A DNA stretch of 64,000 nt from Dulcicalothrix desertica PCC 7102 (lineage in GTDB: Bacteria > Cyanobacteriota > Cyanobacteriia > Cyanobacteriales > Nostocaceae), in NCBI RefSeq assembly GCF_003991905.1, contig NZ_RSCL01000004.1, positions 335,934 through 399,933 of the forward strand. The letters run 5' to 3'. The translations under genes were made by a program, and so were the position numbers. The notes under the pieces were generated by a model. The model saw only the letters and a program-made list of their open reading frames with translations. It was not told the origin of the DNA and ran no database searches. Shown piece after piece: positions 1 to 64,000 of this stretch; the stretch's first letter is position 1, and each line of letters starts with the position of its first letter.

Positions 1-1368
1 CTCATTGCCGCATCATTATTTATTCTGGGTTTAAAAAAACTAGGCTCACCCGCAACCGCGCGGCAAGGTAACTTTGTCGCAGCAGTCGGTATGCTATTAG
101 CTATCGTAGCTACCATGCTCGATAGCCATGTGCTGAACTACGAAATGATTTTAATTGGTTTAGCTATTGGCTCAGTAATTGGGGTAATAGGCGCCTACAA
201 AGTGCAAATGACCGAAATGCCTCAAATGGTCGGTTTGCTCAACGGTTTAGGTGGTGCAGCATCTGGTCTAGTTGCCATTGCTGAATTTTGGCGTTTGAGA
301 CAATACAACGAACTTGTGTCTGTTGACGCGAATATCTCAATGCTGCTTGATGTATTAATTGGTGGCGTTACCTTTACAGGCAGTACGCTGGCTTTTGCCA
401 AACTTCAAGGTTTAGTAACTGGCAAGCCAATAAAATTTCCGTTCCAAAAAGCATTTAACGCTTTGTTGCTGGTGACATTTATTGCAGGTGGCGCCTATCT
501 CCTCATTGCGCCTCATAACCTCCCAGTATTTGCAGCAGTCACAATTGTTTCTTTAATACTCGGTGTCATGTTCGTTATCCCCATTGGTGGTGGTGACATG
601 CCCGTAGTAATTTCACTATTAAACTCATTTTCAGGTTTAGCTGCTGCCGCTGCTGGTTTCGTGGTGATGAACAATATGCTGATTATTGCAGGCGCCTTAG
701 TAGGAGCATCAGGTATTATCCTTACCGAAATAATGTGTAAAGCAATGAACCGTTCGCTCATCAGCGTTCTGTTTGATGCTTTTGGTTCCGAAGCAGGCGC
801 CGTTGCAAGTGCGGGTAGTGGAGATACAGGCGACAAATCAGTTCGCAGCATCGACCCCGAAGAAGGTGCGATGATGTTAGGATACGCGCGCTCAGTAGTA
901 ATTGTCCCAGGTTACGGGATGGCAGTAGCACAAGCACAACACGGTGTTCGTGAACTCGCTGACCAACTCGAACGTATGGGAGTAGATGTTAAATATGCCA
1001 TTCACCCAGTAGCAGGTAGAATGCCAGGACACATGAACGTGTTACTAGCTGAAGCAAACGTACCATACGAACAGCTACACGACATGGAAGATATTAACCC
1101 ACAGTTTGACCAAACTGATGTAGCACTGATTATTGGCGCCAATGATGTAGTAAACCCAGCCGCACGTACCGATGAGTCAAGCCCTATTTACGGAATGCCC
1201 ATCTTAGAAGTAGATAGAGCCAAGCATACCATCGTAATTAAACGTGGTATGAGCGCAGGTTTTGCAGGCGTAGAAAACGAATTATTCTACAAAGATAAAA
1301 CCACAATGCTCTTTGGTAGCGCCAAAGACATGGTAGGCAAGTTAGTTTCTGAAGTCAAACAACTCTAA
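1..1368 (+). CDS. pntB: NAD(P) transhydrogenase subunit beta (5' end outside window)
   Basis: This subunit spans the membrane and binds NADP(H); with PntA it couples hydride transfer between NADH and NADP+ to proton movement. The frame is open from base 1, so the true start lies upstream and the first in-window ATG at 91 is internal. The first two thirds are hydrophobic helices with many small residues. The C-terminal third is soluble and carries the NADP-binding segment GYGMAVAQAQH followed by ALIIGANDVVNPAA, both typical of domain III. The gene ends with EVKQL. pntA genes would be expected upstream. A strong hairpin follows the stop codon. The gene carries five GGCGCC sites, like the rest of the chromosome. 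Identification is secure. Confidence 0.96.
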   Translation, partial: LIAASLFILGLKKLGSPATARQGNFVAAVGMLLAIVATMLDSHVLNYEMILIGLAIGSVIGVIGAYKVQMTEMPQMVGLLNGLGGAASGLVAIAEFWRLRQYNELVSVDANISMLLDVLIGGVTFTGSTLAFAKLQGLVTGKPIKFPFQKAFNALLLVTFIAGGAYLLIAPHNLPVFAAVTIVSLILGVMFVIPIGGGDMPVVISLLNSFSGLAAAAAGFVVMNNMLIIAGALVGASGIILTEIMCKAMNRSLISVLFDAFGSEAGAVASAGSGDTGDKSVRSIDPEEGAMMLGYARSVVIVPGYGMAVAQAQHGVRELADQLERMGVDVKYAIHPVAGRMPGHMNVLLAEANVPYEQLHDMEDINPQFDQTDVALIIGANDVVNPAARTDESSPIYGMPILEVDRAKHTIVIKRGMSAGFAGVENELFYKDKTTMLFGSAKDMVGKLVSEVKQL

Positions 1369-1929
1369 CTTACACATCCAAAAATCATACAACTCTCGTG
1401 GAACAGGCATCCCTGCCTGTTCCTTTTTGTCTTGTAGGTTGGGTGGAGGAACGGAACCCAACGTTTAGTGGTTAATTTCACAATTTTTACAAGTATTTTT
1501 TTTACCACAGAAACACAGAGACACAGAGGGGAAAATAGAGGAATGAACCACAAAGAAACAAAGAACACAAAGGAAGAGGCAGGAAGAAAGAACTGTCGAA
1601 AACTTATGATATAGACTACTAGAGTGCCAGTCCAGTAATATATTGACAAAGGCTTTGATTTGTGTACATGGGTAAAACGTTTGTTTTTGGATTAAATCAT
1701 TTAGCTTTTATATGGGAAAATAGGTGCCTCAATGTTCGATTATCACCAGGTCATAATCAGGTTGTTATGTCAACTACTTCTACTGGAGTGGCGCCCTAGC
1801 AGTCTGTTTCATCAGTTTTGACTTCTGTGCTAGTAAAATATTTTTACTATTTTTAGTTTATGTGTGGAAAAATTTTTATATATAAATTGAAGCGTGATTT
1901 AATTTTAAATTGAACAAGTTAATAATACG
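1369..1929. other. Intergenic region between pntB and the NACHT gene
   Basis: Beyond the hairpin at 1400, this stretch holds a second GTTGGGT/ACCCAAC-type inverted repeat near 1437-1462 and a run of ACACAGAG-like imperfect repeats around 1505-1580, which are common cyanobacterial intergenic debris. One GGCGCC lies at 1781. The last 130 bases are very AT-rich. No convincing gene was seen. Confidence 0.5.
1400..1428 (+). terminator. Hairpin terminator after pntB, also a dispersed repeat
   Basis: Perfect 10-bp arms (ggaacaggca / tgcctgttcc) enclose a TCCC loop and are followed by TTTTTG, 31 bases after the stop codon. The same stem with G:C in place of the A:T pair occurs near 14582, 21211 and 35449, so this is one member of a dispersed hairpin family used here as a terminator. 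Confidence 0.75.
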
Positions 1930-4737
1930 CTAAAGCTTATTCCAAGGTAAAAACAAATCCTGTTGTATTTGCCTTTTCATGGCAACAGTAATATTTTGGT
2001 TATCCTCAGCATTTTTAAGACATTTGACTAAAAATTTATGAGCATAATAATATTGTTTCAATTTATTTTCTTGTTTCTCATCGCTAAACAACCAGTAATA
2101 GCCTATTTTCCGATATTTGATTGCAATATTTCTTAGGTTTTCTAGAAATTCTCCAGAATATTCTATTTCTTGTGATTTTAATAAATTAGGTACTTCATTT
2201 TCAAGCTCAATCAGTGCTTGATTCAGTTGTGAATCACAATCACGGCAATTAGGCAAAGAAACATTTTTAATTGGAATGCCTAAACTGGTAAATATAATTT
2301 TTTCAACAAGCATTAAATCAATTCCTAAATCAAATTCCTTTGCAGTAAAAAGGTTATTGATAGCTGTATTTCCTTTTTGTAAATCTTGTTCAAAATTTTT
2401 ATCAATATCACATGCTAAAGATAAGTTTATATTACGTACTGAGGATGCATCGAAAATCATTTCTAAAGCAAGAGATAAATAAAATGCACGAATAGTAGCT
2501 GGTTGATATTTTGTTTCAAATTTATTTAAATCTGATTTATTTACTACCCATAGTATTACATCTTCTAATTCACTACTCTCATCATTTTTCATAAACTCAT
2601 CTATTTGCTTTTTTAAAAATTGTAGTTGTTCAAAATTCCAATCCATGTCAGCGACAAGAGAAAAAACTTCACGCCATCTTTCATCACCAAAATTTTCAAT
2701 ATACTTAATAATTGTAGAATCAGAGTTATTAATTAATGTCTTAACTTTTCTTGCTGTAAAATATTCTTGAAAAGTTAAATGAGAGAAAGAATAAATTTCT
2801 TGTGCCCTCTCTACTAATAATCCATGTTGTATCTCTATTGACTCTAAAACTAAACGACTATCTTGTAATAAAGTAGCTAAATTATTTTCATTGTAATCAT
2901 ATAAAGAGGAAAAATAATCAACTATATCTTGTTTAATTTCATCTTTTTTGAAGAAATAACGACTAATTTCAAATTTTTTGGCTGCTATATAAGTTAAAAG
3001 CTCTATTTTATTTTCTAATGATAGTTTCCCGTACACATTAGTTCTTTTTACTCCTTTTGCCTCATCCCACTTTATAAGTAAAGCTTCTATACCTCTCTTA
3101 TACAACGTAGAAATATTTGAAGGAAATTCTAACTTAGTTTGAAAAGCTAAACATGTCAACGTTAGAAGTATTGGTGTTACGGCTATATCAAGTAATTGAC
3201 TATTTTCTGGTAACTGTAACTGCTCAATAAATTTTTGTGATTTAATTATTCCGTTTTGAATATTTTTATCAATTGCAGTAAACCAATTTCTAGCAAAAAT
3301 ATTTATTTGTTCTTTACTGAAATCAGCTATTTCGATATCTCTAAAATTAGAAAATTTATATTTATGTGCAGCGATTCTACAACTAATAATATATTTATTT
3401 TTAAAATATTGTTTATAAAACCTGTCTATGCATTTAATAACTTCATCATTATTATTTTTTGATACCTCATCTAAACCATCAAGTAAAAGCATTACTCTTC
3501 CATGCTCCAGAAGATTACATAAAATTATTTCTTCTTTGATACCGCATGAATCTAAGTCTCTTATAATATATTTGAATAAATCAAAAGTTCCTATTGTTTT
3601 TGAAAAATCAGCAAAAGCTTTAAGATTAATAAAAATAGGAACCCTATCCATTTGTATTTGTTGCTCATTACACTGAAGAGCTATACGTTTTAAAAACGTA
3701 CTTTTACCTGAACCTGGTTTACCTAAAACCATCAAATTATCATATGTTTCCACAGCAAAAAAACCATCAACTCTAGGTTGGTTGACTTGACCCAGACGAA
3801 AACGGTCAAATTCATGAGTTTCCTGGTCATAGATTGGAGGAATTTCAGATAAGTCTAACCATTGATAACTAGCAGGCTGATTTAATATATTGACATCTAC
3901 ATACAGATCATCCATTTCAATTGGTTTAGAACAATATAATATATGAAGCTTTCCGCATAAATCTACGATTTTATTAGCATATTGTGAACGTACTTGTGGT
4001 ACTAATAAAATCAGTGTTTTAAGAAAATTTAAATCTACAACTTGTTCCCATGTTAGATTTAAGATTGAGCATATTTTAATAAATACTTCTTTTTTAACTG
4101 GTGCCACTCTGTAAAAATTCTCTACATCATTTTCGCTTATGCCTAGATGTTTTGCGAATAATCTTTGCTTATCTTTATCAGACAAGCTAGGCACAATTTT
4201 ATTCATTTTTTGTTTATCAATCCAGTTTAAATTTCCTTGCTTTTCTTTTGTTTGTAATCTCAAAAGCTCTTCTTGACGATTATTGATTTCATTTAATACA
4301 GGATAACTCTTGTCAATACATTCTTTAATTTGATTTACTGTTGAGGTATCAATTTGTAATAGCCTTGCAGTTTTAAATAAAGTAGTTAAGTCAATATGTA
4401 AATTATCAAGTTTGAAATTAAATGTATTACTTTTGTTAAGACAGTTTAACTCCTCTAATGATTTTGTATCACCAATCGATACATCTAATAGTTCAGGCTT
4501 AAATTTAGCAAATAAAGCATACAAGTCTCGGCGTTTTGAACGACGTTCATCTACAAAATCATTTTCAAAGCCAAATATTTTGCAAATTTCTTCAATGTGC
4601 TTCCTAACTGTACTTTGTGTAATTTGTAAATATTTTGCAATTTCCGAGTCTGTCTTGTTTTCTAAAAATTTTAGCAATACTTCTTTACGTCTTTTGGTTA
4701 GCTGGCTAAATACTACCTCAAAGCGTTTTTTATCCAT
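1930..4737 (-). CDS. HTH-NACHT NTPase (STAND/NLR-like protein)
   Basis: A 935-residue signal-transducing NTPase. The N-terminus has a LuxR-like helix-turn-helix (LTKRRKEVLLKFLENKTDSE, then IAKYLQITQSTVRKHIEE). Near residue 195-240 there is a second helical segment (GISENDVENFYRV) of the kind seen ahead of NACHT domains in cyanobacteria. The NACHT core shows Walker A GKPGSGKST near residue 335, Walker B LLLDGLDE near 417, an SCR sensor, and the winged-helix signature FSHLTFQEYFTARK. The C-terminal 250 residues are helical and unrecognised. I chose the ATG at 4737 over the upstream one at 4770 because the HTH begins there. Known relatives include anti-phage bNACHT proteins and regulatory STAND proteins. 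The gene is AT-rich and has no GGCGCC. Next to restriction-modification genes a defence role is plausible but inferred. Confidence 0.85.
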   Translation of the reverse strand: MDKKRFEVVFSQLTKRRKEVLLKFLENKTDSEIAKYLQITQSTVRKHIEEICKIFGFENDFVDERRSKRRDLYALFAKFKPELLDVSIGDTKSLEELNCLNKSNTFNFKLDNLHIDLTTLFKTARLLQIDTSTVNQIKECIDKSYPVLNEINNRQEELLRLQTKEKQGNLNWIDKQKMNKIVPSLSDKDKQRLFAKHLGISENDVENFYRVAPVKKEVFIKICSILNLTWEQVVDLNFLKTLILLVPQVRSQYANKIVDLCGKLHILYCSKPIEMDDLYVDVNILNQPASYQWLDLSEIPPIYDQETHEFDRFRLGQVNQPRVDGFFAVETYDNLMVLGKPGSGKSTFLKRIALQCNEQQIQMDRVPIFINLKAFADFSKTIGTFDLFKYIIRDLDSCGIKEEIILCNLLEHGRVMLLLDGLDEVSKNNNDEVIKCIDRFYKQYFKNKYIISCRIAAHKYKFSNFRDIEIADFSKEQINIFARNWFTAIDKNIQNGIIKSQKFIEQLQLPENSQLLDIAVTPILLTLTCLAFQTKLEFPSNISTLYKRGIEALLIKWDEAKGVKRTNVYGKLSLENKIELLTYIAAKKFEISRYFFKKDEIKQDIVDYFSSLYDYNENNLATLLQDSRLVLESIEIQHGLLVERAQEIYSFSHLTFQEYFTARKVKTLINNSDSTIIKYIENFGDERWREVFSLVADMDWNFEQLQFLKKQIDEFMKNDESSELEDVILWVVNKSDLNKFETKYQPATIRAFYLSLALEMIFDASSVRNINLSLACDIDKNFEQDLQKGNTAINNLFTAKEFDLGIDLMLVEKIIFTSLGIPIKNVSLPNCRDCDSQLNQALIELENEVPNLLKSQEIEYSGEFLENLRNIAIKYRKIGYYWLFSDEKQENKLKQYYYAHKFLVKCLKNAEDNQNITVAMKRQIQQDLFLPWNKL

Positions 4738-4868
4738 ATTTATTCTCACATTACAATCTACAGTACACATTTGTGTACCAGGTATATTTACAAAGACTCA
4801 CAAAACAAGCAGTGCTTGTGTATTAGAGTAGCGCAAAAGTATATGTAGCAGTTCATCAAACAAGCGAC
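4738..4868. promoter_or_regulatory. Divergent promoter region between the NACHT and nuclease genes
   Basis: The NACHT gene (minus) and the nuclease gene (plus) diverge from this 131-base gap, so both promoters must lie here or inside a neighbour. A palindrome-like ACAAGCAGTGCTTGTG sits near 4804-4820 and could be an operator, perhaps for the HTH of the NACHT protein itself. No clear -35/-10 pair was assigned. Confidence 0.3.
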
Positions 4869-5546
4869 ATGAATACTACATGCATGAATGGGTTACGCTA
4901 TTATGTTGGAGAGAATCGTATTCTTCTTCCTACTGTCTCCTCTGTATTAAAAGCAACACAGCCACGTAGCTCAATTAATGCCTTATCCTCTTGGCGCCAT
5001 AAAATTGGAGAAGCAAATGCGAATTCAATCACTCTTAGAAGCCGTAATAGAGGGAATACTTTACATTTACTTGTTAAACAACACTTGCAAGGTGTATCGG
5101 TAAAACCGAACAACAGCTTTATTGAGCCATTCTGGTACAGCATTCAACCAGTTTTGAACAAGATTAGTGATGTTAAACTAATTGAAGCTGTTGTACCTAA
5201 TTATAAGGAAGTTTACGCTGGAAAAGTAGATTCAGTTGCTTGTTATCAAAATATCCCACATGTAATTGAATGGACTACATCGGAAGAAGTTAAAGTTAAA
5301 GAAGAGAAACTATATGATAAGCCTTTACAGCTTGTTGCTTACGCTGGTGCAATTAACCGATGTTGGAATGATAGTCTGTTTGGCAGCAAAATCAATCATG
5401 CTTTAATAGTTGTAGCTTTGCCTGGAAAAGAAGCAGAGGTTTTTGAATTTGACCGCGCTAAACTAATTAAGTATTGGAAAAAATGGAATCAGCGACTCCA
5501 ATCTTTCTACCATAGTAATGCAGCTAAGAGGCCAATTCTTGCCTAG
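4869..5546 (+). CDS. MGME1-like PD-(D/E)XK single-strand exonuclease
   Basis: A 225-residue protein of the RecB/MGME1-like nuclease fold, a type common in phages and cyanobacteria. Visible motifs in order are RGNTLHLLV (the helix with a conserved G..H near residue 60), YAGKVDSVAC (the metal-binding Asp near residue 117), VIEWTTSEEVKVK (the D/E-x-K-like strand) and KPLQLVAYAGAIN (the QxxxY helix). This is the canonical order for the family. It would degrade or trim single-stranded DNA ends. It diverges from the NACHT gene and lies upstream of the methyltransferases in the same direction. Whether it belongs to the restriction-modification unit is unknown. An internal ATG at 4884 is an alternative start. 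It carries one GGCGCC. Confidence 0.72.
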   Translation: MNTTCMNGLRYYVGENRILLPTVSSVLKATQPRSSINALSSWRHKIGEANANSITLRSRNRGNTLHLLVKQHLQGVSVKPNNSFIEPFWYSIQPVLNKISDVKLIEAVVPNYKEVYAGKVDSVACYQNIPHVIEWTTSEEVKVKEEKLYDKPLQLVAYAGAINRCWNDSLFGSKINHALIVVALPGKEAEVFEFDRAKLIKYWKKWNQRLQSFYHSNAAKRPILA

Positions 5547-5846
5547 TAGTAGGTCGGCAATGCTAGCCCTGCCCAGGTGAGCATAACTACTAAGCATTTA
5601 TAAGGGTTTTAGCCTTGCACTGATTAAAATTTGAAAGCAAAAAAGAAAATTTGCGCTCAATTTTATATTTCAGGGTCGGGGGTACAACGCAAAAATAAGG
5701 TTTCTAGCTAGTACACGAGTGGTACACCTTGACAGGGCTAGCAATGCCCACCCTACGAAAGGCGCCAAGCTGACAAAATTAATGACATAAACTACTGGCG
5801 CGTTAAACCTAATTTGTTTGGTTGAGTCAACAGATAAATATAAAAC
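5547..5846. repeat. Intergenic region with GGGCTAGCAATGCCCACCC-type repeats
   Basis: Two inverted relatives of one short repeat occur here: GGCAATGCTAGCCCTGCCC near 5553 and GGGCTAGCAATGCCCACCC near 5735. They are nearly complementary and could fold across the region. One GGCGCC is at 5761. No gene was seen. Confidence 0.45.
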
Positions 5847-6911
5847 ATGAAACTAAACCAAGAGCAACCCCAAAACTTAAGCAAGCCAGAATTATCCACA
5901 CACAGTTTTTCGATTGGTTCTGCCCAGCTTGAAATGGGCGATGCTTTGAGTAGATATCCTCATTGGCAGGCGCCTACTGCTATTATTTCTGACGGCGCCT
6001 ATGGTTTAGGACTTTTCCCTGGCGACCCGCCAACTCATGAAAAGCTTGTAGAATGGTACGAGCCTCATATTGCTGCTTGGACTAAATATTCTTTGCCCGA
6101 AACAACCCTGTGGTTTTGGTGTAATGAGATAGGTTGGGCAACGGTTCACCCTGTGTTGGAAAAGTATGGATGGAAGTATCGCGCGTTTCACGTTTGGGAT
6201 AAAGGTATAGGGCAAATAGCTGGAAATGTTAATAGTAAGACTATAAGGCGTTTTCCTGTCGTAACTGAAGTATGTGTTCAGTATGAGCTTAATGTAACTC
6301 TTAATACTAGTGATGGGTTAAAACTTCCTATTCAATCTTGGTTAAGGCATGAGTGGTTAAGAAGTGGTCTTCCTTTAAGTAAAGCAAATGAAGCTAGTGG
6401 TGTTAGAAATGCAGCTACACGGAAGTACTTAACTCAGTGTCATCTTTGGTACTTTCCACCTCCAGAAATGATGGAGCGATTATCAAGTTATGCAATGCTA
6501 TACGGAAAACCTACAGAATATCCTTATTTTTCTTTAGATGGTATAACTCCTCTAAATGCAGAACAGTGGTCGCGTATGCGGACTAAGTGGAATCATATTC
6601 ATGGTGTTACAAATGTATGGCAGGAACCTTCTAATAGAGGAAAAGAGCGTATAAAAAGTGAAATTTTAAAATGTGAACACTCAAATCAAAAACCTTTAAA
6701 GTTACTTGAGTATTTAATATTGAGTTCTACAGATGTAAATGACGTGGTTTGGGAACCTTTCGGTGGGCTTTGCTCTGTATCAATAGCTGCGCTGAGAGCA
6801 AATCGTCGCTGTTATAGCGCCGAAATAAATCCTAACTACTATAAGATTGCTAAGAAGCGACTTGAGCAAGAAAAAATTATGGAGTTAAGTTTGTTTTCTG
6901 ATTTCAAATAG
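5847..6911 (+). CDS. Beta-class N6-adenine/N4-cytosine DNA methyltransferase
   Basis: A 354-residue amino-methyltransferase. The catalytic motif IV is ISDGAYGLG near residue 50, a DPPY variant reading D-G-A-Y. The AdoMet-binding motif I comes late, as VVWEPFGGLCSVSIAAL near residue 310, followed by CYSAEINPNYYKIAKKRL. The order IV-target region-I defines the beta class. It would methylate an adenine N6 or cytosine N4 in a site-specific manner; the target cannot be read from sequence. It lies 39 bases upstream of the C5 methyltransferase in the same direction, so the two could be co-transcribed. Residues 75-110 are duplicated, in broken form, at 10906-11013. Confidence 0.82.
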   Translation: MKLNQEQPQNLSKPELSTHSFSIGSAQLEMGDALSRYPHWQAPTAIISDGAYGLGLFPGDPPTHEKLVEWYEPHIAAWTKYSLPETTLWFWCNEIGWATVHPVLEKYGWKYRAFHVWDKGIGQIAGNVNSKTIRRFPVVTEVCVQYELNVTLNTSDGLKLPIQSWLRHEWLRSGLPLSKANEASGVRNAATRKYLTQCHLWYFPPPEMMERLSSYAMLYGKPTEYPYFSLDGITPLNAEQWSRMRTKWNHIHGVTNVWQEPSNRGKERIKSEILKCEHSNQKPLKLLEYLILSSTDVNDVVWEPFGGLCSVSIAALRANRRCYSAEINPNYYKIAKKRLEQEKIMELSLFSDFK

Positions 6912-6950
6912 TGCCTCGATGTATCATAAATATGTTTTGCAACATGCGAA

Positions 6951-8162
6951 GTGTCAAAGAACGTGAAATCAGTAGAGTTATTTACAGGCGCCGGAGGGTT
7001 GGCTCTTGGCTGTGCATTAGCAGGGTTTCATCACTTAGCACTTGTGGAACGCGATAAACACAGTTGCCATACCATCCGTGAAAATCAACGTAATGGTGTT
7101 GCCCTTGTTAATGATTGGCGCCTTTATCAGATGGATGTAGCGGATTTTGATTTCTCTACCGTTGATGAAGAAATAGATTTACTTGCCGGTGGACCACCCT
7201 GCCAACCTTTTTCGATTGGTGGTAGGCATGGCGCCTATCTTGATGATAGAGATATGTTTCCCCAGTTTTTCCGAGCAGTGCTATCAAAACGCCCGTTAGC
7301 TTTTCTGATTGAAAATGTACGTGGATTGCTGCGTAAAAATTTTATCAATTATTTTGAGTATATTACCTTACAGCTTGCCCATCCGGAACTACAGCCTAAA
7401 CCATCAGAGCCTTGGGTTGAGCATTTGGCACGGTTAGAACGCCATCATAATAGCGGCGCCAAAGAAGACCTTGCTTATCGCGTAACATGGCGCCTGTTAA
7501 ATGCGGCTGATTATGGTGTACCTCAAAAACGGGAACGGGTTTTTATAGTCGGGTTCCGCTCTGACTTAAAAGCTAACTGGTCTTTCCCAGAACCAACGCA
7601 TACAGAAGAAGCGCTTGTTTGGGACAAGTGGGTAACTGGTAACTATTGGGAACGCCACGGAATTGATAGTAAGTCGCGACCCCAAATACCTGCAAAACTA
7701 CGCGCGCGCTTGGAGCGTAATGGTGCTAACTTACTGGGTAGTATGACCTCTCCCTGGTGTACCGTTCGTGATGCAATTGCTGACCTGCCACCAGCGGAGA
7801 ATATTGATATAGCTAGAAAGATACCCAACCATATTTATATTCCAGGGGCAAGAAGTTATCCAGGACACACGGGTAGCCCAATGGAATCGCCAGCCAAAAC
7901 TCTGAAAGCTGGAGTGCATGGTGTTCCTGGTGGGGAGAATATGCTTGCTCTAGCATCTGGGGAAGTGCGTTACTTTACTGTACGGGAGGCTGCACGATTA
8001 CAAACTTTCCCTGACGAATATTATTTTCCTGGCAATTGGGGTGAGTCGATGCGCCAAATTGGTAATGCTGTTCCTGTTAATCTTGCTTATATTATTGCTT
8101 CTAGCATCGGCACCCATTTACAAGAATTGGCTCTTGGCAGGAAAATCGTAGGTGCTGTCTAG
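6951..8162 (+). CDS. C5 cytosine-specific DNA methyltransferase
   Basis: A full set of Dcm-family motifs is present in 403 residues: I, ELFTGAGGLALG near residue 10; IV, GGPPCQPFS with catalytic Cys84; VI, FLIENVRGLL; VIII, VPQKRERVFIVG; IX, TVREAARLQTFPDEY; X, QIGNAVPVNLA. The target-recognition region between VIII and IX decides specificity and was not recognised. The start is GTG at 6951. The gene ends 12 bases before the GIY-YIG endonuclease gene, the layout expected for a cognate restriction-modification pair. Known Eco29kI-family pairs act on CCGCGG, so that is the first guess. It has five GGCGCC sites, as in resident genes. Confidence 0.95.
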   Translation: MSKNVKSVELFTGAGGLALGCALAGFHHLALVERDKHSCHTIRENQRNGVALVNDWRLYQMDVADFDFSTVDEEIDLLAGGPPCQPFSIGGRHGAYLDDRDMFPQFFRAVLSKRPLAFLIENVRGLLRKNFINYFEYITLQLAHPELQPKPSEPWVEHLARLERHHNSGAKEDLAYRVTWRLLNAADYGVPQKRERVFIVGFRSDLKANWSFPEPTHTEEALVWDKWVTGNYWERHGIDSKSRPQIPAKLRARLERNGANLLGSMTSPWCTVRDAIADLPPAENIDIARKIPNHIYIPGARSYPGHTGSPMESPAKTLKAGVHGVPGGENMLALASGEVRYFTVREAARLQTFPDEYYFPGNWGESMRQIGNAVPVNLAYIIASSIGTHLQELALGRKIVGAV

Positions 8163-8174
8163 CTATATTTACCC

Positions 8175-8810
8175 ATGCCTTTAGAGGTTTTTCAGGCGCC
8201 TGCCACTTTACGCGACCAGTTAATTGAATTTCAAACTAGACAGCAGTGTTACCCACTCACAGAACTCGAACAGTTGAAAGAGGAGTTGTCGGGTTACGTT
8301 GGCGTTTATTTGCTGTACTACCGAGGAGAATTCCCTTTGTATTCAGGTATCCGGGTTGCCAATCAAGATAATTGTTGTATGCCTATTTACATCGGGAAAG
8401 CAGAAAACCCAGGAAAGCGTACTGGTAAGGGAAATGTTACGGGAGGATTGATTGGTCGTTTAAGGGAGCATCGAACCTCAATCCGCCAAGCAACAAATCT
8501 TGATGTTGCGGATTTTGATTTTATGGTAGTAGTGATGGCGGTTGATTTGGTTGCTTGGGGCGAAGCTGTATTGATACGACATTTCCAACCTGTATGGTGT
8601 AGTATCATTTCTGGCTTTGGTATCCATGCTCCAGGTAAGGGAAGGGGAGCGCAGATGCGTTCAATGTGGGATGAAATACATCCCGGACGGTCGTTTGCGG
8701 AAAATTTATCGTCCAATCCGGTTACAGTTGATAGTTTACAACCCCAAGTGACTCAACACGTAAGGAATTTAGCTGCGCGGCTGGGGTGTCCTTACAATAG
8801 TGCGGATTAA
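8175..8810 (+). CDS. Eco29kI-like GIY-YIG type II restriction endonuclease
   Basis: A 211-residue protein matching the length (about 214) and layout of R.Eco29kI. It has GVYLLYY with Tyr45/48/49, PIYIGKA with Tyr72, Arg95 and His99 in the RLREH segment, and Glu130 in WGEAVLIRHF, followed by GFGIHAPGKGR and HPGRSF. Family members I know cut CCGCGG. The conserved W-N after the catalytic Glu reads W-C here (Trp141-Cys142), so the usual active-site Asn seems to be replaced; activity is therefore uncertain. It follows the C5 methyltransferase by 12 bases. I saw no CCGCGG in the window by eye, but only about four would be expected by chance. Confidence 0.85.
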   Translation: MPLEVFQAPATLRDQLIEFQTRQQCYPLTELEQLKEELSGYVGVYLLYYRGEFPLYSGIRVANQDNCCMPIYIGKAENPGKRTGKGNVTGGLIGRLREHRTSIRQATNLDVADFDFMVVVMAVDLVAWGEAVLIRHFQPVWCSIISGFGIHAPGKGRGAQMRSMWDEIHPGRSFAENLSSNPVTVDSLQPQVTQHVRNLAARLGCPYNSAD

Positions 8811-8966
8811 TTATGAAATAGCAACTCTAAAACCTATATCTATGTGAATATGGAGAAAATAACAATGATTTCATTTGACTCTTGTATTTATAGCAGCATA
8901 GTTTGTTCGATAAGCGATGAGTTTGTCTTGAGCTTTTTGATAAATAAAAGTATCCTTTGGAATCAT

Positions 8967-10424
8967 TTATAATAGTTTAATTGATTGTTCCCATTTATAT
9001 GAAGCTTGTTGCCAAATTTCTTTTGGATGAGGAGGATTTTGAACCATAATAGCTGCTTCTAAAGCTACTTTTTGAGCATTTACCCAATTTGAATTTGCTT
9101 CTCTTTCTTTTACAAGCTTTTTATTTAAGGTTTCATAATTAAGACGATAAGTAGCTAGTTTATTTTTTGCATCAGTAGAAACTGATGTTCCTTCTGGAAT
9201 ATTTTCTAAAAGTTTTAATACCTGCTGCCATTTGGTATCTGCTTGCTCCCAAGTATCTAGCGAATTAGGATTATTTTGAACAATTAATGCTGCTTCCATT
9301 GCTATTTCTTGAGCATTTTTAAAATTTGCAACAATCTCTCTTTCTTGGTTAGAAGCTGCACTTATCGGTTGAACTGGTAATATTTTTTCTCTGCTAATCC
9401 AAGCTCCAAAACCCAATATTGAAAAAATTGAAATTAAGATAACAACGAAAGTTTTTTGTTTAGTTATTTGTGAAGATTCTCGCTCTTTAAATTGGGTTTG
9501 TACTTCAGAATTATTCTTTATCTGACTTGTTGCGTTAGATGCAGAATTTAAAGACTTAGCTTTTTCTTTACGATTTTCTTGCTCGATATATTTTAGGTTC
9601 TGCTCTACTTGCCCTTTTAAGGTATTAGCTTGTAAGATTAAGTTGGCTGATTTCTCTCTCAAACTGTCACACTCATTAAAAATATCTCCTAAAGAAATAA
9701 AACTATCATAACTAGATATAATTAATCCATACTCTTCATGGAGCCAATCTAAAGCAAAATCACAATTACCAAAAAATGATGTTATGGCAAATAAGAAATC
9801 TGTAATACTTTCGCCATTCTCAATAATATCGATAATTCGATTTAGTCGTTCTTGCAATTGTGTCAATTGATATTGAGCATTTTTTATGTTATCCAATTCT
9901 TTCTTAAGTAAATTATAATTATTAAAGTCTAAATTATTTTTTAAACAATTATCAATGTTTTTAATTTGCTCAATTACACTAGGTTTTAATTGTTCTGTAT
10001 TGATATGCGCTATAAGTTGTTTATTGCTTAAAAAATCTTCTGCCAATTCTTGAAGTTCATTAGACCAGTCAATCCAATCTTCTACTCTTAATTTTAAATC
10101 TTCTAAAGTAACTTCCGCTTCTGGGTCGCCAAATTTATCTGAAATCAACCCCGCACCACCTGCAATAACCGCATCTACTATAAAACCACCAGGAATAAGA
10201 AAACTTGCGGCTGTACCTAAAAAAGGCAAGGCACGCATTGCTGTATTTTTAAACTTCTCGAAACCCAATTCTTTGTCAATCGCTTCGTGAATATTTTGTA
10301 GTTTGACTTCAATTTTATTTAACCTTGTTGCTTCATAACGAATTTTGTTAGCATCACCGATACTAAGTTTTAAACTATCAGCAATATTTGGTAACTCTTC
10401 GAGAAGCTGTCCAAAATCAGCCAT
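8967..10424 (-). CDS. Coiled-coil membrane protein with C-terminal tandem repeats
   Basis: An unrecognised 485-residue protein. Residues 1-60 are helical. Residues about 70-95 form a hydrophobic, Gly/Ala-rich stretch (ALPFLGTAASFLIPGG). Long coiled-coil segments follow, then one clear transmembrane helix near 322-345 (TFVVILISIFSILGFGAWI). The C-terminal domain holds two copies of an A.E.A..EAA.IVQN.P....W.QA..KW.Q..KLL module, the second ending at the stop codon. The first copy continues about 30 residues further, so the C-terminus may be shortened. A good AAGGA ribosome site precedes the ATG. The gene is AT-rich with no GGCGCC. It might be a membrane effector of the adjacent defence genes, but that is conjecture. 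Confidence 0.6.
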   Translation of the reverse strand: MADFGQLLEELPNIADSLKLSIGDANKIRYEATRLNKIEVKLQNIHEAIDKELGFEKFKNTAMRALPFLGTAASFLIPGGFIVDAVIAGGAGLISDKFGDPEAEVTLEDLKLRVEDWIDWSNELQELAEDFLSNKQLIAHINTEQLKPSVIEQIKNIDNCLKNNLDFNNYNLLKKELDNIKNAQYQLTQLQERLNRIIDIIENGESITDFLFAITSFFGNCDFALDWLHEEYGLIISSYDSFISLGDIFNECDSLREKSANLILQANTLKGQVEQNLKYIEQENRKEKAKSLNSASNATSQIKNNSEVQTQFKERESSQITKQKTFVVILISIFSILGFGAWISREKILPVQPISAASNQEREIVANFKNAQEIAMEAALIVQNNPNSLDTWEQADTKWQQVLKLLENIPEGTSVSTDAKNKLATYRLNYETLNKKLVKEREANSNWVNAQKVALEAAIMVQNPPHPKEIWQQASYKWEQSIKLL

Positions 10425-10905
10425 AACTATCCTTATAAAATAATTCTAAATATTATGTAGATTAATACGCACTTTTACTTAGCCTGTTAATTTATTTCAA
10501 TTATCAGAACCTATAATCCTAAAGTTCCCTAAATTTTTGCGGAACTAACATATTTACACTCTTTCCTTGCAGAAAAAGAAATCACAAAACAAACCCTTGG
10601 AACTGCAAGAGTTACAGGGGTGGGTTATAGGGATGTTGGCAGGTGCGTGTTAACCGTTAGGTTTGTTATATTTTGTGTGCTGTGGTAAAAAATCGACGTT
10701 TGCACGCCCTGAAACCAGAGCGCTTGTGTGATGCGAATGCTATTTGGGAACGGCGCCGCGCGTTGTTTGTACAGTGGGTTTTGGCACAACTCGGTTTGCC
10801 ACTGACACTCTAGCTAATATGTATGTACGTATGGAAAGCGGGAACTGCTTAAACGATTATCCTACTAGTCGTTTGACAATTTGCTACTTCCGCAGTATGC
10901 AACAC
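10425..10905. other. Decayed coding region upstream of the methyltransferase fragment
   Basis: No intact gene is seen. A short GTG-started frame at 10682-10813 (VVKNRRLHALKPERL, later RRRALFVQWVLAQLGLPLT) looks protein-like but hits a stop. A different frame then reads TLANMYVRMESG up to the methyltransferase fragment. Two frames in succession suggest a frameshifted gene remnant of unknown identity. One GGCGCC is at 10752. Confidence 0.35.
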
Positions 10906-11013
10906 TTGCTGCTTGGACTAAATATTCTTTACCCGAAACAACTCTGTGGTTTTGGTGTAATGAGATAGGTTAGGCAACGGCTCGTCCTGTGCTGGAAAAA
11001 TATGGATGGAAGT
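10906..11013 (+). pseudogene. Broken duplicate fragment of the amino-methyltransferase gene
   Basis: These 108 bases align without gaps to 6070-6177 inside the methyltransferase gene and differ at eight positions, about 93% identity. All eight differences are transitions. In the original frame the copy reads AAWTKYSLPETTLWFWCNEI, then Gly, then a stop (TAG for TGG). The similarity ends sharply on the right and fades on the left. The fragment therefore records an earlier copy or a rearrangement of the methyltransferase locus and marks the right edge of the island. Confidence 0.88.
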
Positions 11014-11089
11014 AATTGAAGATTGTTCGTGGTGCGTTACGGCACAAAAATCTTCGTATCATTTTTGTTTTTTCATGCCGTAACGCACC

Positions 11090-12253
11090 CTACAGTATGT
11101 TTTTTAATCCTGTTACTAGGCGCTCTATTCCGGCTTTGGCTGTTTCTTGTTGCAAGGCGCCATAAGCTACACGTAAGTAACACCCTTGATTCATGCCGAA
11201 TGTGGTACCAGGAAGTGCGGCAACTTGGTATTCTTTGATTAGTCGTTCGACTAATGTAAATGTATCCATTGAGGTGTGGACTTTTAAGAAGAAGTAAAAG
11301 GCGCCATCAGCGGGAGCTATTGTACATATTCCTTCTAATTTTTGGAGTGAGTCAAGGACTGCCGAGCGTACTTTGGCAAGTTTGCTGATATTTTCTTGAA
11401 TATATTTGGGTGAAGATTGTAAGGCGCCTAATGCTGCATATTGTGAAATTACTGGTGGGCAAATTAAAATGGTATCTTGCACTTTCTGAATTGATACTAG
11501 TAAATCTGAGGGAATTACCATATACCCAATACGCCAACTAGCAAAACCGTAGGCTTTGGAAAGACTAAATAAAGATATCGTGTGTTTGCTGCTACCAGGG
11601 AATGAGGCGGGTGATACATGCTTTACGCCGTTGTAAGTAAAGTAGTCGTATGCTTCATCACTAATATGGTAAATACCACGTTCGCGACAAAGTTCATTAA
11701 CTGCGCGCAACGAAGCTTCTGGATATACTACACCTGTGGGGTTATTTGGTGATATTGTGACAATCGCGCGGGTTTTTGGTGTTATTGCTTTTTCAATAGC
11801 ATCTACACGTAATTGGTAATTTTCATCAGTTTCTATTATTACTGGATGGCAACCTGCCATTATCGTTGCCATTTCATGGTTAAAGTAATATGGCGCATTT
11901 AAAATTATTTCATCACCGGGTGAAGTAATTGTTAATACTGCATTCACAAAGCCCATATTGCTGCCAGCAGTGACAACGACACAGTTATCATCTTTTATTT
12001 CTATGCCGTTAAAGCTTTGTAATTTAGCTTGAATTGCTGCTATTAATGGGGGAATTCCGATAACCTGTTTGTATAAATTATTTGATTCTTCTGAAAGAAA
12101 CTTAGGTAACAACTCAATAGCTTCTGGTGGTGGAGGGTATGAAACTACACCTTGTCCTAAAGAAATTGTTCCGGGTGTATTGCGGATTAATTCTCCAACG
12201 ATGGGAATAATAGGAGACTGTACAGCCTCCATACGTGAAAGGATATTGGTCAT
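11090..12253 (-). CDS. PLP-dependent class I/II aminotransferase
   Basis: A 387-residue fold-type I aminotransferase, close to the aspartate aminotransferase family. The PLP-lysine segment is SLSKAYGFASWRIGYMVIP, with the Arg of WRIG also typical. SPNNPTGVVYPE is the cofactor-side Asn loop, ISDEAYDYFTY holds the Asp and Tyr that contact PLP, and GCYLRVAYG carries the substrate carboxylate Arg. It transfers an amino group between an amino acid and a 2-oxo acid; the exact substrate cannot be told. The start at 12253 could alternatively be the Met eight codons in. A 7-bp tandem repeat lies directly upstream of the start. It stands alone, with convergent debris downstream. Confidence 0.9.
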   Translation of the reverse strand: MTNILSRMEAVQSPIIPIVGELIRNTPGTISLGQGVVSYPPPPEAIELLPKFLSEESNNLYKQVIGIPPLIAAIQAKLQSFNGIEIKDDNCVVVTAGSNMGFVNAVLTITSPGDEIILNAPYYFNHEMATIMAGCHPVIIETDENYQLRVDAIEKAITPKTRAIVTISPNNPTGVVYPEASLRAVNELCRERGIYHISDEAYDYFTYNGVKHVSPASFPGSSKHTISLFSLSKAYGFASWRIGYMVIPSDLLVSIQKVQDTILICPPVISQYAALGALQSSPKYIQENISKLAKVRSAVLDSLQKLEGICTIAPADGAFYFFLKVHTSMDTFTLVERLIKEYQVAALPGTTFGMNQGCYLRVAYGALQQETAKAGIERLVTGLKNIL

Positions 12254-12261
12254 ATTGATAA

Positions 12262-12290
12262 GTTAGGAGTTAGGAGTTAGGAGTTAGGAG
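12262..12290. repeat. Short tandem repeat, 7-bp TTAGGAG unit
   Basis: About four copies of TTAGGAG lie between the aminotransferase start and the CcmK stop. The same unit on the other strand overlaps the end of pheT at 36021-36044. Heptameric repeats of this kind (STRR) are a recognised trait of heterocystous cyanobacteria. Confidence 0.85.
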
Positions 12291-12300
12291 TACTGCGGTT

Positions 12301-12639
12301 TTATGCTGATAAAGGTGGGGGAAAGCGGATATCGGCACCGAAGTTTTCTATAGACGCACTATTATGTATCGGTAAAGCATATTCTAAATTGTCATGGGGA
12401 CGAGGAATAATATGGTGCGATAGCAACTCACCACCATTAACTCTATTTATTGACTCCAACCCAGCTTTAACGGCAACATTTACCTCACCCACATCACCAC
12501 GAATTAAAACGGTAATCCTTCCCAAATCAGTATTTTCGTACCCAACAAAAGTGATACGCGCAGCTTTGCACATCGCGTCTGCAACTTCCACAGCAGTAGG
12601 AACACCATAAACCTCAATCATACCAAGCGCAAAAGTCAT
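12301..12639 (-). CDS. ccmK: CcmK-family carboxysome shell protein
   Basis: A single BMC-domain protein of 112 residues that would form hexameric tiles of the beta-carboxysome shell. It starts MTFALGMIEVYGVPTAVEVA, then DAMCKAARITFVGYE, RITVLIRGDVGEV and HHIIPRPHDNLEYALPI, matching CcmK proteins across the whole domain. The frame stays open upstream to 12810, but that extension (MSLFTVGFVPF...) is unlike any CcmK, so the ATG at 12639 is the start. It lies away from any ccmKLMNO operon and looks like a CcmK3/4/6-type accessory paralogue. The pore loop is not the usual KIGSGR type (ENTDLGR here), so it probably tunes permeability rather than being the main shell protein. Confidence 0.88.
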   Translation of the reverse strand: MTFALGMIEVYGVPTAVEVADAMCKAARITFVGYENTDLGRITVLIRGDVGEVNVAVKAGLESINRVNGGELLSHHIIPRPHDNLEYALPIHNSASIENFGADIRFPPPLSA

Positions 12640-12830
12640 CGTAATGGTCGTTATAACCTCGTTATAAGCACTCGTTGTAAGCACTTCAGTGCTTATTCTA
12701 CGCACAAACCAACAAAAATCATAAAAAAACTTTTTCAACGAGTGCATAAACCAAACCACCCAAACATAAAAGTGAGTGAAGGGAACAAACCCCACAGTAA
12801 ATAAACTCACTTACAAATTAAGTAAATACA

Positions 12831-13457
12831 ATGAAACTACGTCAATTAACTGGTTCTATAGTTGCTGCCGCTACTCTCTTCACTTCCACCTTACCAGCAA
12901 GCGCTAATCCTTTCGGAAATACAAATGGTGGTATATTCAAACCCATCCCCGCAGGAAATACAACTAGCACACCAGCAACCACACCTAACGGTAACAGCGA
13001 AGTTCAAGGTTTAGGTGATCATCAATCTTGGGTTGACCAAAAAACATTAGCAAATGACCCACGCGCTTTATGTAGTGATGTTAGCTTAGGTAACAATACT
13101 CGTACAAACGCGACTGAACTAGCACTAGCAAACTCTACAAGCACACGTTCAAGTTCTTCGCGAACCCATAAAGATGGTGGTGGAGGTGGTTTCAATGTCC
13201 TAGGAATTGTTGGCGCCAATGGTAGTGGTAGTAGCCAAGGTAGCCAAAATAACAGCGATTCCAAAGATACCCGTACCAACCGTAACGAGAAAAACAGCAG
13301 TAGTTCCTCCACAGTAGCTCAAGGTAAAAACTGTGATGCATTTGTAAATTCTGCCGCTGCAAGAGATATGAACTTCCAAGATAACCTCACCCGTCGCTAC
13401 GAAGTTAAAACTGGGCGCCGAGGTCAACAAGTAAATCAACTATTAGAAAACAAATAA
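12831..13457 (+). CDS. Secreted Ser/Asn-rich protein of unknown function
   Basis: A 208-residue protein with a clear signal peptide: MKLRQLTGSIVAAATLFTST followed by LPASANPF, with a cleavage site after ASA. The mature part is low-complexity and rich in Ser, Asn, Thr and Gly (SSSSRTHKDGGGGGFN, SQGSQNNSDSKDTRTN), then has a more ordered C-terminus (GKNCDAFVNSAAARDMNFQD, RRYEVKTGRRGQQVN). Two cysteines (CSDVS and NCDAF) could form a disulfide. It is probably periplasmic or cell-surface. It diverges from ccmK and is followed by two more secreted-protein genes in the same direction. No family recognised. Confidence 0.7.
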   Translation: MKLRQLTGSIVAAATLFTSTLPASANPFGNTNGGIFKPIPAGNTTSTPATTPNGNSEVQGLGDHQSWVDQKTLANDPRALCSDVSLGNNTRTNATELALANSTSTRSSSSRTHKDGGGGGFNVLGIVGANGSGSSQGSQNNSDSKDTRTNRNEKNSSSSSTVAQGKNCDAFVNSAAARDMNFQDNLTRRYEVKTGRRGQQVNQLLENK

Positions 13458-13459
13458 AT

Positions 13460-13516
13460 GTAGAGACGTGACATGTCACGTCTCCTACATGTCACGTCTC
13501 CTATATGCCACGTCTC
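13460..13516. repeat. GAGACGTGACATGTCACGTCTC palindrome with tandem half-copies
   Basis: A perfect 22-base palindrome sits at 13463-13484, three bases after the stop codon at 13457. Two degraded half-copies (ATGTCACGTCTC, ATGCCACGTCTC) follow. Relatives occur at 26992-27019 and 45886-45955 with paired base changes. The last half-copy contains an ATG at 13505 that should not be used as the next gene's start. Confidence 0.85.
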
Positions 13517-13525
13517 AATAAAACC

Positions 13526-13888
13526 ATGAAAATCCACCCAAAATTGATATTTGCCACATGTTTAATATTATCGGCGCCTCATCTACCAGCAAAAGCACAA
13601 AAACCAAATCTCACAGGTTCTCAGATTCTCCCCTACATAATAGATAATCTAAATAGCACTAATTCTGTAATTCGTGTACGTTGCTTAACTAGGGATAGAG
13701 AAACACGAAATTTTATTCGAGATAGGTTACTGCAAACACCAAATTATATAACTATTGAGGTTGAAGGCAGTTGCCGTAATGTCAAAATCAGATTGCCAAA
13801 TAACTCCTACACCGACTATGAACCACTGCATGGAGACTATTGGCTTTATCGTGAAGGTTCTGGATGGAATTGGTTAAAAAGTAATTAA
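13526..13888 (+). CDS. Small secreted protein of unknown function
   Basis: A 120-residue exported protein. MKIHPKLIFATCLILSAPHL then PAKAQKPN gives a signal peptide with cleavage after KAQ. I chose the ATG at 13526 because the in-frame ATG at 13505 belongs to a repeat. The mature part has two cysteines (VRCLTRDRETRNF and EGSCRNVKIRLPN) and ends YWLYREGSGWNWLKSN. It follows one secreted-protein gene and precedes another by 22 bases, so the last two may be co-transcribed. No family recognised. Confidence 0.62.
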   Translation: MKIHPKLIFATCLILSAPHLPAKAQKPNLTGSQILPYIIDNLNSTNSVIRVRCLTRDRETRNFIRDRLLQTPNYITIEVEGSCRNVKIRLPNNSYTDYEPLHGDYWLYREGSGWNWLKSN

Positions 13889-13910
13889 AACATATAAAAG
13901 ACTAAAAAAT

Positions 13911-14567
13911 ATGAAAAACCAAATGTTACTGAGTTTAGCTTGTATTTCTTTACTAACTTCTATATTGCCTGCAAATGCTCAAATAGTAAAAACGCCTAGC
14001 ACACCTGCTAAAACACAAACTCAAGCCGTTGTTAGCCCAAATCAAGAAATTTCAATTCCTCAAGATACAGCAATTATAGTTTCCTTCCCGGCGCCTATCA
14101 CCGTAGATGTAGGACAAAAACAAGAGTTTCCTTTAACCGTTCCTTTGGCACAAGCAATTCAAGATAGTCAAGGCAATGTATTAGTACCAGAAAATACGCC
14201 CGTTACTATTGTTATTAAACCTACCAAGAAAGGCGCCAAAATTATTGCTCAATCATTAGTAGTTAGAGGCAGAATAGTAAAAATTACTGCCGAGAGCCAA
14301 GTAATTCCCGGTACTACTATTACTCACAAACGTGCAAACGATAAAGCTGTAGAAACTGGTTCAGTTTTTGGTAGACTGGGCGGTAGTGTTTTGGGATTTG
14401 TCGGACAAGGCGACCCCGAACAGTTTGATAGAGGAGCAATGCTAGGTAGTGCAGTCGGTATTGTTTCAGGACTGCGTACCGAAGAAAATACTCGCATCGT
14501 CCAAATTCCTCAAAGCAGTGTTTTTGTATTGTCACTCTTGGCGCCTGTTAATTTATCAGCTAAATAG
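13911..14567 (+). CDS. Secreted protein with glycine-rich C-terminus, unknown function
   Basis: A 218-residue protein with a signal peptide (MKNQMLLSLACISLLTSILP, ANAQ). Mature residues 25-130 are predicted to be beta-rich and include ISIPQDTAIIVSFPAPITVD and VPENTPVTIVIKPTKKGAKI. A glycine-rich segment (VFGRLGGSVLGFVGQG, later GAMLGSAVGIVSGL) resembles a glycine zipper. It ends VLSLLAPVNLSAK. The general shape recalls cyanobacterial periplasmic proteins of unknown role. Two GGCGCC sites lie in the coding region, consistent with a resident gene. Confidence 0.65.
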   Translation: MKNQMLLSLACISLLTSILPANAQIVKTPSTPAKTQTQAVVSPNQEISIPQDTAIIVSFPAPITVDVGQKQEFPLTVPLAQAIQDSQGNVLVPENTPVTIVIKPTKKGAKIIAQSLVVRGRIVKITAESQVIPGTTITHKRANDKAVETGSVFGRLGGSVLGFVGQGDPEQFDRGAMLGSAVGIVSGLRTEENTRIVQIPQSSVFVLSLLAPVNLSAK

Positions 14568-14581
14568 TGCTGTATAGTTAG

Positions 14582-14680
14582 GACGGGCAGGGATGCCCGT
14601 TCCACAAGACAGTTCCACAAGACAGTTACACAAGACAGTTTCACAAGATAGTTTCACAAGATAGTTTCACAACATAAGTT
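14582..14680. repeat. Hairpin repeat with a six-copy 13-bp tandem tail
   Basis: The hairpin GACGGGCAGGGATGCCCGTTCC is followed at 14602 by five 13-base copies of NCACAAGAYAGTT and a degenerate sixth, running up to the stop codon of the GTPase gene at 14679. The related array at 21211 has the same hairpin and the same CACAAGA start but a 23-base unit. The hairpin may also terminate both convergent genes. Confidence 0.85.
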
Positions 14681-16244
14681 ATTTATCTAGTTTTTCATCG
14701 ACTTCATCCATTACCGCAGTAGCTTTATCGGCTAATGGTTTTACAACTTTAGCTATTGCTTCTTGAATAAATGCTTTTACAAACTCGTCACGACGGTTAA
14801 GTTGAAATTGACGCTGTACTACTTCAGTCATTCCACCATCACCCCAGTCTTGGTCATTACGGAAATACTCAATAAAGCTTTTACCTGCAATTCTAGTTAA
14901 ATAGGCAGCTGTTACACCTTGAATTGCTCTACCTATTACAAATGTACCTACGTTAAGTTGTAGTGCTGTTGATAGTAATTCTAAGGCGCCTTTTACAATT
15001 CCCAAACCCGCGATAGTTTTAGCAAGCGAAAGTGCTAGTTCGCGTCCACGTTCGGTGTTTAACTCACAACCGTATACTCGTCCAATTTCTACTACCATTT
15101 GGGCGTTTACAGCTGCTGTTGCTAATAAGTCTACTACTGGCAATGGTGTAACAGATACTACACCTGCTCCTATCCATTGAAAGCGCTCGACTATTTTATC
15201 AGCAGTACGGCGCCGTTGTGTATCGATAAGTTTACGAGCTTCTTCTCCTAAACGTAGTGATTGTAAGAGAATATTATCGGCAACTAAATCTTCTCCTTCG
15301 GCACGTAATATTGCTGCCATTCTTCGTAATAATGGCAACACTTCTGGTTCGGGTTTGATAAGTTCGCCGTTTTCAAGTTCAACAGATTGAGGATTTGCTG
15401 AAATTGTTACTACATCGTTTGTTGAAATAAATCCACGTACACGCTCGCGTAACCTTGCGACTATGGCTTCTTTGTCTTCGTCAGTGTATAAATCAGTTTT
15501 ATTGAGAACGAGAATCGAGCGCTTACCAATTTCTGCTAAAGCTTTTAAAGGTTGATGTTCTGAACGTCGTAAATCGTTATCAACTACAAATAATAATAAA
15601 TCAGCTTCGGTGGCTAGCTCACGCGCGAGTTGTTCTCTTTCGGTTCCTGCTACTCCTGCTTCTAAAATACCGGGTGTATCGGTTATTAAAATTTTGCGCT
15701 CTAACCCTTTCAACCGTAAACAGTAAGTTTCACCTGCGGTAGTTGTACCCATTGGTGCATCAACCCTACCAACCATTCGCCCCATTATGGCATTTACTAA
15801 CGATGTTTTACCCGCGCTTCCTGTACCGAACACCACAACCTGAATTTCACCACGCGCTAAGTTTGCCTCAATTTCTTTAGATTTACTTAATAACGCTTGA
15901 CGTGTTACTTCGTCTTGTATTTGAGAAACTTGCTGACGCACAGCTTGCAGTGTTGAAGATGCAGCTTCAGATTTTGCAGCAGGAATTTCGGCAGGTGTAA
16001 CACGGCGCCTAAGTTTGGTGCGGCGTTTTTTATCACCGTTTTGAATTACGATGACATAGTAAACAAATGCTGCGATTAGTGCCCCAACCAACAAAACAAG
16101 CAGTAATAACAGCAAGTTGCCCAATAAAGGAGAAGAGTAAGACAACTGCCAGTAAAGTCGGGAAAGCGAGTCAATCAGCCACAGGCTCATAGCCAAAATG
16201 ACGATTAAACCTACAATTAGGGTAACTAAGCGCGACAGGGGCAT
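14679..16244 (-). CDS. Membrane-anchored Era-like GTPase with DUF697 domain
   Basis: A 521-residue GTPase. Two N-terminal transmembrane helices come first (LIVGLIVILAMSLWLIDSL and LLLLLLVLLVGALIAAFVYY). The G domain follows with G1 FGTGSAGKTSLVN, G3 ITDTPG, and G4 LNKTDL. The C-terminal half matches the DUF697/YcjF type (VSVTPLPVVDLLATAAVNAQ, TAAYLTRIAGKSFIEYF). Cyanobacterial genomes usually have several such proteins; they are thought to act at the cell or thylakoid membrane, possibly in envelope or stress functions, but no reaction beyond GTP hydrolysis is established. Transcribed alone, divergent from the SDR gene. Confidence 0.88.
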   Translation of the reverse strand: MPLSRLVTLIVGLIVILAMSLWLIDSLSRLYWQLSYSSPLLGNLLLLLLVLLVGALIAAFVYYVIVIQNGDKKRRTKLRRRVTPAEIPAAKSEAASSTLQAVRQQVSQIQDEVTRQALLSKSKEIEANLARGEIQVVVFGTGSAGKTSLVNAIMGRMVGRVDAPMGTTTAGETYCLRLKGLERKILITDTPGILEAGVAGTEREQLARELATEADLLLFVVDNDLRRSEHQPLKALAEIGKRSILVLNKTDLYTDEDKEAIVARLRERVRGFISTNDVVTISANPQSVELENGELIKPEPEVLPLLRRMAAILRAEGEDLVADNILLQSLRLGEEARKLIDTQRRRTADKIVERFQWIGAGVVSVTPLPVVDLLATAAVNAQMVVEIGRVYGCELNTERGRELALSLAKTIAGLGIVKGALELLSTALQLNVGTFVIGRAIQGVTAAYLTRIAGKSFIEYFRNDQDWGDGGMTEVVQRQFQLNRRDEFVKAFIQEAIAKVVKPLADKATAVMDEVDEKLDK

Positions 16245-16364
16245 GGATAATTAATACTTGGGGGTGTTATTTCGATTGATGCTCTAATCTTAATAGTTTC
16301 TAGCAGTATTCGTAGCAACAAACCCAGTTTCTACTTGAACAATAATTATTAATCGTAGTTAACA

Positions 16365-17036
16365 ATGACAAGTTCTATTTTTTTAGCTGGTGCAAGTCGT
16401 GGTGTTGGTAGAGAAATTGCGAAGTGTCTCACCGCACAAGGTCATCATGTAACCGCGCTGTTGCGAAGTGAAGCATCGCGTGCGGAACTTGAAGCAATGG
16501 GAGTCTCTGTTATTATAGGTGATGCGATGGCGCCAGATGACCTTAAACGCGCGCTGGGGCAGTCAGAAAAACCAATTGATGTTGTAATTAGTACTATTGG
16601 AGGTTTGCCTCAAGATGGCATCAAACCTGATTATCCAGGTAATAAGAATTTAATTGATGCTGCGGTTTCGGCAGGAGTGAAAAAATTTATACTCGTAACA
16701 TCAATTGGAACTGGAAATAGCGTATCGGCACTTTCTCCTCAAACTTTGGCAGTATTGCAACCAGTATTAATCGAAAAAGATAAAGCTGAACAACATTTAA
16801 TTAACAGTGGTTTGACGTATACTATAGTTCGTCCGGGTGGTCTAAAATCAGAACCAGCTACAGGAAACGGTGTATTAACCGAGGATATTCGCATTATTGG
16901 AAGTATCCATCGTGCTGATGTTGCCGATTTAGTTTGCCGGACTATAAATACGCGCGCAGATAATAAAATTTTATCGGCAGTAGATAAAAATATGTTATTT
17001 GGGCAGTTTGAATTCGAGACATTCGATTTGAGCTAA
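16365..17036 (+). CDS. Atypical SDR / NAD(P)H-binding protein
   Basis: A 223-residue Rossmann protein. The N-terminal dinucleotide motif is FLAGASRGVGREIAKCL, and the region DAMAPDDLKRAL then DVVISTIGG matches the NmrA/atypical SDR pattern. There is no YxxxK catalytic pair in the expected position, so it may be a redox sensor or isomerase-like reductase rather than a classical dehydrogenase. YTIVRPGGLKSEP is a common late motif of this group. It is 29 bases upstream of the hydrolase gene and probably co-transcribed. Confidence 0.85.
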   Translation: MTSSIFLAGASRGVGREIAKCLTAQGHHVTALLRSEASRAELEAMGVSVIIGDAMAPDDLKRALGQSEKPIDVVISTIGGLPQDGIKPDYPGNKNLIDAAVSAGVKKFILVTSIGTGNSVSALSPQTLAVLQPVLIEKDKAEQHLINSGLTYTIVRPGGLKSEPATGNGVLTEDIRIIGSIHRADVADLVCRTINTRADNKILSAVDKNMLFGQFEFETFDLS

Positions 17037-17065
17037 TATATTTATTTTCTAATCTCAAGAAGCTT

Positions 17066-18043
17066 ATGACTGTTCGTGCATACTTTGAAGTTACGAAAAT
17101 TCCAAACTTTCAACCCCCTTTTGATACAATTTTCTTAAAAGTTTTTTACCCAGCAGCACAAATAAGCAACGAAGAGGCCAAAACATCTTTAACTTTACCA
17201 GCAGACCCAAGCAAGGCGCCTTTTCCTGTTGTAATTTTGTTTAACGGGTATAACTGCGAAGCTTTTGTATATCAATGGTTGGCAGAAAATCTTGCCGAAC
17301 GTGGGTTGGTTGTAGTGACATTTAATTTTATTGCAGAAGAGTTTGCTGGAAGTGTAAATCTTACACCTGGTGCAAACTTTGCCGCATCAAAACCCGATGT
17401 TTACGGAACTAAAGCAACAAGTGTAGCTTTATCAACGCTGCTGTTTAAACTTGAACAGTTACAAACGCAAGGAGTTCTTGCAGGATTACTAGACTTACAG
17501 AATATTATTTTAGGTGGACATTCTGCTGGTGGTAGGATTGCAATTGAAAATGCCAATCCTGAATTATTTGCTCAAGTCGTTGCTTCTTTTGGATATGGAG
17601 TACATAGCATGGGGTATATCATGCAAGGTTATCCACCTAGTACTTTGTTACCACTACCAGATAAATTGCCTTTATTACTTCTAGCTGGTACAAACGATGG
17701 TGTGATTGCGTCGAACAGTGAAATGTACGGTATTGAAGGAGGAGATGCAATAACACCTGTAATGCGTACTTGGAACGAAGCGATTATAGGTGGTCGAAAT
17801 GACAGCTATGTTGTTTTATTAGAGGGAGCAAATCATTTTGCAATTGTACATCCTCTAGACTCAACCACCGCTAGAAACTCTGTTGATTTTGCTCCGACCC
17901 AACCAGTAGAATCAACTCGTTGGCTAATAGCTGAAATTATAGGCTTATTTATCGGCGCCTATGTTCAAAACCAACCTGGTGCATTAGAATCACTTCAACA
18001 GCTTTTAAACGAAAATTCCTTGATTAGTTGGCATTGTAAGTAA
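17066..18043 (+). CDS. Alpha/beta hydrolase, chlorophyllase/dienelactone-like
   Basis: A 325-residue serine hydrolase. The nucleophile elbow is ILGGHSAGGRIAIEN (G-H-S-A-G). The late histidine is probably in EGANHFAIVHP and the acid in AGTNDGVI. FPVVILFNGYNCEAFVYQW forms the oxyanion-side strand. The general layout resembles plant chlorophyllase-like proteins and other small-ester hydrolases, but the chlorophyllase signature GHSRGG is altered. No signal peptide, so cytoplasmic. It sits directly after the SDR gene, which suggests a shared small-molecule pathway. Substrate unknown. Confidence 0.78.
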   Translation: MTVRAYFEVTKIPNFQPPFDTIFLKVFYPAAQISNEEAKTSLTLPADPSKAPFPVVILFNGYNCEAFVYQWLAENLAERGLVVVTFNFIAEEFAGSVNLTPGANFAASKPDVYGTKATSVALSTLLFKLEQLQTQGVLAGLLDLQNIILGGHSAGGRIAIENANPELFAQVVASFGYGVHSMGYIMQGYPPSTLLPLPDKLPLLLLAGTNDGVIASNSEMYGIEGGDAITPVMRTWNEAIIGGRNDSYVVLLEGANHFAIVHPLDSTTARNSVDFAPTQPVESTRWLIAEIIGLFIGAYVQNQPGALESLQQLLNENSLISWHCK

Positions 18044-18053
18044 AATATATCAA

Positions 18054-18494
18054 CTATTCACCATAAACTTGACATAAAATGGTACGCTTACGGGCGCCGT
18101 CTAATTCAAAAAACAAGATAGATTGATAAGTGCCCAACCCTAACTTACCATCCACAATCGGAATAATTTCCGTATTATTAAGCATCATTGCCATTAAATG
18201 CGAATGAGCGTTTTTTGGCTCATCCGGTGGAATATTTGGTCTTAAATGTAAATCGTTGTGTAAATAACGGTCGTTTAATGGCGCCAGTTTTTCTAAAAAT
18301 ACTTTAATATCTTGAATTAATCGCTCTTCGTCTTCATTAACAGCTAACGCAGTAGTCGTATGACGAGAAAATACTAATACGTAACCATTTTGTATCGAAG
18401 TCGATGCCACAACTGACTCAATTTGTGGCGTAATATTGTGAATATTTATACCTTGATGCGTTTGAATATCAATTATTTTGTTGATTACAGCCAT
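18054..18494 (-). CDS. YjbQ/UPF0047 family protein
   Basis: A 146-residue trimeric-fold protein of the YjbQ family, some members of which show weak thiamine-phosphate synthase activity. Signature segments are FSRHTTTALAVNEDEERL, DLHLRPNIPPDEPKNAHSHL and LGTYQSILFFELDGARKRTI, with the conserved histidines for metal or phosphate binding. Start chosen at 18494 (MAVINKIIDIQT), seven codons inside the longest frame, where family homology begins. Convergent with the hydrolase gene with only 10 bases between stops. Confidence 0.9.
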   Translation of the reverse strand: MAVINKIIDIQTHQGINIHNITPQIESVVASTSIQNGYVLVFSRHTTTALAVNEDEERLIQDIKVFLEKLAPLNDRYLHNDLHLRPNIPPDEPKNAHSHLMAMMLNNTEIIPIVDGKLGLGTYQSILFFELDGARKRTILCQVYGE

Positions 18495-19007
18495 ATTAGT
18501 TTGATGTAAATACAATTACCAATTTAAAATTATTTACTTTCTTGGCAATTATGTAAAGAATAAATTTGTCATGCTATGTACTGATTAGTACATAAAGGTA
18601 ATAGTATAATTAACTATGCTTTGTACTAATTTAAACAATCAAATTTTATTTTTATAGCTAAGATATATAGCATTTCATCCTCTGAATAAAAGAATAAACA
18701 AAGGTTAATCTAAGCTTAAATTTATATTTTCTAATGATAAATATAAAATATTTTAATCGCTTTTATCGCTAGATAACTATTCAATATAATAAATAAAACA
18801 CTTGCCAATACTAAATTTCAGACTTTAATCTTACAATTGTATTACTAATTTTGGCATTAATTTTAGTGAGTTAAACCAAAATTAATTTATATAGTTTAAT
18901 CGCGTGTAACAAATATTCCAAATTATTTTACCCGTCTAAAGATAGATAGTAATTATATGAAGCAAATGTTAAGTTAGTAGCGAAATACACAAACACTCTT
19001 AAAACCC
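18495..19007. promoter_or_regulatory. AT-rich intergenic region with an 8+8 palindrome
   Basis: This 513-base gap separates divergent yjbQ and the fasciclin gene. The only strong structure is TATGTACT-GATT-AGTACATA at 18575-18594, a perfect palindrome suited to a dimeric regulator and placed about 80 bases upstream of yjbQ. The remainder is AT-rich, with no GGCGCC and no visible gene. Confidence 0.45.
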
Positions 19008-19409
19008 ATGCCAGATATCGTTGATACCGCAGTAAGCGCAGGTTCATTTAACACATTAGTTGCAGCAGTCAAAGCAGCAAATCTAGTGGATACCTTAAAA
19101 GGTGCTGGTCCATTTACAGTGTTTGCACCTACAGATGAAGCTTTCGCAAAATTGCCAGCAGGTACAGTAGACTCACTACTTAAAGACATTCCGAAGCTGA
19201 CGAAAATTCTCACATATCATGTTGTTCCAGGAAAAGTACTTTCAACAGACGTAGTAAAACTAAAATCAGCTAAAACTGTTGAAGGAAGCGAAGTAAAAGT
19301 TGACGCATCCAGTGGTGTGAAAATAAATGACGCTACCGTTACTACTCCAGATGTCGCTGCTGACAACGGCGTTATTCACATCATTGATACAGTTTTGATT
19401 CCTGCTTAA
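19008..19409 (+). CDS. Fasciclin (FAS1) domain protein
   Basis: A 133-residue protein made of one complete FAS1/BIgH3 domain: [40 protein letters not shown] (the H1 motif), [12 protein letters not shown] (the YH motif) and [14 protein letters not shown] (the H2 motif). There is no signal peptide, as is common for the short cyanobacterial members. FAS1 domains mediate adhesion and some are stress-induced; the role here is unknown. It is monocistronic, with a long AT-rich leader and its own hairpin terminator. Confidence 0.94.
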
Positions 19410-19440
19410 GCAAACGCTTAAATAAATAGCAAGTTAATGT

Positions 19441-19472
19441 GGCAGCAATTATCTATAATTGCTGCCATTATT
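19441..19472 (+). terminator. Hairpin terminator after the fasciclin gene
   Basis: Ten-base perfect arms GGCAGCAATT / AATTGCTGCC with a six-base loop at 19441-19466, followed by ATTATTATTG. It lies 31 bases after the stop codon. Confidence 0.7.
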
Positions 19473-19480
19473 ATTGTTAC

Positions 19481-19547
19481 AGAAACCAGGTTTCCCCACC
19501 ACTGAACACAACAATCTACATAGGAAACCAAAGGAAACCTGGTTTCT
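19481..19547. repeat. Paired AGAAACC-A/T-GGTTTCT repeat, intergenic copy
   Basis: Left end AGAAACCAGGTTTC and right end GAAACCTGGTTTCT are reverse complements, including the central A/T. The element therefore folds into one long hairpin about 67 bases across. Other copies are at 25425, 33135, 35700, 39583, 50649 and 51500. Confidence 0.85.
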
Positions 19548-19676
19548 CGGCACCAACGAAAGATTGTGAAGAGTTGAGAGTAAGAAGAGTTTAGGACTGG
19601 CGCCTACCCTTACATAAACTGAAATTTTTGCCTTTGAACAGGGAAAAATAATAGTGAAGGTGCTTAAGTACAAGAC

Positions 19677-20048
19677 ATGCAACCAAGATTATTAGAAGAA
19701 GTGCTTGATAGTAGTACATCTATAAAACGTTTGCGAGAAATATCGAGAGACATTACTACACCAGCAGAATGTCTATATGAATTATTTGAACTTTACTTTT
19801 ACTATAGTTATATTCTGATTGGTGTAGCTCAGAACCCAAATACACCACCTAATATTTTACAGCAATTATTTAGAAGGTTTCCTAATCAAGTTATAAATAA
19901 TTGCGTCATTGATTTACTTATATTAGAAAATCCAAATTTTATTAGTAGGCTCTGCGAAACATACTGCGATGTTTTTCGTTATAAAGAGTTGCCATGTGAG
20001 GGTACAACACATCTAGTCGCATGTTTTTATATTTATGTTACTCTATAA
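19677..20048 (+). CDS. Short LRV-family protein (N-terminal module only)
   Basis: A 123-residue relative of the three larger LRV proteins downstream. It has one repeat (VAQNPNTPPNILQQLFRRFP) and then the family's hallmark N-terminal block NQVINNCVIDLLILENPNFI. After this it loses similarity and ends RYKELPCEGTTHLVACFYIY. The paralogues continue for 200 to 800 residues from this point, so this is either a truncated copy with a captured tail or a dedicated short form. It is followed after 28 bases by an unknown gene and a broken PIN gene. Confidence 0.6.
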   Translation: MQPRLLEEVLDSSTSIKRLREISRDITTPAECLYELFELYFYYSYILIGVAQNPNTPPNILQQLFRRFPNQVINNCVIDLLILENPNFISRLCETYCDVFRYKELPCEGTTHLVACFYIYVTL

Positions 20049-20076
20049 GTAATTAATTGAAGAACAGGAATTAAGT

Positions 20077-20535
20077 ATGTATATTCCTACCGAGACAGCT
20101 TTATTTGAAGAATATGACATCCTGGTTCAGCGTCCAAATGGTGAAATAGTTATGATTGTAGACTTTCGGTTAAGTGACTTGATTAAATATACCGATAGTC
20201 TTGAAAAACTTGCCCCTATTCAAGCGAAACAACTAGTTCCTTACGCGATGGTAGTAGACTTTGAAAATATTTTTGTGTTTGATTTAAGACAATCAAACTG
20301 GCAAGAACCAATTTTAAAGCTTTCGACGCTTGAAATGCTTCCAGAACAAGCGACATTAATCAAAGAAAAAAACATTTTTGGTTGGTCACTCATCAAATAC
20401 ATCTCATTTTGGCTAGACTACTTAGCTCATCCAAACTATGGAAAAACTGTTCCAGGAGTACGAGAACTAGAATCAGTAGGATTAATGGCGCATATTTTAG
20501 ATGCAAGAATTCGTGACTTAGATTTGGAGGATTGA
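20077..20535 (+). CDS. Conserved-looking protein paired with a PIN-domain gene
   Basis: A 152-residue soluble protein, not recognised. It begins MYIPTETALFEEYDILVQRP and has strands IVMIVDFRLSD and YAMVVDFENIFVFDL, then an Asp/Glu-rich helical C-terminus. An AGGA ribosome site precedes the ATG. Its stop codon is three bases before the TTG start of the PIN gene, with GGAGG in the overlap, so the two are translationally linked. Such spacing fits a two-gene unit in which this protein could be a partner or regulator of the nuclease; the sequence alone does not prove that. Confidence 0.6.
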   Translation: MYIPTETALFEEYDILVQRPNGEIVMIVDFRLSDLIKYTDSLEKLAPIQAKQLVPYAMVVDFENIFVFDLRQSNWQEPILKLSTLEMLPEQATLIKEKNIFGWSLIKYISFWLDYLAHPNYGKTVPGVRELESVGLMAHILDARIRDLDLED

Positions 20536-20538
20536 TTC

Positions 20539-21140
20539 TTGCTTATCTACATTGAAACTAATTTCATCCTTGGTATTGCAACAGGGCGGGAGATAAGCGC
20601 TGACCAACTTTTGTCACGAGCCAATATAGAGCGTAAAATAATGATGAGTTCTATCTGCTTTCTAGAAGCTATAGTTGCTCTTGAAGGACAGCAGAATCAA
20701 TTGAATAAGCTGATAGAATCTCTAAATATCACTATTGGCGAAATTCAGCGGAGTCCTCAGCAGCGTTCTTCCAATGAAATGTCGGCATTAACTGCATCCA
20801 AAGATGCAGCGACTAATTTATTGAATCAACTTAAACCTTCTCTCAGTGCAGCTATAGAAAAAGTTCTTCGCGTTGCAGAAGTTATAACCCCTTCTGTTAA
20901 TAGCGTACAAAAACGCTTAATAACCCTATTTTAAAACGTAATAAAGCCCTGCGGGATAACCTTATATTGCAATCTATCTTAGACCATGCTATTACACAGT
21001 CAGATACTACAAAAGTGTTTCTTAGTAACAATACAAAAGAATTTGGCAATGCGGAAGCGCGGTTTGGTTTAAGAGCATCTGATGTTATGTACTTTTCTAA
21101 TACAAATAGTTTAATTAGCTGGATTGATTCACAATCTTAA
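20539..21140 (+). pseudogene. PIN-like nuclease gene interrupted by a frameshift
   Basis: The first frame starts at TTG 20539 (LIYIETNFILGIATGREIS) and carries the PIN-like acidic motif at IETNF and a second acidic residue in ICFLEAIVALE. It stops at 20932-20934. The -1 frame continues without a break from there: KRNKALRDNLILQSILDHAI, KVFLSNNTKEFG, ending SLISWIDSQS at 21140, which supplies the missing C-terminal PIN strands. One extra T or A at the TTTTAAAA run near 20929-20936 would restore a single frame of about 200 residues. This may be a real inactivation, programmed slippage, or a homopolymer sequencing error. Confidence 0.72.
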
Positions 21141-21210
21141 ATTAAATTAGTGTGTAATTGTGGGATGGGCATCCTTGCACGCCCTTTAATATGTGACAGC
21201 TTGTTTATTT

Positions 21211-21346
21211 GACGGGCAGGGATGCCCGTTCCACAAGAAACTAATTATACATTTCACAAGAAACTAATTATACATTTCACAAGAAATTAATTATACATTT
21301 CACAAGAAACTAATTATACATTTCACAAGAAACTAATTATACATTT
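21211..21346. repeat. Hairpin repeat with a five-copy 23-bp tandem tail
   Basis: The hairpin GACGGGCAGGGATGCCCGTTCC is followed by five copies of a 23-base unit beginning CACAAGAAACTAATTATACA, at 21232, 21255, 21278, 21301 and 21324. A decayed sixth follows. The region from 21141 to 21510 otherwise holds a weak GGGATGGGCATCC hairpin near 21162 and the leader of the first large LRV gene; there is no other gene. Confidence 0.88.
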
Positions 21347-21510
21347 TATAAGAGATTTATTCTACAAGAAAGTTTTAAAAGACAGGCGCCTTTGTAGTGT
21401 ATGTGCCTAGTAATACCAACAATGTGTATGTAAAAGAATACACTATAAATACATACGTGTCTGAATGACGGCGACTTGACTCACCACTGTAGAGGACAAG
21501 GAAAATTACG

Positions 21511-23211
21511 ATGCATCAAACTCCTCTGGAACAGGCTATTGATGTGACGGCGCCACCTGAGTTGCTAGGGCAGTTGGCTGTTAATGATGATGTTGCTGTT
21601 CGTAAGGCTGTAACAATTAACCCAAATACATCTACTGATGTATTAATAAGTTTGGCGGATGAATTTCCGAATGCTTTTTTTAGTAACCCTGTATTGTCGC
21701 TATTAATACTAGAAAATCCAAATTTTGTTGTAGAAATACCTTATTGGACTTTAATTAATCTTTTACGACAACCAAATGTGCCTGATTTTTTCTTGTCTGG
21801 CGCCGCAATGCATTCCAACCCCGAAGTGTTGCGTGTGGTGGCAAAGCACTATCAAACTCCATTATCAGCTTTGGAGATGATGGCACGTTGTAAAGACTCT
21901 AATTTGGGAATGATTATTGCCCAGCGTCAAGATGTTACAGAACAAATTTTACTTATACTTGCTGAACATGGCACTATTGCTGTGCGTTTGTATTTAGCTA
22001 AGTACCATAAAAGTTATAGCAGTATTTTAGAAACACTCGCTCTTGCGCCTGAACCAAATTGGAGTTTTCGGCAACAAATTCATTATAAACTTGCTAAAAA
22101 CTCTAGCACTCCTTTAGAAATTATAAAAAATTTACTTAAAGAAAATGATAAAAAAGTAAAACTCGCAATAGCTGCACGCGCTGATTTAGCTATCGACTTA
22201 ATTATTGAGTTGGCACTCGATTATAGGTTACATATGATGAACTCGCTGGCACAAAATACCTATATAAGTGCTAGCGTACTACGTAGATTAGCAAATCATG
22301 GTACACTACGAGTGCGACAAATGGTAGCAAGGCACCCAAATACGCCGCAAGCTGTGTTAGTTAATGCAGTTTCCGAACCAGAACTGTGTCGGTTTGTTGC
22401 TGCAAATCCAAGTGCGGGGGAAAATTTACTTTACCAGTTAGCTCAAAATAATCAGCATGAGGTTTTAGAAGCTATTGCAGCAAACCCCAGTACTCCTGCA
22501 TCTGTTCTCAAACATATAGCTGAGACTCGCGCGCACGATTTATTAGTTGCACAGCATCCAAATGCGAATCGTGAAATATTACAGCAAGTATTATGGCGCC
22601 TAGCAATGGATGAGCGGTTGTCTGTTCGCAAGTACGCTGCCAAGCATCCCCATACACCTATAGATATTTTAAGAATGTGGATGCGAAAAGAACCACAACT
22701 GCGTGTGTGGATAGCTCAAAATCCGAGTCTCCCTGTGGATATGCTCGAAGTTTTAGCACACGATGTATCACCAAACGTTCGGTTATCTGTCGCTTGCAAT
22801 CCTAGTACACCACATTATGTACTGGAGAAATTATCTTTTGACGCGGAAGTTGAAGTTAGACGGGCAGTAGCGAGCAATATTAAAACCCCTGATAATGCTT
22901 TAGAAATATTAGTAAAAGATTGGCAATGTTGTACATTTTTGGCTCAAAACAAGAATGCACCTGCTAAGGTGTTGGAGTATTTAGCAGGTTTGACAGGATT
23001 TAATTGGCTGTTGCTTGCACATCCAAATACTTCAGTAGAAATGCGGCAGACATTAATGACAGCATTCGCTAAAAGTTACATTGAGTCCGACCGTCTTTAT
23101 GCTACCCAACACCCTGATACACCAGTTGAAATTTTAACCGAGTTAAGTAAGGATAAAAACTTAGAAATTCGCATTGCAGCACTTCAGGCTCTTAAAAAAC
23201 CCAATACCTAA
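21511..23211 (+). CDS. LRV (leucine-rich repeat variant) protein 1, upstream of MoxR
   Basis: A 566-residue solenoid protein built from about 24-residue repeats with the pattern NPxTPxxxLxxLAxDxxxxVRxxVA (examples: ARHPNTPQAVLVNAV, AANPSTPASVLKHIAETRA, ACNPSTPHYVLEKLS). These match the LRV family, whose solved Azotobacter member forms a right-handed superhelix. Residues 35-75 contain the family-specific block LADEFPNAFFSNPVLSLLIL followed by ENPNF, shared with the three paralogues. There is no signal peptide or transmembrane segment. The gene ends 13 bases before the MoxR gene, so the three genes LRV-MoxR-VWA form one operon. Probable role: a binding scaffold or adaptor. Confidence 0.85.
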   Translation: MHQTPLEQAIDVTAPPELLGQLAVNDDVAVRKAVTINPNTSTDVLISLADEFPNAFFSNPVLSLLILENPNFVVEIPYWTLINLLRQPNVPDFFLSGAAMHSNPEVLRVVAKHYQTPLSALEMMARCKDSNLGMIIAQRQDVTEQILLILAEHGTIAVRLYLAKYHKSYSSILETLALAPEPNWSFRQQIHYKLAKNSSTPLEIIKNLLKENDKKVKLAIAARADLAIDLIIELALDYRLHMMNSLAQNTYISASVLRRLANHGTLRVRQMVARHPNTPQAVLVNAVSEPELCRFVAANPSAGENLLYQLAQNNQHEVLEAIAANPSTPASVLKHIAETRAHDLLVAQHPNANREILQQVLWRLAMDERLSVRKYAAKHPHTPIDILRMWMRKEPQLRVWIAQNPSLPVDMLEVLAHDVSPNVRLSVACNPSTPHYVLEKLSFDAEVEVRRAVASNIKTPDNALEILVKDWQCCTFLAQNKNAPAKVLEYLAGLTGFNWLLLAHPNTSVEMRQTLMTAFAKSYIESDRLYATQHPDTPVEILTELSKDKNLEIRIAALQALKKPNT

Positions 23212-23224
23212 CTGAAATTAACAT

Positions 23225-24235
23225 ATGACCCCTAGCCAACTCAAAACATATTTAAATAGCTTGGTTGCCAAAAATCTACAAATCAGCACGATGATTTGGG
23301 GTCCTCCAGGTATTGGTAAATCTAGCATTGTCGGGCAACTCACACGAGAACACGAAATTGATTTTGTTGATGTGCGTTTGTCACAACTGGCGCCTACTGA
23401 TTTACGTGGACTACCTGTTGCAGAAGATGGAATTTCTAAGTGGTTTCCACCAGAATTTTTACCTCGCGATGGTAAGGGTATCTTTTTTCTAGATGAATTA
23501 AATATGGCGCCTCCTGCAATGCAAGGTGTAGCGCAGCAATTAATTTTAGACCGTCGAGTCGGTAGTTATACTGTCCCAGAAGGATGGTTTATTTGGGCTG
23601 CTGGAAACCGTAAAGAAGACCGTGCAGCAGTATTTGATATGCCGGCGCCGTTAGCAAATAGATTTTTGCATTTGGAAGTCGAAGTAGATTTTGATAGCTT
23701 TAAAGCCTACGCATTAGAAAAAGGTATACACGAGCAGATTATTGCGTTTCTCTCGTTCCGCTCTACACTGCTACACAAAATTGACCCTCAGCAACCAGCG
23801 TTCCCAACTCCACGTTCTTGGGAAATGGCAAGTCATTTACATTATGCCGAACTTGATACTTCACCTGCTGTTGGCAAGGGTGCAACTGCTGAATTTATGG
23901 CTTATTTGGAAGTTTACCAAACTTTACCAAGCTTGGCGCCTATTCTTGAAGGTAAAGGTAGTAAAATAGCCTTTCCTAAAGAACCAAGCGCACGGTATGC
24001 AACAGCTATTGGTTTAACAGTACGCGCAGCAGATGCAAAACAAGGATATAACGCTTACAAATGGCTGAGTAATAAAGCTACAACCGAATGGGTACAGTTT
24101 TTTATAGCTGACTTGCTACCAATAATGCGTAGTAAAGGACATATGGGTGTTTTTGCGATTTTAGCTAAAGAAGACAACGATTTACAGAAATTTATTCAGG
24201 AATATTACCAGTTAATTGGCATGAGCAAGTCCTAA
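23225..24235 (+). CDS. MoxR-type AAA+ ATPase
   Basis: A 336-residue AAA+ protein. Walker A is GPPGIGKSS (residues 26-34), Walker B FFLDELNMAPPAMQG near residue 90, sensor 1 WAAGNRKEDRAAV, then DMPAPLANRFLHLEVEVDFD, the segment with the Arg finger. This is the MoxR/RavA group, which works with VWA-domain proteins as a chaperone or remodelling machine that couples ATP hydrolysis to maturation or disassembly of target proteins. The adjacent VWA gene starts 12 bases after its stop. The upstream LRV protein is the obvious candidate target or adaptor. Confidence 0.92.
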   Translation: MTPSQLKTYLNSLVAKNLQISTMIWGPPGIGKSSIVGQLTREHEIDFVDVRLSQLAPTDLRGLPVAEDGISKWFPPEFLPRDGKGIFFLDELNMAPPAMQGVAQQLILDRRVGSYTVPEGWFIWAAGNRKEDRAAVFDMPAPLANRFLHLEVEVDFDSFKAYALEKGIHEQIIAFLSFRSTLLHKIDPQQPAFPTPRSWEMASHLHYAELDTSPAVGKGATAEFMAYLEVYQTLPSLAPILEGKGSKIAFPKEPSARYATAIGLTVRAADAKQGYNAYKWLSNKATTEWVQFFIADLLPIMRSKGHMGVFAILAKEDNDLQKFIQEYYQLIGMSKS

Positions 24236-24247
24236 ATCTTATATTTT

Positions 24248-25414
24248 ATGACACAAGACATCCAAAAACTTATTAGTGCTTCAGTTATCCGGTTGCGAAC
24301 AAAGTCACCGTTTTTTGCGACTTTGGCATTGTTCGCACGTTTTATTAATGCTCCCCATTATCAAACTGCTGCAACTGACGGTAAGGATATATTTTACAAT
24401 CCTGAATTTTTCCTGGCTCTACCACCTGCACAACTCGATGGAGTCTTGCTACACGAGGTATTGCACGCTGCATTACTCCATGTACCGCGTCGAGGTGTGC
24501 GCGATGCTATATTATGGAACTTCGCTGCTGATATTGTTATTAACGGTATTATTATGCAGCAAGGTTATTTTGAACTACCAGCAGGTGGTTTACGTGACCA
24601 GAAGTTAGAACATCTTAGCGTTGAGGAAATATACGAAATTCTTTCTAAAGACGCAGAAAAGTACAAGAAGATGTGGGAAGCTGCTGGTGGTGATGGGCTA
24701 AGTGATTTACTTGAAGGTTCAGGAGAAGGTTCAGAAGAAGGTGACGAAAACGATAGTATGTCTAGCGCGCGTAGAGCAGCACTAGAAGCACATTGGCGTA
24801 ATGCGCTACAACAAGCAGCAGTAATTGCTCGGTCATCGAAACAAGGTACGATACCCGCAGGTATTGAGCGCGAATTAATGAACGCTACAACACCACAAAT
24901 AGACTGGCGCTCGTATTTATGGCGTTATTTAGTTCAAACACCAAATGACTTTACTGGTTTTGACCGTAGGTTTGTAGGACGTGGACTATATTTAGAAGCA
25001 CTACAAGGTGAATCTGTAATAGTGTACGTTGCAATTGATACTAGTGGTTCAATTGGCGGTCAACAACTAAAGTTATTTTTAAGCGAAGTTAGTGGCATCT
25101 TGCGCTCTTATCCTCACCTCAAGTGCGAATTATATTACGTCGATGCTGATGCTTACGGCCCCTACGAACTTAGTCCTGATAGTGACTTTCCGAAACCACA
25201 GGGAGGAGGAGGTACATCATTTATACCCTTTTTTAACAAAGTATCCGAACGTTGGGACGGACACGCACAAGCGGTATGCGTTTATTTAACTGATGGATAT
25301 GGGTGTTTTCCAGAAAAGGCGCCTCAACTACCAGTATTATGGGTAGTCACACCAGGTGGAATGAATTTAGAACAATTTCCGTTTGGCGAAAGCGTTCGTT
25401 TATTATCTGCCTAA
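24248..25414 (+). CDS. DUF2201-type protein: HExxH metallopeptidase-like domain plus VWA
   Basis: A 388-residue partner of the MoxR ATPase. The N-terminal domain carries LLHEVLHAALLH, a zinc-peptidase-like HExxH at residues 69-73. A charged linker follows near residues 150-180 (EGSGEGSEEGDENDS). The C-terminal VWA domain has an intact MIDAS: YVAIDTSGSIGG near residue 263, the GGGGTSF threonine, and YLTDGYG. The two-domain arrangement is that of DUF2201 proteins, usually encoded beside MoxR. Whether the HExxH is proteolytically active is not known. It is co-transcribed with MoxR and LRV1. Confidence 0.92.
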   Translation: MTQDIQKLISASVIRLRTKSPFFATLALFARFINAPHYQTAATDGKDIFYNPEFFLALPPAQLDGVLLHEVLHAALLHVPRRGVRDAILWNFAADIVINGIIMQQGYFELPAGGLRDQKLEHLSVEEIYEILSKDAEKYKKMWEAAGGDGLSDLLEGSGEGSEEGDENDSMSSARRAALEAHWRNALQQAAVIARSSKQGTIPAGIERELMNATTPQIDWRSYLWRYLVQTPNDFTGFDRRFVGRGLYLEALQGESVIVYVAIDTSGSIGGQQLKLFLSEVSGILRSYPHLKCELYYVDADAYGPYELSPDSDFPKPQGGGGTSFIPFFNKVSERWDGHAQAVCVYLTDGYGCFPEKAPQLPVLWVVTPGGMNLEQFPFGESVRLLSA

Positions 25415-25424
25415 AGGTGTCCCT

Positions 25425-25490
25425 AGAAACCGGGTTTCTACGTAAAATAGTCGTTTTTATTATAGATATTGATAAAGAAACCCGGTTTCT
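25425..25490. repeat. Paired AGAAACC-G/C-GGTTTCT repeat after the VWA gene
   Basis: Left end AGAAACCGGGTTTCT and right end AGAAACCCGGTTTCT are exact reverse complements 36 bases apart. It starts 11 bases after the VWA stop codon and probably also terminates the LRV1-MoxR-VWA transcript. Confidence 0.88.
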
Positions 25491-25621
25491 TTGGGTTGAT
25501 GAAAATTTGATGAAATTATATTCTCGACTTTGTAAAACTTGTCGGGAATATAATTATTATTAAAATTCCTGGGAATAATAAAGGGTAAGACCAACCAAGC
25601 CTTTAATTATTACTCATCAAA

Positions 25622-26617
25622 ATGAAACAAGCTATTGATGCGACTACCTCTTCTGAGGAACTTAGAAAGCTAGCGAACACTTATAGCGGAGCAGTTCGTA
25701 AACTCATTGCTAGCAACCCGAATACACCACCAGATTTACTTATAGAATTATTTATCGAATTTCCGCATCAAGTTCTAAATAATCCTGTAATTGAGTTAAT
25801 TTTGCTCGAAAATCCTGATTTCTTCAAAGAATTATATCAAAATAACCCCTATATCTTCAACGAAGATGCATTACCGTCCTTATTTATTGAATGGGCAGTA
25901 AATTGTTCAGATGAAGGAATACGTAAAACTATCGCAAGCAATGAAAACACGCATCCATCATTTTTAGAGCAGCTTGCAAAAGATATAAGTATAGATGTAC
26001 GCGGTAACGTCGCCGAAAATCATCGCACCAACAGCAATACTTTACAAAAGCTAGCAGAAGACAAAAGTAAAAAAGTTCGTCTAGCAGTTGCAGAAAATCC
26101 AAATACTCTCAAATGCGCGCTATTAAAGTTAGCAACAGACAAATGTTACGAAATTCGTAGTAAAGTAGCAGCACACACTAAAACACCTAGTGGTGTACTA
26201 GAAAAATTAATTCAAGATAGCAACGGTATAGTACGGTTTGGCGCCGCGAAAAATCCTAATACTCCCCAACATTTAGTTAACAAATTACTTGAAAAGTTAA
26301 TTAAACATGACACTAGTATAATTCAAGAATATAAACTACCCGAATCATTTCTAGAATGGGCAGTCAATCATCAAGACACAAATATACGTGTAGCTGTAGC
26401 GTGCAATTCTAACACACCCCAAAGCTTATTAATGCAGCTAGCACAAGATAAAGAAACTTGCGTGCGTACTGCTGTTGCTAAAAACTCTAAATCTAGTCGA
26501 AAAACTTTGACCAAACTTGCTCAAGATGAAAACGAAACGATTTGTTTTATAGCAGCTTGGACACTCCAAGAACGTTCTGACTATTACTACTTTGATTATG
26601 ACGAAAATCAATTTTAA
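25622..26617 (+). CDS. LRV protein 2
   Basis: A 331-residue LRV solenoid. It opens MKQAIDATTSSEELRKLANT, close to LRV1's start, and carries the family block LFIEFPHQVLNNPVIELILL then ENPDFFKELY, ALPSLFIEWAVN. Repeats such as AENPNTLKCALLKLATD, AAKNPNTPQHLVNKL and ACNSNTPQSLLMQLAQD follow. A second SFLEWAVNHQDTN segment shows internal duplication of a longer unit. It ends YYYFDYDENQF, an aromatic and acidic tail. It sits 207 bases after the VWA gene in the same direction and could be expressed with the operon or from its own promoter. Confidence 0.8.
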   Translation: MKQAIDATTSSEELRKLANTYSGAVRKLIASNPNTPPDLLIELFIEFPHQVLNNPVIELILLENPDFFKELYQNNPYIFNEDALPSLFIEWAVNCSDEGIRKTIASNENTHPSFLEQLAKDISIDVRGNVAENHRTNSNTLQKLAEDKSKKVRLAVAENPNTLKCALLKLATDKCYEIRSKVAAHTKTPSGVLEKLIQDSNGIVRFGAAKNPNTPQHLVNKLLEKLIKHDTSIIQEYKLPESFLEWAVNHQDTNIRVAVACNSNTPQSLLMQLAQDKETCVRTAVAKNSKSSRKTLTKLAQDENETICFIAAWTLQERSDYYYFDYDENQF

Positions 26618-26704
26618 TATTTATTTAGCAATTAAAATTTATTAAAATATCTTTTTGTTTTCATGATAACAATTTAAAATAATCAAGTCGAATTGGTGTG
26701 TTAT

Positions 26705-26962
26705 ATGACTCTAGATAGAAGCCATCTACTCAAAAATATAGCTAGTGATAACGAGTTTTATGTTCGTCGTTAAGTTATTAGTAACCCAAATGTAACTGAA
26801 GAGATTTTAAAATTATTGATTAAAGATAAAGATAACTTTATTTGTTATAAATCAGCACGTAAACTACTTCCATTAGTTAGTGCATTGCAAAATGAGGATA
26901 ATGCTTATTACATAGAGATGTCAAAAAATTTGATTAAAAAATTTACTCCCCGTTTTAGGTAA
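26705..26962 (+). pseudogene. Broken LRV fragment with in-frame stop
   Basis: From the ATG at 26705 the frame reads MTLDRSHLLKNIASDNEFYV, RR, a TAA stop at codon 23, then VISNPNVTEEILKLLIKDKD and a Lys-rich end at 26962. The stop falls in the conserved VRRxVxxNPN segment of an LRV repeat, where the paralogues have Ala or Thr. This is a decayed or truncated LRV gene between LRV2 and LRV3. Confidence 0.75.
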
Positions 26963-26991
26963 CAATAGGTATACTCAATAATCAACACCAC

Positions 26992-27019
26992 GTAGAGACG
27001 TTACATGTAACGTCTCTAC
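26992..27019. repeat. Perfect 28-base palindrome GTAGAGACGTTACATGTAACGTCTCTAC-type
   Basis: A self-complementary element with 14-base arms and no loop, 30 bases after the LRV fragment. It is the T:A variant of the palindrome at 13463 (GACGTTAC/GTAACGTC versus GACGTGAC/GTCACGTC), a paired change. Confidence 0.88.
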
Positions 27020-27212
27020 ATTGATAATTATATAACTAACTAATGAGGCTGGGAACTTAATTTAATTATAGTTTGTCGTAATATTGCGGAGATTAATATT
27101 CTTGATATTTATTAACATATTATATTTCCGTAAAAATACAAAGGTGATTTGAATGAATATGTGACAACTTAAAATCACAGGCTTTGTTATATATCATTTT
27201 TGATTTTTGTTT

Positions 27213-29894
27213 ATGCTAAACTCTTCCAATTTGCTTGCACTCGTACATCAAGCAGCTAGCGAAACTACATCACATATAAGCTTGGAAGAGTTAGCGTCTA
27301 TGGCTCCTGAACTCACGCGCGTTATAGCTGCAAACATATGCACTACTCCAAAAATTTTATTTTCACTCAGCAATAATAAAGATTATGAGACGCGCAAAGC
27401 TGTAGCTAGTAACCCCAATACTCCCACAGAAATATTGTTTCAATTAGGGATAGAATTTCCATACGAGTTGCTCGAAAATCCAGTATTCTCACTGTTGTTA
27501 TTAGAAAACCCGCTCTTTTTTCAAGAATTACCCGAAGATACTCAAGCTAGTTTACTTAAATTAAAAGTTATTCCAGATACATATTTACAGTGGGCATTAA
27601 GTTATAGGCGCCCAAAAACCATGTTTGCTGCGGCAATGAATCCTAAACTAACTAGAGATGAATTATGTAAGTTGATATACGAAGCAGGTAGTAACTGGTC
27701 AACTTCACAAGTACCAAATGTCGCCAAGTTACATGTCAACTGGATAGGGGAAATGAAAGCTGGATGGCAAGAAGCAGCTTTTGCGGTGGTTCAAAAACAC
27801 CAGTTAGTCAAAGATAATATCCTACACGATGAAGCTTCTGAATATAGATTGTGGCAACTCGGCATTATTCCCCAAGCTTTTTTGATGGGATTACATCGTA
27901 ATACGTTAGTACAAATAGCCCGTAACCCTTATACTCCTGTAGAAATTCTCGAAGCGCTGTTAAAACCAAAAACAGCGACTAAAAAAATGCGTGTAGCAAT
28001 TGCCAATAATTTAAATACTCCCGTTCATCTTTTAGAACAGCTTGCGGGTGATGATGATGCGTGGGTACGTCAAACTGTTTTCCAAAATCCTAGTACTCCA
28101 AATGCTATCTACAAATTATTTTACGAGTACGAAGCCGCAATTCAAAATCCTGATACGAATGGCGCCACTTTAAGCGAAATTGTCAAACGTGACTGGGAGT
28201 ATACACGAACGGGTGTGGCATCTCATCCAAACACCCCTCGCGAAATATTAGTAAAACTTGCCTATAACAAATCGTGGAAAGTTCGTGCGGCAGTTGCCAG
28301 TAACAAAAGCGTTCCTACAGAAGTGTTGGAAATACTTATAGAAGATAAACGCTTAGGAGTTTGCAATGCAGTGGTTCGTAACCCCATAACTCCAGCATGG
28401 CTATTAGTAAGAATGCTGAATAACTACAAATGCTACCAACGTCAAGATATTGCCAAGCACCCCAATGCGACACCAGCAATTTTAGAAATACTCGCACGGG
28501 ATGCAGATTGTTATGTACGTGTAGAAGTAATTAAAAATCCCAACACCTCAATTGACCTACTAACGTATTTGGCAAACGATAGAGATTTTTACGTTCGTAA
28601 TAATGTTGCAGCAAGTTCTAGAGCATCAGAAACCTTACTAGCACAGTTAGCTAACGATGGCGAATATATGGTGCGTCAACATGTAGCGTACAATATTAAA
28701 ACCCCAATTGAGATTTTGAGAAAATTGGCAACCGATGAAGATAATAACGTTCGCTGTGCAGTTGCCGAAAATCCCAACACCCCTGATGATGTGTTAACGC
28801 AGTTAGAAAAAGATCAAGTCGATTGGGTAAAAGCTAGGGCAATGATATTCCGTCAAACAAAGTCACTCACCCTAGACTCCAATTCTTCAACTTGCCAAAA
28901 TAACACTTCAATTGCCGCAAATCCTAATACCCCTATCGAAATTTTACTCGAACTGGCGCCGAGCGATAGCTACCAAGTATATTTACTATCGATTCAAAAT
29001 ATATGTCGGCAAATGACGATACACTCAGATATCCCTGCGTATCTTTTAGAAAAATGTGCCACAATTAACACACTTGAAATGCAAATTGCCTTAGCACGAC
29101 ATCCAAATATACCCGAATCTATTGCATCAAAATTTGCATCAAGTCAATCAGTACGCTTGCGTCGGTTAGTCGCGCGAAATCTTAATCTACCACCATCCGT
29201 GCGAGAAAAACTCTTGCAGGATAAAAACCAAGATGTGCGATCTTCAGCACTCGTTGGGTTACTCGAAACAAAAAATCATCCACACACCGAGTTTTTACAG
29301 CAATGGCAAGCAGTGCAAAATTTGAATGCATCAAGTCAACTACTCATAGAACAAGCACAAAGTCAATGGGTAACAATCAAAGAAGCTGTAGCACTTAACA
29401 CAAATTCAGCAATGATTGTCTTTGATACTTCTGAAAAGCAAGACAAATTAAATCGCAGTAAAAGCAACGCTCCCGTCACCTTGCTAGAAAAGTTAGCAAC
29501 AGACGAACATATCTCTGTAAAATTAGCAGTCGCCAAAAACTCCAACACTCCAGCAAACGTACTAGAAATGCTTGCCAATAACCCCAAATCAAATAACCTA
29601 ATACACCTTGCAGCAGTAAAATCTCTAATTCAACATTACCCAGAGCAATGCCAACCATATATAGAAAAATTTATTACTACTACCTCTTACCCTTCACTCT
29701 CAAACTTTTTTATATTACTACACCATCAGGCGCCAAGCGATCTACTAGTAAAACACCATCGCTCATCATCCTGGTTAGAAAGATACGCAGTAGCAACAAA
29801 CCCCAACACACCGCAACACATCCGCAAACTCCTAACAGAAGACGCAAATCGTATCGTGCGTGCAGCAGCAAAAGCTTTTTTAAGTGCTGAGTAG
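27213..29894 (+). CDS. LRV protein 3 (largest)
   Basis: An 893-residue LRV solenoid with roughly twenty or more repeats (for example ASNPNTPTEILFQLG, ARNPYTPVEILEALL, ASHPNTPREILVKLAYN, AENPNTPDDVLTQLEKD). The N-terminal block FPYELLENPVFSLLLLENPL is shared with LRV1, LRV2 and the short copy. Residues 110-220 hold a non-repeat insert (NWSTSQVPNVAKLHVNWIGE) that is unique among the four. I chose the ATG at 27213 over the TTG at 27207. The last codons, SAE-stop, come from an AGTGCTGAGTAG tandem repeat. It lies 250 bases after the LRV fragment and likely has its own promoter. Confidence 0.82.
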   Translation: MLNSSNLLALVHQAASETTSHISLEELASMAPELTRVIAANICTTPKILFSLSNNKDYETRKAVASNPNTPTEILFQLGIEFPYELLENPVFSLLLLENPLFFQELPEDTQASLLKLKVIPDTYLQWALSYRRPKTMFAAAMNPKLTRDELCKLIYEAGSNWSTSQVPNVAKLHVNWIGEMKAGWQEAAFAVVQKHQLVKDNILHDEASEYRLWQLGIIPQAFLMGLHRNTLVQIARNPYTPVEILEALLKPKTATKKMRVAIANNLNTPVHLLEQLAGDDDAWVRQTVFQNPSTPNAIYKLFYEYEAAIQNPDTNGATLSEIVKRDWEYTRTGVASHPNTPREILVKLAYNKSWKVRAAVASNKSVPTEVLEILIEDKRLGVCNAVVRNPITPAWLLVRMLNNYKCYQRQDIAKHPNATPAILEILARDADCYVRVEVIKNPNTSIDLLTYLANDRDFYVRNNVAASSRASETLLAQLANDGEYMVRQHVAYNIKTPIEILRKLATDEDNNVRCAVAENPNTPDDVLTQLEKDQVDWVKARAMIFRQTKSLTLDSNSSTCQNNTSIAANPNTPIEILLELAPSDSYQVYLLSIQNICRQMTIHSDIPAYLLEKCATINTLEMQIALARHPNIPESIASKFASSQSVRLRRLVARNLNLPPSVREKLLQDKNQDVRSSALVGLLETKNHPHTEFLQQWQAVQNLNASSQLLIEQAQSQWVTIKEAVALNTNSAMIVFDTSEKQDKLNRSKSNAPVTLLEKLATDEHISVKLAVAKNSNTPANVLEMLANNPKSNNLIHLAAVKSLIQHYPEQCQPYIEKFITTTSYPSLSNFFILLHHQAPSDLLVKHHRSSSWLERYAVATNPNTPQHIRKLLTEDANRIVRAAAKAFLSAE

Positions 29895-29958
29895 AAAGTG
29901 CTGAGTGCTGAGTAAAGTAAAGAGTTACTACTCAGCACTCAGCACTCAGCACTCATTA
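29886..29958. repeat. Inverted 7-bp GTGCTGA tandem repeats
   Basis: GTGCTGA units on the left (29883-29912) and their complements TCAGCAC on the right (29930-29955) form a long stem between the convergent LRV3 and queF genes. The left arm supplies the last three codons and stop of LRV3. A further copy lies at 30448-30473. Confidence 0.85.
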
Positions 29959-30381
29959 CTTGGTATGCTTAACTTCAACAACCGTATGAACATTACCACG
30001 TGGAGTAAAATCAGCTTTAACAGTTACCTCCAAAGGGTCACAAGCTGCAACAAAATCATCAAGAATTAAATTTGCCGACTCCTCGTGAGAAATATACCTA
30101 TCGCGATAACTATTTATATAGAGTTTCAGCGCTTTCAACTCCACTACCTTGGCATCAGGAATATAGCTAATATAAATAGTGGCAAAATCAGGATAGCCAG
30201 AAAACGGACACTTACACGTAAATTCCGGCAAAGTAATATTAATATTATACCTTCTACCTACACGTGGATTCGGGAACGTAATTAACTGACCCTCAGCAAT
30301 TTCACGCTCACCATATTTTACAGATTGAGTCGGCGCCTCTTCAATAGACTGTGTTGTTATCTCAGGTGATAAGTTACTCAT
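29956..30381 (-). CDS. queF: NADPH-dependent 7-cyano-7-deazaguanine reductase
   Basis: A 141-residue type I QueF that reduces preQ0 to preQ1 in the queuosine pathway for tRNA modification. The catalytic Cys lies in FTCKCPFSGYPDFATIYISY, the conserved ELKALKLYINSYRDRYISHE is the QueF-specific motif, and FTPRGNVHTVVEVKH closes the domain. Length and motifs match the short unimodular bacterial enzymes. It is monocistronic and convergent with LRV3. Confidence 0.97.
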   Translation of the reverse strand: MSNLSPEITTQSIEEAPTQSVKYGEREIAEGQLITFPNPRVGRRYNINITLPEFTCKCPFSGYPDFATIYISYIPDAKVVELKALKLYINSYRDRYISHEESANLILDDFVAACDPLEVTVKADFTPRGNVHTVVEVKHTK

Positions 30382-30447
30382 ACTAAATACTGCTTAACAT
30401 AATTTAATATAATAACTTAAACACAACTCATAACTCCTAAATAATAA

Positions 30448-30473
30448 CTCAGCACTCAGCACTCATCACTCAT
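30448..30473. repeat. 7-bp TCAGCAC/CACTCAT tandem repeat overlapping a stop codon
   Basis: CTCAGCACTCAGCACTCATC runs into the end of the minus-strand gene at 30466; the gene's final TGA is part of the repeat. Same family as 29886-29958. Confidence 0.75.
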
Positions 30474-30876
30474 AAACGTCTTCTTGTTCCCAATCAGGAC
30501 AAGTTGAATCTTCTACACCACTGGGATGCATCCCACAAACTAATAAAGTACCACCATACGCATAGCCATGATAATGCTTACAACCTATACACGCTGTATT
30601 TTTCTCTGTTGTTGCATCTACTGAATATGGAAACGCTGGGTCAAAATTATCACTTGGTATATCATCCAATTCCCAATAAATTTCTGAAAGTGGTTCGACA
30701 ATATCTTGCAAGTACTGGTCAACCTCTGTAGCGATACTGTTGTGTACCTGCTCGCTCAACTCTTCAGTAAATTCAAAAAATGTATCTACCACTTCTGTCA
30801 TTCCTATAAAGAAACGCTCTACTTCGTCAGTCAGTGTTTCCATTAGTTGCCACAAGTCTTTCTGCCAATTTTCCAT
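30466..30876 (-). CDS. Conserved cyanobacterial-type protein with Cys-rich C-terminus
   Basis: A 136-residue protein of unknown function. The N-terminal 75 residues are a long amphipathic helix (MENWQKDLWQLMETLTDEVE, EELSEQVHNSIATEVDQYLQ). The C-terminal part has CIGCKHYHGYAYGG, LLVCGMHPSG and STCPDWEQ, five Cys and several His that look like a zinc or iron-sulfur site. Similar acidic, Cys-ended proteins are common in cyanobacteria. It follows queF by 84 bases on the same strand and may share a transcript. Confidence 0.65.
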   Translation of the reverse strand: MENWQKDLWQLMETLTDEVERFFIGMTEVVDTFFEFTEELSEQVHNSIATEVDQYLQDIVEPLSEIYWELDDIPSDNFDPAFPYSVDATTEKNTACIGCKHYHGYAYGGTLLVCGMHPSGVEDSTCPDWEQEDVYE

Positions 30877-31052
30877 AGAATTTCAAGTCCTCATCGACTC
30901 AATAGCGGAAAAAATAGTGTTGCTCGTCTAAATAGTAATTCTACAGACTATTTCAACACCAATACAACACTATTACAACACTGCTTTTAAATTCGAGCAT
31001 GAGGATTACAACCCAATATTTGTATCAAAATACACTTAATATCTTGAACAAT

Positions 31053-31448
31053 TTACTGTTCACGCTGTAAACGCCGTAATTCCTCTTGCATTTGCTTAAC
31101 TTGGTCGCGTAGATTATCGACTTCTTCAACTGGCGCCTCTTTTGCAGAAGATTGAGTTTGAGACACTTCTTCATCTTCTTCTAAAATTTCTATTCGCCGG
31201 GGTTCATTGGTCGAGGTACCCGAATCTTTTGTAGAAGCCTGTTCTTGCTGGGCTTGCTTCATCATATCTTCGACAAAGCGACGACCTTCTTCGGTAGTCA
31301 TTTCGCCGCGTGCTACCATTTCATCTGCCAGCTTTTGAACTTGCGAGCGCAATTCTGAAAGTTTTCCACCTGCTTTTTCACCTGCGTAAGAAGCTAGTCC
31401 TACACCCAGATAAAAAGCTTTTTGTACTAAGTCTCCAAAACCAGCCAT
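31053..31448 (-). CDS. Phasin-like coiled-coil protein
   Basis: A 131-residue protein with the phasin (PhaI/PhaP-like) layout: MAGFGDLVQKAFYLGVGLAS then a long helix LSELRSQVQKLADEMVARGE, RFVEDMMKQAQQEQ, an acidic low-complexity middle, and a C-terminal coiled coil VDNLRDQVKQMQEELRRLQR. Phasins coat polyhydroxyalkanoate granules; many cyanobacterial genomes carry such a gene without a proven granule role. Monocistronic. Confidence 0.7.
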   Translation of the reverse strand: MAGFGDLVQKAFYLGVGLASYAGEKAGGKLSELRSQVQKLADEMVARGEMTTEEGRRFVEDMMKQAQQEQASTKDSGTSTNEPRRIEILEEDEEVSQTQSSAKEAPVEEVDNLRDQVKQMQEELRRLQREQ

Positions 31449-31641
31449 TACTGACTTTTATCTTTGTATTTAATATAAAATTTTTTTTGGGGACCGGGGT
31501 CTACGCCTACTACAAGCATCCCGTATTGCTGCTATCTTCCGATCCTGACAAAATTTAGGCGTTGCGGTTGCATAGTCCCGGTCTTCCCATAACTATAGCA
31601 TTAAATTTCAAATAATTTCAAAAAATTTGTACAAAAATTAT

Positions 31642-31908
31642 TTATTCTACGACAAGGCGCCATTCGTATAACTGATAATCAACGCAGCCGTTTTTAATTA
31701 AGGGGTCTTCGGCAACAATAGCTTGGGCTTGTTCCATCGACTCTGCCTCAAAAATCATCATTCCCCCACCCCTTTTAGCCCAATATCCACTTTTTGCTTT
31801 GTGTCCACGTGCAATAAGTTCACGGACATATGTATGGTGAGCAGGTACATATTGGTCAAAAGTTGACTTATCAACCTTACCTTCCTCTATCTTCACAAAA
31901 ATCGGCAT
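31642..31908 (-). CDS. YCII-family protein
   Basis: An 88-residue ferredoxin-like-fold protein. It starts MPIFVKIEEGKVDKSTFDQY and continues VPAHHTYVRELIARGHKAKS, GGMMIFEAESMEQAQAIVAE, DPLIKNGCVDYQLYEW, the complete YCII domain with the conserved His and Asp-Pro. I chose the ATG at 31908 because residues encoded up to 31971 lie in repeated DNA (CCAACAGATATCTTAGTAA twice) and precede the domain. Catalytic role unknown. A second YCII protein is at 35747. Confidence 0.85.
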   Translation of the reverse strand: MPIFVKIEEGKVDKSTFDQYVPAHHTYVRELIARGHKAKSGYWAKRGGGMMIFEAESMEQAQAIVAEDPLIKNGCVDYQLYEWRLVVE

Positions 31909-32016
31909 ATACTTTGTCCTAAATCTAATCCTATATGACGTACCAACAGATATCTTAGTAAAGCGTGCCAACAGATATCTTAGTAACTACGTACTCATAA
32001 ATATCCCTCTAGGCCT

Positions 32017-32116
32017 GTAAGGGCGGGTTAACAGACATCCTAAAACGTAACTAAATATCTCGTAAACCCGCCCATACCGACAAACCCGCCCATACCAACA
32101 AACCCGCCCATACAAC
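32017..32116. repeat. GGGCGGGTTAACAGA hairpin with 18-bp tandem tail abutting a start codon
   Basis: The element runs from GTAAGGGCGGGTTAACAGAC to CTCGTAAACCCGCCC; its arms GGGCGGGTT and AACCCGCCC pair. The right arm is then iterated as three 18-base units (AAACCCGCCCATACCGAC and variants) at 32064, 32082 and 32100, ending against the ATG at 32117. A second copy of the hairpin, about 85% alike, is at 47230-47292. Confidence 0.85.
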
Positions 32117-32653
32117 ATGCATAGCTACTATATCGCCCTGATACCGCCAAACTACATCCTAGAGCATGTAAACCAAGTCATACAGTACTTTGCTGACAAA
32201 TACAACAGTCGTGGCGCCTTAAGGTCTCCACCTCATATCACCTTACAACCTCCATTTAAATGGGATGAAGCCAACATTACCAAGTTGGAACAGCATCTGA
32301 CAAATTTCGCATCCAGGCGAACGCCCGTACCTGTAACATTAAACCAATACGGTGCCTTTGCACCGCGCGTTATATATATAGATGTTGTCAACACTCCAGA
32401 GTTAACGACGCTGCAATTAGATTTAATGACTTATATGGAGTCAATAGGTATTTATGACCCAAACACCAAAACTCGACCTTTTGTACCACATATGACAGTA
32501 GCATATCGAGACTTGACGAAACAAAACTTTAAGGTAGCTTGGCAAGAATTTGAGCATCGTCAGGTAAATTTTGAATTTGGCGCCGATAATATTTGTTTAC
32601 TACTGCACGATGGTAAGCGTTGGAACGTTTTATCAAAATTCCAATTTAGTTAA
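32117..32653 (+). CDS. 2'-5' RNA ligase / 2H phosphoesterase family protein
   Basis: A 178-residue LigT-like protein with the two signature H-x-T motifs: SPPHITLQPPFKW near residue 40 and FVPHMTVAYRDLT near 117. These histidines cleave 2',3'-cyclic phosphates or related RNA ends. Length fits the bacterial family. A tandem repeat ends immediately before the ATG, so no normal ribosome site is visible. Confidence 0.9.
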   Translation: MHSYYIALIPPNYILEHVNQVIQYFADKYNSRGALRSPPHITLQPPFKWDEANITKLEQHLTNFASRRTPVPVTLNQYGAFAPRVIYIDVVNTPELTTLQLDLMTYMESIGIYDPNTKTRPFVPHMTVAYRDLTKQNFKVAWQEFEHRQVNFEFGADNICLLLHDGKRWNVLSKFQFS

Positions 32654-32789
32654 ATTTATCCGTAAATATATACATATAGGTTGTAGTGATTGATATCAAA
32701 ATTCATACAACAGGAAGTTGATTAATAAGAACTTCTATCTGAAGTAAGAATTTATTCGTTCACATTATTATAATTATTGTAAAAATATC

Positions 32790-33047
32790 ATGTTAAATTT
32801 AGTAAGACCATCAATGCAAGAATCCGCGACCAATTCTAATACAAAAAAGGTTACTATTAAAAATTGGAAAACTACAGCTATCGGGTGTGTATTATGTTGT
32901 AGTGGCTTTGTGGCATTTTCACCAAGTACTTTCGGTGGAGAACAGGCGCCTTTGGTTCAAGTATGTAAATATATTACTTCAGGAGGATTAGCAGTTCTAG
33001 GTATAAGTGCCAAAGATTTTAATGTTACTGGTAAAGATAAAGAGTAA
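32790..33047 (+). CDS. Small two-helix membrane protein, copy A
   Basis: An 85-residue protein: a polar N-terminus, then IKNWKTTAIGCVLCCSGFVA and a second hydrophobic stretch after FGGEQAPLVQVCKY (ITSGGLAVLGISAKDFNVTG). Its closest relative is the next gene, with about half of positions shared. The NWKTT...GGLA.LGI.AKD.NV pattern resembles small hydrophobic proteins found in phage lysis or tail modules, but no phage genes are near. It has three extra cysteines compared with copy B. The Met at codon 9 is an alternative start. Confidence 0.6.
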   Translation: MLNLVRPSMQESATNSNTKKVTIKNWKTTAIGCVLCCSGFVAFSPSTFGGEQAPLVQVCKYITSGGLAVLGISAKDFNVTGKDKE

Positions 33048-33134
33048 TTAAACGTAAAAGTTATATCTAGAAATAATTTTGAAGCATTGTATTAAAACCT
33101 ATTTTATATTGTAAGTAGATATATTATTAATCTT

Positions 33135-33168
33135 AGAAACCGGGTTTTTAACAATAAATCCGGTTTCT
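33135..33168. repeat. Short paired AGAAACCGG/CCGGTTTCT repeat
   Basis: AGAAACCGGGTTTTTA and AAATCCGGTTTCT form a compact hairpin between the two small membrane-protein genes, likely separating their transcripts. Confidence 0.75.
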
Positions 33169-33191
33169 TTATAATATTGGGAGCAACAATT

Positions 33192-33458
33192 ATGTCAGAC
33201 CCAACTAAGCCAACAGTGTCAGAAGATTCTACTCAGACTTCAACAAATGTTGCAAAAAATGCAGTAGTCAAGAATTGGAAAACAACCTCTGTTGGTGTAG
33301 TACTTGCAATAACTGGCTTTATCGCATTCTCACCCAAGAATTTTGGTGGAGACCAAGCAATAATTGTAGAACTCTCAAAGTACATACATATGGGAGGACT
33401 AGCTGCACTTGGTATTGTTGCTAAAGACTATAACGTTAGTGGTGGGAGTAATAGATAG
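33192..33458 (+). CDS. Small two-helix membrane protein, copy B
   Basis: An 88-residue paralogue of the preceding gene: VVKNWKTTSVGVVLAITGFI, AFSPKNFGGDQAIIVELSKY, IHMGGLAALGIVAKDYNVSG. The ATG at 33192 is preceded by GGGAG at the right spacing and is preferred over the upstream TTG at 33177. The N-terminal 25 residues are polar and Ser/Thr-rich, unlike copy A. Tandem duplication with later divergence is likely. Function unknown. Confidence 0.65.
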   Translation: MSDPTKPTVSEDSTQTSTNVAKNAVVKNWKTTSVGVVLAITGFIAFSPKNFGGDQAIIVELSKYIHMGGLAALGIVAKDYNVSGGSNR

Positions 33459-33475
33459 CACTAAAGTACTAATTA

Positions 33476-35257
33476 CTATTTGGCCCCATTTGGACGTTGA
33501 ATAATTGTCTCCATCACTCGGCGCCTATTTTTTGGGTCGATAGCAACTAATCTAATATATTCATTGCTAAAGTCACCCAAAGATGACTCGATAGCAGAAA
33601 CTAGATCGGACGCAGCGCTAATTTCTCCTACTGTACAGCTTTGCCATGAACCCATTTTAAAACGGCGTTCGTCAACGTGTTCAATACCTATTTTGTAACC
33701 CTTAGACAAGATTTCGCGAACTAGTTCTTGAGTCTCTAAGGTGAGATGAGTGCTGGGTGCTAGCTGTGCATTTTCTGTATATTGCTTGTAGTATTCTCCG
33801 TTATTTATAAGGGGTGTTGTAACTGGGTTTAAAGATGGTGCATTTGAAGGTGAATGATATGGTGTGCCAACTGGGAGCTTAGGCGCCGAATTAGCTAGCA
33901 TTCCAACACCAGCTACAACTGGCGCCATAATCGGGGCGTGATGAGTTTGTTCCTCAACTACCTCTACAACATGTTGTTTGTATGGTGTGCCCAATGGTGT
34001 TGCAGCAGGCGCCTTAAATGGTGTGCCAGATGGTAGTTTAGGCGCCGAATTAGCTAGCATTCCAACACCAGCTACAACTGGCGCCATAATCGGGGCGTGA
34101 TGAGTTTGTTCCTCAACTACCTCTACAACATGTTGTTTATATGGTGTGCCAAGAGGCGTTGCAGCAGGTTGTCTGTATGGTGTGCCAGATGGCAAACTCG
34201 GCGCCGAATTAGCTAGCATTCCAACACCAGCTACAACTGGTGCCATAATAGGCGCCGACCTATCTGGTGCTACAGTTGGTGTGTTAAATGTTGTTGTTAC
34301 AACTTCTGTAACACCCACATCATTACTGTAAATTGGCGCTGGTAATGCTTCTACCCTAGATACAGCTTTACGCGAAAACAATCCACGATTATATTCTTCT
34401 ACTAATTTAGAATTTTGTACGCGCTGTTGTTCTCCTACCATCAAATTACCCATTTCAATCAGGTACGGTAATTTAAAGTTGGGTTTTCTAAATTGTGGCG
34501 GACCTTCAACACTGTTAACTACCCGCTGCGATACCTTCTCTATACCAATTTCATGAATAAAGTGCCGGATTTGTTCGTCGTAAATGCGAGAACGCAACGC
34601 GCTGAAAAAGTCAATAGACTGATTAATAAAGGTATCAACAAACTGTTCAATTTCACGACGCGATAATCCATCAGATTCATAAATTCCACCGACAATACCA
34701 ACTTTGTCATCACGGTCAGGTTCCCAATAGAACTTCTCCATGCGTCCATCGCGTACTAAAGGCGCATACAGTGTAGAGAAATCATTACCCGTAACAATAA
34801 TTGGTATTCTAGGTAATGGCGTTGAGTCGTAACTACCCGGAAGTTGTACATCTGTTGGATTATCCGCAATATTCATTAATGTCGCGTTGACCAACTGCGT
34901 ATTAACCGTATACTGTGTTCCTTCATCAAAACGTCCGGCGCCTGCATCCAAATCATTAATCATTAGTACGCACATCTTACCGCGTACTTTAGTTAACTCA
35001 GCAGTTTCTCGATAGCGTAACCGAATCAAGCGTGCAGGGTCGCCAGCATCAGGACTTTCTAACTCACCCCCAGATATCAGGGTGAATTCAATACCCATTC
35101 TCTCAAAAACTAATTCGCATTGGAACGATTTTCCTTCACCCTTACGTCCGTGAATACCCAAAATCAACGGAACGCGCACAGCAGGTAGATTTAAGAAATT
35201 TTTAGTAATGTGTACAGCAAGTTTATCTAGAAATTTCGGAGCGATGTAATAACCCAT
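33476..35257 (-). CDS. rca: Rubisco activase with repeat-expanded linker and SSU-like tail
   Basis: A 593-residue AAA+ protein that removes inhibitory sugar phosphates from Rubisco and, through its tail, is recruited to carboxysomes. The AAA core (residues 1-290) has Walker A HGRKGEGKSF, Walker B CVLMINDLDAGAG and IIVTGNDFSTLYAPLVRDGR. The C-terminal ~90 residues are a Rubisco-small-subunit-like domain (VREILSKGYKIGIEHVDERR, FKMGSWQSC). Between them, where relatives have a short linker, lies a long Pro/Ala-rich region with a 53-residue unit (APIMAPVVAGVGMLANSAPK...) repeated almost three times. The usual cyanobacterial form is around 420 residues from memory, so the repeat explains the extra length. 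Transcribed alone. Confidence 0.92.
   Translation of the reverse strand: MGYYIAPKFLDKLAVHITKNFLNLPAVRVPLILGIHGRKGEGKSFQCELVFERMGIEFTLISGGELESPDAGDPARLIRLRYRETAELTKVRGKMCVLMINDLDAGAGRFDEGTQYTVNTQLVNATLMNIADNPTDVQLPGSYDSTPLPRIPIIVTGNDFSTLYAPLVRDGRMEKFYWEPDRDDKVGIVGGIYESDGLSRREIEQFVDTFINQSIDFFSALRSRIYDEQIRHFIHEIGIEKVSQRVVNSVEGPPQFRKPNFKLPYLIEMGNLMVGEQQRVQNSKLVEEYNRGLFSRKAVSRVEALPAPIYSNDVGVTEVVTTTFNTPTVAPDRSAPIMAPVVAGVGMLANSAPSLPSGTPYRQPAATPLGTPYKQHVVEVVEEQTHHAPIMAPVVAGVGMLANSAPKLPSGTPFKAPAATPLGTPYKQHVVEVVEEQTHHAPIMAPVVAGVGMLANSAPKLPVGTPYHSPSNAPSLNPVTTPLINNGEYYKQYTENAQLAPSTHLTLETQELVREILSKGYKIGIEHVDERRFKMGSWQSCTVGEISAASDLVSAIESSLGDFSNEYIRLVAIDPKNRRRVMETIIQRPNGAK
33888..34260. repeat. 159-bp tandem repeat within the Rubisco activase linker
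   Basis: The marker GAATTAGCTAGCATTCCAAC starts at 33888, 34047 and 34206, exactly 159 bases apart, so the period is 53 codons and the frame is kept. The first and second intervals are almost identical, implying recent duplication. Six or seven GGCGCC sites fall inside this stretch. Confidence 0.95.
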
Positions 35258-35448
35258 GACCTAACCAAAAAATAGCAGTCTTAAAACAATGTTAAGTTGT
35301 ATCGGCAGCTACCGCTCACTTTATTTTAGTAGCACAGGGTTAAGTTATGTGTCTCAAGGGCACCTGACCAACTCGAAATTTCTAACAACTACTCCTGGTT
35401 AGAGACTTAAAGTAAATATATTATGCCTTCTGGAATATATAGTCTTGT

Positions 35449-35472
35449 GGAATGGGTATCCCTGCCCGTTCC
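35449..35472. repeat. GGAATGGGTATCCCTGCCCGTTCC hairpin repeat
   Basis: A further copy of the CGGGCA/TGCCCG hairpin family of 14582 and 21211, here on the other strand and without a tandem tail (CTTGTGG on one side is the start of the tail sequence). It lies in the 295-base gap upstream of the Rubisco activase start, which holds no gene. Confidence 0.75.
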
Positions 35473-35552
35473 ATAATAAGAATAAAAATGCATACCTTAC
35501 AAAATGTAGTATTCACAATTATTTCTTTTGATTAGCAATTTGACGAACTAGC

Positions 35553-35687
35553 TTAATCTCGCGCCTCAGTAATTTCTGCAACATCTTCAATTGTCATCCC
35601 ATAATCAAGTAACTTAGGCGCCATTGCCAGTTTAGCCTTTTGTTCGGTTACAAAGTTAATCTCTGTGAAACTGATACGTATACTTTT
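35553..35687 (-). pseudogene. Possible C-terminal remnant of a nuclease/transposase-associated protein
   Basis: A short frame reads INFVTEQKAKLAMAPKLLDY, GMTIEDVAEITEARD. This resembles the C-terminal tail of Rpn/PD-(D/E)XK transposase-associated proteins (repeated K-L-x-x-x-P-x-L-L-x-x-G-x-T-x-E-x-x-A). No upstream portion is present; the frame continues only into a dispersed repeat. Probably a gene relic. It contains one GGCGCC. Confidence 0.25.
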
Positions 35688-35699
35688 ACTGAGAAATAA

Positions 35700-35736
35700 A
35701 GAAACCGGGTTTCTGTTTAAAAGAAACCCGGTTTCT
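35700..35736. repeat. Compact AGAAACC-G/C-GGTTTCT paired repeat
   Basis: AGAAACCGGGTTTCT and AGAAACCCGGTTTCT are separated by only seven bases, giving a near-perfect 15-base stem just after the YCII stop codon at 35747 (minus strand). Confidence 0.88.
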
Positions 35737-35746
35737 ATAACCGCCA

Positions 35747-36016
35747 TTAAAAAGCTTGAATCCACTCTTTAATTGTGTACTCAGTCCAAATGCCATTTTT
35801 CCAGTATGGGTCATTTTCGACTAATTGACGCACGATGTCTTCGCTTTCAGCTTCGTAAATACCAAAAACTTTTGTGACATCTTTTGTAGGCCCAATTGTA
35901 ATTAGTACACCCGATTCTTTTTGTTGTGCTAGTCCATCAAGATGTGCTTGACGATGTGGCGCCCGTTTTTCTAAAACGTCTTCGCAGTAACTTCCCCACA
36001 TGATATATTTAGTCAT
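35747..36016 (-). CDS. YciI-like protein
   Basis: An 89-residue YCII-family protein: MTKYIMWGSYCEDVLEKRAP, HRQAHLDGLAQQKESGVLIT, GPTKDVTKVFGIYEAESEDI, DPYWKNGIWTEYTIKEW. The conserved H in HLDGL and the D-P motif are in place. It is 19 bases downstream of pheT on the same strand, beyond a 7-bp tandem repeat, so it may be read through from pheT. Biochemical role unknown. Confidence 0.88.
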   Translation of the reverse strand: MTKYIMWGSYCEDVLEKRAPHRQAHLDGLAQQKESGVLITIGPTKDVTKVFGIYEAESEDIVRQLVENDPYWKNGIWTEYTIKEWIQAF

Positions 36017-36020
36017 GATT

Positions 36021-36044
36021 CCTAACTCCTAACTCCTAACTTCT
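36021..36044. repeat. 7-bp CCTAACT tandem repeat overlapping the pheT stop
   Basis: Three and a half CCTAACT units. On the minus strand the last pheT codons are AGA AGT TAG; the AGTTAG part is repeat sequence. Same unit as 12262-12290. Confidence 0.8.
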
Positions 36045-38477
36045 CAAGTTAACGCCAAATTTTTCAACCAAGGTGTCACGAACTTTTTGGTGTACGGGTT
36101 CGATATCTTTGTCGGTGAGTGTCCGTTCGTTTGACCGATATACGAGACGAAATGCTAAACTTCGTTGTCCTGCTGGGACGTTTTCTCCTCGGTATTCGTC
36201 GAATAATTCTACTGACTCTAATAAGTCTTTACCTGATGCTCTAATTGCACGTTCTATTTTTGCAACGGTAAGTTCAATAGGAGCAAAGAAAGCTATATCA
36301 CGGTCGGATGCTGGGTAGGTTGAGTATGGTTTGAAGCCTGGAACTAATATTTCTTCACTATCTAATGCATCTAGTAATACATTTAAATCGAGTTGAAATA
36401 CGTAAACTGCATCTGGTAAGTTCTCTTCTCTACGTAATTGAGGATGTAGTTGGCCGAATGTACCGAGTCGATTGCTACCAACCCATAGTGAAGCTGTACG
36501 TCCGGGATGCAAGCGAGGGTCGCGATTATCTGGTTGGTATTCGACGTGCAAGCTCATTTGTTGGAAGATATTTTCTAGTACTCCTTTGGCTTCGTACCAA
36601 GTCATCGGCGCCTCAGAACCTCCACGTGCCCATCTACCAACGCTAGTATCACCACCGAGAATTCCACCTATTGCTTCGGCTTCTTGCAACCCGTTTTCTT
36701 CTTGCCAGAAAATTTCTCCAATTTCAAACCCATTAAGGGCGCCGTTTCCTTGTTCGAGGTTAAATTGAAAAGCATTAATTAAACCACCTATTAAATCGGT
36801 TCGCAATGCTGAATACTCAGCAAGTAAAGGATTGCTTATTACTATTTGACGTTCTTCTCCTGGTTTGACGAGCGAATAATGAATTAACTCGGTTAAACCG
36901 GCGCCACGCATTGCATAACGTAATTTGCGTAGCATTTCCTGCTCGAACGGCAAATAACCACCTTCGGCTGTTTCTGGCAGAGTATCACAAAAATTATCGT
37001 AACCGTAAAGGCGAGCAATTTCTTCAATTAAATCGATTTCTCGTTCTAAGTCGCGGTAACGATATGGGGGAACAACAACATTCCAAGTTTTATCTCCTGA
37101 AACAGTCAGCTGACACCCTAACGCTGTTAAAATTCTTTCTACATCACTCGCTTGTAGTTCGCCACCCATATCAGCATCGTCATCCGCACGTGTTGGTCCA
37201 AGTAACTCATTTACACGGTCTAAACGTAAACTAATTGTGTGACTCCATGTTGAAGGGTCTTGGCGAGTATCTACTGTTTTTTGAGCAACAATTGTACCGC
37301 CAGCAAGCTCAGTAATCATCGTCAATGCACGACGAGTAGCTGTTTCTAAACCTGCAAAATTTATACCGCGTTCATAACGTGATGACGCTTCGCTTCTTAA
37401 ACCCACACTTCGCGAAGACCGACGAATTGCTACGTTATCGAATAATGCTGCTTCTAAAACGAGGTTTTGCGTACCTTCATAAACTTCGCTTTCCTCACCA
37501 CCCATTACACCAGCAAGGGCAACAGGTTTATCACCAGCAGTAATTAATAAATTTTGTGTGCTGAGAGTGCGGGTTTGTCCGTCGAGAGTCTTGAGAGTTT
37601 CACCCGCACTCGCAAATCTAACTCCAATCGTTATATTGTCACTACCCCCAATTGTTTTTAAGCGTTCGCGGTCAAATGCGTGTAGCGGTTGTCCCCATTC
37701 TAGTAATACGTAGTTAGTAATATCTACAACATTATTAATTGGGCGTGTACCTGCCGCGCGGAGCTTTTGCTGTAACCAATCAGGTGACGGTGCAATTGTA
37801 ATGTTTTCTATTACCGTTCCAATATAACTAGGACAAGCCTTAGATTCTTCTACCTTTAAATTTAAACCTGGCGCAGCTTTTCCTGTTATCTCAGGTGGTT
37901 CGGGTATTGATAGTTTCGCATTTGTAAGGGCAGCAACTTCGCGTGCAATTCCAACCATACAAAGTGCATCTGCACGGTTAGCTGTTGCCGTCACGTCTAA
38001 CACGACATCATCAAGTCCCAATAGAGGACGTACATCGCTGCCTAACTGCAAATCTTCGTTTTGAAAAATGTGGATTCCATCTACATCTGTAGGTAATCCC
38101 AATTCCTTTAATGAACAAATCATGCCGTTAGAAGGCACTCCCCGTAACTTTGCAGGCTTTATTTTTAAATTTATATTTGGCAGAAACGTACCAACGGAGG
38201 CCACTGGTACAAGTATATCGGCACGGACATTTGAGGCGCCGCAAACAATATTTAAGGTTTCACCCGTACCAATATCAACTTGGCAAACGCTTAATCTATC
38301 GGCATCAGGGTGCTGTTCACGTGCTATAACACGTCCAACTACCACACCCGATGCCCACGTGCGACGGTCTTCAATATCTTCGACTTCAAACCCTGCCATA
38401 GTGAGGGTTTGAGCTAATTCTTCAGGAGTTTGTTTGATCTCGACTAGTTCCCGTAGCCAATTCAACGAAATACGCAT
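36036..38477 (-). CDS. pheT: Phenylalanyl-tRNA synthetase beta chain
   Basis: An 813-residue beta subunit of the (alpha-beta)2 enzyme that charges tRNA-Phe. It begins [20 protein letters not shown], then has the tRNA-binding EMAP/OB domain ([20 protein letters not shown]), the B3/4 editing domain ([20 protein letters not shown]), the B5 domain ([17 protein letters not shown]) and the C-terminal anticodon-binding domain ([13 protein letters not shown]). I chose the ATG at 38477; the frame is open to 38576 but the extra N-terminus is not part of the family. pheS is not adjacent, as is usual in cyanobacteria. Confidence 0.96.
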
Positions 38478-38732
38478 TTGATTTTGCTTGTGCGATTGGG
38501 GTAGCTTTAATAGTAAGGCACTGTCTATTCTAAAACGATTGGGCGAACGAGCTTCATATGTTTGCATTTTTCGCACGCTTCAAAAGGATTATTTGGCGCC
38601 ACCCGTTAAGGTCAAAAATTTCACCCCTATTTACCACACGAGACGTATTTCACTTTGAGTGTCCTTTATCACAAAATTAAATATATATCAAATACAGCGC
38701 CTGAATGCCTTCATAGCTACAGGGAGATAAAA

Positions 38733-39572
38733 ATGGCCAATAAAAAAACAACTAAAGCAAGTACTAAGAGTGGTGCGCCTAAAGCTGAATCAAAAGCTAG
38801 ACCAAAGCGAAGCAATACAGCTTCTAAAACTGCCTCTACAAAGAAGCAAGATGAAATTCAGAAAATTGCTGATGTTGAATCGAGTGACCTTGACATTACA
38901 AAAACACTTGATATAGACGGTAAACGTCCCGTTGCTGCCAGTTCTTTCGAGGTTGTAGATACTTTTAACGTTGAAGAGCGTCCTACTGTTAAACATGAAG
39001 CATCATTAGCTACTCAAGATAAAAAAACTACTGATATAGACAATCAACGTCCTGTAGAATCGAGTGACCTTGAAATTACAAAAACGCTTGATATAGATGG
39101 TAAGCGTCCAGTTACTGCTAGTTCTTTTGAGGTTGTAGGTACTTTTAACGTCGAAGAACGTTCAGCAATTACAACATCGAATGCCAAAAATAGTAAAACT
39201 ACCAAAGCGAATAAAACTAAAAAAAGTAAAAAAACTGCTGATAGTGATTTAGAATACAATCATACTATAGATATAGATGGTCGGCGCCCTGTTGACCCAA
39301 GTTCTTTCGAGGTACTAGATACTTTTGATGTAGATGGTGAGCGTCCAATTACCTCGAACAATTCTGAAGTACTAGATACTTTTGATGTAGATGGTGAGCG
39401 TCCAATTGTTTCTAGTAATCTCGTATATGATGAAACAATAGATATAGATGGTCGGCGCCCTGTTGACCCAAGCAATTTAGAATTGGCAGGTTCTTTGAAT
39501 ATAGATGGCGAACGTCCGGTAGGAGCAAGTCAAATTAAGGATCAAGGTATTACATCTGATTACTTAGATTAA
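38733..39572 (+). CDS. DIDGRRPV-repeat protein of unknown function
   Basis: A 279-residue, highly charged protein. The N-terminal 50 residues are Lys/Ser/Thr/Ala-rich (MANKKTTKASTKSGAPKAES). The rest is built from a degenerate motif (L/I)(D/N)(I/V)DG(K/R/E)RP(V/I) followed by xxSxxEVxxTF, with about ten occurrences between residues 62 and 260, split by a second Lys-rich segment (TTKANKTKKSKK). GGGAG precedes the ATG at 38733, which is preferred over 38655. There is no membrane segment. Predicted largely disordered with acidic-aromatic beads; a scaffold or multivalent binding role is possible. No family recognised. Confidence 0.7.
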   Translation: MANKKTTKASTKSGAPKAESKARPKRSNTASKTASTKKQDEIQKIADVESSDLDITKTLDIDGKRPVAASSFEVVDTFNVEERPTVKHEASLATQDKKTTDIDNQRPVESSDLEITKTLDIDGKRPVTASSFEVVGTFNVEERSAITTSNAKNSKTTKANKTKKSKKTADSDLEYNHTIDIDGRRPVDPSSFEVLDTFDVDGERPITSNNSEVLDTFDVDGERPIVSSNLVYDETIDIDGRRPVDPSNLELAGSLNIDGERPVGASQIKDQGITSDYLD

Positions 39573-39582
39573 TTATATTAAA

Positions 39583-39662
39583 AAACCGGGTTTCTTCATT
39601 GAAATCGTGCAATAAGAATAACGATTTGTCTGCGACAATGAATGCGTAGAAACCCGGTTTTT
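39583..39662. repeat. 80-base long form of the AGAAACC repeat
   Basis: Ends AAACCGGGTTTCT and AGAAACCCGGTTT pair. The interior has a nested stem AAATCGT/ACGATTT (39602-39627). From ACGATTTGTCTGCGACAATG at 39621 it is identical for 34 bases to the copy at 51500-51581. It lies between convergent genes and probably terminates both. Confidence 0.88.
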
Positions 39663-39663
39663 A

Positions 39664-40023
39664 TTAAATTAAAGATTGAATTGCACGTAATAATTCTTGC
39701 TTACCAAAAGGTTTTGTTAAGTAAAAATCGGCGCCTTGACGCATACCCCAAATTTTATCGATATCACCGTTTTTGGAGCTACAAATGATAATTCTAATGT
39801 TTTGAGTAGCTGTGTTTCGCTTCAGAAGGCGACATAACTCAAAACCACTCATTCCAGGCATAACAATATCGGTAATTACGATATCAGGTAAGTCGTTTAA
39901 AGCTTTCTTAAAACCTTCTTTGGCATCGTAAGCTTTAATAACGTTGTAACCACCGTCTTCTAAATAACAGTTGATTAACTCTAGCTGAGAAGGCGTATCG
40001 TCAACAACTAGAAGTGTTGTCAT
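39664..40023 (-). CDS. CheY-like response regulator
   Basis: A 119-residue stand-alone receiver. TTLLVVDDTPSQLELINCYL has the acidic pair, DIVITDIVMPGMSGFEL the phospho-acceptor Asp, IIICSSKNGD the switch Ser, and YLTKPFGKQELL the conserved Lys. It resembles PilH/PixH-type single-domain regulators. It lies 61 bases downstream of the PATAN-REC gene on the same strand, the same order as the pilG-pilH/pixG-pixH pairs that open cyanobacterial motility/chemotaxis operons. The CheW, MCP and CheA partners are not here. Confidence 0.92.
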   Translation of the reverse strand: MTTLLVVDDTPSQLELINCYLEDGGYNVIKAYDAKEGFKKALNDLPDIVITDIVMPGMSGFELCRLLKRNTATQNIRIIICSSKNGDIDKIWGMRQGADFYLTKPFGKQELLRAIQSLI

Positions 40024-40084
40024 ATTTACTTATTCCTTTGATTTTACAATATTGAAGACGACAGGCTGGGAATCAAATTATAAA

Positions 40085-41491
40085 TCAAGTCAAGTGCATG
40101 AATACCATTTTGAGTAAATCAGCTTGAGTAAATGGTTTTGTCAAATACCCTGATGCACCAACTAACCGCGCTTTGACTTTATCTACCAGTCCTTTGTTAC
40201 CTGTCACCATAACAATTGGCGTTTTCTTAAACATCGAGTTATTGCGAATAATCTTGCACAGCTCGTACCCGTCTATACCATCCATGTTTAAGTCGAGTAA
40301 AATCAAGTCTGGCTTGTTACGAATTATCGACATTACTGCCTTCACTGGGTCGTTAATTGTCACGACTGAGAAGTTCTCATGTTCTAGAAAACGGCTAATC
40401 TCTCTCAGAACTGTTGGACTGTCATCAACTGAAACTATTTTATAGACTTTACGATTAGTCGCCGGTGCAAATGTATTGCTAGGCGGTTTGGCGATAGTGC
40501 TTTCTTTAGAAACGGGTTGGCTAACTGTTTGCTGGTCTTGATATAACTGTCTTGTATTTGGAATTATGACGTTGCTACTTCCAGCTAGTCTTTGTGTAAC
40601 TGTCCCGTTGCTAGTCCTATTTAAAGAAGGCGCCGAACTTCCTAACTGATTATTAACTACCTCAGTAACATAATTTACAGTATGATTTTCGTCCGGAGTA
40701 ATTAGGGGTAATTTATCGAATGGTGGGTCTGGTTCATGAAGAACAATTTCTCCACTACTTATATATTGATACAGTTGCCGCGCCATTTCTACTTCGTCTT
40801 GGTTGACAATTACAGCTAAATGCCGTAGGCTGAAACCCTTCATCCAAGTTGCCAAATTTTGATGTATGGCTGAGAGCTGATGTTTGAGTACCTCTGTTGG
40901 GACTCGTAGGTAAGGACGTTGATATGGTGATGAAATGTGAGGAGTTAGCGTCTGCCAACCGCGTAATTGTTGCTCACACATTTCAAGTATTTTTTCTGTA
41001 TCAATTCTGCAAATAACTGGTAATTGATTTACAATACTTATTAATTTGTAATTTCCTGTATTAATTAGTGAAAAAGATTCAAGAACTTCTTTGACCATTT
41101 CCTGAATCAAAATAGCAGCTTGAGTTGGATTGATGTGACGTTGGCTAACCAACCAGCAAATAGCTTGGTATTCGGGTGGTTGTTCGGGTAATTTGTCTGA
41201 ATTAGAGTCCCCACTTAGGTTTGGTGAGTCAGCTTCAAACATCAAACGCACTTGAACACGAATTTCTGTGCTTAAAGCACTCAATTGATGGTCTAAACGG
41301 CGTAAATGCCTTTCTAGACGGTCAAAAGGTTCGACTGAGTGGGTCGCATAAATAATTTTTCCCTGTTCTAAGTATATTAGCCAGGTAACTGAATTACTTA
41401 ATACATGTAAGCAAGTAGTGTCATGACAGTTCGATAAGTGACGTAATAGACTAAGGGAACGTAATCTGGTGAATGTGCCTAAAATGTTCAT
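40085..41491 (-). CDS. PATAN-domain response regulator (PatA/PixG-like)
   Basis: A 468-residue protein. The N-terminal PATAN-type region begins MNILGTFTRLRSLSLLRHLS and continues VTWLIYLEQGKIIYATHSVE, with the helical insert that gives the domain its name. A Pro/Ser/Thr/Asn-rich linker follows near 270-340. The C-terminal receiver has YKIVSVDDSPTVLREISRFL, LILLDLNMDGIDGYEL (phospho-acceptor Asp) and GYLTKPFTQADLL. PATAN regulators act in twitching motility, phototaxis and heterocyst patterning in cyanobacteria. It lies upstream of the CheY gene on the same strand. Confidence 0.9.
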   Translation of the reverse strand: MNILGTFTRLRSLSLLRHLSNCHDTTCLHVLSNSVTWLIYLEQGKIIYATHSVEPFDRLERHLRRLDHQLSALSTEIRVQVRLMFEADSPNLSGDSNSDKLPEQPPEYQAICWLVSQRHINPTQAAILIQEMVKEVLESFSLINTGNYKLISIVNQLPVICRIDTEKILEMCEQQLRGWQTLTPHISSPYQRPYLRVPTEVLKHQLSAIHQNLATWMKGFSLRHLAVIVNQDEVEMARQLYQYISSGEIVLHEPDPPFDKLPLITPDENHTVNYVTEVVNNQLGSSAPSLNRTSNGTVTQRLAGSSNVIIPNTRQLYQDQQTVSQPVSKESTIAKPPSNTFAPATNRKVYKIVSVDDSPTVLREISRFLEHENFSVVTINDPVKAVMSIIRNKPDLILLDLNMDGIDGYELCKIIRNNSMFKKTPIVMVTGNKGLVDKVKARLVGASGYLTKPFTQADLLKMVFMHLT

Positions 41492-42099
41492 CTGCTTGGA
41501 GTTTTTCCAGTAGATTAGCCACTATAACAGCAATATTGATATGTTGCTCGATACAGTTCTTGTAATTTTTATATCTTCCTAGAATGAAATATCAGAGGTT
41601 GATATGCATATATGTTACAAGCGACAAAAATTATCGTGACTATTGTTTTGTTACATTTTACATAACTACCTTTTTTTTAGCAGTTTGTTAAATTGCAATT
41701 TTACCTACTGCAACGCCCGATATAATAATGGTATCTTGCCAGCCTACATTTGTGATTTCACCAAACACACAAACCTTCTATATGAAAAATTTAAAAAGTC
41801 CAAAGCGAGAAACTATAAAATTACTGTATTGTAGATGTTTATCTGGTCTAATTGCCAAATAGGTTACAACAGACAACCTTGACAAGAGTTAAATTCTTTT
41901 TACTCAAACTATTTATGCTAATTCCGAATTTACTTGGTACATTAGTATTGGCAAGATGCGTTTGGCTAGTTGTTTAGTATAAAGCATCCCGGACAAACCA
42001 TAACAAAACGGTAAATTCGCAGTTTAGGAAAACTTGCTTAAATCTGACTATTACACTTGCTAGAACACAATTTTGGACTCTATTATAACACGAAAAGTT
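41492..42099. other. Intergenic region upstream of the TerY-P triad
   Basis: About 600 bases between divergent transcripts. AT-rich, no GGCGCC, several TTGCAA/TTGGCA patches but no strong inverted repeat. It must contain the promoters for both the PATAN gene and the triad. A short open frame at 41643-41834 has no ribosome site or family resemblance and is not counted as a gene. Confidence 0.4.
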
Positions 42100-42774
42100 A
42101 TGTCTGATACATTAAGGCTTGATGAAGTTGTGGAATTCGCTGAGAACCCAGAACCAAGGTGTCCGTGTGTACTGTTACTCGATACTTCTGGCTCTATGCA
42201 AGGTACAGCGATTAATGCTCTCAACGAAGGATTACAAACTTTTAAAGAAGAGTTAGTAAAGAATAGCCTTGCTGCCCGAAGAGTTGAAGTTGCAATAGTA
42301 ACATTTGATAGCAGCGTAAATATTGTACAAGATTTTGTGACGGCTGATTTATTCAGTCCACCAACGCTGTCTGCACAGGGTCTTACAACTATGGGCGCCG
42401 GAATTCACAAAGCCTTAGACTTGATAACAGAGCGTAAAAATTTATACCGAACTAATGGGGTAGCATACTACCGCCCTTGGATATTCATGATTACCGATGG
42501 CGAACCACAAGGAGAATTTGAAGACGTTGTAGAACAAGCATCGTTACGTTTACAAGCAGATGAAGCCTCAAAGCGTGTTGCTTTTTTTACCGTAGGCGTG
42601 GAAAATGCTAATATGATGCGGTTGGGTCAAATTGGGGTCAGGAGTCCTTTAAAACTCCAAGGCTTGAATTTTGTAGAGATGTTTGTGTGGCTGTCGGCGA
42701 GTATGTCAGCGGTATCACAGTCGAAAGTGGATGATCAGGTTGCATTACCGCCCATTGGCTGGGGTACTGTTTAG
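42100..42774 (+). CDS. TerY-type VWA domain protein
   Basis: A 224-residue single VWA domain. The MIDAS is intact: VLLLDTSGSMQGTAINAL, GLTTMGAGIHKAL and FMITDGEPQGEF. It matches the TerY group. The ATG at 42100 (MSDTLRLDEVVEFAENPEPR) is preferred over the TTG at 42073. With the PP2C and kinase genes that follow in the same direction, it makes the TerY-P triad described for phosphorylation-dependent stress or phage-conflict systems. The VWA protein is thought to bind a metal-dependent partner controlled by the kinase/phosphatase pair. Confidence 0.92.
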   Translation: MSDTLRLDEVVEFAENPEPRCPCVLLLDTSGSMQGTAINALNEGLQTFKEELVKNSLAARRVEVAIVTFDSSVNIVQDFVTADLFSPPTLSAQGLTTMGAGIHKALDLITERKNLYRTNGVAYYRPWIFMITDGEPQGEFEDVVEQASLRLQADEASKRVAFFTVGVENANMMRLGQIGVRSPLKLQGLNFVEMFVWLSASMSAVSQSKVDDQVALPPIGWGTV

Positions 42775-42813
42775 TTGTATTAATTAGCTAAACTTACACA
42801 GCTGTTAGCGCAC

Positions 42814-43608
42814 GTGAATAATAATATGAGTACTACTTTAAAGCAAATGGTTCACTGGCGGGTTGTTGCCGCTTCTGTATGTGGCACGAGTCATGTAAAG
42901 AATGAGCAGCTGTGTCAAGATGCACATAATTGGCAAGTTTTACCTGATAATATTTTAGTAGCCGCTGTTGCAGATGGCGCCGGCTCTGCCAAATTAGGTA
43001 AAGTTGGATCGATGATCGCTACTACCGCTGCGGTAGAGAGTGTTCAAAAGCATGAAATTAGCCGACGTGCCCTTAGTAGTGATGATTTTGTTCGTTCGCT
43101 TCTAACGAATGCGATGGTGGCAGCTAAAAAAGCAGTCGAGGAAGAAGCAGAAGCAACCTCATCATCATATGATGACCTAGCGACAACTTTGATAGTAATG
43201 GTCGCAACACCCGAAGGAGTGGCTGTAGCTCAAATAGGTGATGGTGTTGCCGTAGCTCGTGATTACCAGGGAAACTTACTCGCACTTACCATGCCCGATA
43301 GTGGTGAATATATTAATGAAACCACTTTTTTAACGTCGTTTGATTCTATCGATAACGCACAACTTCGTTTATGGCGCCAGCCAATTGTGAATGTTGGTGT
43401 ACTAACTGATGGACTACAAATGTTAGCTATTAACATGGCAGTAGGCGCCCCGCATAAACCATTCTTTTTTCCGCTATTTGAATTTGTCGCGAATATCGAC
43501 GACAAATCAGTCGCGAAAGAACAGTTAGTTAAGTTTTTGCGTTCGGAGCGAATTACGCAACGTACTGACGACGATTTGACGCTGGTTTTAGCGGCGTTGC
43601 ATGAGTAA
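42814..43608 (+). CDS. PP2C-family protein phosphatase of the TerY-P triad
   Basis: A 264-residue PPM phosphatase. Metal and phosphate ligands are visible: VCGTSHVKNEQLCQDAHNW, VAAVADGAGSAKLGKVGS (the DGxGS motif), VAQIGDGVAVARDY, GVLTDGLQ and RTDDDLTLVLA. It would remove Ser/Thr phosphates placed by the kinase encoded next. Start may be GTG 42814 or ATG 42826. It lies 39 bases after the VWA gene and 63 before the kinase gene, consistent with one operon. Confidence 0.93.
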   Translation: MNNNMSTTLKQMVHWRVVAASVCGTSHVKNEQLCQDAHNWQVLPDNILVAAVADGAGSAKLGKVGSMIATTAAVESVQKHEISRRALSSDDFVRSLLTNAMVAAKKAVEEEAEATSSSYDDLATTLIVMVATPEGVAVAQIGDGVAVARDYQGNLLALTMPDSGEYINETTFLTSFDSIDNAQLRLWRQPIVNVGVLTDGLQMLAINMAVGAPHKPFFFPLFEFVANIDDKSVAKEQLVKFLRSERITQRTDDDLTLVLAALHE

Positions 43609-43671
43609 TACTACTCTAAGTAACACGTCACAGCACCATATTAAAATTATTCCCCTATTGTAATCCTCGAA

Positions 43672-45855
43672 ATGCAGGTAATACGTTGTCTTCCCAACCA
43701 ACAAAATCTTACTATTAACCTCACCGTAAGTTTGGGGCGTGGCGGTGAAGCATGTATCTACACGGTACCAACCGATGCGAATTTAGTGGCTAAGATTTAT
43801 CACAAGCCTAAAGACGCTCAGGATAACAAGCTATCTGTAATGCTTGCTCATCCTCCAGAAAACCCCACAGCTTGTTTAGGTCATATATCTATCGCTTGGC
43901 CAACTGAACTACTACACTCAACAGACGGTAGTAAGCGCATCACTGGGTTTTTAATGCCGCGCATTCGAGGAATGCGACCCATTATAGATTTTTATAATCC
44001 TAGAACCCGTCGTCAGCATTGCCCCTTATTTAGCTATCAATATTTAATCCGAACTGCACGCAATTTAGCAGCAGCTTTCGCAGCACTCCATACACGGGGT
44101 TATTGTGTTGGAGATGTTAATGAATCAAATATTTTGGTTAGCGATACAGCACTGGTAACACTCGTTGACACTGACTCGTTCCAAGTTCGTGACCCAGACA
44201 GTAAGACTGTCTATCGCTGCCCTGTTGGTAAACCAGAATTTACTCCCCCAGAGTTACAAAATAAAACATTTGCCGAATGCGACCGTATCGTTGCTCATGA
44301 CTTATTCGGGTTAGGAGTTTTGATTTTCCAACTGCTAATGGAAGGTACACACCCATTTTCAGGTATCTTTCAAGGTATTGGCGAACCACCAACGTATGAA
44401 TCACGAATTGCAAGTGGGCATTTTACCTATAGTCAAAGAACTCGCGTCCCATACATCCCTACTCCCATTGCTCCAGCGTGGGAGATGTTACATCCAGCAT
44501 TACAAGAATTATTCCGTCGCTGCTTTGAGGAAGGACATCACAATCCTTTAATGCGTCCAAGCGCTGCAACTTGGCTTTTAACTCTTACCGAAGTAGAAGA
44601 ATCTTTAATTACCTGTACCGTTAATCCTCAGCACCGCTATAGCAGTCACCTACATAGTTGCCCTTGGTGCCAGCGCACTTTACGTCTGGGAGGTCGAGAC
44701 CCATTTCCATCGCAGCGAGCAATAGCAGCGAAAGAACATTTAGCTGCTCATATTCCTCGTAAGAAACCTCGTCCGACTGCCGTACCTCGTGTCCCAAAAA
44801 CGCCTCTTCCCCTTAACTCTCTTAACTATCGCCAACCAAATACTGCTTATAATTATCCTTATTATAAGTCTTCAAAAAAACAAAGGTATTATCCAGTAGT
44901 GTTTTGTTTGCTAGCGTTTGGCTTGCTAGGCTATCTAGATGTGATGATAAAATTTACAAGTCGTCCTTTTGATGCCGAAAACTCTTACACCCAAACACTT
45001 GTTACTCAACAGCAAGTAGCTAGAGATAACCTCAGTTTTGATGATTACTATAAACAAGGTCATGCCTCTTACACGATCAAAAACTACGAGGAAGCGATTC
45101 GGAAATTTACCAAAGCTATTCAGAAATTACCTTCCCACGCGAAAGCTTACGTCAACCGAGGCAATGCTCACTTCAACCTGAAACAGTACGAAGCAGCTTT
45201 GTCTGACTATAATCAAGCCATTAAAATTAATCCTTCAGAAACCAAAGCTTATGTAAGTCGCGGTAACACTCGTTTAATTCTTGCTGAATACAGCAGCGAC
45301 CCTGATAAAGATTATAAAGGCGCCATTTCTGACTTTAACAATGCCATTCGCCTGAATCCGAGTGAAATTGAAGCTTTGATTCGACGTGGCATTGTCCGCG
45401 CACAAGTCGCTAAGTACAGCGGTGAATCGCAAGACGACTACCGAAAAGCAATCCAAGACTTCAACCAAGCGCTCAATCTTAACCCATCGCGAGCAGAAGC
45501 TTACTACCAGCGTGGCTTAGTTAAGTATCAAATAGCACAGTACAGTAGCGATTTCGAGAAAGAATATCGAGGCGCCATTTTAGATTTTAATCAAGCTCTA
45601 AGTCTCGATCCGCAAATGGCGAAAGTTTACCTCAAGCGTGGAATTGTACGGTACGAACTTTCGCAATACGGAGGTAAAGAATCTAGTCGATACCGAATAC
45701 AGGCAGTAGAAGATTTACAACGTGCTGCCAAAATCTCTCTAAAGCAAGAAGACATGGATAACTATCAACAAGCTTTGAGCAGTATTTGTGTAGTCATCGA
45801 AAATAAATGCGATGCCTTCTTCCAACACTCAAACATCATAGACAAAACAAATTAG
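43672..45855 (+). CDS. TerY-P kinase with zinc-ribbon, membrane helix and TPR repeats
   Basis: A 727-residue Ser/Thr-kinase-like protein. The N-terminal kinase fold has the glycine loop LGRGGEACIYTV, the Lys in LVAKIYHK, a catalytic loop GYCVGDVNESNILV (HRD reads VGD) and DTDSF in place of DFG, both usual variants for this group. After it comes a Cys/His cluster (CTVNPQHRYSSHLHSCPWC), a basic linker, one transmembrane helix near residue 410 (YYPVVFCLLAFGLLGYL), and about six TPR-like repeats (AIRKFTKAIQKLPSHAKAYV). Substrate unknown; the VWA protein is the likely partner. Confidence 0.9.
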   Translation: MQVIRCLPNQQNLTINLTVSLGRGGEACIYTVPTDANLVAKIYHKPKDAQDNKLSVMLAHPPENPTACLGHISIAWPTELLHSTDGSKRITGFLMPRIRGMRPIIDFYNPRTRRQHCPLFSYQYLIRTARNLAAAFAALHTRGYCVGDVNESNILVSDTALVTLVDTDSFQVRDPDSKTVYRCPVGKPEFTPPELQNKTFAECDRIVAHDLFGLGVLIFQLLMEGTHPFSGIFQGIGEPPTYESRIASGHFTYSQRTRVPYIPTPIAPAWEMLHPALQELFRRCFEEGHHNPLMRPSAATWLLTLTEVEESLITCTVNPQHRYSSHLHSCPWCQRTLRLGGRDPFPSQRAIAAKEHLAAHIPRKKPRPTAVPRVPKTPLPLNSLNYRQPNTAYNYPYYKSSKKQRYYPVVFCLLAFGLLGYLDVMIKFTSRPFDAENSYTQTLVTQQQVARDNLSFDDYYKQGHASYTIKNYEEAIRKFTKAIQKLPSHAKAYVNRGNAHFNLKQYEAALSDYNQAIKINPSETKAYVSRGNTRLILAEYSSDPDKDYKGAISDFNNAIRLNPSEIEALIRRGIVRAQVAKYSGESQDDYRKAIQDFNQALNLNPSRAEAYYQRGLVKYQIAQYSSDFEKEYRGAILDFNQALSLDPQMAKVYLKRGIVRYELSQYGGKESSRYRIQAVEDLQRAAKISLKQEDMDNYQQALSSICVVIENKCDAFFQHSNIIDKTN

Positions 45856-45885
45856 TAAATCTATTTACATTTTTACAACATTAGA

Positions 45886-45955
45886 CGTAGAGACGTGATA
45901 AATCACGTCTCTTTTTACGTCTCTATTTCACGTCTTTACATTTATTTTATATATT
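45886..45955. repeat. GAGACGTGATAAATCACGTCTC palindrome with half-copies
   Basis: GTAGAGACGTGATAAATCAC then GTCTC, followed by two partial copies (TTTTTACGTCTC, TATTTCACGTCT). It lies 31 bases after the kinase stop codon and may act as terminator. Related to 13460 and 26992. Confidence 0.8.
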
Positions 45956-46031
45956 TCCAATATATCGTTCAAGTCTTAATAATATCTTTATAAACTAACT
46001 AACTACGTCAAGGTACACTTTTGAGTTGTAA

Positions 46032-46045
46032 GTAATTTATGTTAC
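46032..46045 (+). promoter_or_regulatory. Candidate NtcA-binding site GTA-N8-TAC
   Basis: GTAATTTATGTTAC matches the NtcA consensus GTA-N8-TAC exactly. A possible -10 box TATTAT is at 46071, about 25 bases downstream. It lies 397 bases upstream of the first cluster gene. NtcA controls nitrogen and heterocyst genes, and the cluster is heterocyst-type. The match is short and could be chance. Confidence 0.4.
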
Positions 46046-46441
46046 CTTACAATATAGAGTAACAAACAAATATTATTTACAAGCATAGAGTTTTATCATA
46101 TTATCACCAGATAAATACTGAATATATTAGTAATAAAATAATCGTATTTATCTAAGATTATTAGTGGTGCCAGTATGAACAAAGATTCATATAGTTTAGA
46201 TAAATTGTTTATTAACGATGAAGTAATAGCCATAAATATTTTGGCACAAAAAACTTTTCCATTTTTTCATAGATAAAACTGGTTAATTTATCTTGGCTTT
46301 ACATGCAAGGGTAGAAATACGGTTAGATTATATACTTAGAAATTGAAAAAAATTGCCCGTTATCGATGTGGTAAGCGCTTCATAAAAGTGCAATCAATAT
46401 TACAGTATCTATCAATTTACCTGAAATTTTAGAGGTATTTC

Positions 46442-47215
46442 ATGAAAGCAGTGATTTTGGCGGGGGGACTTGGGACACGTTTAAGTGAAGAAACAAGTAT
46501 AAAACCGAAGCCAATGGTAGAAATTGGGGGCAAACCAGTTTTATGGCACATTATGAAAATCTATTCTGCCCACGGCATTAATGATTTTATAATTTGCTGT
46601 GGTTATAAAGGGTATGTTATCAAAGAGTATTTTGCTAATTATTTCTTGCACATGTCAGATGTAACATTTGATATGCGTTTTAACCAAATGAATGTACATG
46701 CGGGGAATGCAGAACCTTGGCGTGTCACCTTGGTTAATACTGGCGACAATACTATGACAGGTGGAAGATTAAAACGAGTCAAGGAACATGTTGGTAACGA
46801 AACTTTTTGTTTTACCTACGGTGACGGTGTTAGCGATGTAAATATTACAGAATTGGTTAAATTCCATAAAGAGCAAAAAACTTTAGGGACACTAACTGCG
46901 GTTCAACCACCAGGACGTTTTGGTGCAATTGTACTTGGACAAGAACAAACAAAAATTTCGAGCTTCCGTGAGAAACCAGAAGGTGATGGAGCTTGGATTA
47001 ATGGTGGATATTTTGTATTAGAACCAGAGGTTATTGACTTAATTGCAGACGACACAACAGTTTGGGAGCAAGAACCTTTAGAAAAGTTAGCCGAGAAAGA
47101 GCAACTTTCTGCTTTCAAGCATAATGGTTTCTGGCAACCTATGGATACTTTACGCGACCGCAACTACCTTGAAGATTTATGGAATAAAAATAAGGCGCCT
47201 TGGAAAGCCTGGTAA
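46442..47215 (+). CDS. rfbF: Glucose-1-phosphate cytidylyltransferase
   Basis: A 257-residue nucleotidyltransferase that makes CDP-glucose from CTP and glucose-1-phosphate. AVILAGGLGTRLSEETSIKP with KPMVEIGGKPVLWHIM is the catalytic start, with the lysine of PKPM; FCFTYGDGVSDVN is the metal-binding Asp strand; INGGYFVLEPEVIDLI and the ending NKAPWKAW are typical of RfbF. It opens the HEP-type cluster. Downstream genes (epimerase, rfbC) suggest deoxysugar synthesis, but the CDP-glucose 4,6-dehydratase expected to follow rfbF is not next to it. Confidence 0.94.
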   Translation: MKAVILAGGLGTRLSEETSIKPKPMVEIGGKPVLWHIMKIYSAHGINDFIICCGYKGYVIKEYFANYFLHMSDVTFDMRFNQMNVHAGNAEPWRVTLVNTGDNTMTGGRLKRVKEHVGNETFCFTYGDGVSDVNITELVKFHKEQKTLGTLTAVQPPGRFGAIVLGQEQTKISSFREKPEGDGAWINGGYFVLEPEVIDLIADDTTVWEQEPLEKLAEKEQLSAFKHNGFWQPMDTLRDRNYLEDLWNKNKAPWKAW

Positions 47216-47229
47216 TAGATATCGTAGAT

Positions 47230-47292
47230 ACTGTAGGGCGGGTTAACAGATATCCTAAAACTGTGTTTAATATCTCGTAAACCCGCCCTTAC
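47230..47292. repeat. GGGCGGGTTAACAGA hairpin repeat
   Basis: GTAGGGCGGGTTAACAGATA at the left and CTCGTAAACCCGCCCTTAC at the right pair over about nine bases. About 85% identical to the element at 32017. It separates rfbF from the next gene and may attenuate the transcript. Confidence 0.8.
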
Positions 47293-47327
47293 TTACAAGA
47301 TTATTGAGTTAAGGGGTTATTATATCA

Positions 47328-48542
47328 ATGTACGATTTTGCCATTATCGGTGGGGGCATTGTCGGTCTTTCTACCGCAATGACTTTAGGAAAGCGCTATC
47401 CCGATGCTCAAATTTTGATTCTTGAGAAAGAAGGCACCTGGGCATTCCACCAAACAGGAAACAATAGCGGTGTTATTCACTCTGGTGTCTACTACAAACC
47501 AGGAAGTTTCAAAGCTAAGTTTTGTCGCGATGGCGCCACTTCAATGGTGCAATTCTGCCAAGAACATAATATCGACCACGAGGTTTGTGGTAAAGTCATA
47601 GTTGCTACGAATGAACAAGAACTACCTCGTCTCGAAAACCTCTACAACCGTGGTTTAGAAAATGGTATTAAGGTAAAGCGAATTACCCCAGAAGAAGTTA
47701 AAGAAGTTGAGCCTCATGTTAAGAGTGTCGGCGGAATTCGTGTTTACTCTACTGGTATAGTAAACTACAAACAAGTTTGTTTAAAGTACGCAGAAATCAT
47801 CCAAAAGCAAGGTGGAGATTTGCGACTTAATACTAAGGTGTTACGGATTGTACCCAGTGGTCAAATAATGGTACTTGAAACTAACAACGGAAACTTTGAA
47901 ACAAAGTTTGTAATTAACTGTGCGGGATTACATAGTGACCGTATTGCCAAACTCAACAATGTTGACCCGAAAGCAAAAATAGTACCTTTCCGTGGTGAAT
48001 ACTATGAACTTGTCCCAGAAAAGCGGTATTTAGTCAAGACTTTAATTTATCCCGTTCCAAATCCCGATTTTCCGTTTTTGGGTGTACACTTTACACGTAT
48101 GATTGACAACAGTGTTCACGCAGGACCGAACGCAGTTCTCAGTCTCAAGCGCGAAGGCTACACCAAAACTGACTTTGATTTAAGAGATTTTGCTGAGGTT
48201 ATGACTTATCCAGGTTTCTGGAAACTTGCAGCAAAACATGCCGATGAGGGTATTAAAGAAATCATTCGTTCTTTTAGCAAAGCAGCGTTTGTAAAAAGCT
48301 TACAGCAACTTATCCCAGAAATTCAGGCTGCTGACGTAATTCCAACTCATGCAGGTGTACGCGCACAAGCATTAATGGATGACGGCAAACTGGTCGATGA
48401 CTTTTTGATTATTCATGGTCAAAACAGCATTAATGTATGTAACGCTCCTTCACCTGCTGCTACATCTTCACTCGAAATTGGAAAAGCAATTGTTGCTCAA
48501 ATTCCCGAACAGTCTCATTTAACTTGTTCTGTCACAGCATAA
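47328..48542 (+). CDS. lhgO: L-2-hydroxyglutarate oxidase-like FAD protein
   Basis: A 404-residue FAD-dependent oxidoreductase. The FAD-binding start is MYDFAIIGGGIVGLSTAMTL. QTGNNSGVIHSGVYYKPGSF is the family signature near residue 45, and VINCAGLHSDRIAKL and IPTHAGVRAQALMDDG match LhgO. The known activity is oxidation of L-2-hydroxyglutarate to 2-oxoglutarate at the membrane electron chain. Genes of this family also sit inside polysaccharide clusters, where they may oxidise a sugar-linked hydroxy acid. It begins 41 bases after the repeat and ends 40 before the epimerase gene. Confidence 0.85.
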   Translation: MYDFAIIGGGIVGLSTAMTLGKRYPDAQILILEKEGTWAFHQTGNNSGVIHSGVYYKPGSFKAKFCRDGATSMVQFCQEHNIDHEVCGKVIVATNEQELPRLENLYNRGLENGIKVKRITPEEVKEVEPHVKSVGGIRVYSTGIVNYKQVCLKYAEIIQKQGGDLRLNTKVLRIVPSGQIMVLETNNGNFETKFVINCAGLHSDRIAKLNNVDPKAKIVPFRGEYYELVPEKRYLVKTLIYPVPNPDFPFLGVHFTRMIDNSVHAGPNAVLSLKREGYTKTDFDLRDFAEVMTYPGFWKLAAKHADEGIKEIIRSFSKAAFVKSLQQLIPEIQAADVIPTHAGVRAQALMDDGKLVDDFLIIHGQNSINVCNAPSPAATSSLEIGKAIVAQIPEQSHLTCSVTA

Positions 48543-48582
48543 ACATTTATTACTTTTACTACTAATAAGGAATCAACCAAAC

Positions 48583-49614
48583 ATGAAAGTACTTGTCACA
48601 GGCACCGAAGGTTATTTAGGGTCTTTACTTCCTGCTTTGCTTCATGAACGTGGACACGAAGTTCTCGGAGTAGATACTGGCTACTACAAAGTTGGCTGGT
48701 TATATAATGGTACAGAAATTACCGCTAAAACTCTTAACAAAGATATTCGCCATATTACCGCCGAAGATTTAGGAGGGGTTGAAGCAATCGTTCACATGGC
48801 GGAACTATCGAATGACCCAGCAGGTCAACTTGCGCCTAACATCACTTACGATATTAACCATAAAGGCTCGGTACGTCTCGCCAATTTGGCAAAAGATGCT
48901 GGTATTCGCCGTTTTGTTTACATGTCTTCATGTAGTGTTTACGGAGTAGCGACAGCAGGAGATGTAACCGAAGAGTCTCCAGTTAATCCTCAAACTGCTT
49001 ATGCTGAGTGCAAAACTTTAGTTGAGCGTGATTTGGCGCCTATGGCATCAGATGACTTTTCGCCAACATTCATGAGAAATGCAACAGCTTTCGGCGCCTC
49101 ACCTCGGATGCGGTTTGATATTGTATTGAATAACTTGTCAGGACTGGCATGGACAACTAAAGAAATTAAAATGACCAGTGATGGCACTCCTTGGCGCCCA
49201 CTTGTTCATGCTCTTGATATTTGTAAAGCGATTGTTTGCGCGTTAGAAGCACCTCGCGATATTGTTCACAACCAAATATTTAATGTTGGTGATACCTCTA
49301 ACAATTACCGCGTTAAAGAAATTGCTGAAATCATCGCTGATGTATTTAAAGGTTGTAAATTGAGCTTTGGTGATAATGGCGCCGATAATCGTAGCTACCG
49401 TGTGTCGTTTGAGAAAATTAATACTGTTTTACCTGGTTTTAAATGCGATTGGAATGCTCAACGCGGCGCCGAACAATTATACGATTTATTTCAACGTATT
49501 GACATGACCGAAGAAACCTTTACTTCGAGAGGTTTTACTAGATTAAAACAGCTAGAGTATCTAATTCGGACTGCTCAAATTGACCAAGACTTTTTCTGGG
49601 CTAAAAACAGCTAA
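48583..49614 (+). CDS. NAD-dependent sugar epimerase/dehydratase
   Basis: A 343-residue extended SDR. The nucleotide motif is VTGTEGYLGSLLPALL, followed by VEAIVHMAELSNDP. The active site reads FVYMSSCSVYG with the Ser, and TAYAECKTLVERDL with Tyr and Lys (YxxxK). FMRNATAFGASPRMRFDIVL and RPLVHALDICKAI are shared with sugar-nucleotide epimerases. It acts on a nucleotide sugar, perhaps the CDP- or dTDP-linked product of neighbours. Overall length and motifs are complete. GGCGCC sites are frequent (five). Confidence 0.9.
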   Translation: MKVLVTGTEGYLGSLLPALLHERGHEVLGVDTGYYKVGWLYNGTEITAKTLNKDIRHITAEDLGGVEAIVHMAELSNDPAGQLAPNITYDINHKGSVRLANLAKDAGIRRFVYMSSCSVYGVATAGDVTEESPVNPQTAYAECKTLVERDLAPMASDDFSPTFMRNATAFGASPRMRFDIVLNNLSGLAWTTKEIKMTSDGTPWRPLVHALDICKAIVCALEAPRDIVHNQIFNVGDTSNNYRVKEIAEIIADVFKGCKLSFGDNGADNRSYRVSFEKINTVLPGFKCDWNAQRGAEQLYDLFQRIDMTEETFTSRGFTRLKQLEYLIRTAQIDQDFFWAKNS

Positions 49615-49671
49615 TAAGTTCGTAGGTGGGGCTATGCCCTACTTACTATATATATATATAATCTAAACCTT

Positions 49672-50667
49672 ATGAATCAAAAATTACTGACTATCGCTAT
49701 TCCCACTTACAACCGCGCACAATTGCTAGATAGACAAATTGCTTGGCTTATTGAAGCTATTAAAGGATTTGAAACAGATTGCGAAATTTTAGTTTCTGAT
49801 AACTGCTCTACAGATAATACTCCGGAAATTGTAAAGAAATGGCAAAGTCAAGTTAGTAATACCACCTTTCTATATAATAGGAATACAGAGAATTTAGGAG
49901 TAATAAAAAACATTAACTATTGCTTAAAAACTGCTACGACTAAGTATGTTTGGGCGATTGGTGATGATGACCCAATTCAAACTCGTGCTGTTAGCTACGT
50001 TTTGAACAAAATCAAAGACAAAGAAGATATTTCGCTTATATTCTTAAATTTCTCTGGACGCAATCAAATTACTGGTGAAGATGTTCATCCACCCACGATT
50101 GTTGGAAATCGCTGGTTTGATGCGGGAGCAGACGATGGTAACGGTGATAGTAAAGCGATTTATGAGCATTGTTTCGAGAAAAGCATCGGCGCCGTAATTT
50201 TTCTAACAGCAACAATTTATAAAACGCAGCTTGTCAAAGAAGCACTTGATTATTGGCAAGAAGCAGAAAATAACTGGATATTTTTAGCTTATTTCGCTGG
50301 TTACTGTGCTGCACGTGGCAGAATTATCGTTACTACAGACAACTTTATGGAATGCGTTGTTGGTGTAAGCTATTGGCAAAAAGAACCAAAATCAGCTCTA
50401 TTAATGCAGTACAAGCATACGCCAGAAGTAATTATTAAGTTAGAGGAAACGGGATATTCCAAACAGTTCTGCCGACGAATGATTTTGCACTCCTTTAGAG
50501 AAGCAAATTTAAAAGTACTATTAGGCGCCTTACGTAGATGGCCTCTCTACACGCTTCAGACAGTGATTCCTTTTTGGCGTTTAGTTGCAGTATCAGCACT
50601 ATATTTAATCAAGCTTAATAAACAAGTTGATAAAACTTTACATCCAATAGAAACCGGGTTTCTTTAA
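49672..50667 (+). CDS. Family 2 glycosyltransferase (abequosyltransferase-like)
   Basis: A 331-residue GT-A glycosyltransferase. TIAIPTYNRAQLLDRQI and ILVSDNCSTDNTPEIV are the GT2 donor-binding segments, and VWAIGDDDPIQ holds the DxD metal motif. It transfers a sugar to the growing polysaccharide at the cytoplasmic face; donor and acceptor are unknown. The last five codons (ETGFL) and stop lie in an AGAAACCGGGTTTCT repeat, so the natural end was probably altered by repeat insertion. It ends 14 bases before the next gene. Confidence 0.9.
   Translation: MNQKLLTIAIPTYNRAQLLDRQIAWLIEAIKGFETDCEILVSDNCSTDNTPEIVKKWQSQVSNTTFLYNRNTENLGVIKNINYCLKTATTKYVWAIGDDDPIQTRAVSYVLNKIKDKEDISLIFLNFSGRNQITGEDVHPPTIVGNRWFDAGADDGNGDSKAIYEHCFEKSIGAVIFLTATIYKTQLVKEALDYWQEAENNWIFLAYFAGYCAARGRIIVTTDNFMECVVGVSYWQKEPKSALLMQYKHTPEVIIKLEETGYSKQFCRRMILHSFREANLKVLLGALRRWPLYTLQTVIPFWRLVAVSALYLIKLNKQVDKTLHPIETGFL
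50649..50663. repeat. AGAAACCGGGTTTCT half-element inside a coding end
   Basis: A single half of the paired repeat, encoding ETGF and followed by CTTTAA, whose TAA at 50665 stops the glycosyltransferase. Confidence 0.85.
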
Positions 50668-50681
50668 ATTACAGGAATATT

Positions 50682-51521
50682 ATGCTAAAGGCGATTACAC
50701 ATAAATTGACAGAATTAAAATCCGAATTAGCTTACAGAGTTGCCCTCTCAAATCATGCACCTAATTTACCTACTTTAGAAGAAAAATATGCTCGTATTGT
50801 TAAAACATTAAAAACTGAAGGAGCATGTTTAACTTCACTGTCTGAATTAGGACTAGCATCATCCAATGACTTGCTTCGCGCATCAGAGCAATATTTAGCT
50901 ACGATGACTCAGCCGAAATTAACTAGCAAGGGTCATAAATTACCACAAATCTACACTGTTACAGATATTCCAGAGTTTTCGCGTTGGGGTAACGAACGCC
51001 TGTTAGTTGATATTATAGAAAACTATATTGGTCTACCAGTAGCATTTCAGGGTGTACACTTACGCAAAGATTTTCCTAACGAAGACCAGTTTGGAACCGC
51101 GTTGTGGCATAAAGACTCTGAAGACCGTCGTATTATTAAAGCTTTTGTATATTTACAGGACGTAGAACCAGAACATGGGCCATTTGAATATGTCCCTTTA
51201 AATTTGACTAGCCTATATAGCTTAGACTACTACAAGATTTATTATCAACTATGGCGGTCAGGCTACTTGGGTATTGATGATAAAACACTTTTATCGATTA
51301 TTCCTAAGTCAGCGTGGAAATCTTGTCCTGGTAAAGCAGGTACTGTTTTACTAGCAGATACAAAAGCAATTCTTCATCACGGTACGGCACGCTCCATAGA
51401 ACGCTCGGCGCTCTTTTACGTTTATACTGCCAATTCTCCCAAAAATCCTCAAGATTGTACCCAATATTGGGACGATACTTTTGCGAAACCCAAAAAGCTA
51501 GAAACCAGGTTTCTTCGTTGA
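50682..51521 (+). CDS. Phytanoyl-CoA dioxygenase-like 2OG-Fe(II) oxygenase
   Basis: A 279-residue protein with the jelly-roll oxygenase residues: LWHKDSEDRR gives the H-x-D pair, KAFVYLQDVEPEHGPFEYVP the usual strand, and ILHHGTARSIERSALFYVY the distal His and the Arg for 2-oxoglutarate. Such genes are seen in polysaccharide and lipid clusters, where they hydroxylate a fatty acyl or sugar-bound group. The reaction here is unknown. The C-terminal residues ETRFLR and the stop codon come from an 82-base repeat that starts at 51500. Confidence 0.8.
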   Translation: MLKAITHKLTELKSELAYRVALSNHAPNLPTLEEKYARIVKTLKTEGACLTSLSELGLASSNDLLRASEQYLATMTQPKLTSKGHKLPQIYTVTDIPEFSRWGNERLLVDIIENYIGLPVAFQGVHLRKDFPNEDQFGTALWHKDSEDRRIIKAFVYLQDVEPEHGPFEYVPLNLTSLYSLDYYKIYYQLWRSGYLGIDDKTLLSIIPKSAWKSCPGKAGTVLLADTKAILHHGTARSIERSALFYVYTANSPKNPQDCTQYWDDTFAKPKKLETRFLR

Positions 51522-51581
51522 TATATTGTAATAAAAATGACGATTTGTCTGCGACAATGAATGCGTAGAAACCTGGTTTCT
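51500..51581. repeat. 82-base long form of the AGAAACC repeat, A/T variant
   Basis: Ends AGAAACCAGGTTTCT and AGAAACCTGGTTTCT pair exactly. The 34 bases 51540-51573 are identical to 39621-39654, while the paired ends have A:T where the other copy has G:C. The left end forms the end of the oxygenase gene. Confidence 0.9.
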
Positions 51582-51634
51582 AATAAATAAGTAATAGTAC
51601 TTAAGAACATATCACTTTGAGGTAATATTTTTTT

Positions 51635-52186
51635 ATGATTTTGAAAGAAACCGAGCTACAAGGCGCCTTCGTTGTTGACCTAGAAGAAAAGCACGACCAT
51701 CGTGGCTTTTTTGCTCGCACATTCTGTGGAAAAGAATTTGAACAGCATGGTTTGAAGCCTGTTGTTGCTCAGTGTAACTTATCCTACAACTATAAAAAAG
51801 GAACGTTACGGGGAATGCATTATCAAATCGCGCCAGCAGCAGAAACCAAGTTAATAAGGTGTACAAAAGGTTCTATCTACGATGTCATTATTGACATGCG
51901 TCCAGAGTCACCAACGTTTTTACAGCATTTTGGCGTGGAACTAAGCGCAGATAACCGACGTGCATTATATGTTCCAGAAATGTTTGCTCATGGTTATCAA
52001 GCACTTACTGATGATGCAGAAGTTGTTTACCAAGTTGGAGAATTTTATACTCCTGGGTACGAGCGCGGTTTACGTTACAATGACCCCTTCTTCAATATTC
52101 AATGGCCCCTCGAAGTCACTGAAATTTCTGAGAAAGATATGAATTGGCCTCTTTTACGCGCCACAGTTGTAGGTGGCACAGTTTAG
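51635..52186 (+). CDS. rfbC: dTDP-4-dehydrorhamnose 3,5-epimerase
   Basis: A 183-residue cupin epimerase. DHRGFFARTFCGKEFEQHGL, VVAQCNLSYNYKKGTLRGMH with the catalytic His, and IYDVIIDMRPESPTF with VPEMFAHGYQALTDDAEVVY are the RfbC hallmarks. It epimerises the 4-keto sugar en route to dTDP-L-rhamnose or a related deoxysugar. rfbA, rfbB and rfbD are not adjacent. The ATG is at 51635; a weak GAGG lies upstream. Confidence 0.95.
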   Translation: MILKETELQGAFVVDLEEKHDHRGFFARTFCGKEFEQHGLKPVVAQCNLSYNYKKGTLRGMHYQIAPAAETKLIRCTKGSIYDVIIDMRPESPTFLQHFGVELSADNRRALYVPEMFAHGYQALTDDAEVVYQVGEFYTPGYERGLRYNDPFFNIQWPLEVTEISEKDMNWPLLRATVVGGTV

Positions 52187-52290
52187 TAATTTTTTTGGTG
52201 GGCTTTCTCTTGCCCCACCTTTAACAGTTAATTACTAGAGTTCATGCAATAAACACAATATTAATTTCACAATAAACGGAGTAATTGAAC

Positions 52291-53604
52291 ATGATAATTA
52301 TTGATACCGCATTAAAAGCACGTCAAGAAAGTGGTAATCCGGTCAAAGTCGCCATGATTGGCGCCGGATTTATGGGACGAGGAATAGCAAATCAAATTGC
52401 TAACTCAGTTCCCGGTATGGAATTAGTGGCAATTTCAAACCGTAATCTTGATGCAGCCAAGCGCGCGTATTTAGAAGCGGGAATTGAAAATTTCCAAACA
52501 GTAACAACTGTAACAGAATTAGAAGGCACTATTGCACGCGGTGGATATGCAGTTACCGAAGACGCGATGCTATTGTGTCGTGCTGAAGGAATTGATGCGC
52601 TGATTGAAGTAACTGGCGCCGTTGAATTTGGTGCCCATATAGTTATGGAAGCAATAGCGAATCATAAGCATGTGGTGATGATGAATGCGGAACTCGATGG
52701 AACTATTGGCGCCATTTTAAAAGTTTACGCTGATAAAGCTGGCGTTATTCTAACAGCTTGCGACGGGGATCAACCGGGAGTGCAACTAAATTTATACCGT
52801 TTTGTTAAAAGTATCGGCTTAACTCCTTTATTGTGTGGCAACATCAAAGGTTTACAAGACCCATATCGTAACCCAACCACTCAAGAAGCATTTGCGAAAC
52901 GCTGGGGTCAAAAACCTAGCATGGTGACAAGCTTTGCTGACGGAACCAAAATTTCATTCGAGCAAGCTATTGTTGCTAATGCCACAGGAATGAAAGTTGC
53001 CAAGCGAGGAATGTTTGGTTATGACTTCACTGGTCACGTCGATGAAATGACGAATATGTATGATGTTGACCAACTCAAAGAATTGGGAGGCATCGTAGAC
53101 TATGTTGTTGGCGCCAAACCTGGGCCAGGTGTATTTGTGTTTGGTTCACATGATGACCCAAAACAGCAACATTACTTAAACCTTTATAAATTGGGTGAAG
53201 GACCACTTTACAGTTTCTACACACCTTATCACCTTTGTCACTTTGAAGTTCCGCTCTCTGTTGCGCGTGTTGTTCTTTTCGGTGACTATATATTGGCGCC
53301 ACAAGGAAAACCACTCGTAGATGTTGTTACCACCGCGAAAATTGACCTGAAAGCTGGTGAAACACTAGACGGTATCGGTTATTACATGACATACGGTCAG
53401 TGCGAAAATTCGGACATTGCCCAACAGCAGAAACTATTACCAATGGGTTTAGCAGAAGGATGTCGTCTCAAGCGTGATATCGCGAAAGACCAAGTATTGA
53501 CTTACGATGACGTGGAATTGCCCAGTGGTAGACTTTGTGACAAACTGCGTGCGGAACAAGATGCATATTTTGCTCCAATGAAAGCAATGGCAGCAGTTGG
53601 ATAG
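52291..53604 (+). CDS. NAD(P)-dependent oxidoreductase with SAF domain
   Basis: A 437-residue homoserine-dehydrogenase-like protein. The Rossmann start is VAMIGAGFMGRGIANQIANS. DALIEVTGAVEFGAHIVMEA, DGDQPGVQLNLYRFVKSIGL and GPLYSFYTPYHLCHFEVPLS are typical of this family, and the C-terminal part (GMAEG-like LAEGCRLKRDIAKDQVLTYD) forms an SAF domain. An ATG at 52291 with CGGAG nine bases upstream is used. The substrate is unknown, but genes of this type are regular members of cyanobacterial polysaccharide clusters, where an acidic or branched sugar may be made. Confidence 0.88.
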   Translation: MIIIDTALKARQESGNPVKVAMIGAGFMGRGIANQIANSVPGMELVAISNRNLDAAKRAYLEAGIENFQTVTTVTELEGTIARGGYAVTEDAMLLCRAEGIDALIEVTGAVEFGAHIVMEAIANHKHVVMMNAELDGTIGAILKVYADKAGVILTACDGDQPGVQLNLYRFVKSIGLTPLLCGNIKGLQDPYRNPTTQEAFAKRWGQKPSMVTSFADGTKISFEQAIVANATGMKVAKRGMFGYDFTGHVDEMTNMYDVDQLKELGGIVDYVVGAKPGPGVFVFGSHDDPKQQHYLNLYKLGEGPLYSFYTPYHLCHFEVPLSVARVVLFGDYILAPQGKPLVDVVTTAKIDLKAGETLDGIGYYMTYGQCENSDIAQQQKLLPMGLAEGCRLKRDIAKDQVLTYDDVELPSGRLCDKLRAEQDAYFAPMKAMAAVG

Positions 53605-54066
53605 TAGTCTCATGTAATTCGCGTTGATTTTATGCAGTAATAGCAAATTTTTACATTTGGTAGTCCAAGTTTGAAATCTCTGTAAAAATATTGCAAAGAG
53701 CAGCCTCAAATACTTGAAGTACCCATATGATAATTAAACCGCTATTTACTGAACGTCTTTTGGGATAACGTAGGTTGGGTTATGCGCTTCGCGTAACCCA
53801 ACACAAACTTATAACCGTATCTTTATTAAAAACTTTTATGAAACAAAGAAAGTTGATGCTTGTACTAAAACATGTAAAATTATAAGTTATAAATTTATAA
53901 AATATTTACAAGGCATTTACTAAATATAGTGTTGAATATTGTATACAAAAAATGCTTTAGTAACCTTAATTAATCAATTAAACGTATAAAAGCGGTATCA
54001 AATATATTATTTCAAACTTTGTGAGATTAAGCAAAGCACAAATTATACAAATATCAGGGAAACATT
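53605..54066. other. Intergenic region with GTTGGGTTATGCGCTTCGCG repeat
   Basis: The hairpin GTTGGGTTATGCG/CGCGTAACCCAAC lies at 53774-53802, a widespread cyanobacterial repeat likely to act as terminator for the oxidoreductase gene. The 260 bases after it are AT-rich, without GGCGCC, and must carry the promoter for the following glycosyltransferase. No gene seen. Confidence 0.6.
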
Positions 54067-55170
54067 ATGAAAATTGCCCTTGTCCATGACTACTTAACCC
54101 AGTGCGGTGGGGCAGAGCGTGTGTTTGAGTTACTGTGTAAACGCTATCCAGAAGCCGATATTTTTACTTCTGTATACGACCGCGAACAAACGATAGATCT
54201 GGGTTCTAGAGTTGTTAACACGACTTTTTTACAAAATATTCCCGGCGCCGCAAAATACTTTCGACTTATGGCGCCTTTATATTTCCCAGCATTTCGTTCT
54301 TTAGATTTAGAAGCATACGACTTAATTATCAGTAGTAGTACAAGTTTTGCAAAAGCAGTTCGTAAAAGACCAGGAGCGCGTCATGTTTGCTTTTGCCATA
54401 ACGTCACCAGATTTTTGTGGGATACCGAAACTTATTTACGTGAATATGGCGATTATCGGTATTTTGCCCCAATAATCGAACAAATTTTTGACATGATGCG
54501 TCGTGTTGACTTGACATACGCACAAGAACCAGACCTTTATATAGCTAATTCGAGTGTAGTAGCTCGCCGAATTCAAAGCATCTACGGAAAAAGAGCAATA
54601 GTCATCAATTATCCAATCGACACAGGCAAGTTTCTGTTCTCGAATAGTAAAGATGATTACTATCTTGCTTCAGCCAGGATGATTAGCTACAAACGCCTTG
54701 ATATAATAGTCGAAGCTTTTAACTGGTTAGGATGGCGCCTATTGATATCAGGCAACGGTCCAGAGCGGGAGAGGTTAAAATCGAAAGCGCTCTCAAATAT
54801 TGAGTTTGTCGGGCACGTTACCGATTTACAACGCACTCAGTTGTTTGCCAACGCAAAATCGGTTATCGTTGCAGCATTAGAGGATTATGGATTAGTTCCA
54901 GTCGAAGCGAATGCTAGCGGAACCCCTGTAATTGCTTTTGGTGCTGGTGGAGTATTAGATACTCAAGTACCAGGAAAAACAGGTGTATTCTTTAAACGGC
55001 AAACGCCAGAGTCCTTACAAACAGCGCTTTTAGAATCCAGGGAAATCTATTGGGACTACGAAGATATCCGTGAACACGCGGTGTCTAATTTTTCAGAACA
55101 AGCGTTTTTTAGCAAGGTCGAAAAAGTTATCGACCAAGCATGTTCGTATCAATTATCTAATTTTAATTGA
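54067..55170 (+). CDS. Family 4 (GT-B) glycosyltransferase
   Basis: A 367-residue retaining glycosyltransferase. MKIALVHDYLTQCGGAERVF is the N-terminal GT-B signature, RHVCFCHNVTRFLWDTETYL a middle motif, and the donor domain has YYLASARMISYKRLDIIVEA, LLISGNGPERERLK and GLVPVEANASGTPVIAFGAG with the E-x7-E catalytic pattern. It adds a sugar to the lipid-linked HEP repeating unit. The stop codon is 24 bases before the Wzc-like gene, so the pair is likely co-transcribed. Confidence 0.93.
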   Translation: MKIALVHDYLTQCGGAERVFELLCKRYPEADIFTSVYDREQTIDLGSRVVNTTFLQNIPGAAKYFRLMAPLYFPAFRSLDLEAYDLIISSSTSFAKAVRKRPGARHVCFCHNVTRFLWDTETYLREYGDYRYFAPIIEQIFDMMRRVDLTYAQEPDLYIANSSVVARRIQSIYGKRAIVINYPIDTGKFLFSNSKDDYYLASARMISYKRLDIIVEAFNWLGWRLLISGNGPERERLKSKALSNIEFVGHVTDLQRTQLFANAKSVIVAALEDYGLVPVEANASGTPVIAFGAGGVLDTQVPGKTGVFFKRQTPESLQTALLESREIYWDYEDIREHAVSNFSEQAFFSKVEKVIDQACSYQLSNFN

Positions 55171-55194
55171 TTTGTTCGCTGAGGGGAAGCAAAC

Positions 55195-57447
55195 GTGATA
55201 CAGACCACAGTTAATCCAATTTTCAATTCACCACCTCCTGACAATAATGACCCAGGATATGGACAATTGTTGGCGGTTTTAATCCGCAGACTTCCTTGGT
55301 TTTTAGCGGTATTTTTATCATCGCTAGCCATTACTGCTTTTATCACCAAAAACGCATCGCCTACTTATAAAAGTTCGATGCAATTTTTGGTCGAACCAAA
55401 CTATCAAGGAAAAACGCCACAAGGTGGTGGCGCACAAACACAAGAAAACCAATTTACAGACCCTAGTGTTCAGGTAGACACAGCAACACAGCTTAATTTA
55501 ATGCGAAATTCCGAGCATATTGAAAAAGCTGTGAAAGAATTAGACCGTGAATATCCAGGTATTACTATTGGTGATATTAGAAAAGCTTTAGTACTTTCTC
55601 AAGTCAAGGAAAAAGACGATAACCAAGCCACGAAAATTTTTCAGATAGAATACACTGATAAAGATAAAATTAAAACACAGCGCGTTTTAGAAGTGCTGCA
55701 AAAAGTTTATCTTGATTATAATAAAGAGCAGCAAAAAGACCGTTTGAAGAGAGGTTTAAAAGTAATAAACGAACAGTTAGAAAAAGTCCGTAAAGAACTA
55801 GCTGATTCGGAAACTAGGCTTTTAAGGTTCCGCAAAACTCAAAATTTGACTGACCCAGAATCTGAAGTCAAAACTCTAGAACAATCTCTAACAAGTATTC
55901 AACAAGATGGACGTAACATTCGCGCGCAGTATCAAGAAGCTGTTGCGCGTTACGAGTCTTTGCAACAACAACTCAAGCGGACACCTCAAAACGCTCTTGT
56001 TTCTGCACGGTTGAGTCAGTCTACTCGTTATCAAGCAATGCTAAACGAAATACAAAAAACAGATTTAGCACTTGCAAAAGAACGACTAGTATATACAGAC
56101 GAAGCTCCAAACGTTAGAAAACTAATTGAGCAAAGGCAACAACAACAGCAGCTTTTGCAGCAAGAGGTTGGCTCAACTTTAGGAGGAAACGCTTCGGCAG
56201 TTAACCTTGACCCACAAAATCTTCGCTCTCAAGGTAACGACAGTCAAATAGACCTAAATTTAGCATCTAAATTAGTTGAATCTCAAACGGATATACTAGG
56301 TTTACAAGCGCGTTATCAAAGCCTTGGTGAAAAAGAGCAGCAATTACGTAACGATTTAAAGCGGTTCCCAGCACTTTTAGCTGAATACAACCGTTTGCAA
56401 CCTCTGGTACAACTGAACCGTGAACGTTACAACCAACTATTAAAAGCCGAACAGCAAGTGCGGCAAGAGCTTGATAAAGGTCAATTTGACTGGAAAGTAG
56501 TAGAGAAACCACAACTAGGCGCCTTTATGGGTCCGTTCATGCAACAAAATTTATTGTTGGGTGGAGTTGTCGGATTAATTTTAGGAGGAATTGCGGCAGC
56601 AGTTCGTGAAGCTTCTGATGATTCGGTACACACCACAGCCGAATTAGAAAAACAAATTGCATTACCTTTATTAGGTACAACACCCAAGCTTCCACCAGCC
56701 AAGAACAGAGAATCTGTGATTAAACTACCTTTTGGTAAACCAGAAGTTTTGTCACCTTGGACAATTCAAGTATTACAATCACCTCCACGTTGGGAATCGT
56801 TAGATTTAATATTCAAGAATATCGAACTTTTGAACACTGTTGCAGCACTTAAATCATTGATGGTAACTTCCGCGTTACCCGATGATGGAAAGTCAGCACT
56901 GTCATTAGGCTTGGCAATGAGCGCCGCGCGTTTGCACAAACGAGTATTATTAATAGATGCGAATTTGCGCGAGCCAACATTACACAAACAGCTTAATTTA
57001 CCCAACGAGCAAGGACTTTCAAGTTTACTTGCAAGCGACGTAGACTTACCATCGCAAATCAGCATCCAAACATCAGGTTCATCGTACATTGATATTTTAA
57101 CCGCAGGCCCTCTTCCAGCAGACCCAGCTCACCTTTTAAGTTCACCTCGAATGAAACAATTAATGGCAGCATTTGAGGCAAACTACGACTTAGTACTTGT
57201 TGACGCACCACCAGTATTGGGGTTAGTCGATGCTTTACTAGCTGGTTCAGCCTGTCGCAGCACCGTTATGGTAGCAAGTATCGGTCGAGTCACTCGTACT
57301 CAACTTACCCAAGCAACAGGAATGTTGAACAGATTGAACTTGATTGGGGTTGTCGCAAATGGCGTATCGAGTACCGCAGCTACATACATTCCATATGCCA
57401 CTCAACAACAGCAACGTTTAGCTTTAAAACCGGGCGAAGACAATTAA
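55195..57447 (+). CDS. Wzc-like polysaccharide co-polymerase with BY-kinase domain
   Basis: A 750-residue inner-membrane protein that controls chain length and export. The start is GTG at 55195 with GAGGGG upstream. The Wzz domain has an N-terminal helix (LPWFLAVFLSSLAITAFI) and a C-terminal helix (LLLGGVVGLILGGIAAAVRE), with a coiled-coil, Gln-rich periplasmic part between. The kinase-like domain has DDGKSALSLGLAMSAARL (a Walker A lacking the usual G-E-G-K-S-T), LLIDANLREPTLHKQL and LVLVDAPPVLGLVDALL. The C-terminal tail has only two tyrosines (YIPYATQQ) instead of a Tyr cluster, so autophosphorylation may be weak or absent. Confidence 0.9.
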   Translation: MIQTTVNPIFNSPPPDNNDPGYGQLLAVLIRRLPWFLAVFLSSLAITAFITKNASPTYKSSMQFLVEPNYQGKTPQGGGAQTQENQFTDPSVQVDTATQLNLMRNSEHIEKAVKELDREYPGITIGDIRKALVLSQVKEKDDNQATKIFQIEYTDKDKIKTQRVLEVLQKVYLDYNKEQQKDRLKRGLKVINEQLEKVRKELADSETRLLRFRKTQNLTDPESEVKTLEQSLTSIQQDGRNIRAQYQEAVARYESLQQQLKRTPQNALVSARLSQSTRYQAMLNEIQKTDLALAKERLVYTDEAPNVRKLIEQRQQQQQLLQQEVGSTLGGNASAVNLDPQNLRSQGNDSQIDLNLASKLVESQTDILGLQARYQSLGEKEQQLRNDLKRFPALLAEYNRLQPLVQLNRERYNQLLKAEQQVRQELDKGQFDWKVVEKPQLGAFMGPFMQQNLLLGGVVGLILGGIAAAVREASDDSVHTTAELEKQIALPLLGTTPKLPPAKNRESVIKLPFGKPEVLSPWTIQVLQSPPRWESLDLIFKNIELLNTVAALKSLMVTSALPDDGKSALSLGLAMSAARLHKRVLLIDANLREPTLHKQLNLPNEQGLSSLLASDVDLPSQISIQTSGSSYIDILTAGPLPADPAHLLSSPRMKQLMAAFEANYDLVLVDAPPVLGLVDALLAGSACRSTVMVASIGRVTRTQLTQATGMLNRLNLIGVVANGVSSTAATYIPYATQQQQRLALKPGEDN

Positions 57448-57479
57448 ACAAAAGCAAACAAAATATTTTGTATAAATGT

Positions 57480-57503
57480 AAAGACTGTACATGTACAGTC
57501 TTT
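57480..57503 (+). terminator. 24-base perfect palindrome, likely terminator
   Basis: AAAGACTGTACATGTACAGT then CTTT, self-complementary over its whole length, followed by CTTATTTT. It lies 32 bases after the Wzc-like stop codon. Confidence 0.7.
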
Positions 57504-58057
57504 CTTATTTTATAAAAAAATAAACCCAGTTTCTAAATATTAAAAAATAACCAGAGACATATTTAATATAGCATTGTAAATACCTGCTTAAATTGCTATA
57601 TAGGCAACTAACATTTGAATGTTAATATTATTTTGCTGTGCTAGAATAATATAATTACTTAAAAAAATATGATGAAGCTAAAATTCAGTTCATCATAGCT
57701 TAATAAATAAGGCGAAAAGCTGCTATATATTTAAAGAATAAATGAAGAATTGAATTGTGATCTAGTTATCTTTACGGATTATTATATGCTAGAGATTAAA
57801 TCTACTCAAGAAAAAAGAAGAGCGGACTGACTGTAATTATCTGAAATTTTTGTATTCGCATTTTATACATACTTATTCGATATATACCTATTTATAAAAT
57901 GCTTTAATAATGTGGTTCTAAGAGGTTGTTTTAATCATCTCTCACTTTAGCACCTGTGGTTTTTGGTAGTTTCTCAGTTTGCACTCTTATGCAACTGGCG
58001 TCTCGTTGGCACCACTTGCCTTATCACAACAACCTACCACGATTAAAAAAAATCGTT
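57504..58057. other. Intergenic region upstream of hepC
   Basis: Some 550 bases with high AT content and no GGCGCC. It ends in open frame before the hepC ATG at 58058, where two longer starts (GTG 57956, ATG 57989) are possible. In Anabaena the hepC-hepA region has its own developmentally controlled promoter, and this gap is the right place for one. No defined site was identified. Confidence 0.45.
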
Positions 58058-58810
58058 ATGACAATATCTACTATTCGGAATTTAGAAAATAGTCTCACCG
58101 AACCTAGTCTTGAGCAACAGAAGAACTCACCTTACTGCACACTTACTTGGCGCCGTGGTAAGTTACTAGTTAGACCTGTTGGACAGCAAAAACAGCCTTA
58201 CTTGCCAGCAACAGATAACAAAGAATCTTTAGTTGAGTGCCTTAAACACTCCCCTATAAATTTAGTATTGATAGACCCAGAACTGGGTTTTTCAAAGGTA
58301 AAATTCTGGGCTGATGCAACGAGTGCTGTAGGCAAATCTATATACTTAACTATTCCGTCACTTGAAGTATCAAAACAACACGCTTTTGCATGGCTTCAAG
58401 TTATGCTCAACTCAATTATCGCTTTCGTAATTTTAGCGGTATTTAGTCCAGTTGCATTATGGTTAACTTTATTAACGTGTATTCATTCACCCAGTCTCTT
58501 ATTTTCCCGCGAGTGGCATGTTGGGAAGCGAGGCAAATTATTTCAAGTTATTAAGTTTAGCACAACTGAGAATAACGAAAATGTAATTGGCTACTGGATG
58601 CGTAAGTATGGTTTGGATAACGCACCGCAGTTATTAAACGTGTTGCGTGGTGAAATGAGTTTGTTTGGGCGCCGGAGTGTTAAGTTGGAAGATGCCGTCA
58701 AATTTAATTCCGAAAAGCTAAAAGAACTCCACAAAACTCCAGGAATTTTAGGTTTGTGGCAAGGCGCCTCAGAATCAAAATTACTGCATTTAGATAGCCA
58801 AACGCTGTAA
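58058..58810 (+). CDS. hepC: HepC-like polyprenyl-phosphate sugar phosphotransferase
   Basis: A 250-residue protein with the catalytic core of bacterial sugar transferases that start glycan assembly by moving a sugar phosphate onto undecaprenyl phosphate. One hydrophobic segment (VMLNSIIAFVILAVFSPVAL) precedes the core. KLFQVIKFSTTE corresponds to the usual YKFRTM, and GLDNAPQLLNVLRGEMSLFG to SLDELPQLWNVLxGDMSLVG. The normally conserved Asp-Glu pair thus reads Asp-Asn, and the terminal PRP reads RRS. Start chosen at ATG 58058. Upstream of hepA as in Anabaena. Confidence 0.82.
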   Translation: MTISTIRNLENSLTEPSLEQQKNSPYCTLTWRRGKLLVRPVGQQKQPYLPATDNKESLVECLKHSPINLVLIDPELGFSKVKFWADATSAVGKSIYLTIPSLEVSKQHAFAWLQVMLNSIIAFVILAVFSPVALWLTLLTCIHSPSLLFSREWHVGKRGKLFQVIKFSTTENNENVIGYWMRKYGLDNAPQLLNVLRGEMSLFGRRSVKLEDAVKFNSEKLKELHKTPGILGLWQGASESKLLHLDSQTL

Positions 58811-58816
58811 ATCAGA

Positions 58817-58855
58817 CAAGGTACTTAGTATGATTGGCTACTTAGAAGTACCTTG
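58817..58855 (+). repeat. Inverted repeat after hepC
   Basis: CAAGGTACTT at 58817 and AAGTACCTTG at 58846 are perfect complements with a 19-base loop. There is no T-run, so this is a processing or attenuation candidate between hepC and hepA rather than a strong terminator. Confidence 0.55.
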
Positions 58856-58945
58856 CCGATTAATTTCATCTTATATTTACTCGTCAAAATATTTACATCT
58901 AAATAGAAGTGGCATATCGGGATTGCGAAACTACTCTGAAAATCT

Positions 58946-60805
58946 ATGAATAAAAAAACTTCAAAACGCAGTAAATTTAAAATTTGGTTTAAAGCTAGTA
59001 AGTTTTGGCAAGAAAACTATCTGATCTTACGCGAGTTTAAAAATTTTCGTAAAGTAGCTATTTTTTCAATAGTTTTTTCTTGTTTAGCGGCATTAATGGA
59101 AGGCTTAGGCATTGGGTTGCTTATGTCTTTTTTACAAACATTATTACCTGGTTCTGAACCATTTAAAATGGGATGGGGATGGTTTGATGAGCTAGTTTTA
59201 GATATAAATGGTTCAGCAACTAGTCGATTAATCAGAATATGTATACTAATTTCATTAAGTGCTTGGATGCGTGGAGGATGTAACTATTTAACAACCGTAT
59301 ATTCAGAATCAGCACAGTTTTTACTTAGTGACTGTTTACGTAAACGTATTTTTGACCAATTACAAGCTTTTCCTCTCGGTTATTTTAGCCAAACTCGCTC
59401 TGGTGAACTAATTAACGTAATCACAGCAGAAATTGAAAAAATTAAAACAGGTTTTAATGCTGTTGCCTTTGTGATTACAAGAGGTTTGACGGTATCTGTA
59501 TATGCCATGTGCGTAGTATGGATATCTTGGCAAATGACCGTTATTTCAATTTTGCTGTTCGGTTTGATTGGTATTGGCTTAACAACAATGAACCGACGTG
59601 TAAGAGAATTAAGCTTCGATACTACAGCAGCGAGCGCTAAATTTACTTCAATAGCAATAGAATTTATTAATGGTATTCGTACAATTCATGCATTTGCAAC
59701 CCAAGACTTCGAGCGAAAGCGTTACTATCAAGCCAGCGATAATGTAGTTCATACGAATCAAAAAATTATTAAAACTTATGCTCTTGTAAAGCCACTGGCT
59801 GATGGAGTTGCTACAACTGTACTAGTTTCCTTAATTGTGCTTGGATATAGTCAATTTGTGGTACCGGGAATTATCCAGGTATCTTCTTTATTAACATTCC
59901 TGTTTATATTGGCTCGTCTTGTTCCAAATATCCAAGACATAAATGGAGTGTTAGCATTTTTAAGCACTTTACACGGAACTGTAGAATCAATAAAAAACTT
60001 GCTTAGAACTGAAGATAAAACTTACTTTCAAAACGGTAGTATTCCGTTTAAAGGGCTAAAACATTCTATAGATTTTATATCAGTAGATTTTAGCTACGAC
60101 AGCACAAACAAAATCTTACAAAATATTAAATTATCAATCGAGCGAGGAAAAACAACTGCGTTAGTTGGAGGTTCGGGTGCAGGTAAAACGACCCTAGCTG
60201 ATTTAGTTCCTCGCTTCTATGACCCAACAGAAGGTCAAATTTTTATTGACGGTATTGATTCACGGTTGTTAGAAATTCAATCGCTACGCAGTAAAATTGC
60301 TGTGGTTAGTCAAGATACTTTTATTTTTAATGCGACTGTTCGCGAGAATATTGCTTATGGAAAACCAGAAGCAACAGAAACAGAAATTCGAGAAGCTGCT
60401 CAATTAGCAAATGCACTTGAATTTATTGAAAGTGAGAGAATGCCTCAAGGATTAGAGACACAGTTAGGAGACCGTGGTGTAAATTTATCGGGTGGACAGC
60501 GACAACGTATTGCAATCGCGCGCGCTTTACTACGCGACCCAGAGATTCTGATATTGGATGAAGCGACAGCAGCTTTAGATACTGTTTCAGAGCGTTTAAT
60601 TCAACAATCTTTGGAAAAAATTTCGATTGGTCGAACTGTAATTACAATCGCACATCGACTTTCGACTATTGCTAAAGCCGATAAAGTTGTGGTCATGGAA
60701 AAGGGACGCATAGTAGAACAAGGGAATTATCAAGAGTTACTGCAAAAACAAGGCGCCTTGTGGAAATATCACAAAACTCAGCATGAAACAGGTTCAATTA
60801 GTTAG
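58946..60805 (+). CDS. hepA: HepA-like ABC exporter (permease-ATPase)
   Basis: A 619-residue half-transporter. The membrane domain has about six helices, including FSIVFSCLAALMEGLGIGLL and VVWISWQMTVISILLFGLIG. The ATPase has Walker A GGSGAGKTTLAD, signature LSGGQRQRIAIARALL, Walker B ILILDEATAALD and the switch His in IAHRLSTIAK. In Anabaena PCC 7120 HepA is required to deposit the heterocyst envelope polysaccharide layer, probably as an exporter of lipid-linked units. Position after the hepC-like gene supports the identification. It has one GGCGCC near the 3' end. Confidence 0.88.
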   Translation: MNKKTSKRSKFKIWFKASKFWQENYLILREFKNFRKVAIFSIVFSCLAALMEGLGIGLLMSFLQTLLPGSEPFKMGWGWFDELVLDINGSATSRLIRICILISLSAWMRGGCNYLTTVYSESAQFLLSDCLRKRIFDQLQAFPLGYFSQTRSGELINVITAEIEKIKTGFNAVAFVITRGLTVSVYAMCVVWISWQMTVISILLFGLIGIGLTTMNRRVRELSFDTTAASAKFTSIAIEFINGIRTIHAFATQDFERKRYYQASDNVVHTNQKIIKTYALVKPLADGVATTVLVSLIVLGYSQFVVPGIIQVSSLLTFLFILARLVPNIQDINGVLAFLSTLHGTVESIKNLLRTEDKTYFQNGSIPFKGLKHSIDFISVDFSYDSTNKILQNIKLSIERGKTTALVGGSGAGKTTLADLVPRFYDPTEGQIFIDGIDSRLLEIQSLRSKIAVVSQDTFIFNATVRENIAYGKPEATETEIREAAQLANALEFIESERMPQGLETQLGDRGVNLSGGQRQRIAIARALLRDPEILILDEATAALDTVSERLIQQSLEKISIGRTVITIAHRLSTIAKADKVVVMEKGRIVEQGNYQELLQKQGALWKYHKTQHETGSIS

Positions 60806-60827
60806 ATAGATTAAATAAATAGTAATT

Positions 60828-61805
60828 ATGAATTACGAACACCCTTTAGTTAGTGTTATCACACCCACTTATAACCGACCGGAGTATCTAAAACAAGCAC
60901 TAACAAGTGCCGTCAATCAAACATATCAAAATATAGAAATAATTGTTTCCGACAATTGTAGTCCAGAAAATCCTCAAGCAATCGTTGAGTCATTTAATGA
61001 TCCCCGGATTCGCTTTTACCGTAATTCCAGTAATTTGGGAATGCTGGTAAATACAATCCAAGCTTTTAAGCACGCGCACGGGAAATATGTCGCGAGTTTA
61101 CTTGATGATGATATGTGGGAACCAGATTATTTGGCTAAAATGGTTCCTCTGCTTGAAGAAAATTCTGATATAGCTCTAGCTTTCTGCGACCACTATGTGA
61201 TGAATGCTTCAGGCGAAATCGATATGGCTGCTACTAATAAATGTACGCAAGCTTATAAACGTCACAATCTTAAGCAAGGAATACACCAACCTTTTGTCGA
61301 ACATGCATTGATTAATCAATCAGCTTGCCCTGCAGTTGCCGCAGTAGTCAGAAGAGAGATTGTAAATTGGGATGAATTTACGAACGAAATCGCTGGAATG
61401 TGGGATGTATATTTATCTTACATATGTTGTCGTGGTGGTAAAGGAGCTTATTATTATCCAGAAAGATTAACTCGCTATCGTGAACATGAACAAACTGACA
61501 CAATGCAAAGTGGAAATCGCAATGCAGAAGCTAAAATCCGTAAAGCTAAGTCAGAGATTTATTGTTATGGTAAATTTATTCAAGACCAGAGTTTAGCTGA
61601 GTTTCATCCACTTTTTAAACAAAAATGGCTGCATGCTCATACAACTTTAGCAATTGGCTTAATGCGAAGCCAACAAGTACAACAAGCACGCTCTTACCTA
61701 AAGAGCGCACTCTTTCAACAAAAATTTAATTTACGTACTCTTGTTGCGCTTGGCATCAGCTTTGCACCAAAGAAATTGGCTAATCATTTACTCGGTACAT
61801 TTTAA
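60828..61805 (+). CDS. Family 2 glycosyltransferase
   Basis: A 325-residue GT2 enzyme: VSVITPTYNRPEYLKQALTS, IEIIVSDNCSPENPQAIV, YVASLLDDDMWEPDYLAK with the D-D-D metal motif, and YYPERLTRYREHEQTDTMQ in the acceptor half. It is 22 bases after hepA and is probably in the same transcript. It would transfer a sugar to the HEP repeat unit; linkage unknown. Confidence 0.93.
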   Translation: MNYEHPLVSVITPTYNRPEYLKQALTSAVNQTYQNIEIIVSDNCSPENPQAIVESFNDPRIRFYRNSSNLGMLVNTIQAFKHAHGKYVASLLDDDMWEPDYLAKMVPLLEENSDIALAFCDHYVMNASGEIDMAATNKCTQAYKRHNLKQGIHQPFVEHALINQSACPAVAAVVRREIVNWDEFTNEIAGMWDVYLSYICCRGGKGAYYYPERLTRYREHEQTDTMQSGNRNAEAKIRKAKSEIYCYGKFIQDQSLAEFHPLFKQKWLHAHTTLAIGLMRSQQVQQARSYLKSALFQQKFNLRTLVALGISFAPKKLANHLLGTF

Positions 61806-61882
61806 TTAATTATAGTCTTGTATAAAATTTTATTTATTTTAAAAATAATTTAGTTAGGATTAACAGTTCAAGAGAAGTATAC

Positions 61883-62872
61883 ATGAAAATTACAGTTGTT
61901 ATCCCTACATATCGCCGTCCTCAAGATTTAAAGCGTTGTTTAGAGGCTTTGCAAAATCAAAATCGGCGCCCAGAACAAGTTTTGGTAGTGGTACGTGACA
62001 CAGATGCTGAGACATGGACATTTCTGGAAAGCTTCGCTCTGGGTAATTTACCACTGCGTATCTTAACTGTGAGGGTTACAGGGGTAATAGCAGCTATGAA
62101 TTTAGGTCTTGATGCTGCTTTTGGTGACATAATTGCCTTTACCGATGATGATGCAGCACCTCACACTGATTGGCTTGAACGGATTGAAGCAACATTTCTT
62201 TCAGATAGCCGTATTGGAGCAGTTGGTGGACGAGATTTTATGTATTATGGTTCAGTTCTGCAAGATTATAACACTCACCCAGGTGCAAGCGATATTGTCG
62301 GACGTTTACAGTGGTTCGGACGAGTAATTGGCAATCATCACATCGGTTCGGGAGAAGCACGCGAGGCTGATGTACTTAAGGGAGTCAATGTAAGTTATCG
62401 CGCGAATGCAATTAATAAATTACGTTTTGATGAAAGATTGTTAGGTACAGGCGCCCAAGTACATTTTGAGTTAGCATTCTGTTTAACATTAAAACGAGCA
62501 GGATGGAAGTTGATATATGACCCATCAATAGCAGTAGACCACTTTCCGGCACAACGTTTTGATGAAGATAAACGCAATACATTCAACAAAATTGCTACTA
62601 TTAATTTAGCGCACAACGAAACTCTGATTTTACTTGAACATTTATCACCCATCAGAAAATTGATATATCTTTTGTGGGCGGTGCTGATAGGAACAAGAGA
62701 TGCGTATGGAATATTGCAGATTGCGAGATTCTTTAAAAGCGAAAAAAGCATAGCAATAGAAAAATTTATCGCGTCAATGAAAGGACGCTACCAGGGTTGG
62801 CAAACGTGGCTTGAAAGCGATTTTAGTAATCAAACTCAGCCCAAAACTTTGAGTGTGGGTGATTTAGAATGA
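61883..62872 (+). CDS. Family 2 glycosyltransferase
   Basis: A 329-residue GT2 enzyme: MKITVVIPTYRRPQDLKRCL, AAFGDIIAFTDDDAAPHTDW (the metal-binding DDD), ERIEATFLSDSRIGAVGGRD, and VLKGVNVSYRANAINKLRFD. A hydrophobic segment near the C-terminus (IRKLIYLLWAVLIGTRDAYG) suggests membrane association. Its stop codon overlaps the start of the next gene by four bases (ATGA), which implies coupled translation with the Wzy-like protein. Confidence 0.93.
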   Translation: MKITVVIPTYRRPQDLKRCLEALQNQNRRPEQVLVVVRDTDAETWTFLESFALGNLPLRILTVRVTGVIAAMNLGLDAAFGDIIAFTDDDAAPHTDWLERIEATFLSDSRIGAVGGRDFMYYGSVLQDYNTHPGASDIVGRLQWFGRVIGNHHIGSGEAREADVLKGVNVSYRANAINKLRFDERLLGTGAQVHFELAFCLTLKRAGWKLIYDPSIAVDHFPAQRFDEDKRNTFNKIATINLAHNETLILLEHLSPIRKLIYLLWAVLIGTRDAYGILQIARFFKSEKSIAIEKFIASMKGRYQGWQTWLESDFSNQTQPKTLSVGDLE

Positions 62873-64000
62873 ACACTAACCAATCATTGTTACCTTATCC
62901 TTTAAAGCATAATGCTCCGAAAGAAAATTCACCATTATTTGCATGGCTTGCTATCGGTTCGCTGATAGTATTTAGTGTTGTTTGCTACTTCGGCGCCGCT
63001 AGCTTATTAAGACAAGCTTTTCCTGCGTTATCCTTTTTTGTAGGTCTTTTTCTTTACTTTCGCTACCCAGCACTTTACATTGGTTTCAATTGGTGGCTAT
63101 GGTTTTTAATCGCGATAATTAGGCGCCTGATTGATTATAAAGCTGGTTGGGATACCAACGGCTTTATTTTAATTACACCATATTTAGTTACATTAATTAC
63201 ATTTTGGACATTTGTTAAGGAATTACCTCGGTCACTACGTATAGGCGGGTTTCCCTTTGTTGTAGCAATAATGTCAGTATTTTATGGAATGGCAGTCGGA
63301 TTAGTTAGTTACGACAAAGTAGTAGTATTTCGGACTGCACTCGATTGGTTGGCACCAGTACTTTATGGGTTCCATGTATTTGTAAAATGGCGTGATTATC
63401 CAAACTATCGCCAAAATATTCAAACAGTATTTCTTTGGTGTGTACTATTAACTGGTGCATATGGAATATATCAATATTTAGTGGCGCCTGAATGGGATAA
63501 GTTTTGGTTAATTCAAACCAAACTTGTTTCGATGGGAAGTCCTAGACCATTAGGGCTTCGGGTTTGGGGTACTATGCACTCTCCAGGTCCATTTGCAAAT
63601 ATAATAATGGTAGGTTTATTAATATTACTTAATAACGTTCGTCCTCTTGGTTTTGCCGCATCAATCGTAGGCTACGTATCATTTCTACTAACTGTTGTAC
63701 GTTCATCATGGGGTGGTTGGATAGTTGGGGTAGTTAGTTTAATAACTAATCTTAAACCCAAGTTACAAATGCGACTTGTTGTTACAGCAATTATACTTGT
63801 GCTTTGTGTCGTTCCGCTAGCAACAATCGAGCCATTTGGGAAAGTAATTACCGAACGTCTTGAATCTATAAGTAACCTTGAGAAAGACCAAAGTTTTAAC
63901 GACCGTTCAAACACTTACGACCGCAAATTAGGTATTGCGCTGTCTTCTGTACTTGGTCAAGGAATTGGTGGTACATGGGTAGTAGATAAAGATGGAAAGT
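62869..64000 (+). CDS. O-antigen ligase/polymerase-like membrane protein (3' end outside window)
   Basis: An open frame from ATG 62869 runs off the window after 377 codons. It begins MNTNQSLLPYPLKHNAPKEN, then has many transmembrane helices (LFAWLAIGSLIVFSVVCYFG, FIVATIMSVFYG-like stretches, VGYVSFLLTVVRSSWGGWIV). The motif LTVVRSSWGGWIVGVVSLIT and a loop with ERLESISNLEKDQSFNDRSN, TYDRKLGI are typical of Wzy/WaaL-type proteins. It would polymerise or ligate the lipid-linked repeat units exported by the cluster. ATGA overlap with the upstream glycosyltransferase gene. Confidence 0.85.
   Translation, partial: MNTNQSLLPYPLKHNAPKENSPLFAWLAIGSLIVFSVVCYFGAASLLRQAFPALSFFVGLFLYFRYPALYIGFNWWLWFLIAIIRRLIDYKAGWDTNGFILITPYLVTLITFWTFVKELPRSLRIGGFPFVVAIMSVFYGMAVGLVSYDKVVVFRTALDWLAPVLYGFHVFVKWRDYPNYRQNIQTVFLWCVLLTGAYGIYQYLVAPEWDKFWLIQTKLVSMGSPRPLGLRVWGTMHSPGPFANIIMVGLLILLNNVRPLGFAASIVGYVSFLLTVVRSSWGGWIVGVVSLITNLKPKLQMRLVVTAIILVLCVVPLATIEPFGKVITERLESISNLEKDQSFNDRSNTYDRKLGIALSSVLGQGIGGTWVVDKDGK

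Follow-up and report, generated by a model that had tools for sequence, protein, structure and literature searches.

The window analysed here, a stretch of 64,000 nucleotides from Dulcicalothrix desertica PCC 7102, carries a gene for a Rubisco activase in which the linker between the ATPase core and the small-subunit-like (SSUL) domain holds a tandem array of 53-residue units. The locus raises the question of how this tether came to be enlarged, and whether the repeats do more than connect the two parts of the enzyme. In our judgement, the array may bear on how an activase stays among densely packed Rubisco and yet moves.

The activase gene and its genome

As judged by Pfam profiles and by solved chains, the gene (Table 1) is an SSUL-type (carboxysomal) Rubisco activase with its AAA+ and SSUL domains intact. 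The protein was matched above cut-off by the families AAA (PF00004, residues 35-177, 51 bits), Rubisco activase AAA-helical (PF21228, residues 182-277, 140.8 bits) and RuBisCO_small (PF00101, residues 505-589, 59.2 bits with a cut-off of 27), and thus includes the AAA and AAA-helical domains and the C-terminal SSUL domain of an SSUL-bearing activase (ALC/Rca). Residues 3-291 matched the solved activase chain 6z1d_A (E 7.6e-168), residues 504-592 matched the solved Rca SSUL chain 6has_A (E 2.9e-31), and GRKGEGKS at residues 37-44 is the P-loop. The identity of the protein and the position of the repeats between the AAA core and the SSU-like domain, as given in an earlier note on this DNA, were therefore right.

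This is the only AAA-core Rca match in the genome. The other three matches, all of them SSUL domains, lie in a single frame of 590 aa, CcmM, which is surrounded by ORFs (cluster L115) that, read by eye, we take to be ccmK, L, M, N and O-like. A single RbcS (PF00101) is encoded on a different contig, and the genome thus includes both a Rubisco small subunit and, as far as the ccm-like ORFs read by eye indicate, beta-carboxysome genes.

Table 1. Positions in the window of the activase gene, its domains and the elements of its linker.
Feature	Position	Strand	Basis
Rubisco activase (Rca / activase-like protein of cyanobacteria), 593 aa	33476..35257	-	one open frame
AAA+ core, residues 1-291	34385..35257	-	Pfam and solved chain 6z1d_A
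Linker, residues 292-502, predicted disordered	33752..34384	-	
Pre-array linker, residues 292-335	34253..34384	-	
Unit 1, 53 residues (336-388)	34094..34252	-	Tandem Repeats Finder
GTPY motif 1, residues 358-361	34175..34186	-	
GTPY motif 2, residues 370-373	34139..34150	-	
Unit 2, 53 residues (389-441)	33935..34093	-	Tandem Repeats Finder
GTPF motif 3, residues 411-414	34016..34027	-	
GTPY motif 4, residues 423-426	33980..33991	-	
Half unit 3, 26 residues (442-467)	33857..33934	-	Tandem Repeats Finder
GTPY motif 5, residues 464-467	33857..33868	-	
Post-array linker with NNGEYYKQY, residues 468-502	33752..33856	-	
Small-subunit-like (SSUL) domain, residues 505-589	33491..33745	-	Pfam PF00101, 6has_A

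The array in the linker

Tandem Repeats Finder reported an array at 33859-34249 with a period of 159, 90% matches, 0 indels and a score of 633. The earlier description of almost three 53-residue units of 159 bases was correct as to in-frame, near-identical tandem units, but the number of copies is 2.5. Units 1 and 2 are identical at 140 of 159 bases (88%) and 49 of 53 residues, and the half unit shares 68 of its 78 bases with unit 1 and 73 with unit 2. A smaller repeat with an offset of 36 bases lies inside each unit, so that a full unit has two G-T-P-[Y/F] motifs and the protein has five.

When compared with itself, the linker scored 69, where 300 shuffles gave at most 6; the AAA core and the SSUL domain scored 4 and 2, respectively. 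A comparable repeat is hence absent elsewhere in the protein, which bears out the claim that no other part of the gene is repeated. The tether had also been described as Pro-rich and dotted with hydrophobic residues, in agreement with its composition (P 14%, A 13%, V 12%). Aromatic residues make up 5.2% of the linker, as compared with a median of 2.9% in linkers shorter than 60 residues and 10.2% in the array-less linker of the congeneric genome G063.

A protein search of the window's own genome with the 53-residue unit returned the gene itself alone. With the DNA of the unit, 42 matches were obtained up to E 10, and only the three array copies rose above background (next E 0.035). A mobile or genome-wide repeat was thereby ruled out, the unit being confined to this gene within its own genome.

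Seven GGCGCC sites lie within the linker region 33760-34390. This hexamer is in excess across the window (109 vs 60.5 expected), GATC is depleted (19 vs 152 expected, Markov estimate) and HIP1 GCGATCGC is absent from the window. The window also contains a 23-bp tandem repeat at 21232-21353 (5.3 copies, 95% matches) and, at 38655-39572 (+), a 305-aa ORF with a TTG start and several copies of a D-I-D-G-x-R-P-V-like motif.

Predicted structure of the tether

The AlphaFold2 model, computed from 38 sequences (that of the window protein plus 37 from a set of 80 relatives), had a mean pLDDT of 58.1 and a pTM of 0.44. The AAA and SSUL domains were folded in this model, with core stretches 105-118, 138-144 and 159-178 below a pLDDT of 50. 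Linker residues 285-502 were also below 50, with block means of 25-31 over residues 301-500, and secondary structure was absent from residues 299-506, where no helix was predicted. The 211-residue linker is thus predicted to be unstructured. It is about five times as long as usual, the first linkers of 121 array-free distinct activases having 26-120 residues with a median of 42.

Copy number and origin of the array

Seven congeneric genomes were compared, including that of the window (G000); among the others are Calothrix sp. PCC 7103 (G060), HK-06 (G061) and PCC 7716 (G065), and the MAG FI2-JRJ7 (G064). The array is present in six of the seven and absent from G063. Counted as half-units (A motif), the copy number is 0 in G063, 2 in G062 (diverged) and in PCC 7716, 3 in G000, PCC 7103 and HK-06, and 4 in FI2-JRJ7, and the linker, 59 residues long in G063, reaches 153-263 in the six carriers. 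The comparison of linkers in relatives that had been proposed thus found an array common to most of the genus, and the suggestion that copy number may vary proved right between species. With 0, 2, 3 or 4 half-unit copies, the species of the genus form a natural series in which the role of the linker is testable without design, the catalytic cores of the five closest being near-identical.

In a tree built on 64 of the 127 distinct activase cores, G063 is the first branch of the genus and the other six genomes group together (support 94/80), the five closest among them with support 95/89. Given the position of the array-less G063, gain of the array within the genus is the simplest account. The first units are mostly nearest to the first units of other species; unit 1 of the window is 0.92-0.94 identical to these and 0.87-0.88 to its own neighbours. 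The last units are likewise nearest across species in PCC 7103, PCC 7716 and FI2-JRJ7, those of HK-06 being mixed, and the last unit of the window is close both to its counterpart in HK-06 (0.96) and to unit 2 of the same protein (0.94). In FI2-JRJ7, units 1 and 2 are identical in DNA. This pattern of similarity fits unequal recombination, with the caveat that FI2-JRJ7 is a metagenome assembly. The best explanation is that the tether grew inside one genus when a 159-bp unit was tandemly duplicated in frame, and that whole units were later gained or lost.

A search of the family with the unit matched 7 of 217 genomes, namely six from the genus and a single weak match outside (G070, 32%, E 1.1e-4, in an 838-aa frame). 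Of the 127 distinct Rca, six have GTxY in their first linker, exactly the six array carriers. The 53-residue array therefore appears to be essentially confined to one genus.

Constraint on the units

Evolution is faster in the units than in the core (dN/dS ~0.37-0.55 vs ~0.06). For the core, dN/dS is 0.016-0.069 over the 21 pairs that the seven genomes form and 0.061 for G000-G062; for the units, in pairs that are not independent of one another, it is 0.37 for units of one genome, 0.38 for those of close species and 0.55 against G062, and for the B half against G062 it is ~1.0. Among 15 close units (10 of full length), 37 of 53 columns are invariant, and 25 of 53, GTP and VAGVG included, are the same in these units and in unit 1 of G062, a comparison at which the core dS is ~0.42-0.48.

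All 17 copies of the A half in the unit alignment have G, T, P and Y/F, and G, T and Y are held in 11/11 copies of the B half with P in 10/11, so that every unit copy retains an aromatic G-T-[P/A]-[Y/F] motif. In the 28 copies of GTP[YF] found by pattern, the aromatic codon is TAC, TAT or TTT and the G codons also vary, while the T and P codons hardly vary (ACA in 28/28, CCA in 27/28). Retention of the aromatic residue hints at constraint, with few independent changes behind it.

The hydrophobic stretch PIMAPVVAGVGML shows 3 synonymous and 2 non-synonymous changes, as compared with 23 and 19 in the rest of the unit (Fisher p = 1.0). As the stretch is poor in both types of change, its sameness may be due to homogenisation of the DNA. 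Purifying selection on the hydrophobic half was considered on account of a pooled dN/dS of 0.095 and was rejected, since the per-column counts of 3 vs 2 give no evidence for it.

Activase linkers across the order

In an order-level search, the AAA core was matched at E 1e-60 or better in at least 212 of 388 genomes. The set surveyed for linkers comprises 127 distinct activases, each with at least one detected SSUL domain, and is enriched for expansions because some of its regions were picked mostly for long frames. Self-repeats were found in 31 of 136 linkers at the floor p of 0.005 and in 40 of 136 at 0.05 (200 shuffles each, uncorrected). By eye, a 22-residue duplication is seen in genus g8, that of Scytonema sp. 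RU_4_4 (L117, L128, L129), a 13-residue repeat in G236 (L139), and further linker duplications in G178 (L147), G260/G428 (L136, L137) and Scytonematopsis contorta (L097). In Hassallia byssoidea VB512170 (L038, match 3001-4662) a linker-SSUL module is duplicated, with ERRF in both SSUL domains. Among single-SSUL activases F-x-Y-P occurs in L136 and L137 alone, both with duplicated linkers. In a further genome, the activase match at G155:C1:2039653-2040456 extends no further than residue 268 of the core, the open frame there having 278 aa.

Size-variable linkers in the activase family are already described in the available text of one paper (PMC7059596). From the repeats listed above, we read the tether as one that grows by tandem duplication in several lineages, a disordered and repeatedly evolving part of the protein.

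A second array in genus g47

In genus g47, which belongs to the window's own family, all eight genomes found (G184-G191; L153-L160) encode an activase of 627-790 residues. Behind its AAA core comes linker 1, in which a Y-x-A-R-P segment is repeated, and then a first SSUL domain that lacks the RRF motif. Linker 2, where S-[T/S]-F-x-Y-P occurs 2-11 times, leads to a final SSUL domain with YVDQRRF. In total there are 61 copies of the motif, 55 of them distinct in DNA over 14 codons. The first count used a pattern that itself required F-x-Y-P; in a recount, each position was left out in turn and a window was accepted if it agreed at 6 or more of the remaining 7, and S, F, Y and P were each present in 61/61 copies. 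Four codons are used for S and two for F, while Y is TAT and P is CCA in 60/61 each. The copies are spaced 14 to 20 apart except for one 34-residue gap, which spans a degenerate copy. A degenerate copy in L154, GTAFHYP, lies outside both counts and still has F-x-Y-P. Of the 144 aromatic residues in the array spans, 122 fall inside counted motifs.

A search of the family with this array matched 9 of 217 genomes, the eight of g47 and one weak match (G144, 110-aa frame, E 3.3e-4), and in four g47 genomes every match falls in the activase frame. G189 also has a second activase (L161, G189:C10:71312-72181), an ordinary 438-aa frame ~13 kb from the long one.

As g47 and the Calothrix group stand apart in the core tree and their arrays are unlike in sequence, we infer independent origins. 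The motif in g47 looks constrained, and the corresponding evidence in the Calothrix group is weaker. A different repeat-filled tether in a second genus hints that the tether may be more than a connector of two parts.

Mimicry of RbcS was also considered, given the resemblance of STF[HR]YPP to RbcS ETLSYLPPL. Local alignment with a g47 RbcS gave shuffle p values of 0.54 and 0.44 for two versions of the motif and 0.75 for a third, the Calothrix motif gave 0.99 and two pre-SSUL linker ends gave 0.94 and 0.68, and the idea was rejected. The 'displaced motif' of PMC7059596 is, by the description in its available text, a helix in the SSUL structures and not a linker motif.

Role of the array

The preferred reading, to which a probability of about 45% is given, is that the disordered tether, enlarged by duplication, acts as a sticker-and-spacer chain tuned by copy number. 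The SSUL domain would bind Rubisco, as reported for the activase family and specifically for ALC (PMC7059596, available text), and the activase ring would remodel it. Each unit would add a flexible Pro/Ala/Val-rich spacer and two aromatic G-T-P-[Y/F] motifs, these motifs would add weak contacts in the Rubisco condensate, and copy number would tune how firmly the activase stays there. This role is plausible and is favoured by analogy with PYCO1, a passive spacer being almost as likely.

A passive spacer would be a near-neutral by-product of duplication in a weakly constrained, disordered linker, its copy number being without consequence and any in-frame sequence being tolerated so long as it is flexible and soluble. 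The higher dN/dS of the units than of the core points that way, as do the self-repeats common in other linkers (in a set enriched for long frames, at uncorrected p values), the wide variation of linker sequence between lineages and the size-variable linkers for which the family is known (PMC7059596, available text). Stickers are further opposed by the high dN/dS of the units against G062, above all in the B half, by the possible homogenisation of PIMAPVVAGVGML, by T and P codons in the Calothrix group and Y and P codons in g47 that hardly vary, by an aromatic content below that of the array-less G063 linker, and by the lack of a predicted helix of the kind repeated in EPYC1-like linkers. The 25 columns unchanged as far as G062 at that core divergence tell against a passive spacer, as do S, F, Y and P in every counted g47 copy despite varying spacing and S and F codons. 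A sticker role is plausible, and better supported in g47 than in the Calothrix group.

A role in reach, in line with the idea of the earlier note that a long tether would change the distance between ring and SSU-like domain, is improbable. Here the longer tether would put ring and SSUL domain on different Rubiscos or keep the ring mobile in a dense lattice. By a generic scaling law the end-to-end distance would rise from ~5 nm for 42 residues to ~13 nm for 211, about one Rubisco diameter, but the contour of a typical 42-residue linker is already ~16 nm, so that 211 residues are poorly explained by reach alone; lengths from 59 to 263 residues inside one genus and a conserved motif, unnecessary for pure reach, also tell against it. 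An assembly artefact or misjoined repeat, allowed for in the earlier note, can practically be dismissed. Tandem repeats are a known assembly hazard and the identical FI2-JRJ7 units come from a metagenome, but units 1 and 2 of the window differ at 19 of 159 bases, and the array recurs in five other assemblies of the genus, the PCC 7716 chromosome, a complete genome, among them, which contradicts an artefact. The C-terminus of CcmN docks on the carboxysome shell, and PIMAPVVAGVGML, a repeated hydrophobic stretch between Pro/Ser/Gly-rich flanks, could be a similar encapsulation-peptide-like helix. This is highly unlikely, as no helix is predicted (block-mean pLDDT <32 for residues 301-500), the stretch is by eye unlike the C-terminus of the CcmN-like ORF in the same genome (L115), and it occurs in part of one genus with one weak match elsewhere.

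The sticker-and-spacer reading can be extended to both genera: the activase linker would have become a multivalent sticker array independently in at least two cyanobacterial genera, and activase would also be a tunable cross-linker of Rubisco condensates, convergent with pyrenoid linkers and with a strength set by repeat number. This extension is rather unlikely. If the g47 arrays are stickers, bacteria would have in them an equivalent of the repeats of pyrenoid linkers, here incorporated into the repair enzyme itself.

Comparison with known systems

Linker-size variation is already in print, and no description of the Calothrix or g47 arrays was found in a limited literature search on activase linkers and tandem repeats; the arrays are unmentioned in the available portions of PMC8580825, PMC8787814, PMC13370225 and PMC13159521. 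The protein resembles the Nostoc-type Rca/ALC (6z1d, 6has) in its AAA+ core, AAA-helical domain, one C-terminal SSUL domain and linker without predicted structure, and differs from other SSUL activases in the length of that linker and in the array that it holds.

PYCO1, a linker protein of the diatom pyrenoid whose repeats are KWSP and GTGYNP, likewise has tandem repeats with a conserved aromatic motif, and its aromatic repeat motifs act as stickers (PMC10288592, available text). By eye, GTGYNP is loosely similar to GTPYRQP. In Y-to-A mutants of GTGYNP, homotypic condensation was strongly impaired and Rubisco was still bound (PMC10288592), so that the analogy favours self-association over Rubisco binding. 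Unlike PYCO1, a Rubisco-binding scaffold, the array lies between an ATPase and an SSUL domain. EPYC1 and CsLinker, as described in the available text of PMC11570498, are also largely disordered, with repeats spaced within 20-120 residues, but their repeats hold structured helical binding elements. Of these properties, the activase linker thus has the disordered tandem repeats without a predicted repeated helix, and the comparison with PYCO1 and EPYC1 is one of function.

A parallel in layout is with CcmM (M58/M35), the SSUL scaffold of the beta-carboxysome, in which SSUL domains are likewise carried on flexible linkers (PMC8580825, available text). A search for the 53-residue unit gave no match in CcmM of the window's genome, and F-x-Y is absent from three CcmM proteins (G000, G060, G062). 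Unlike the activase, CcmM has a gamma-carbonic-anhydrase-like domain (PMC8580825) and, in the window's genome, three SSUL domains, and it is this layout that the two-SSUL activases of g47 and Hassallia approach.
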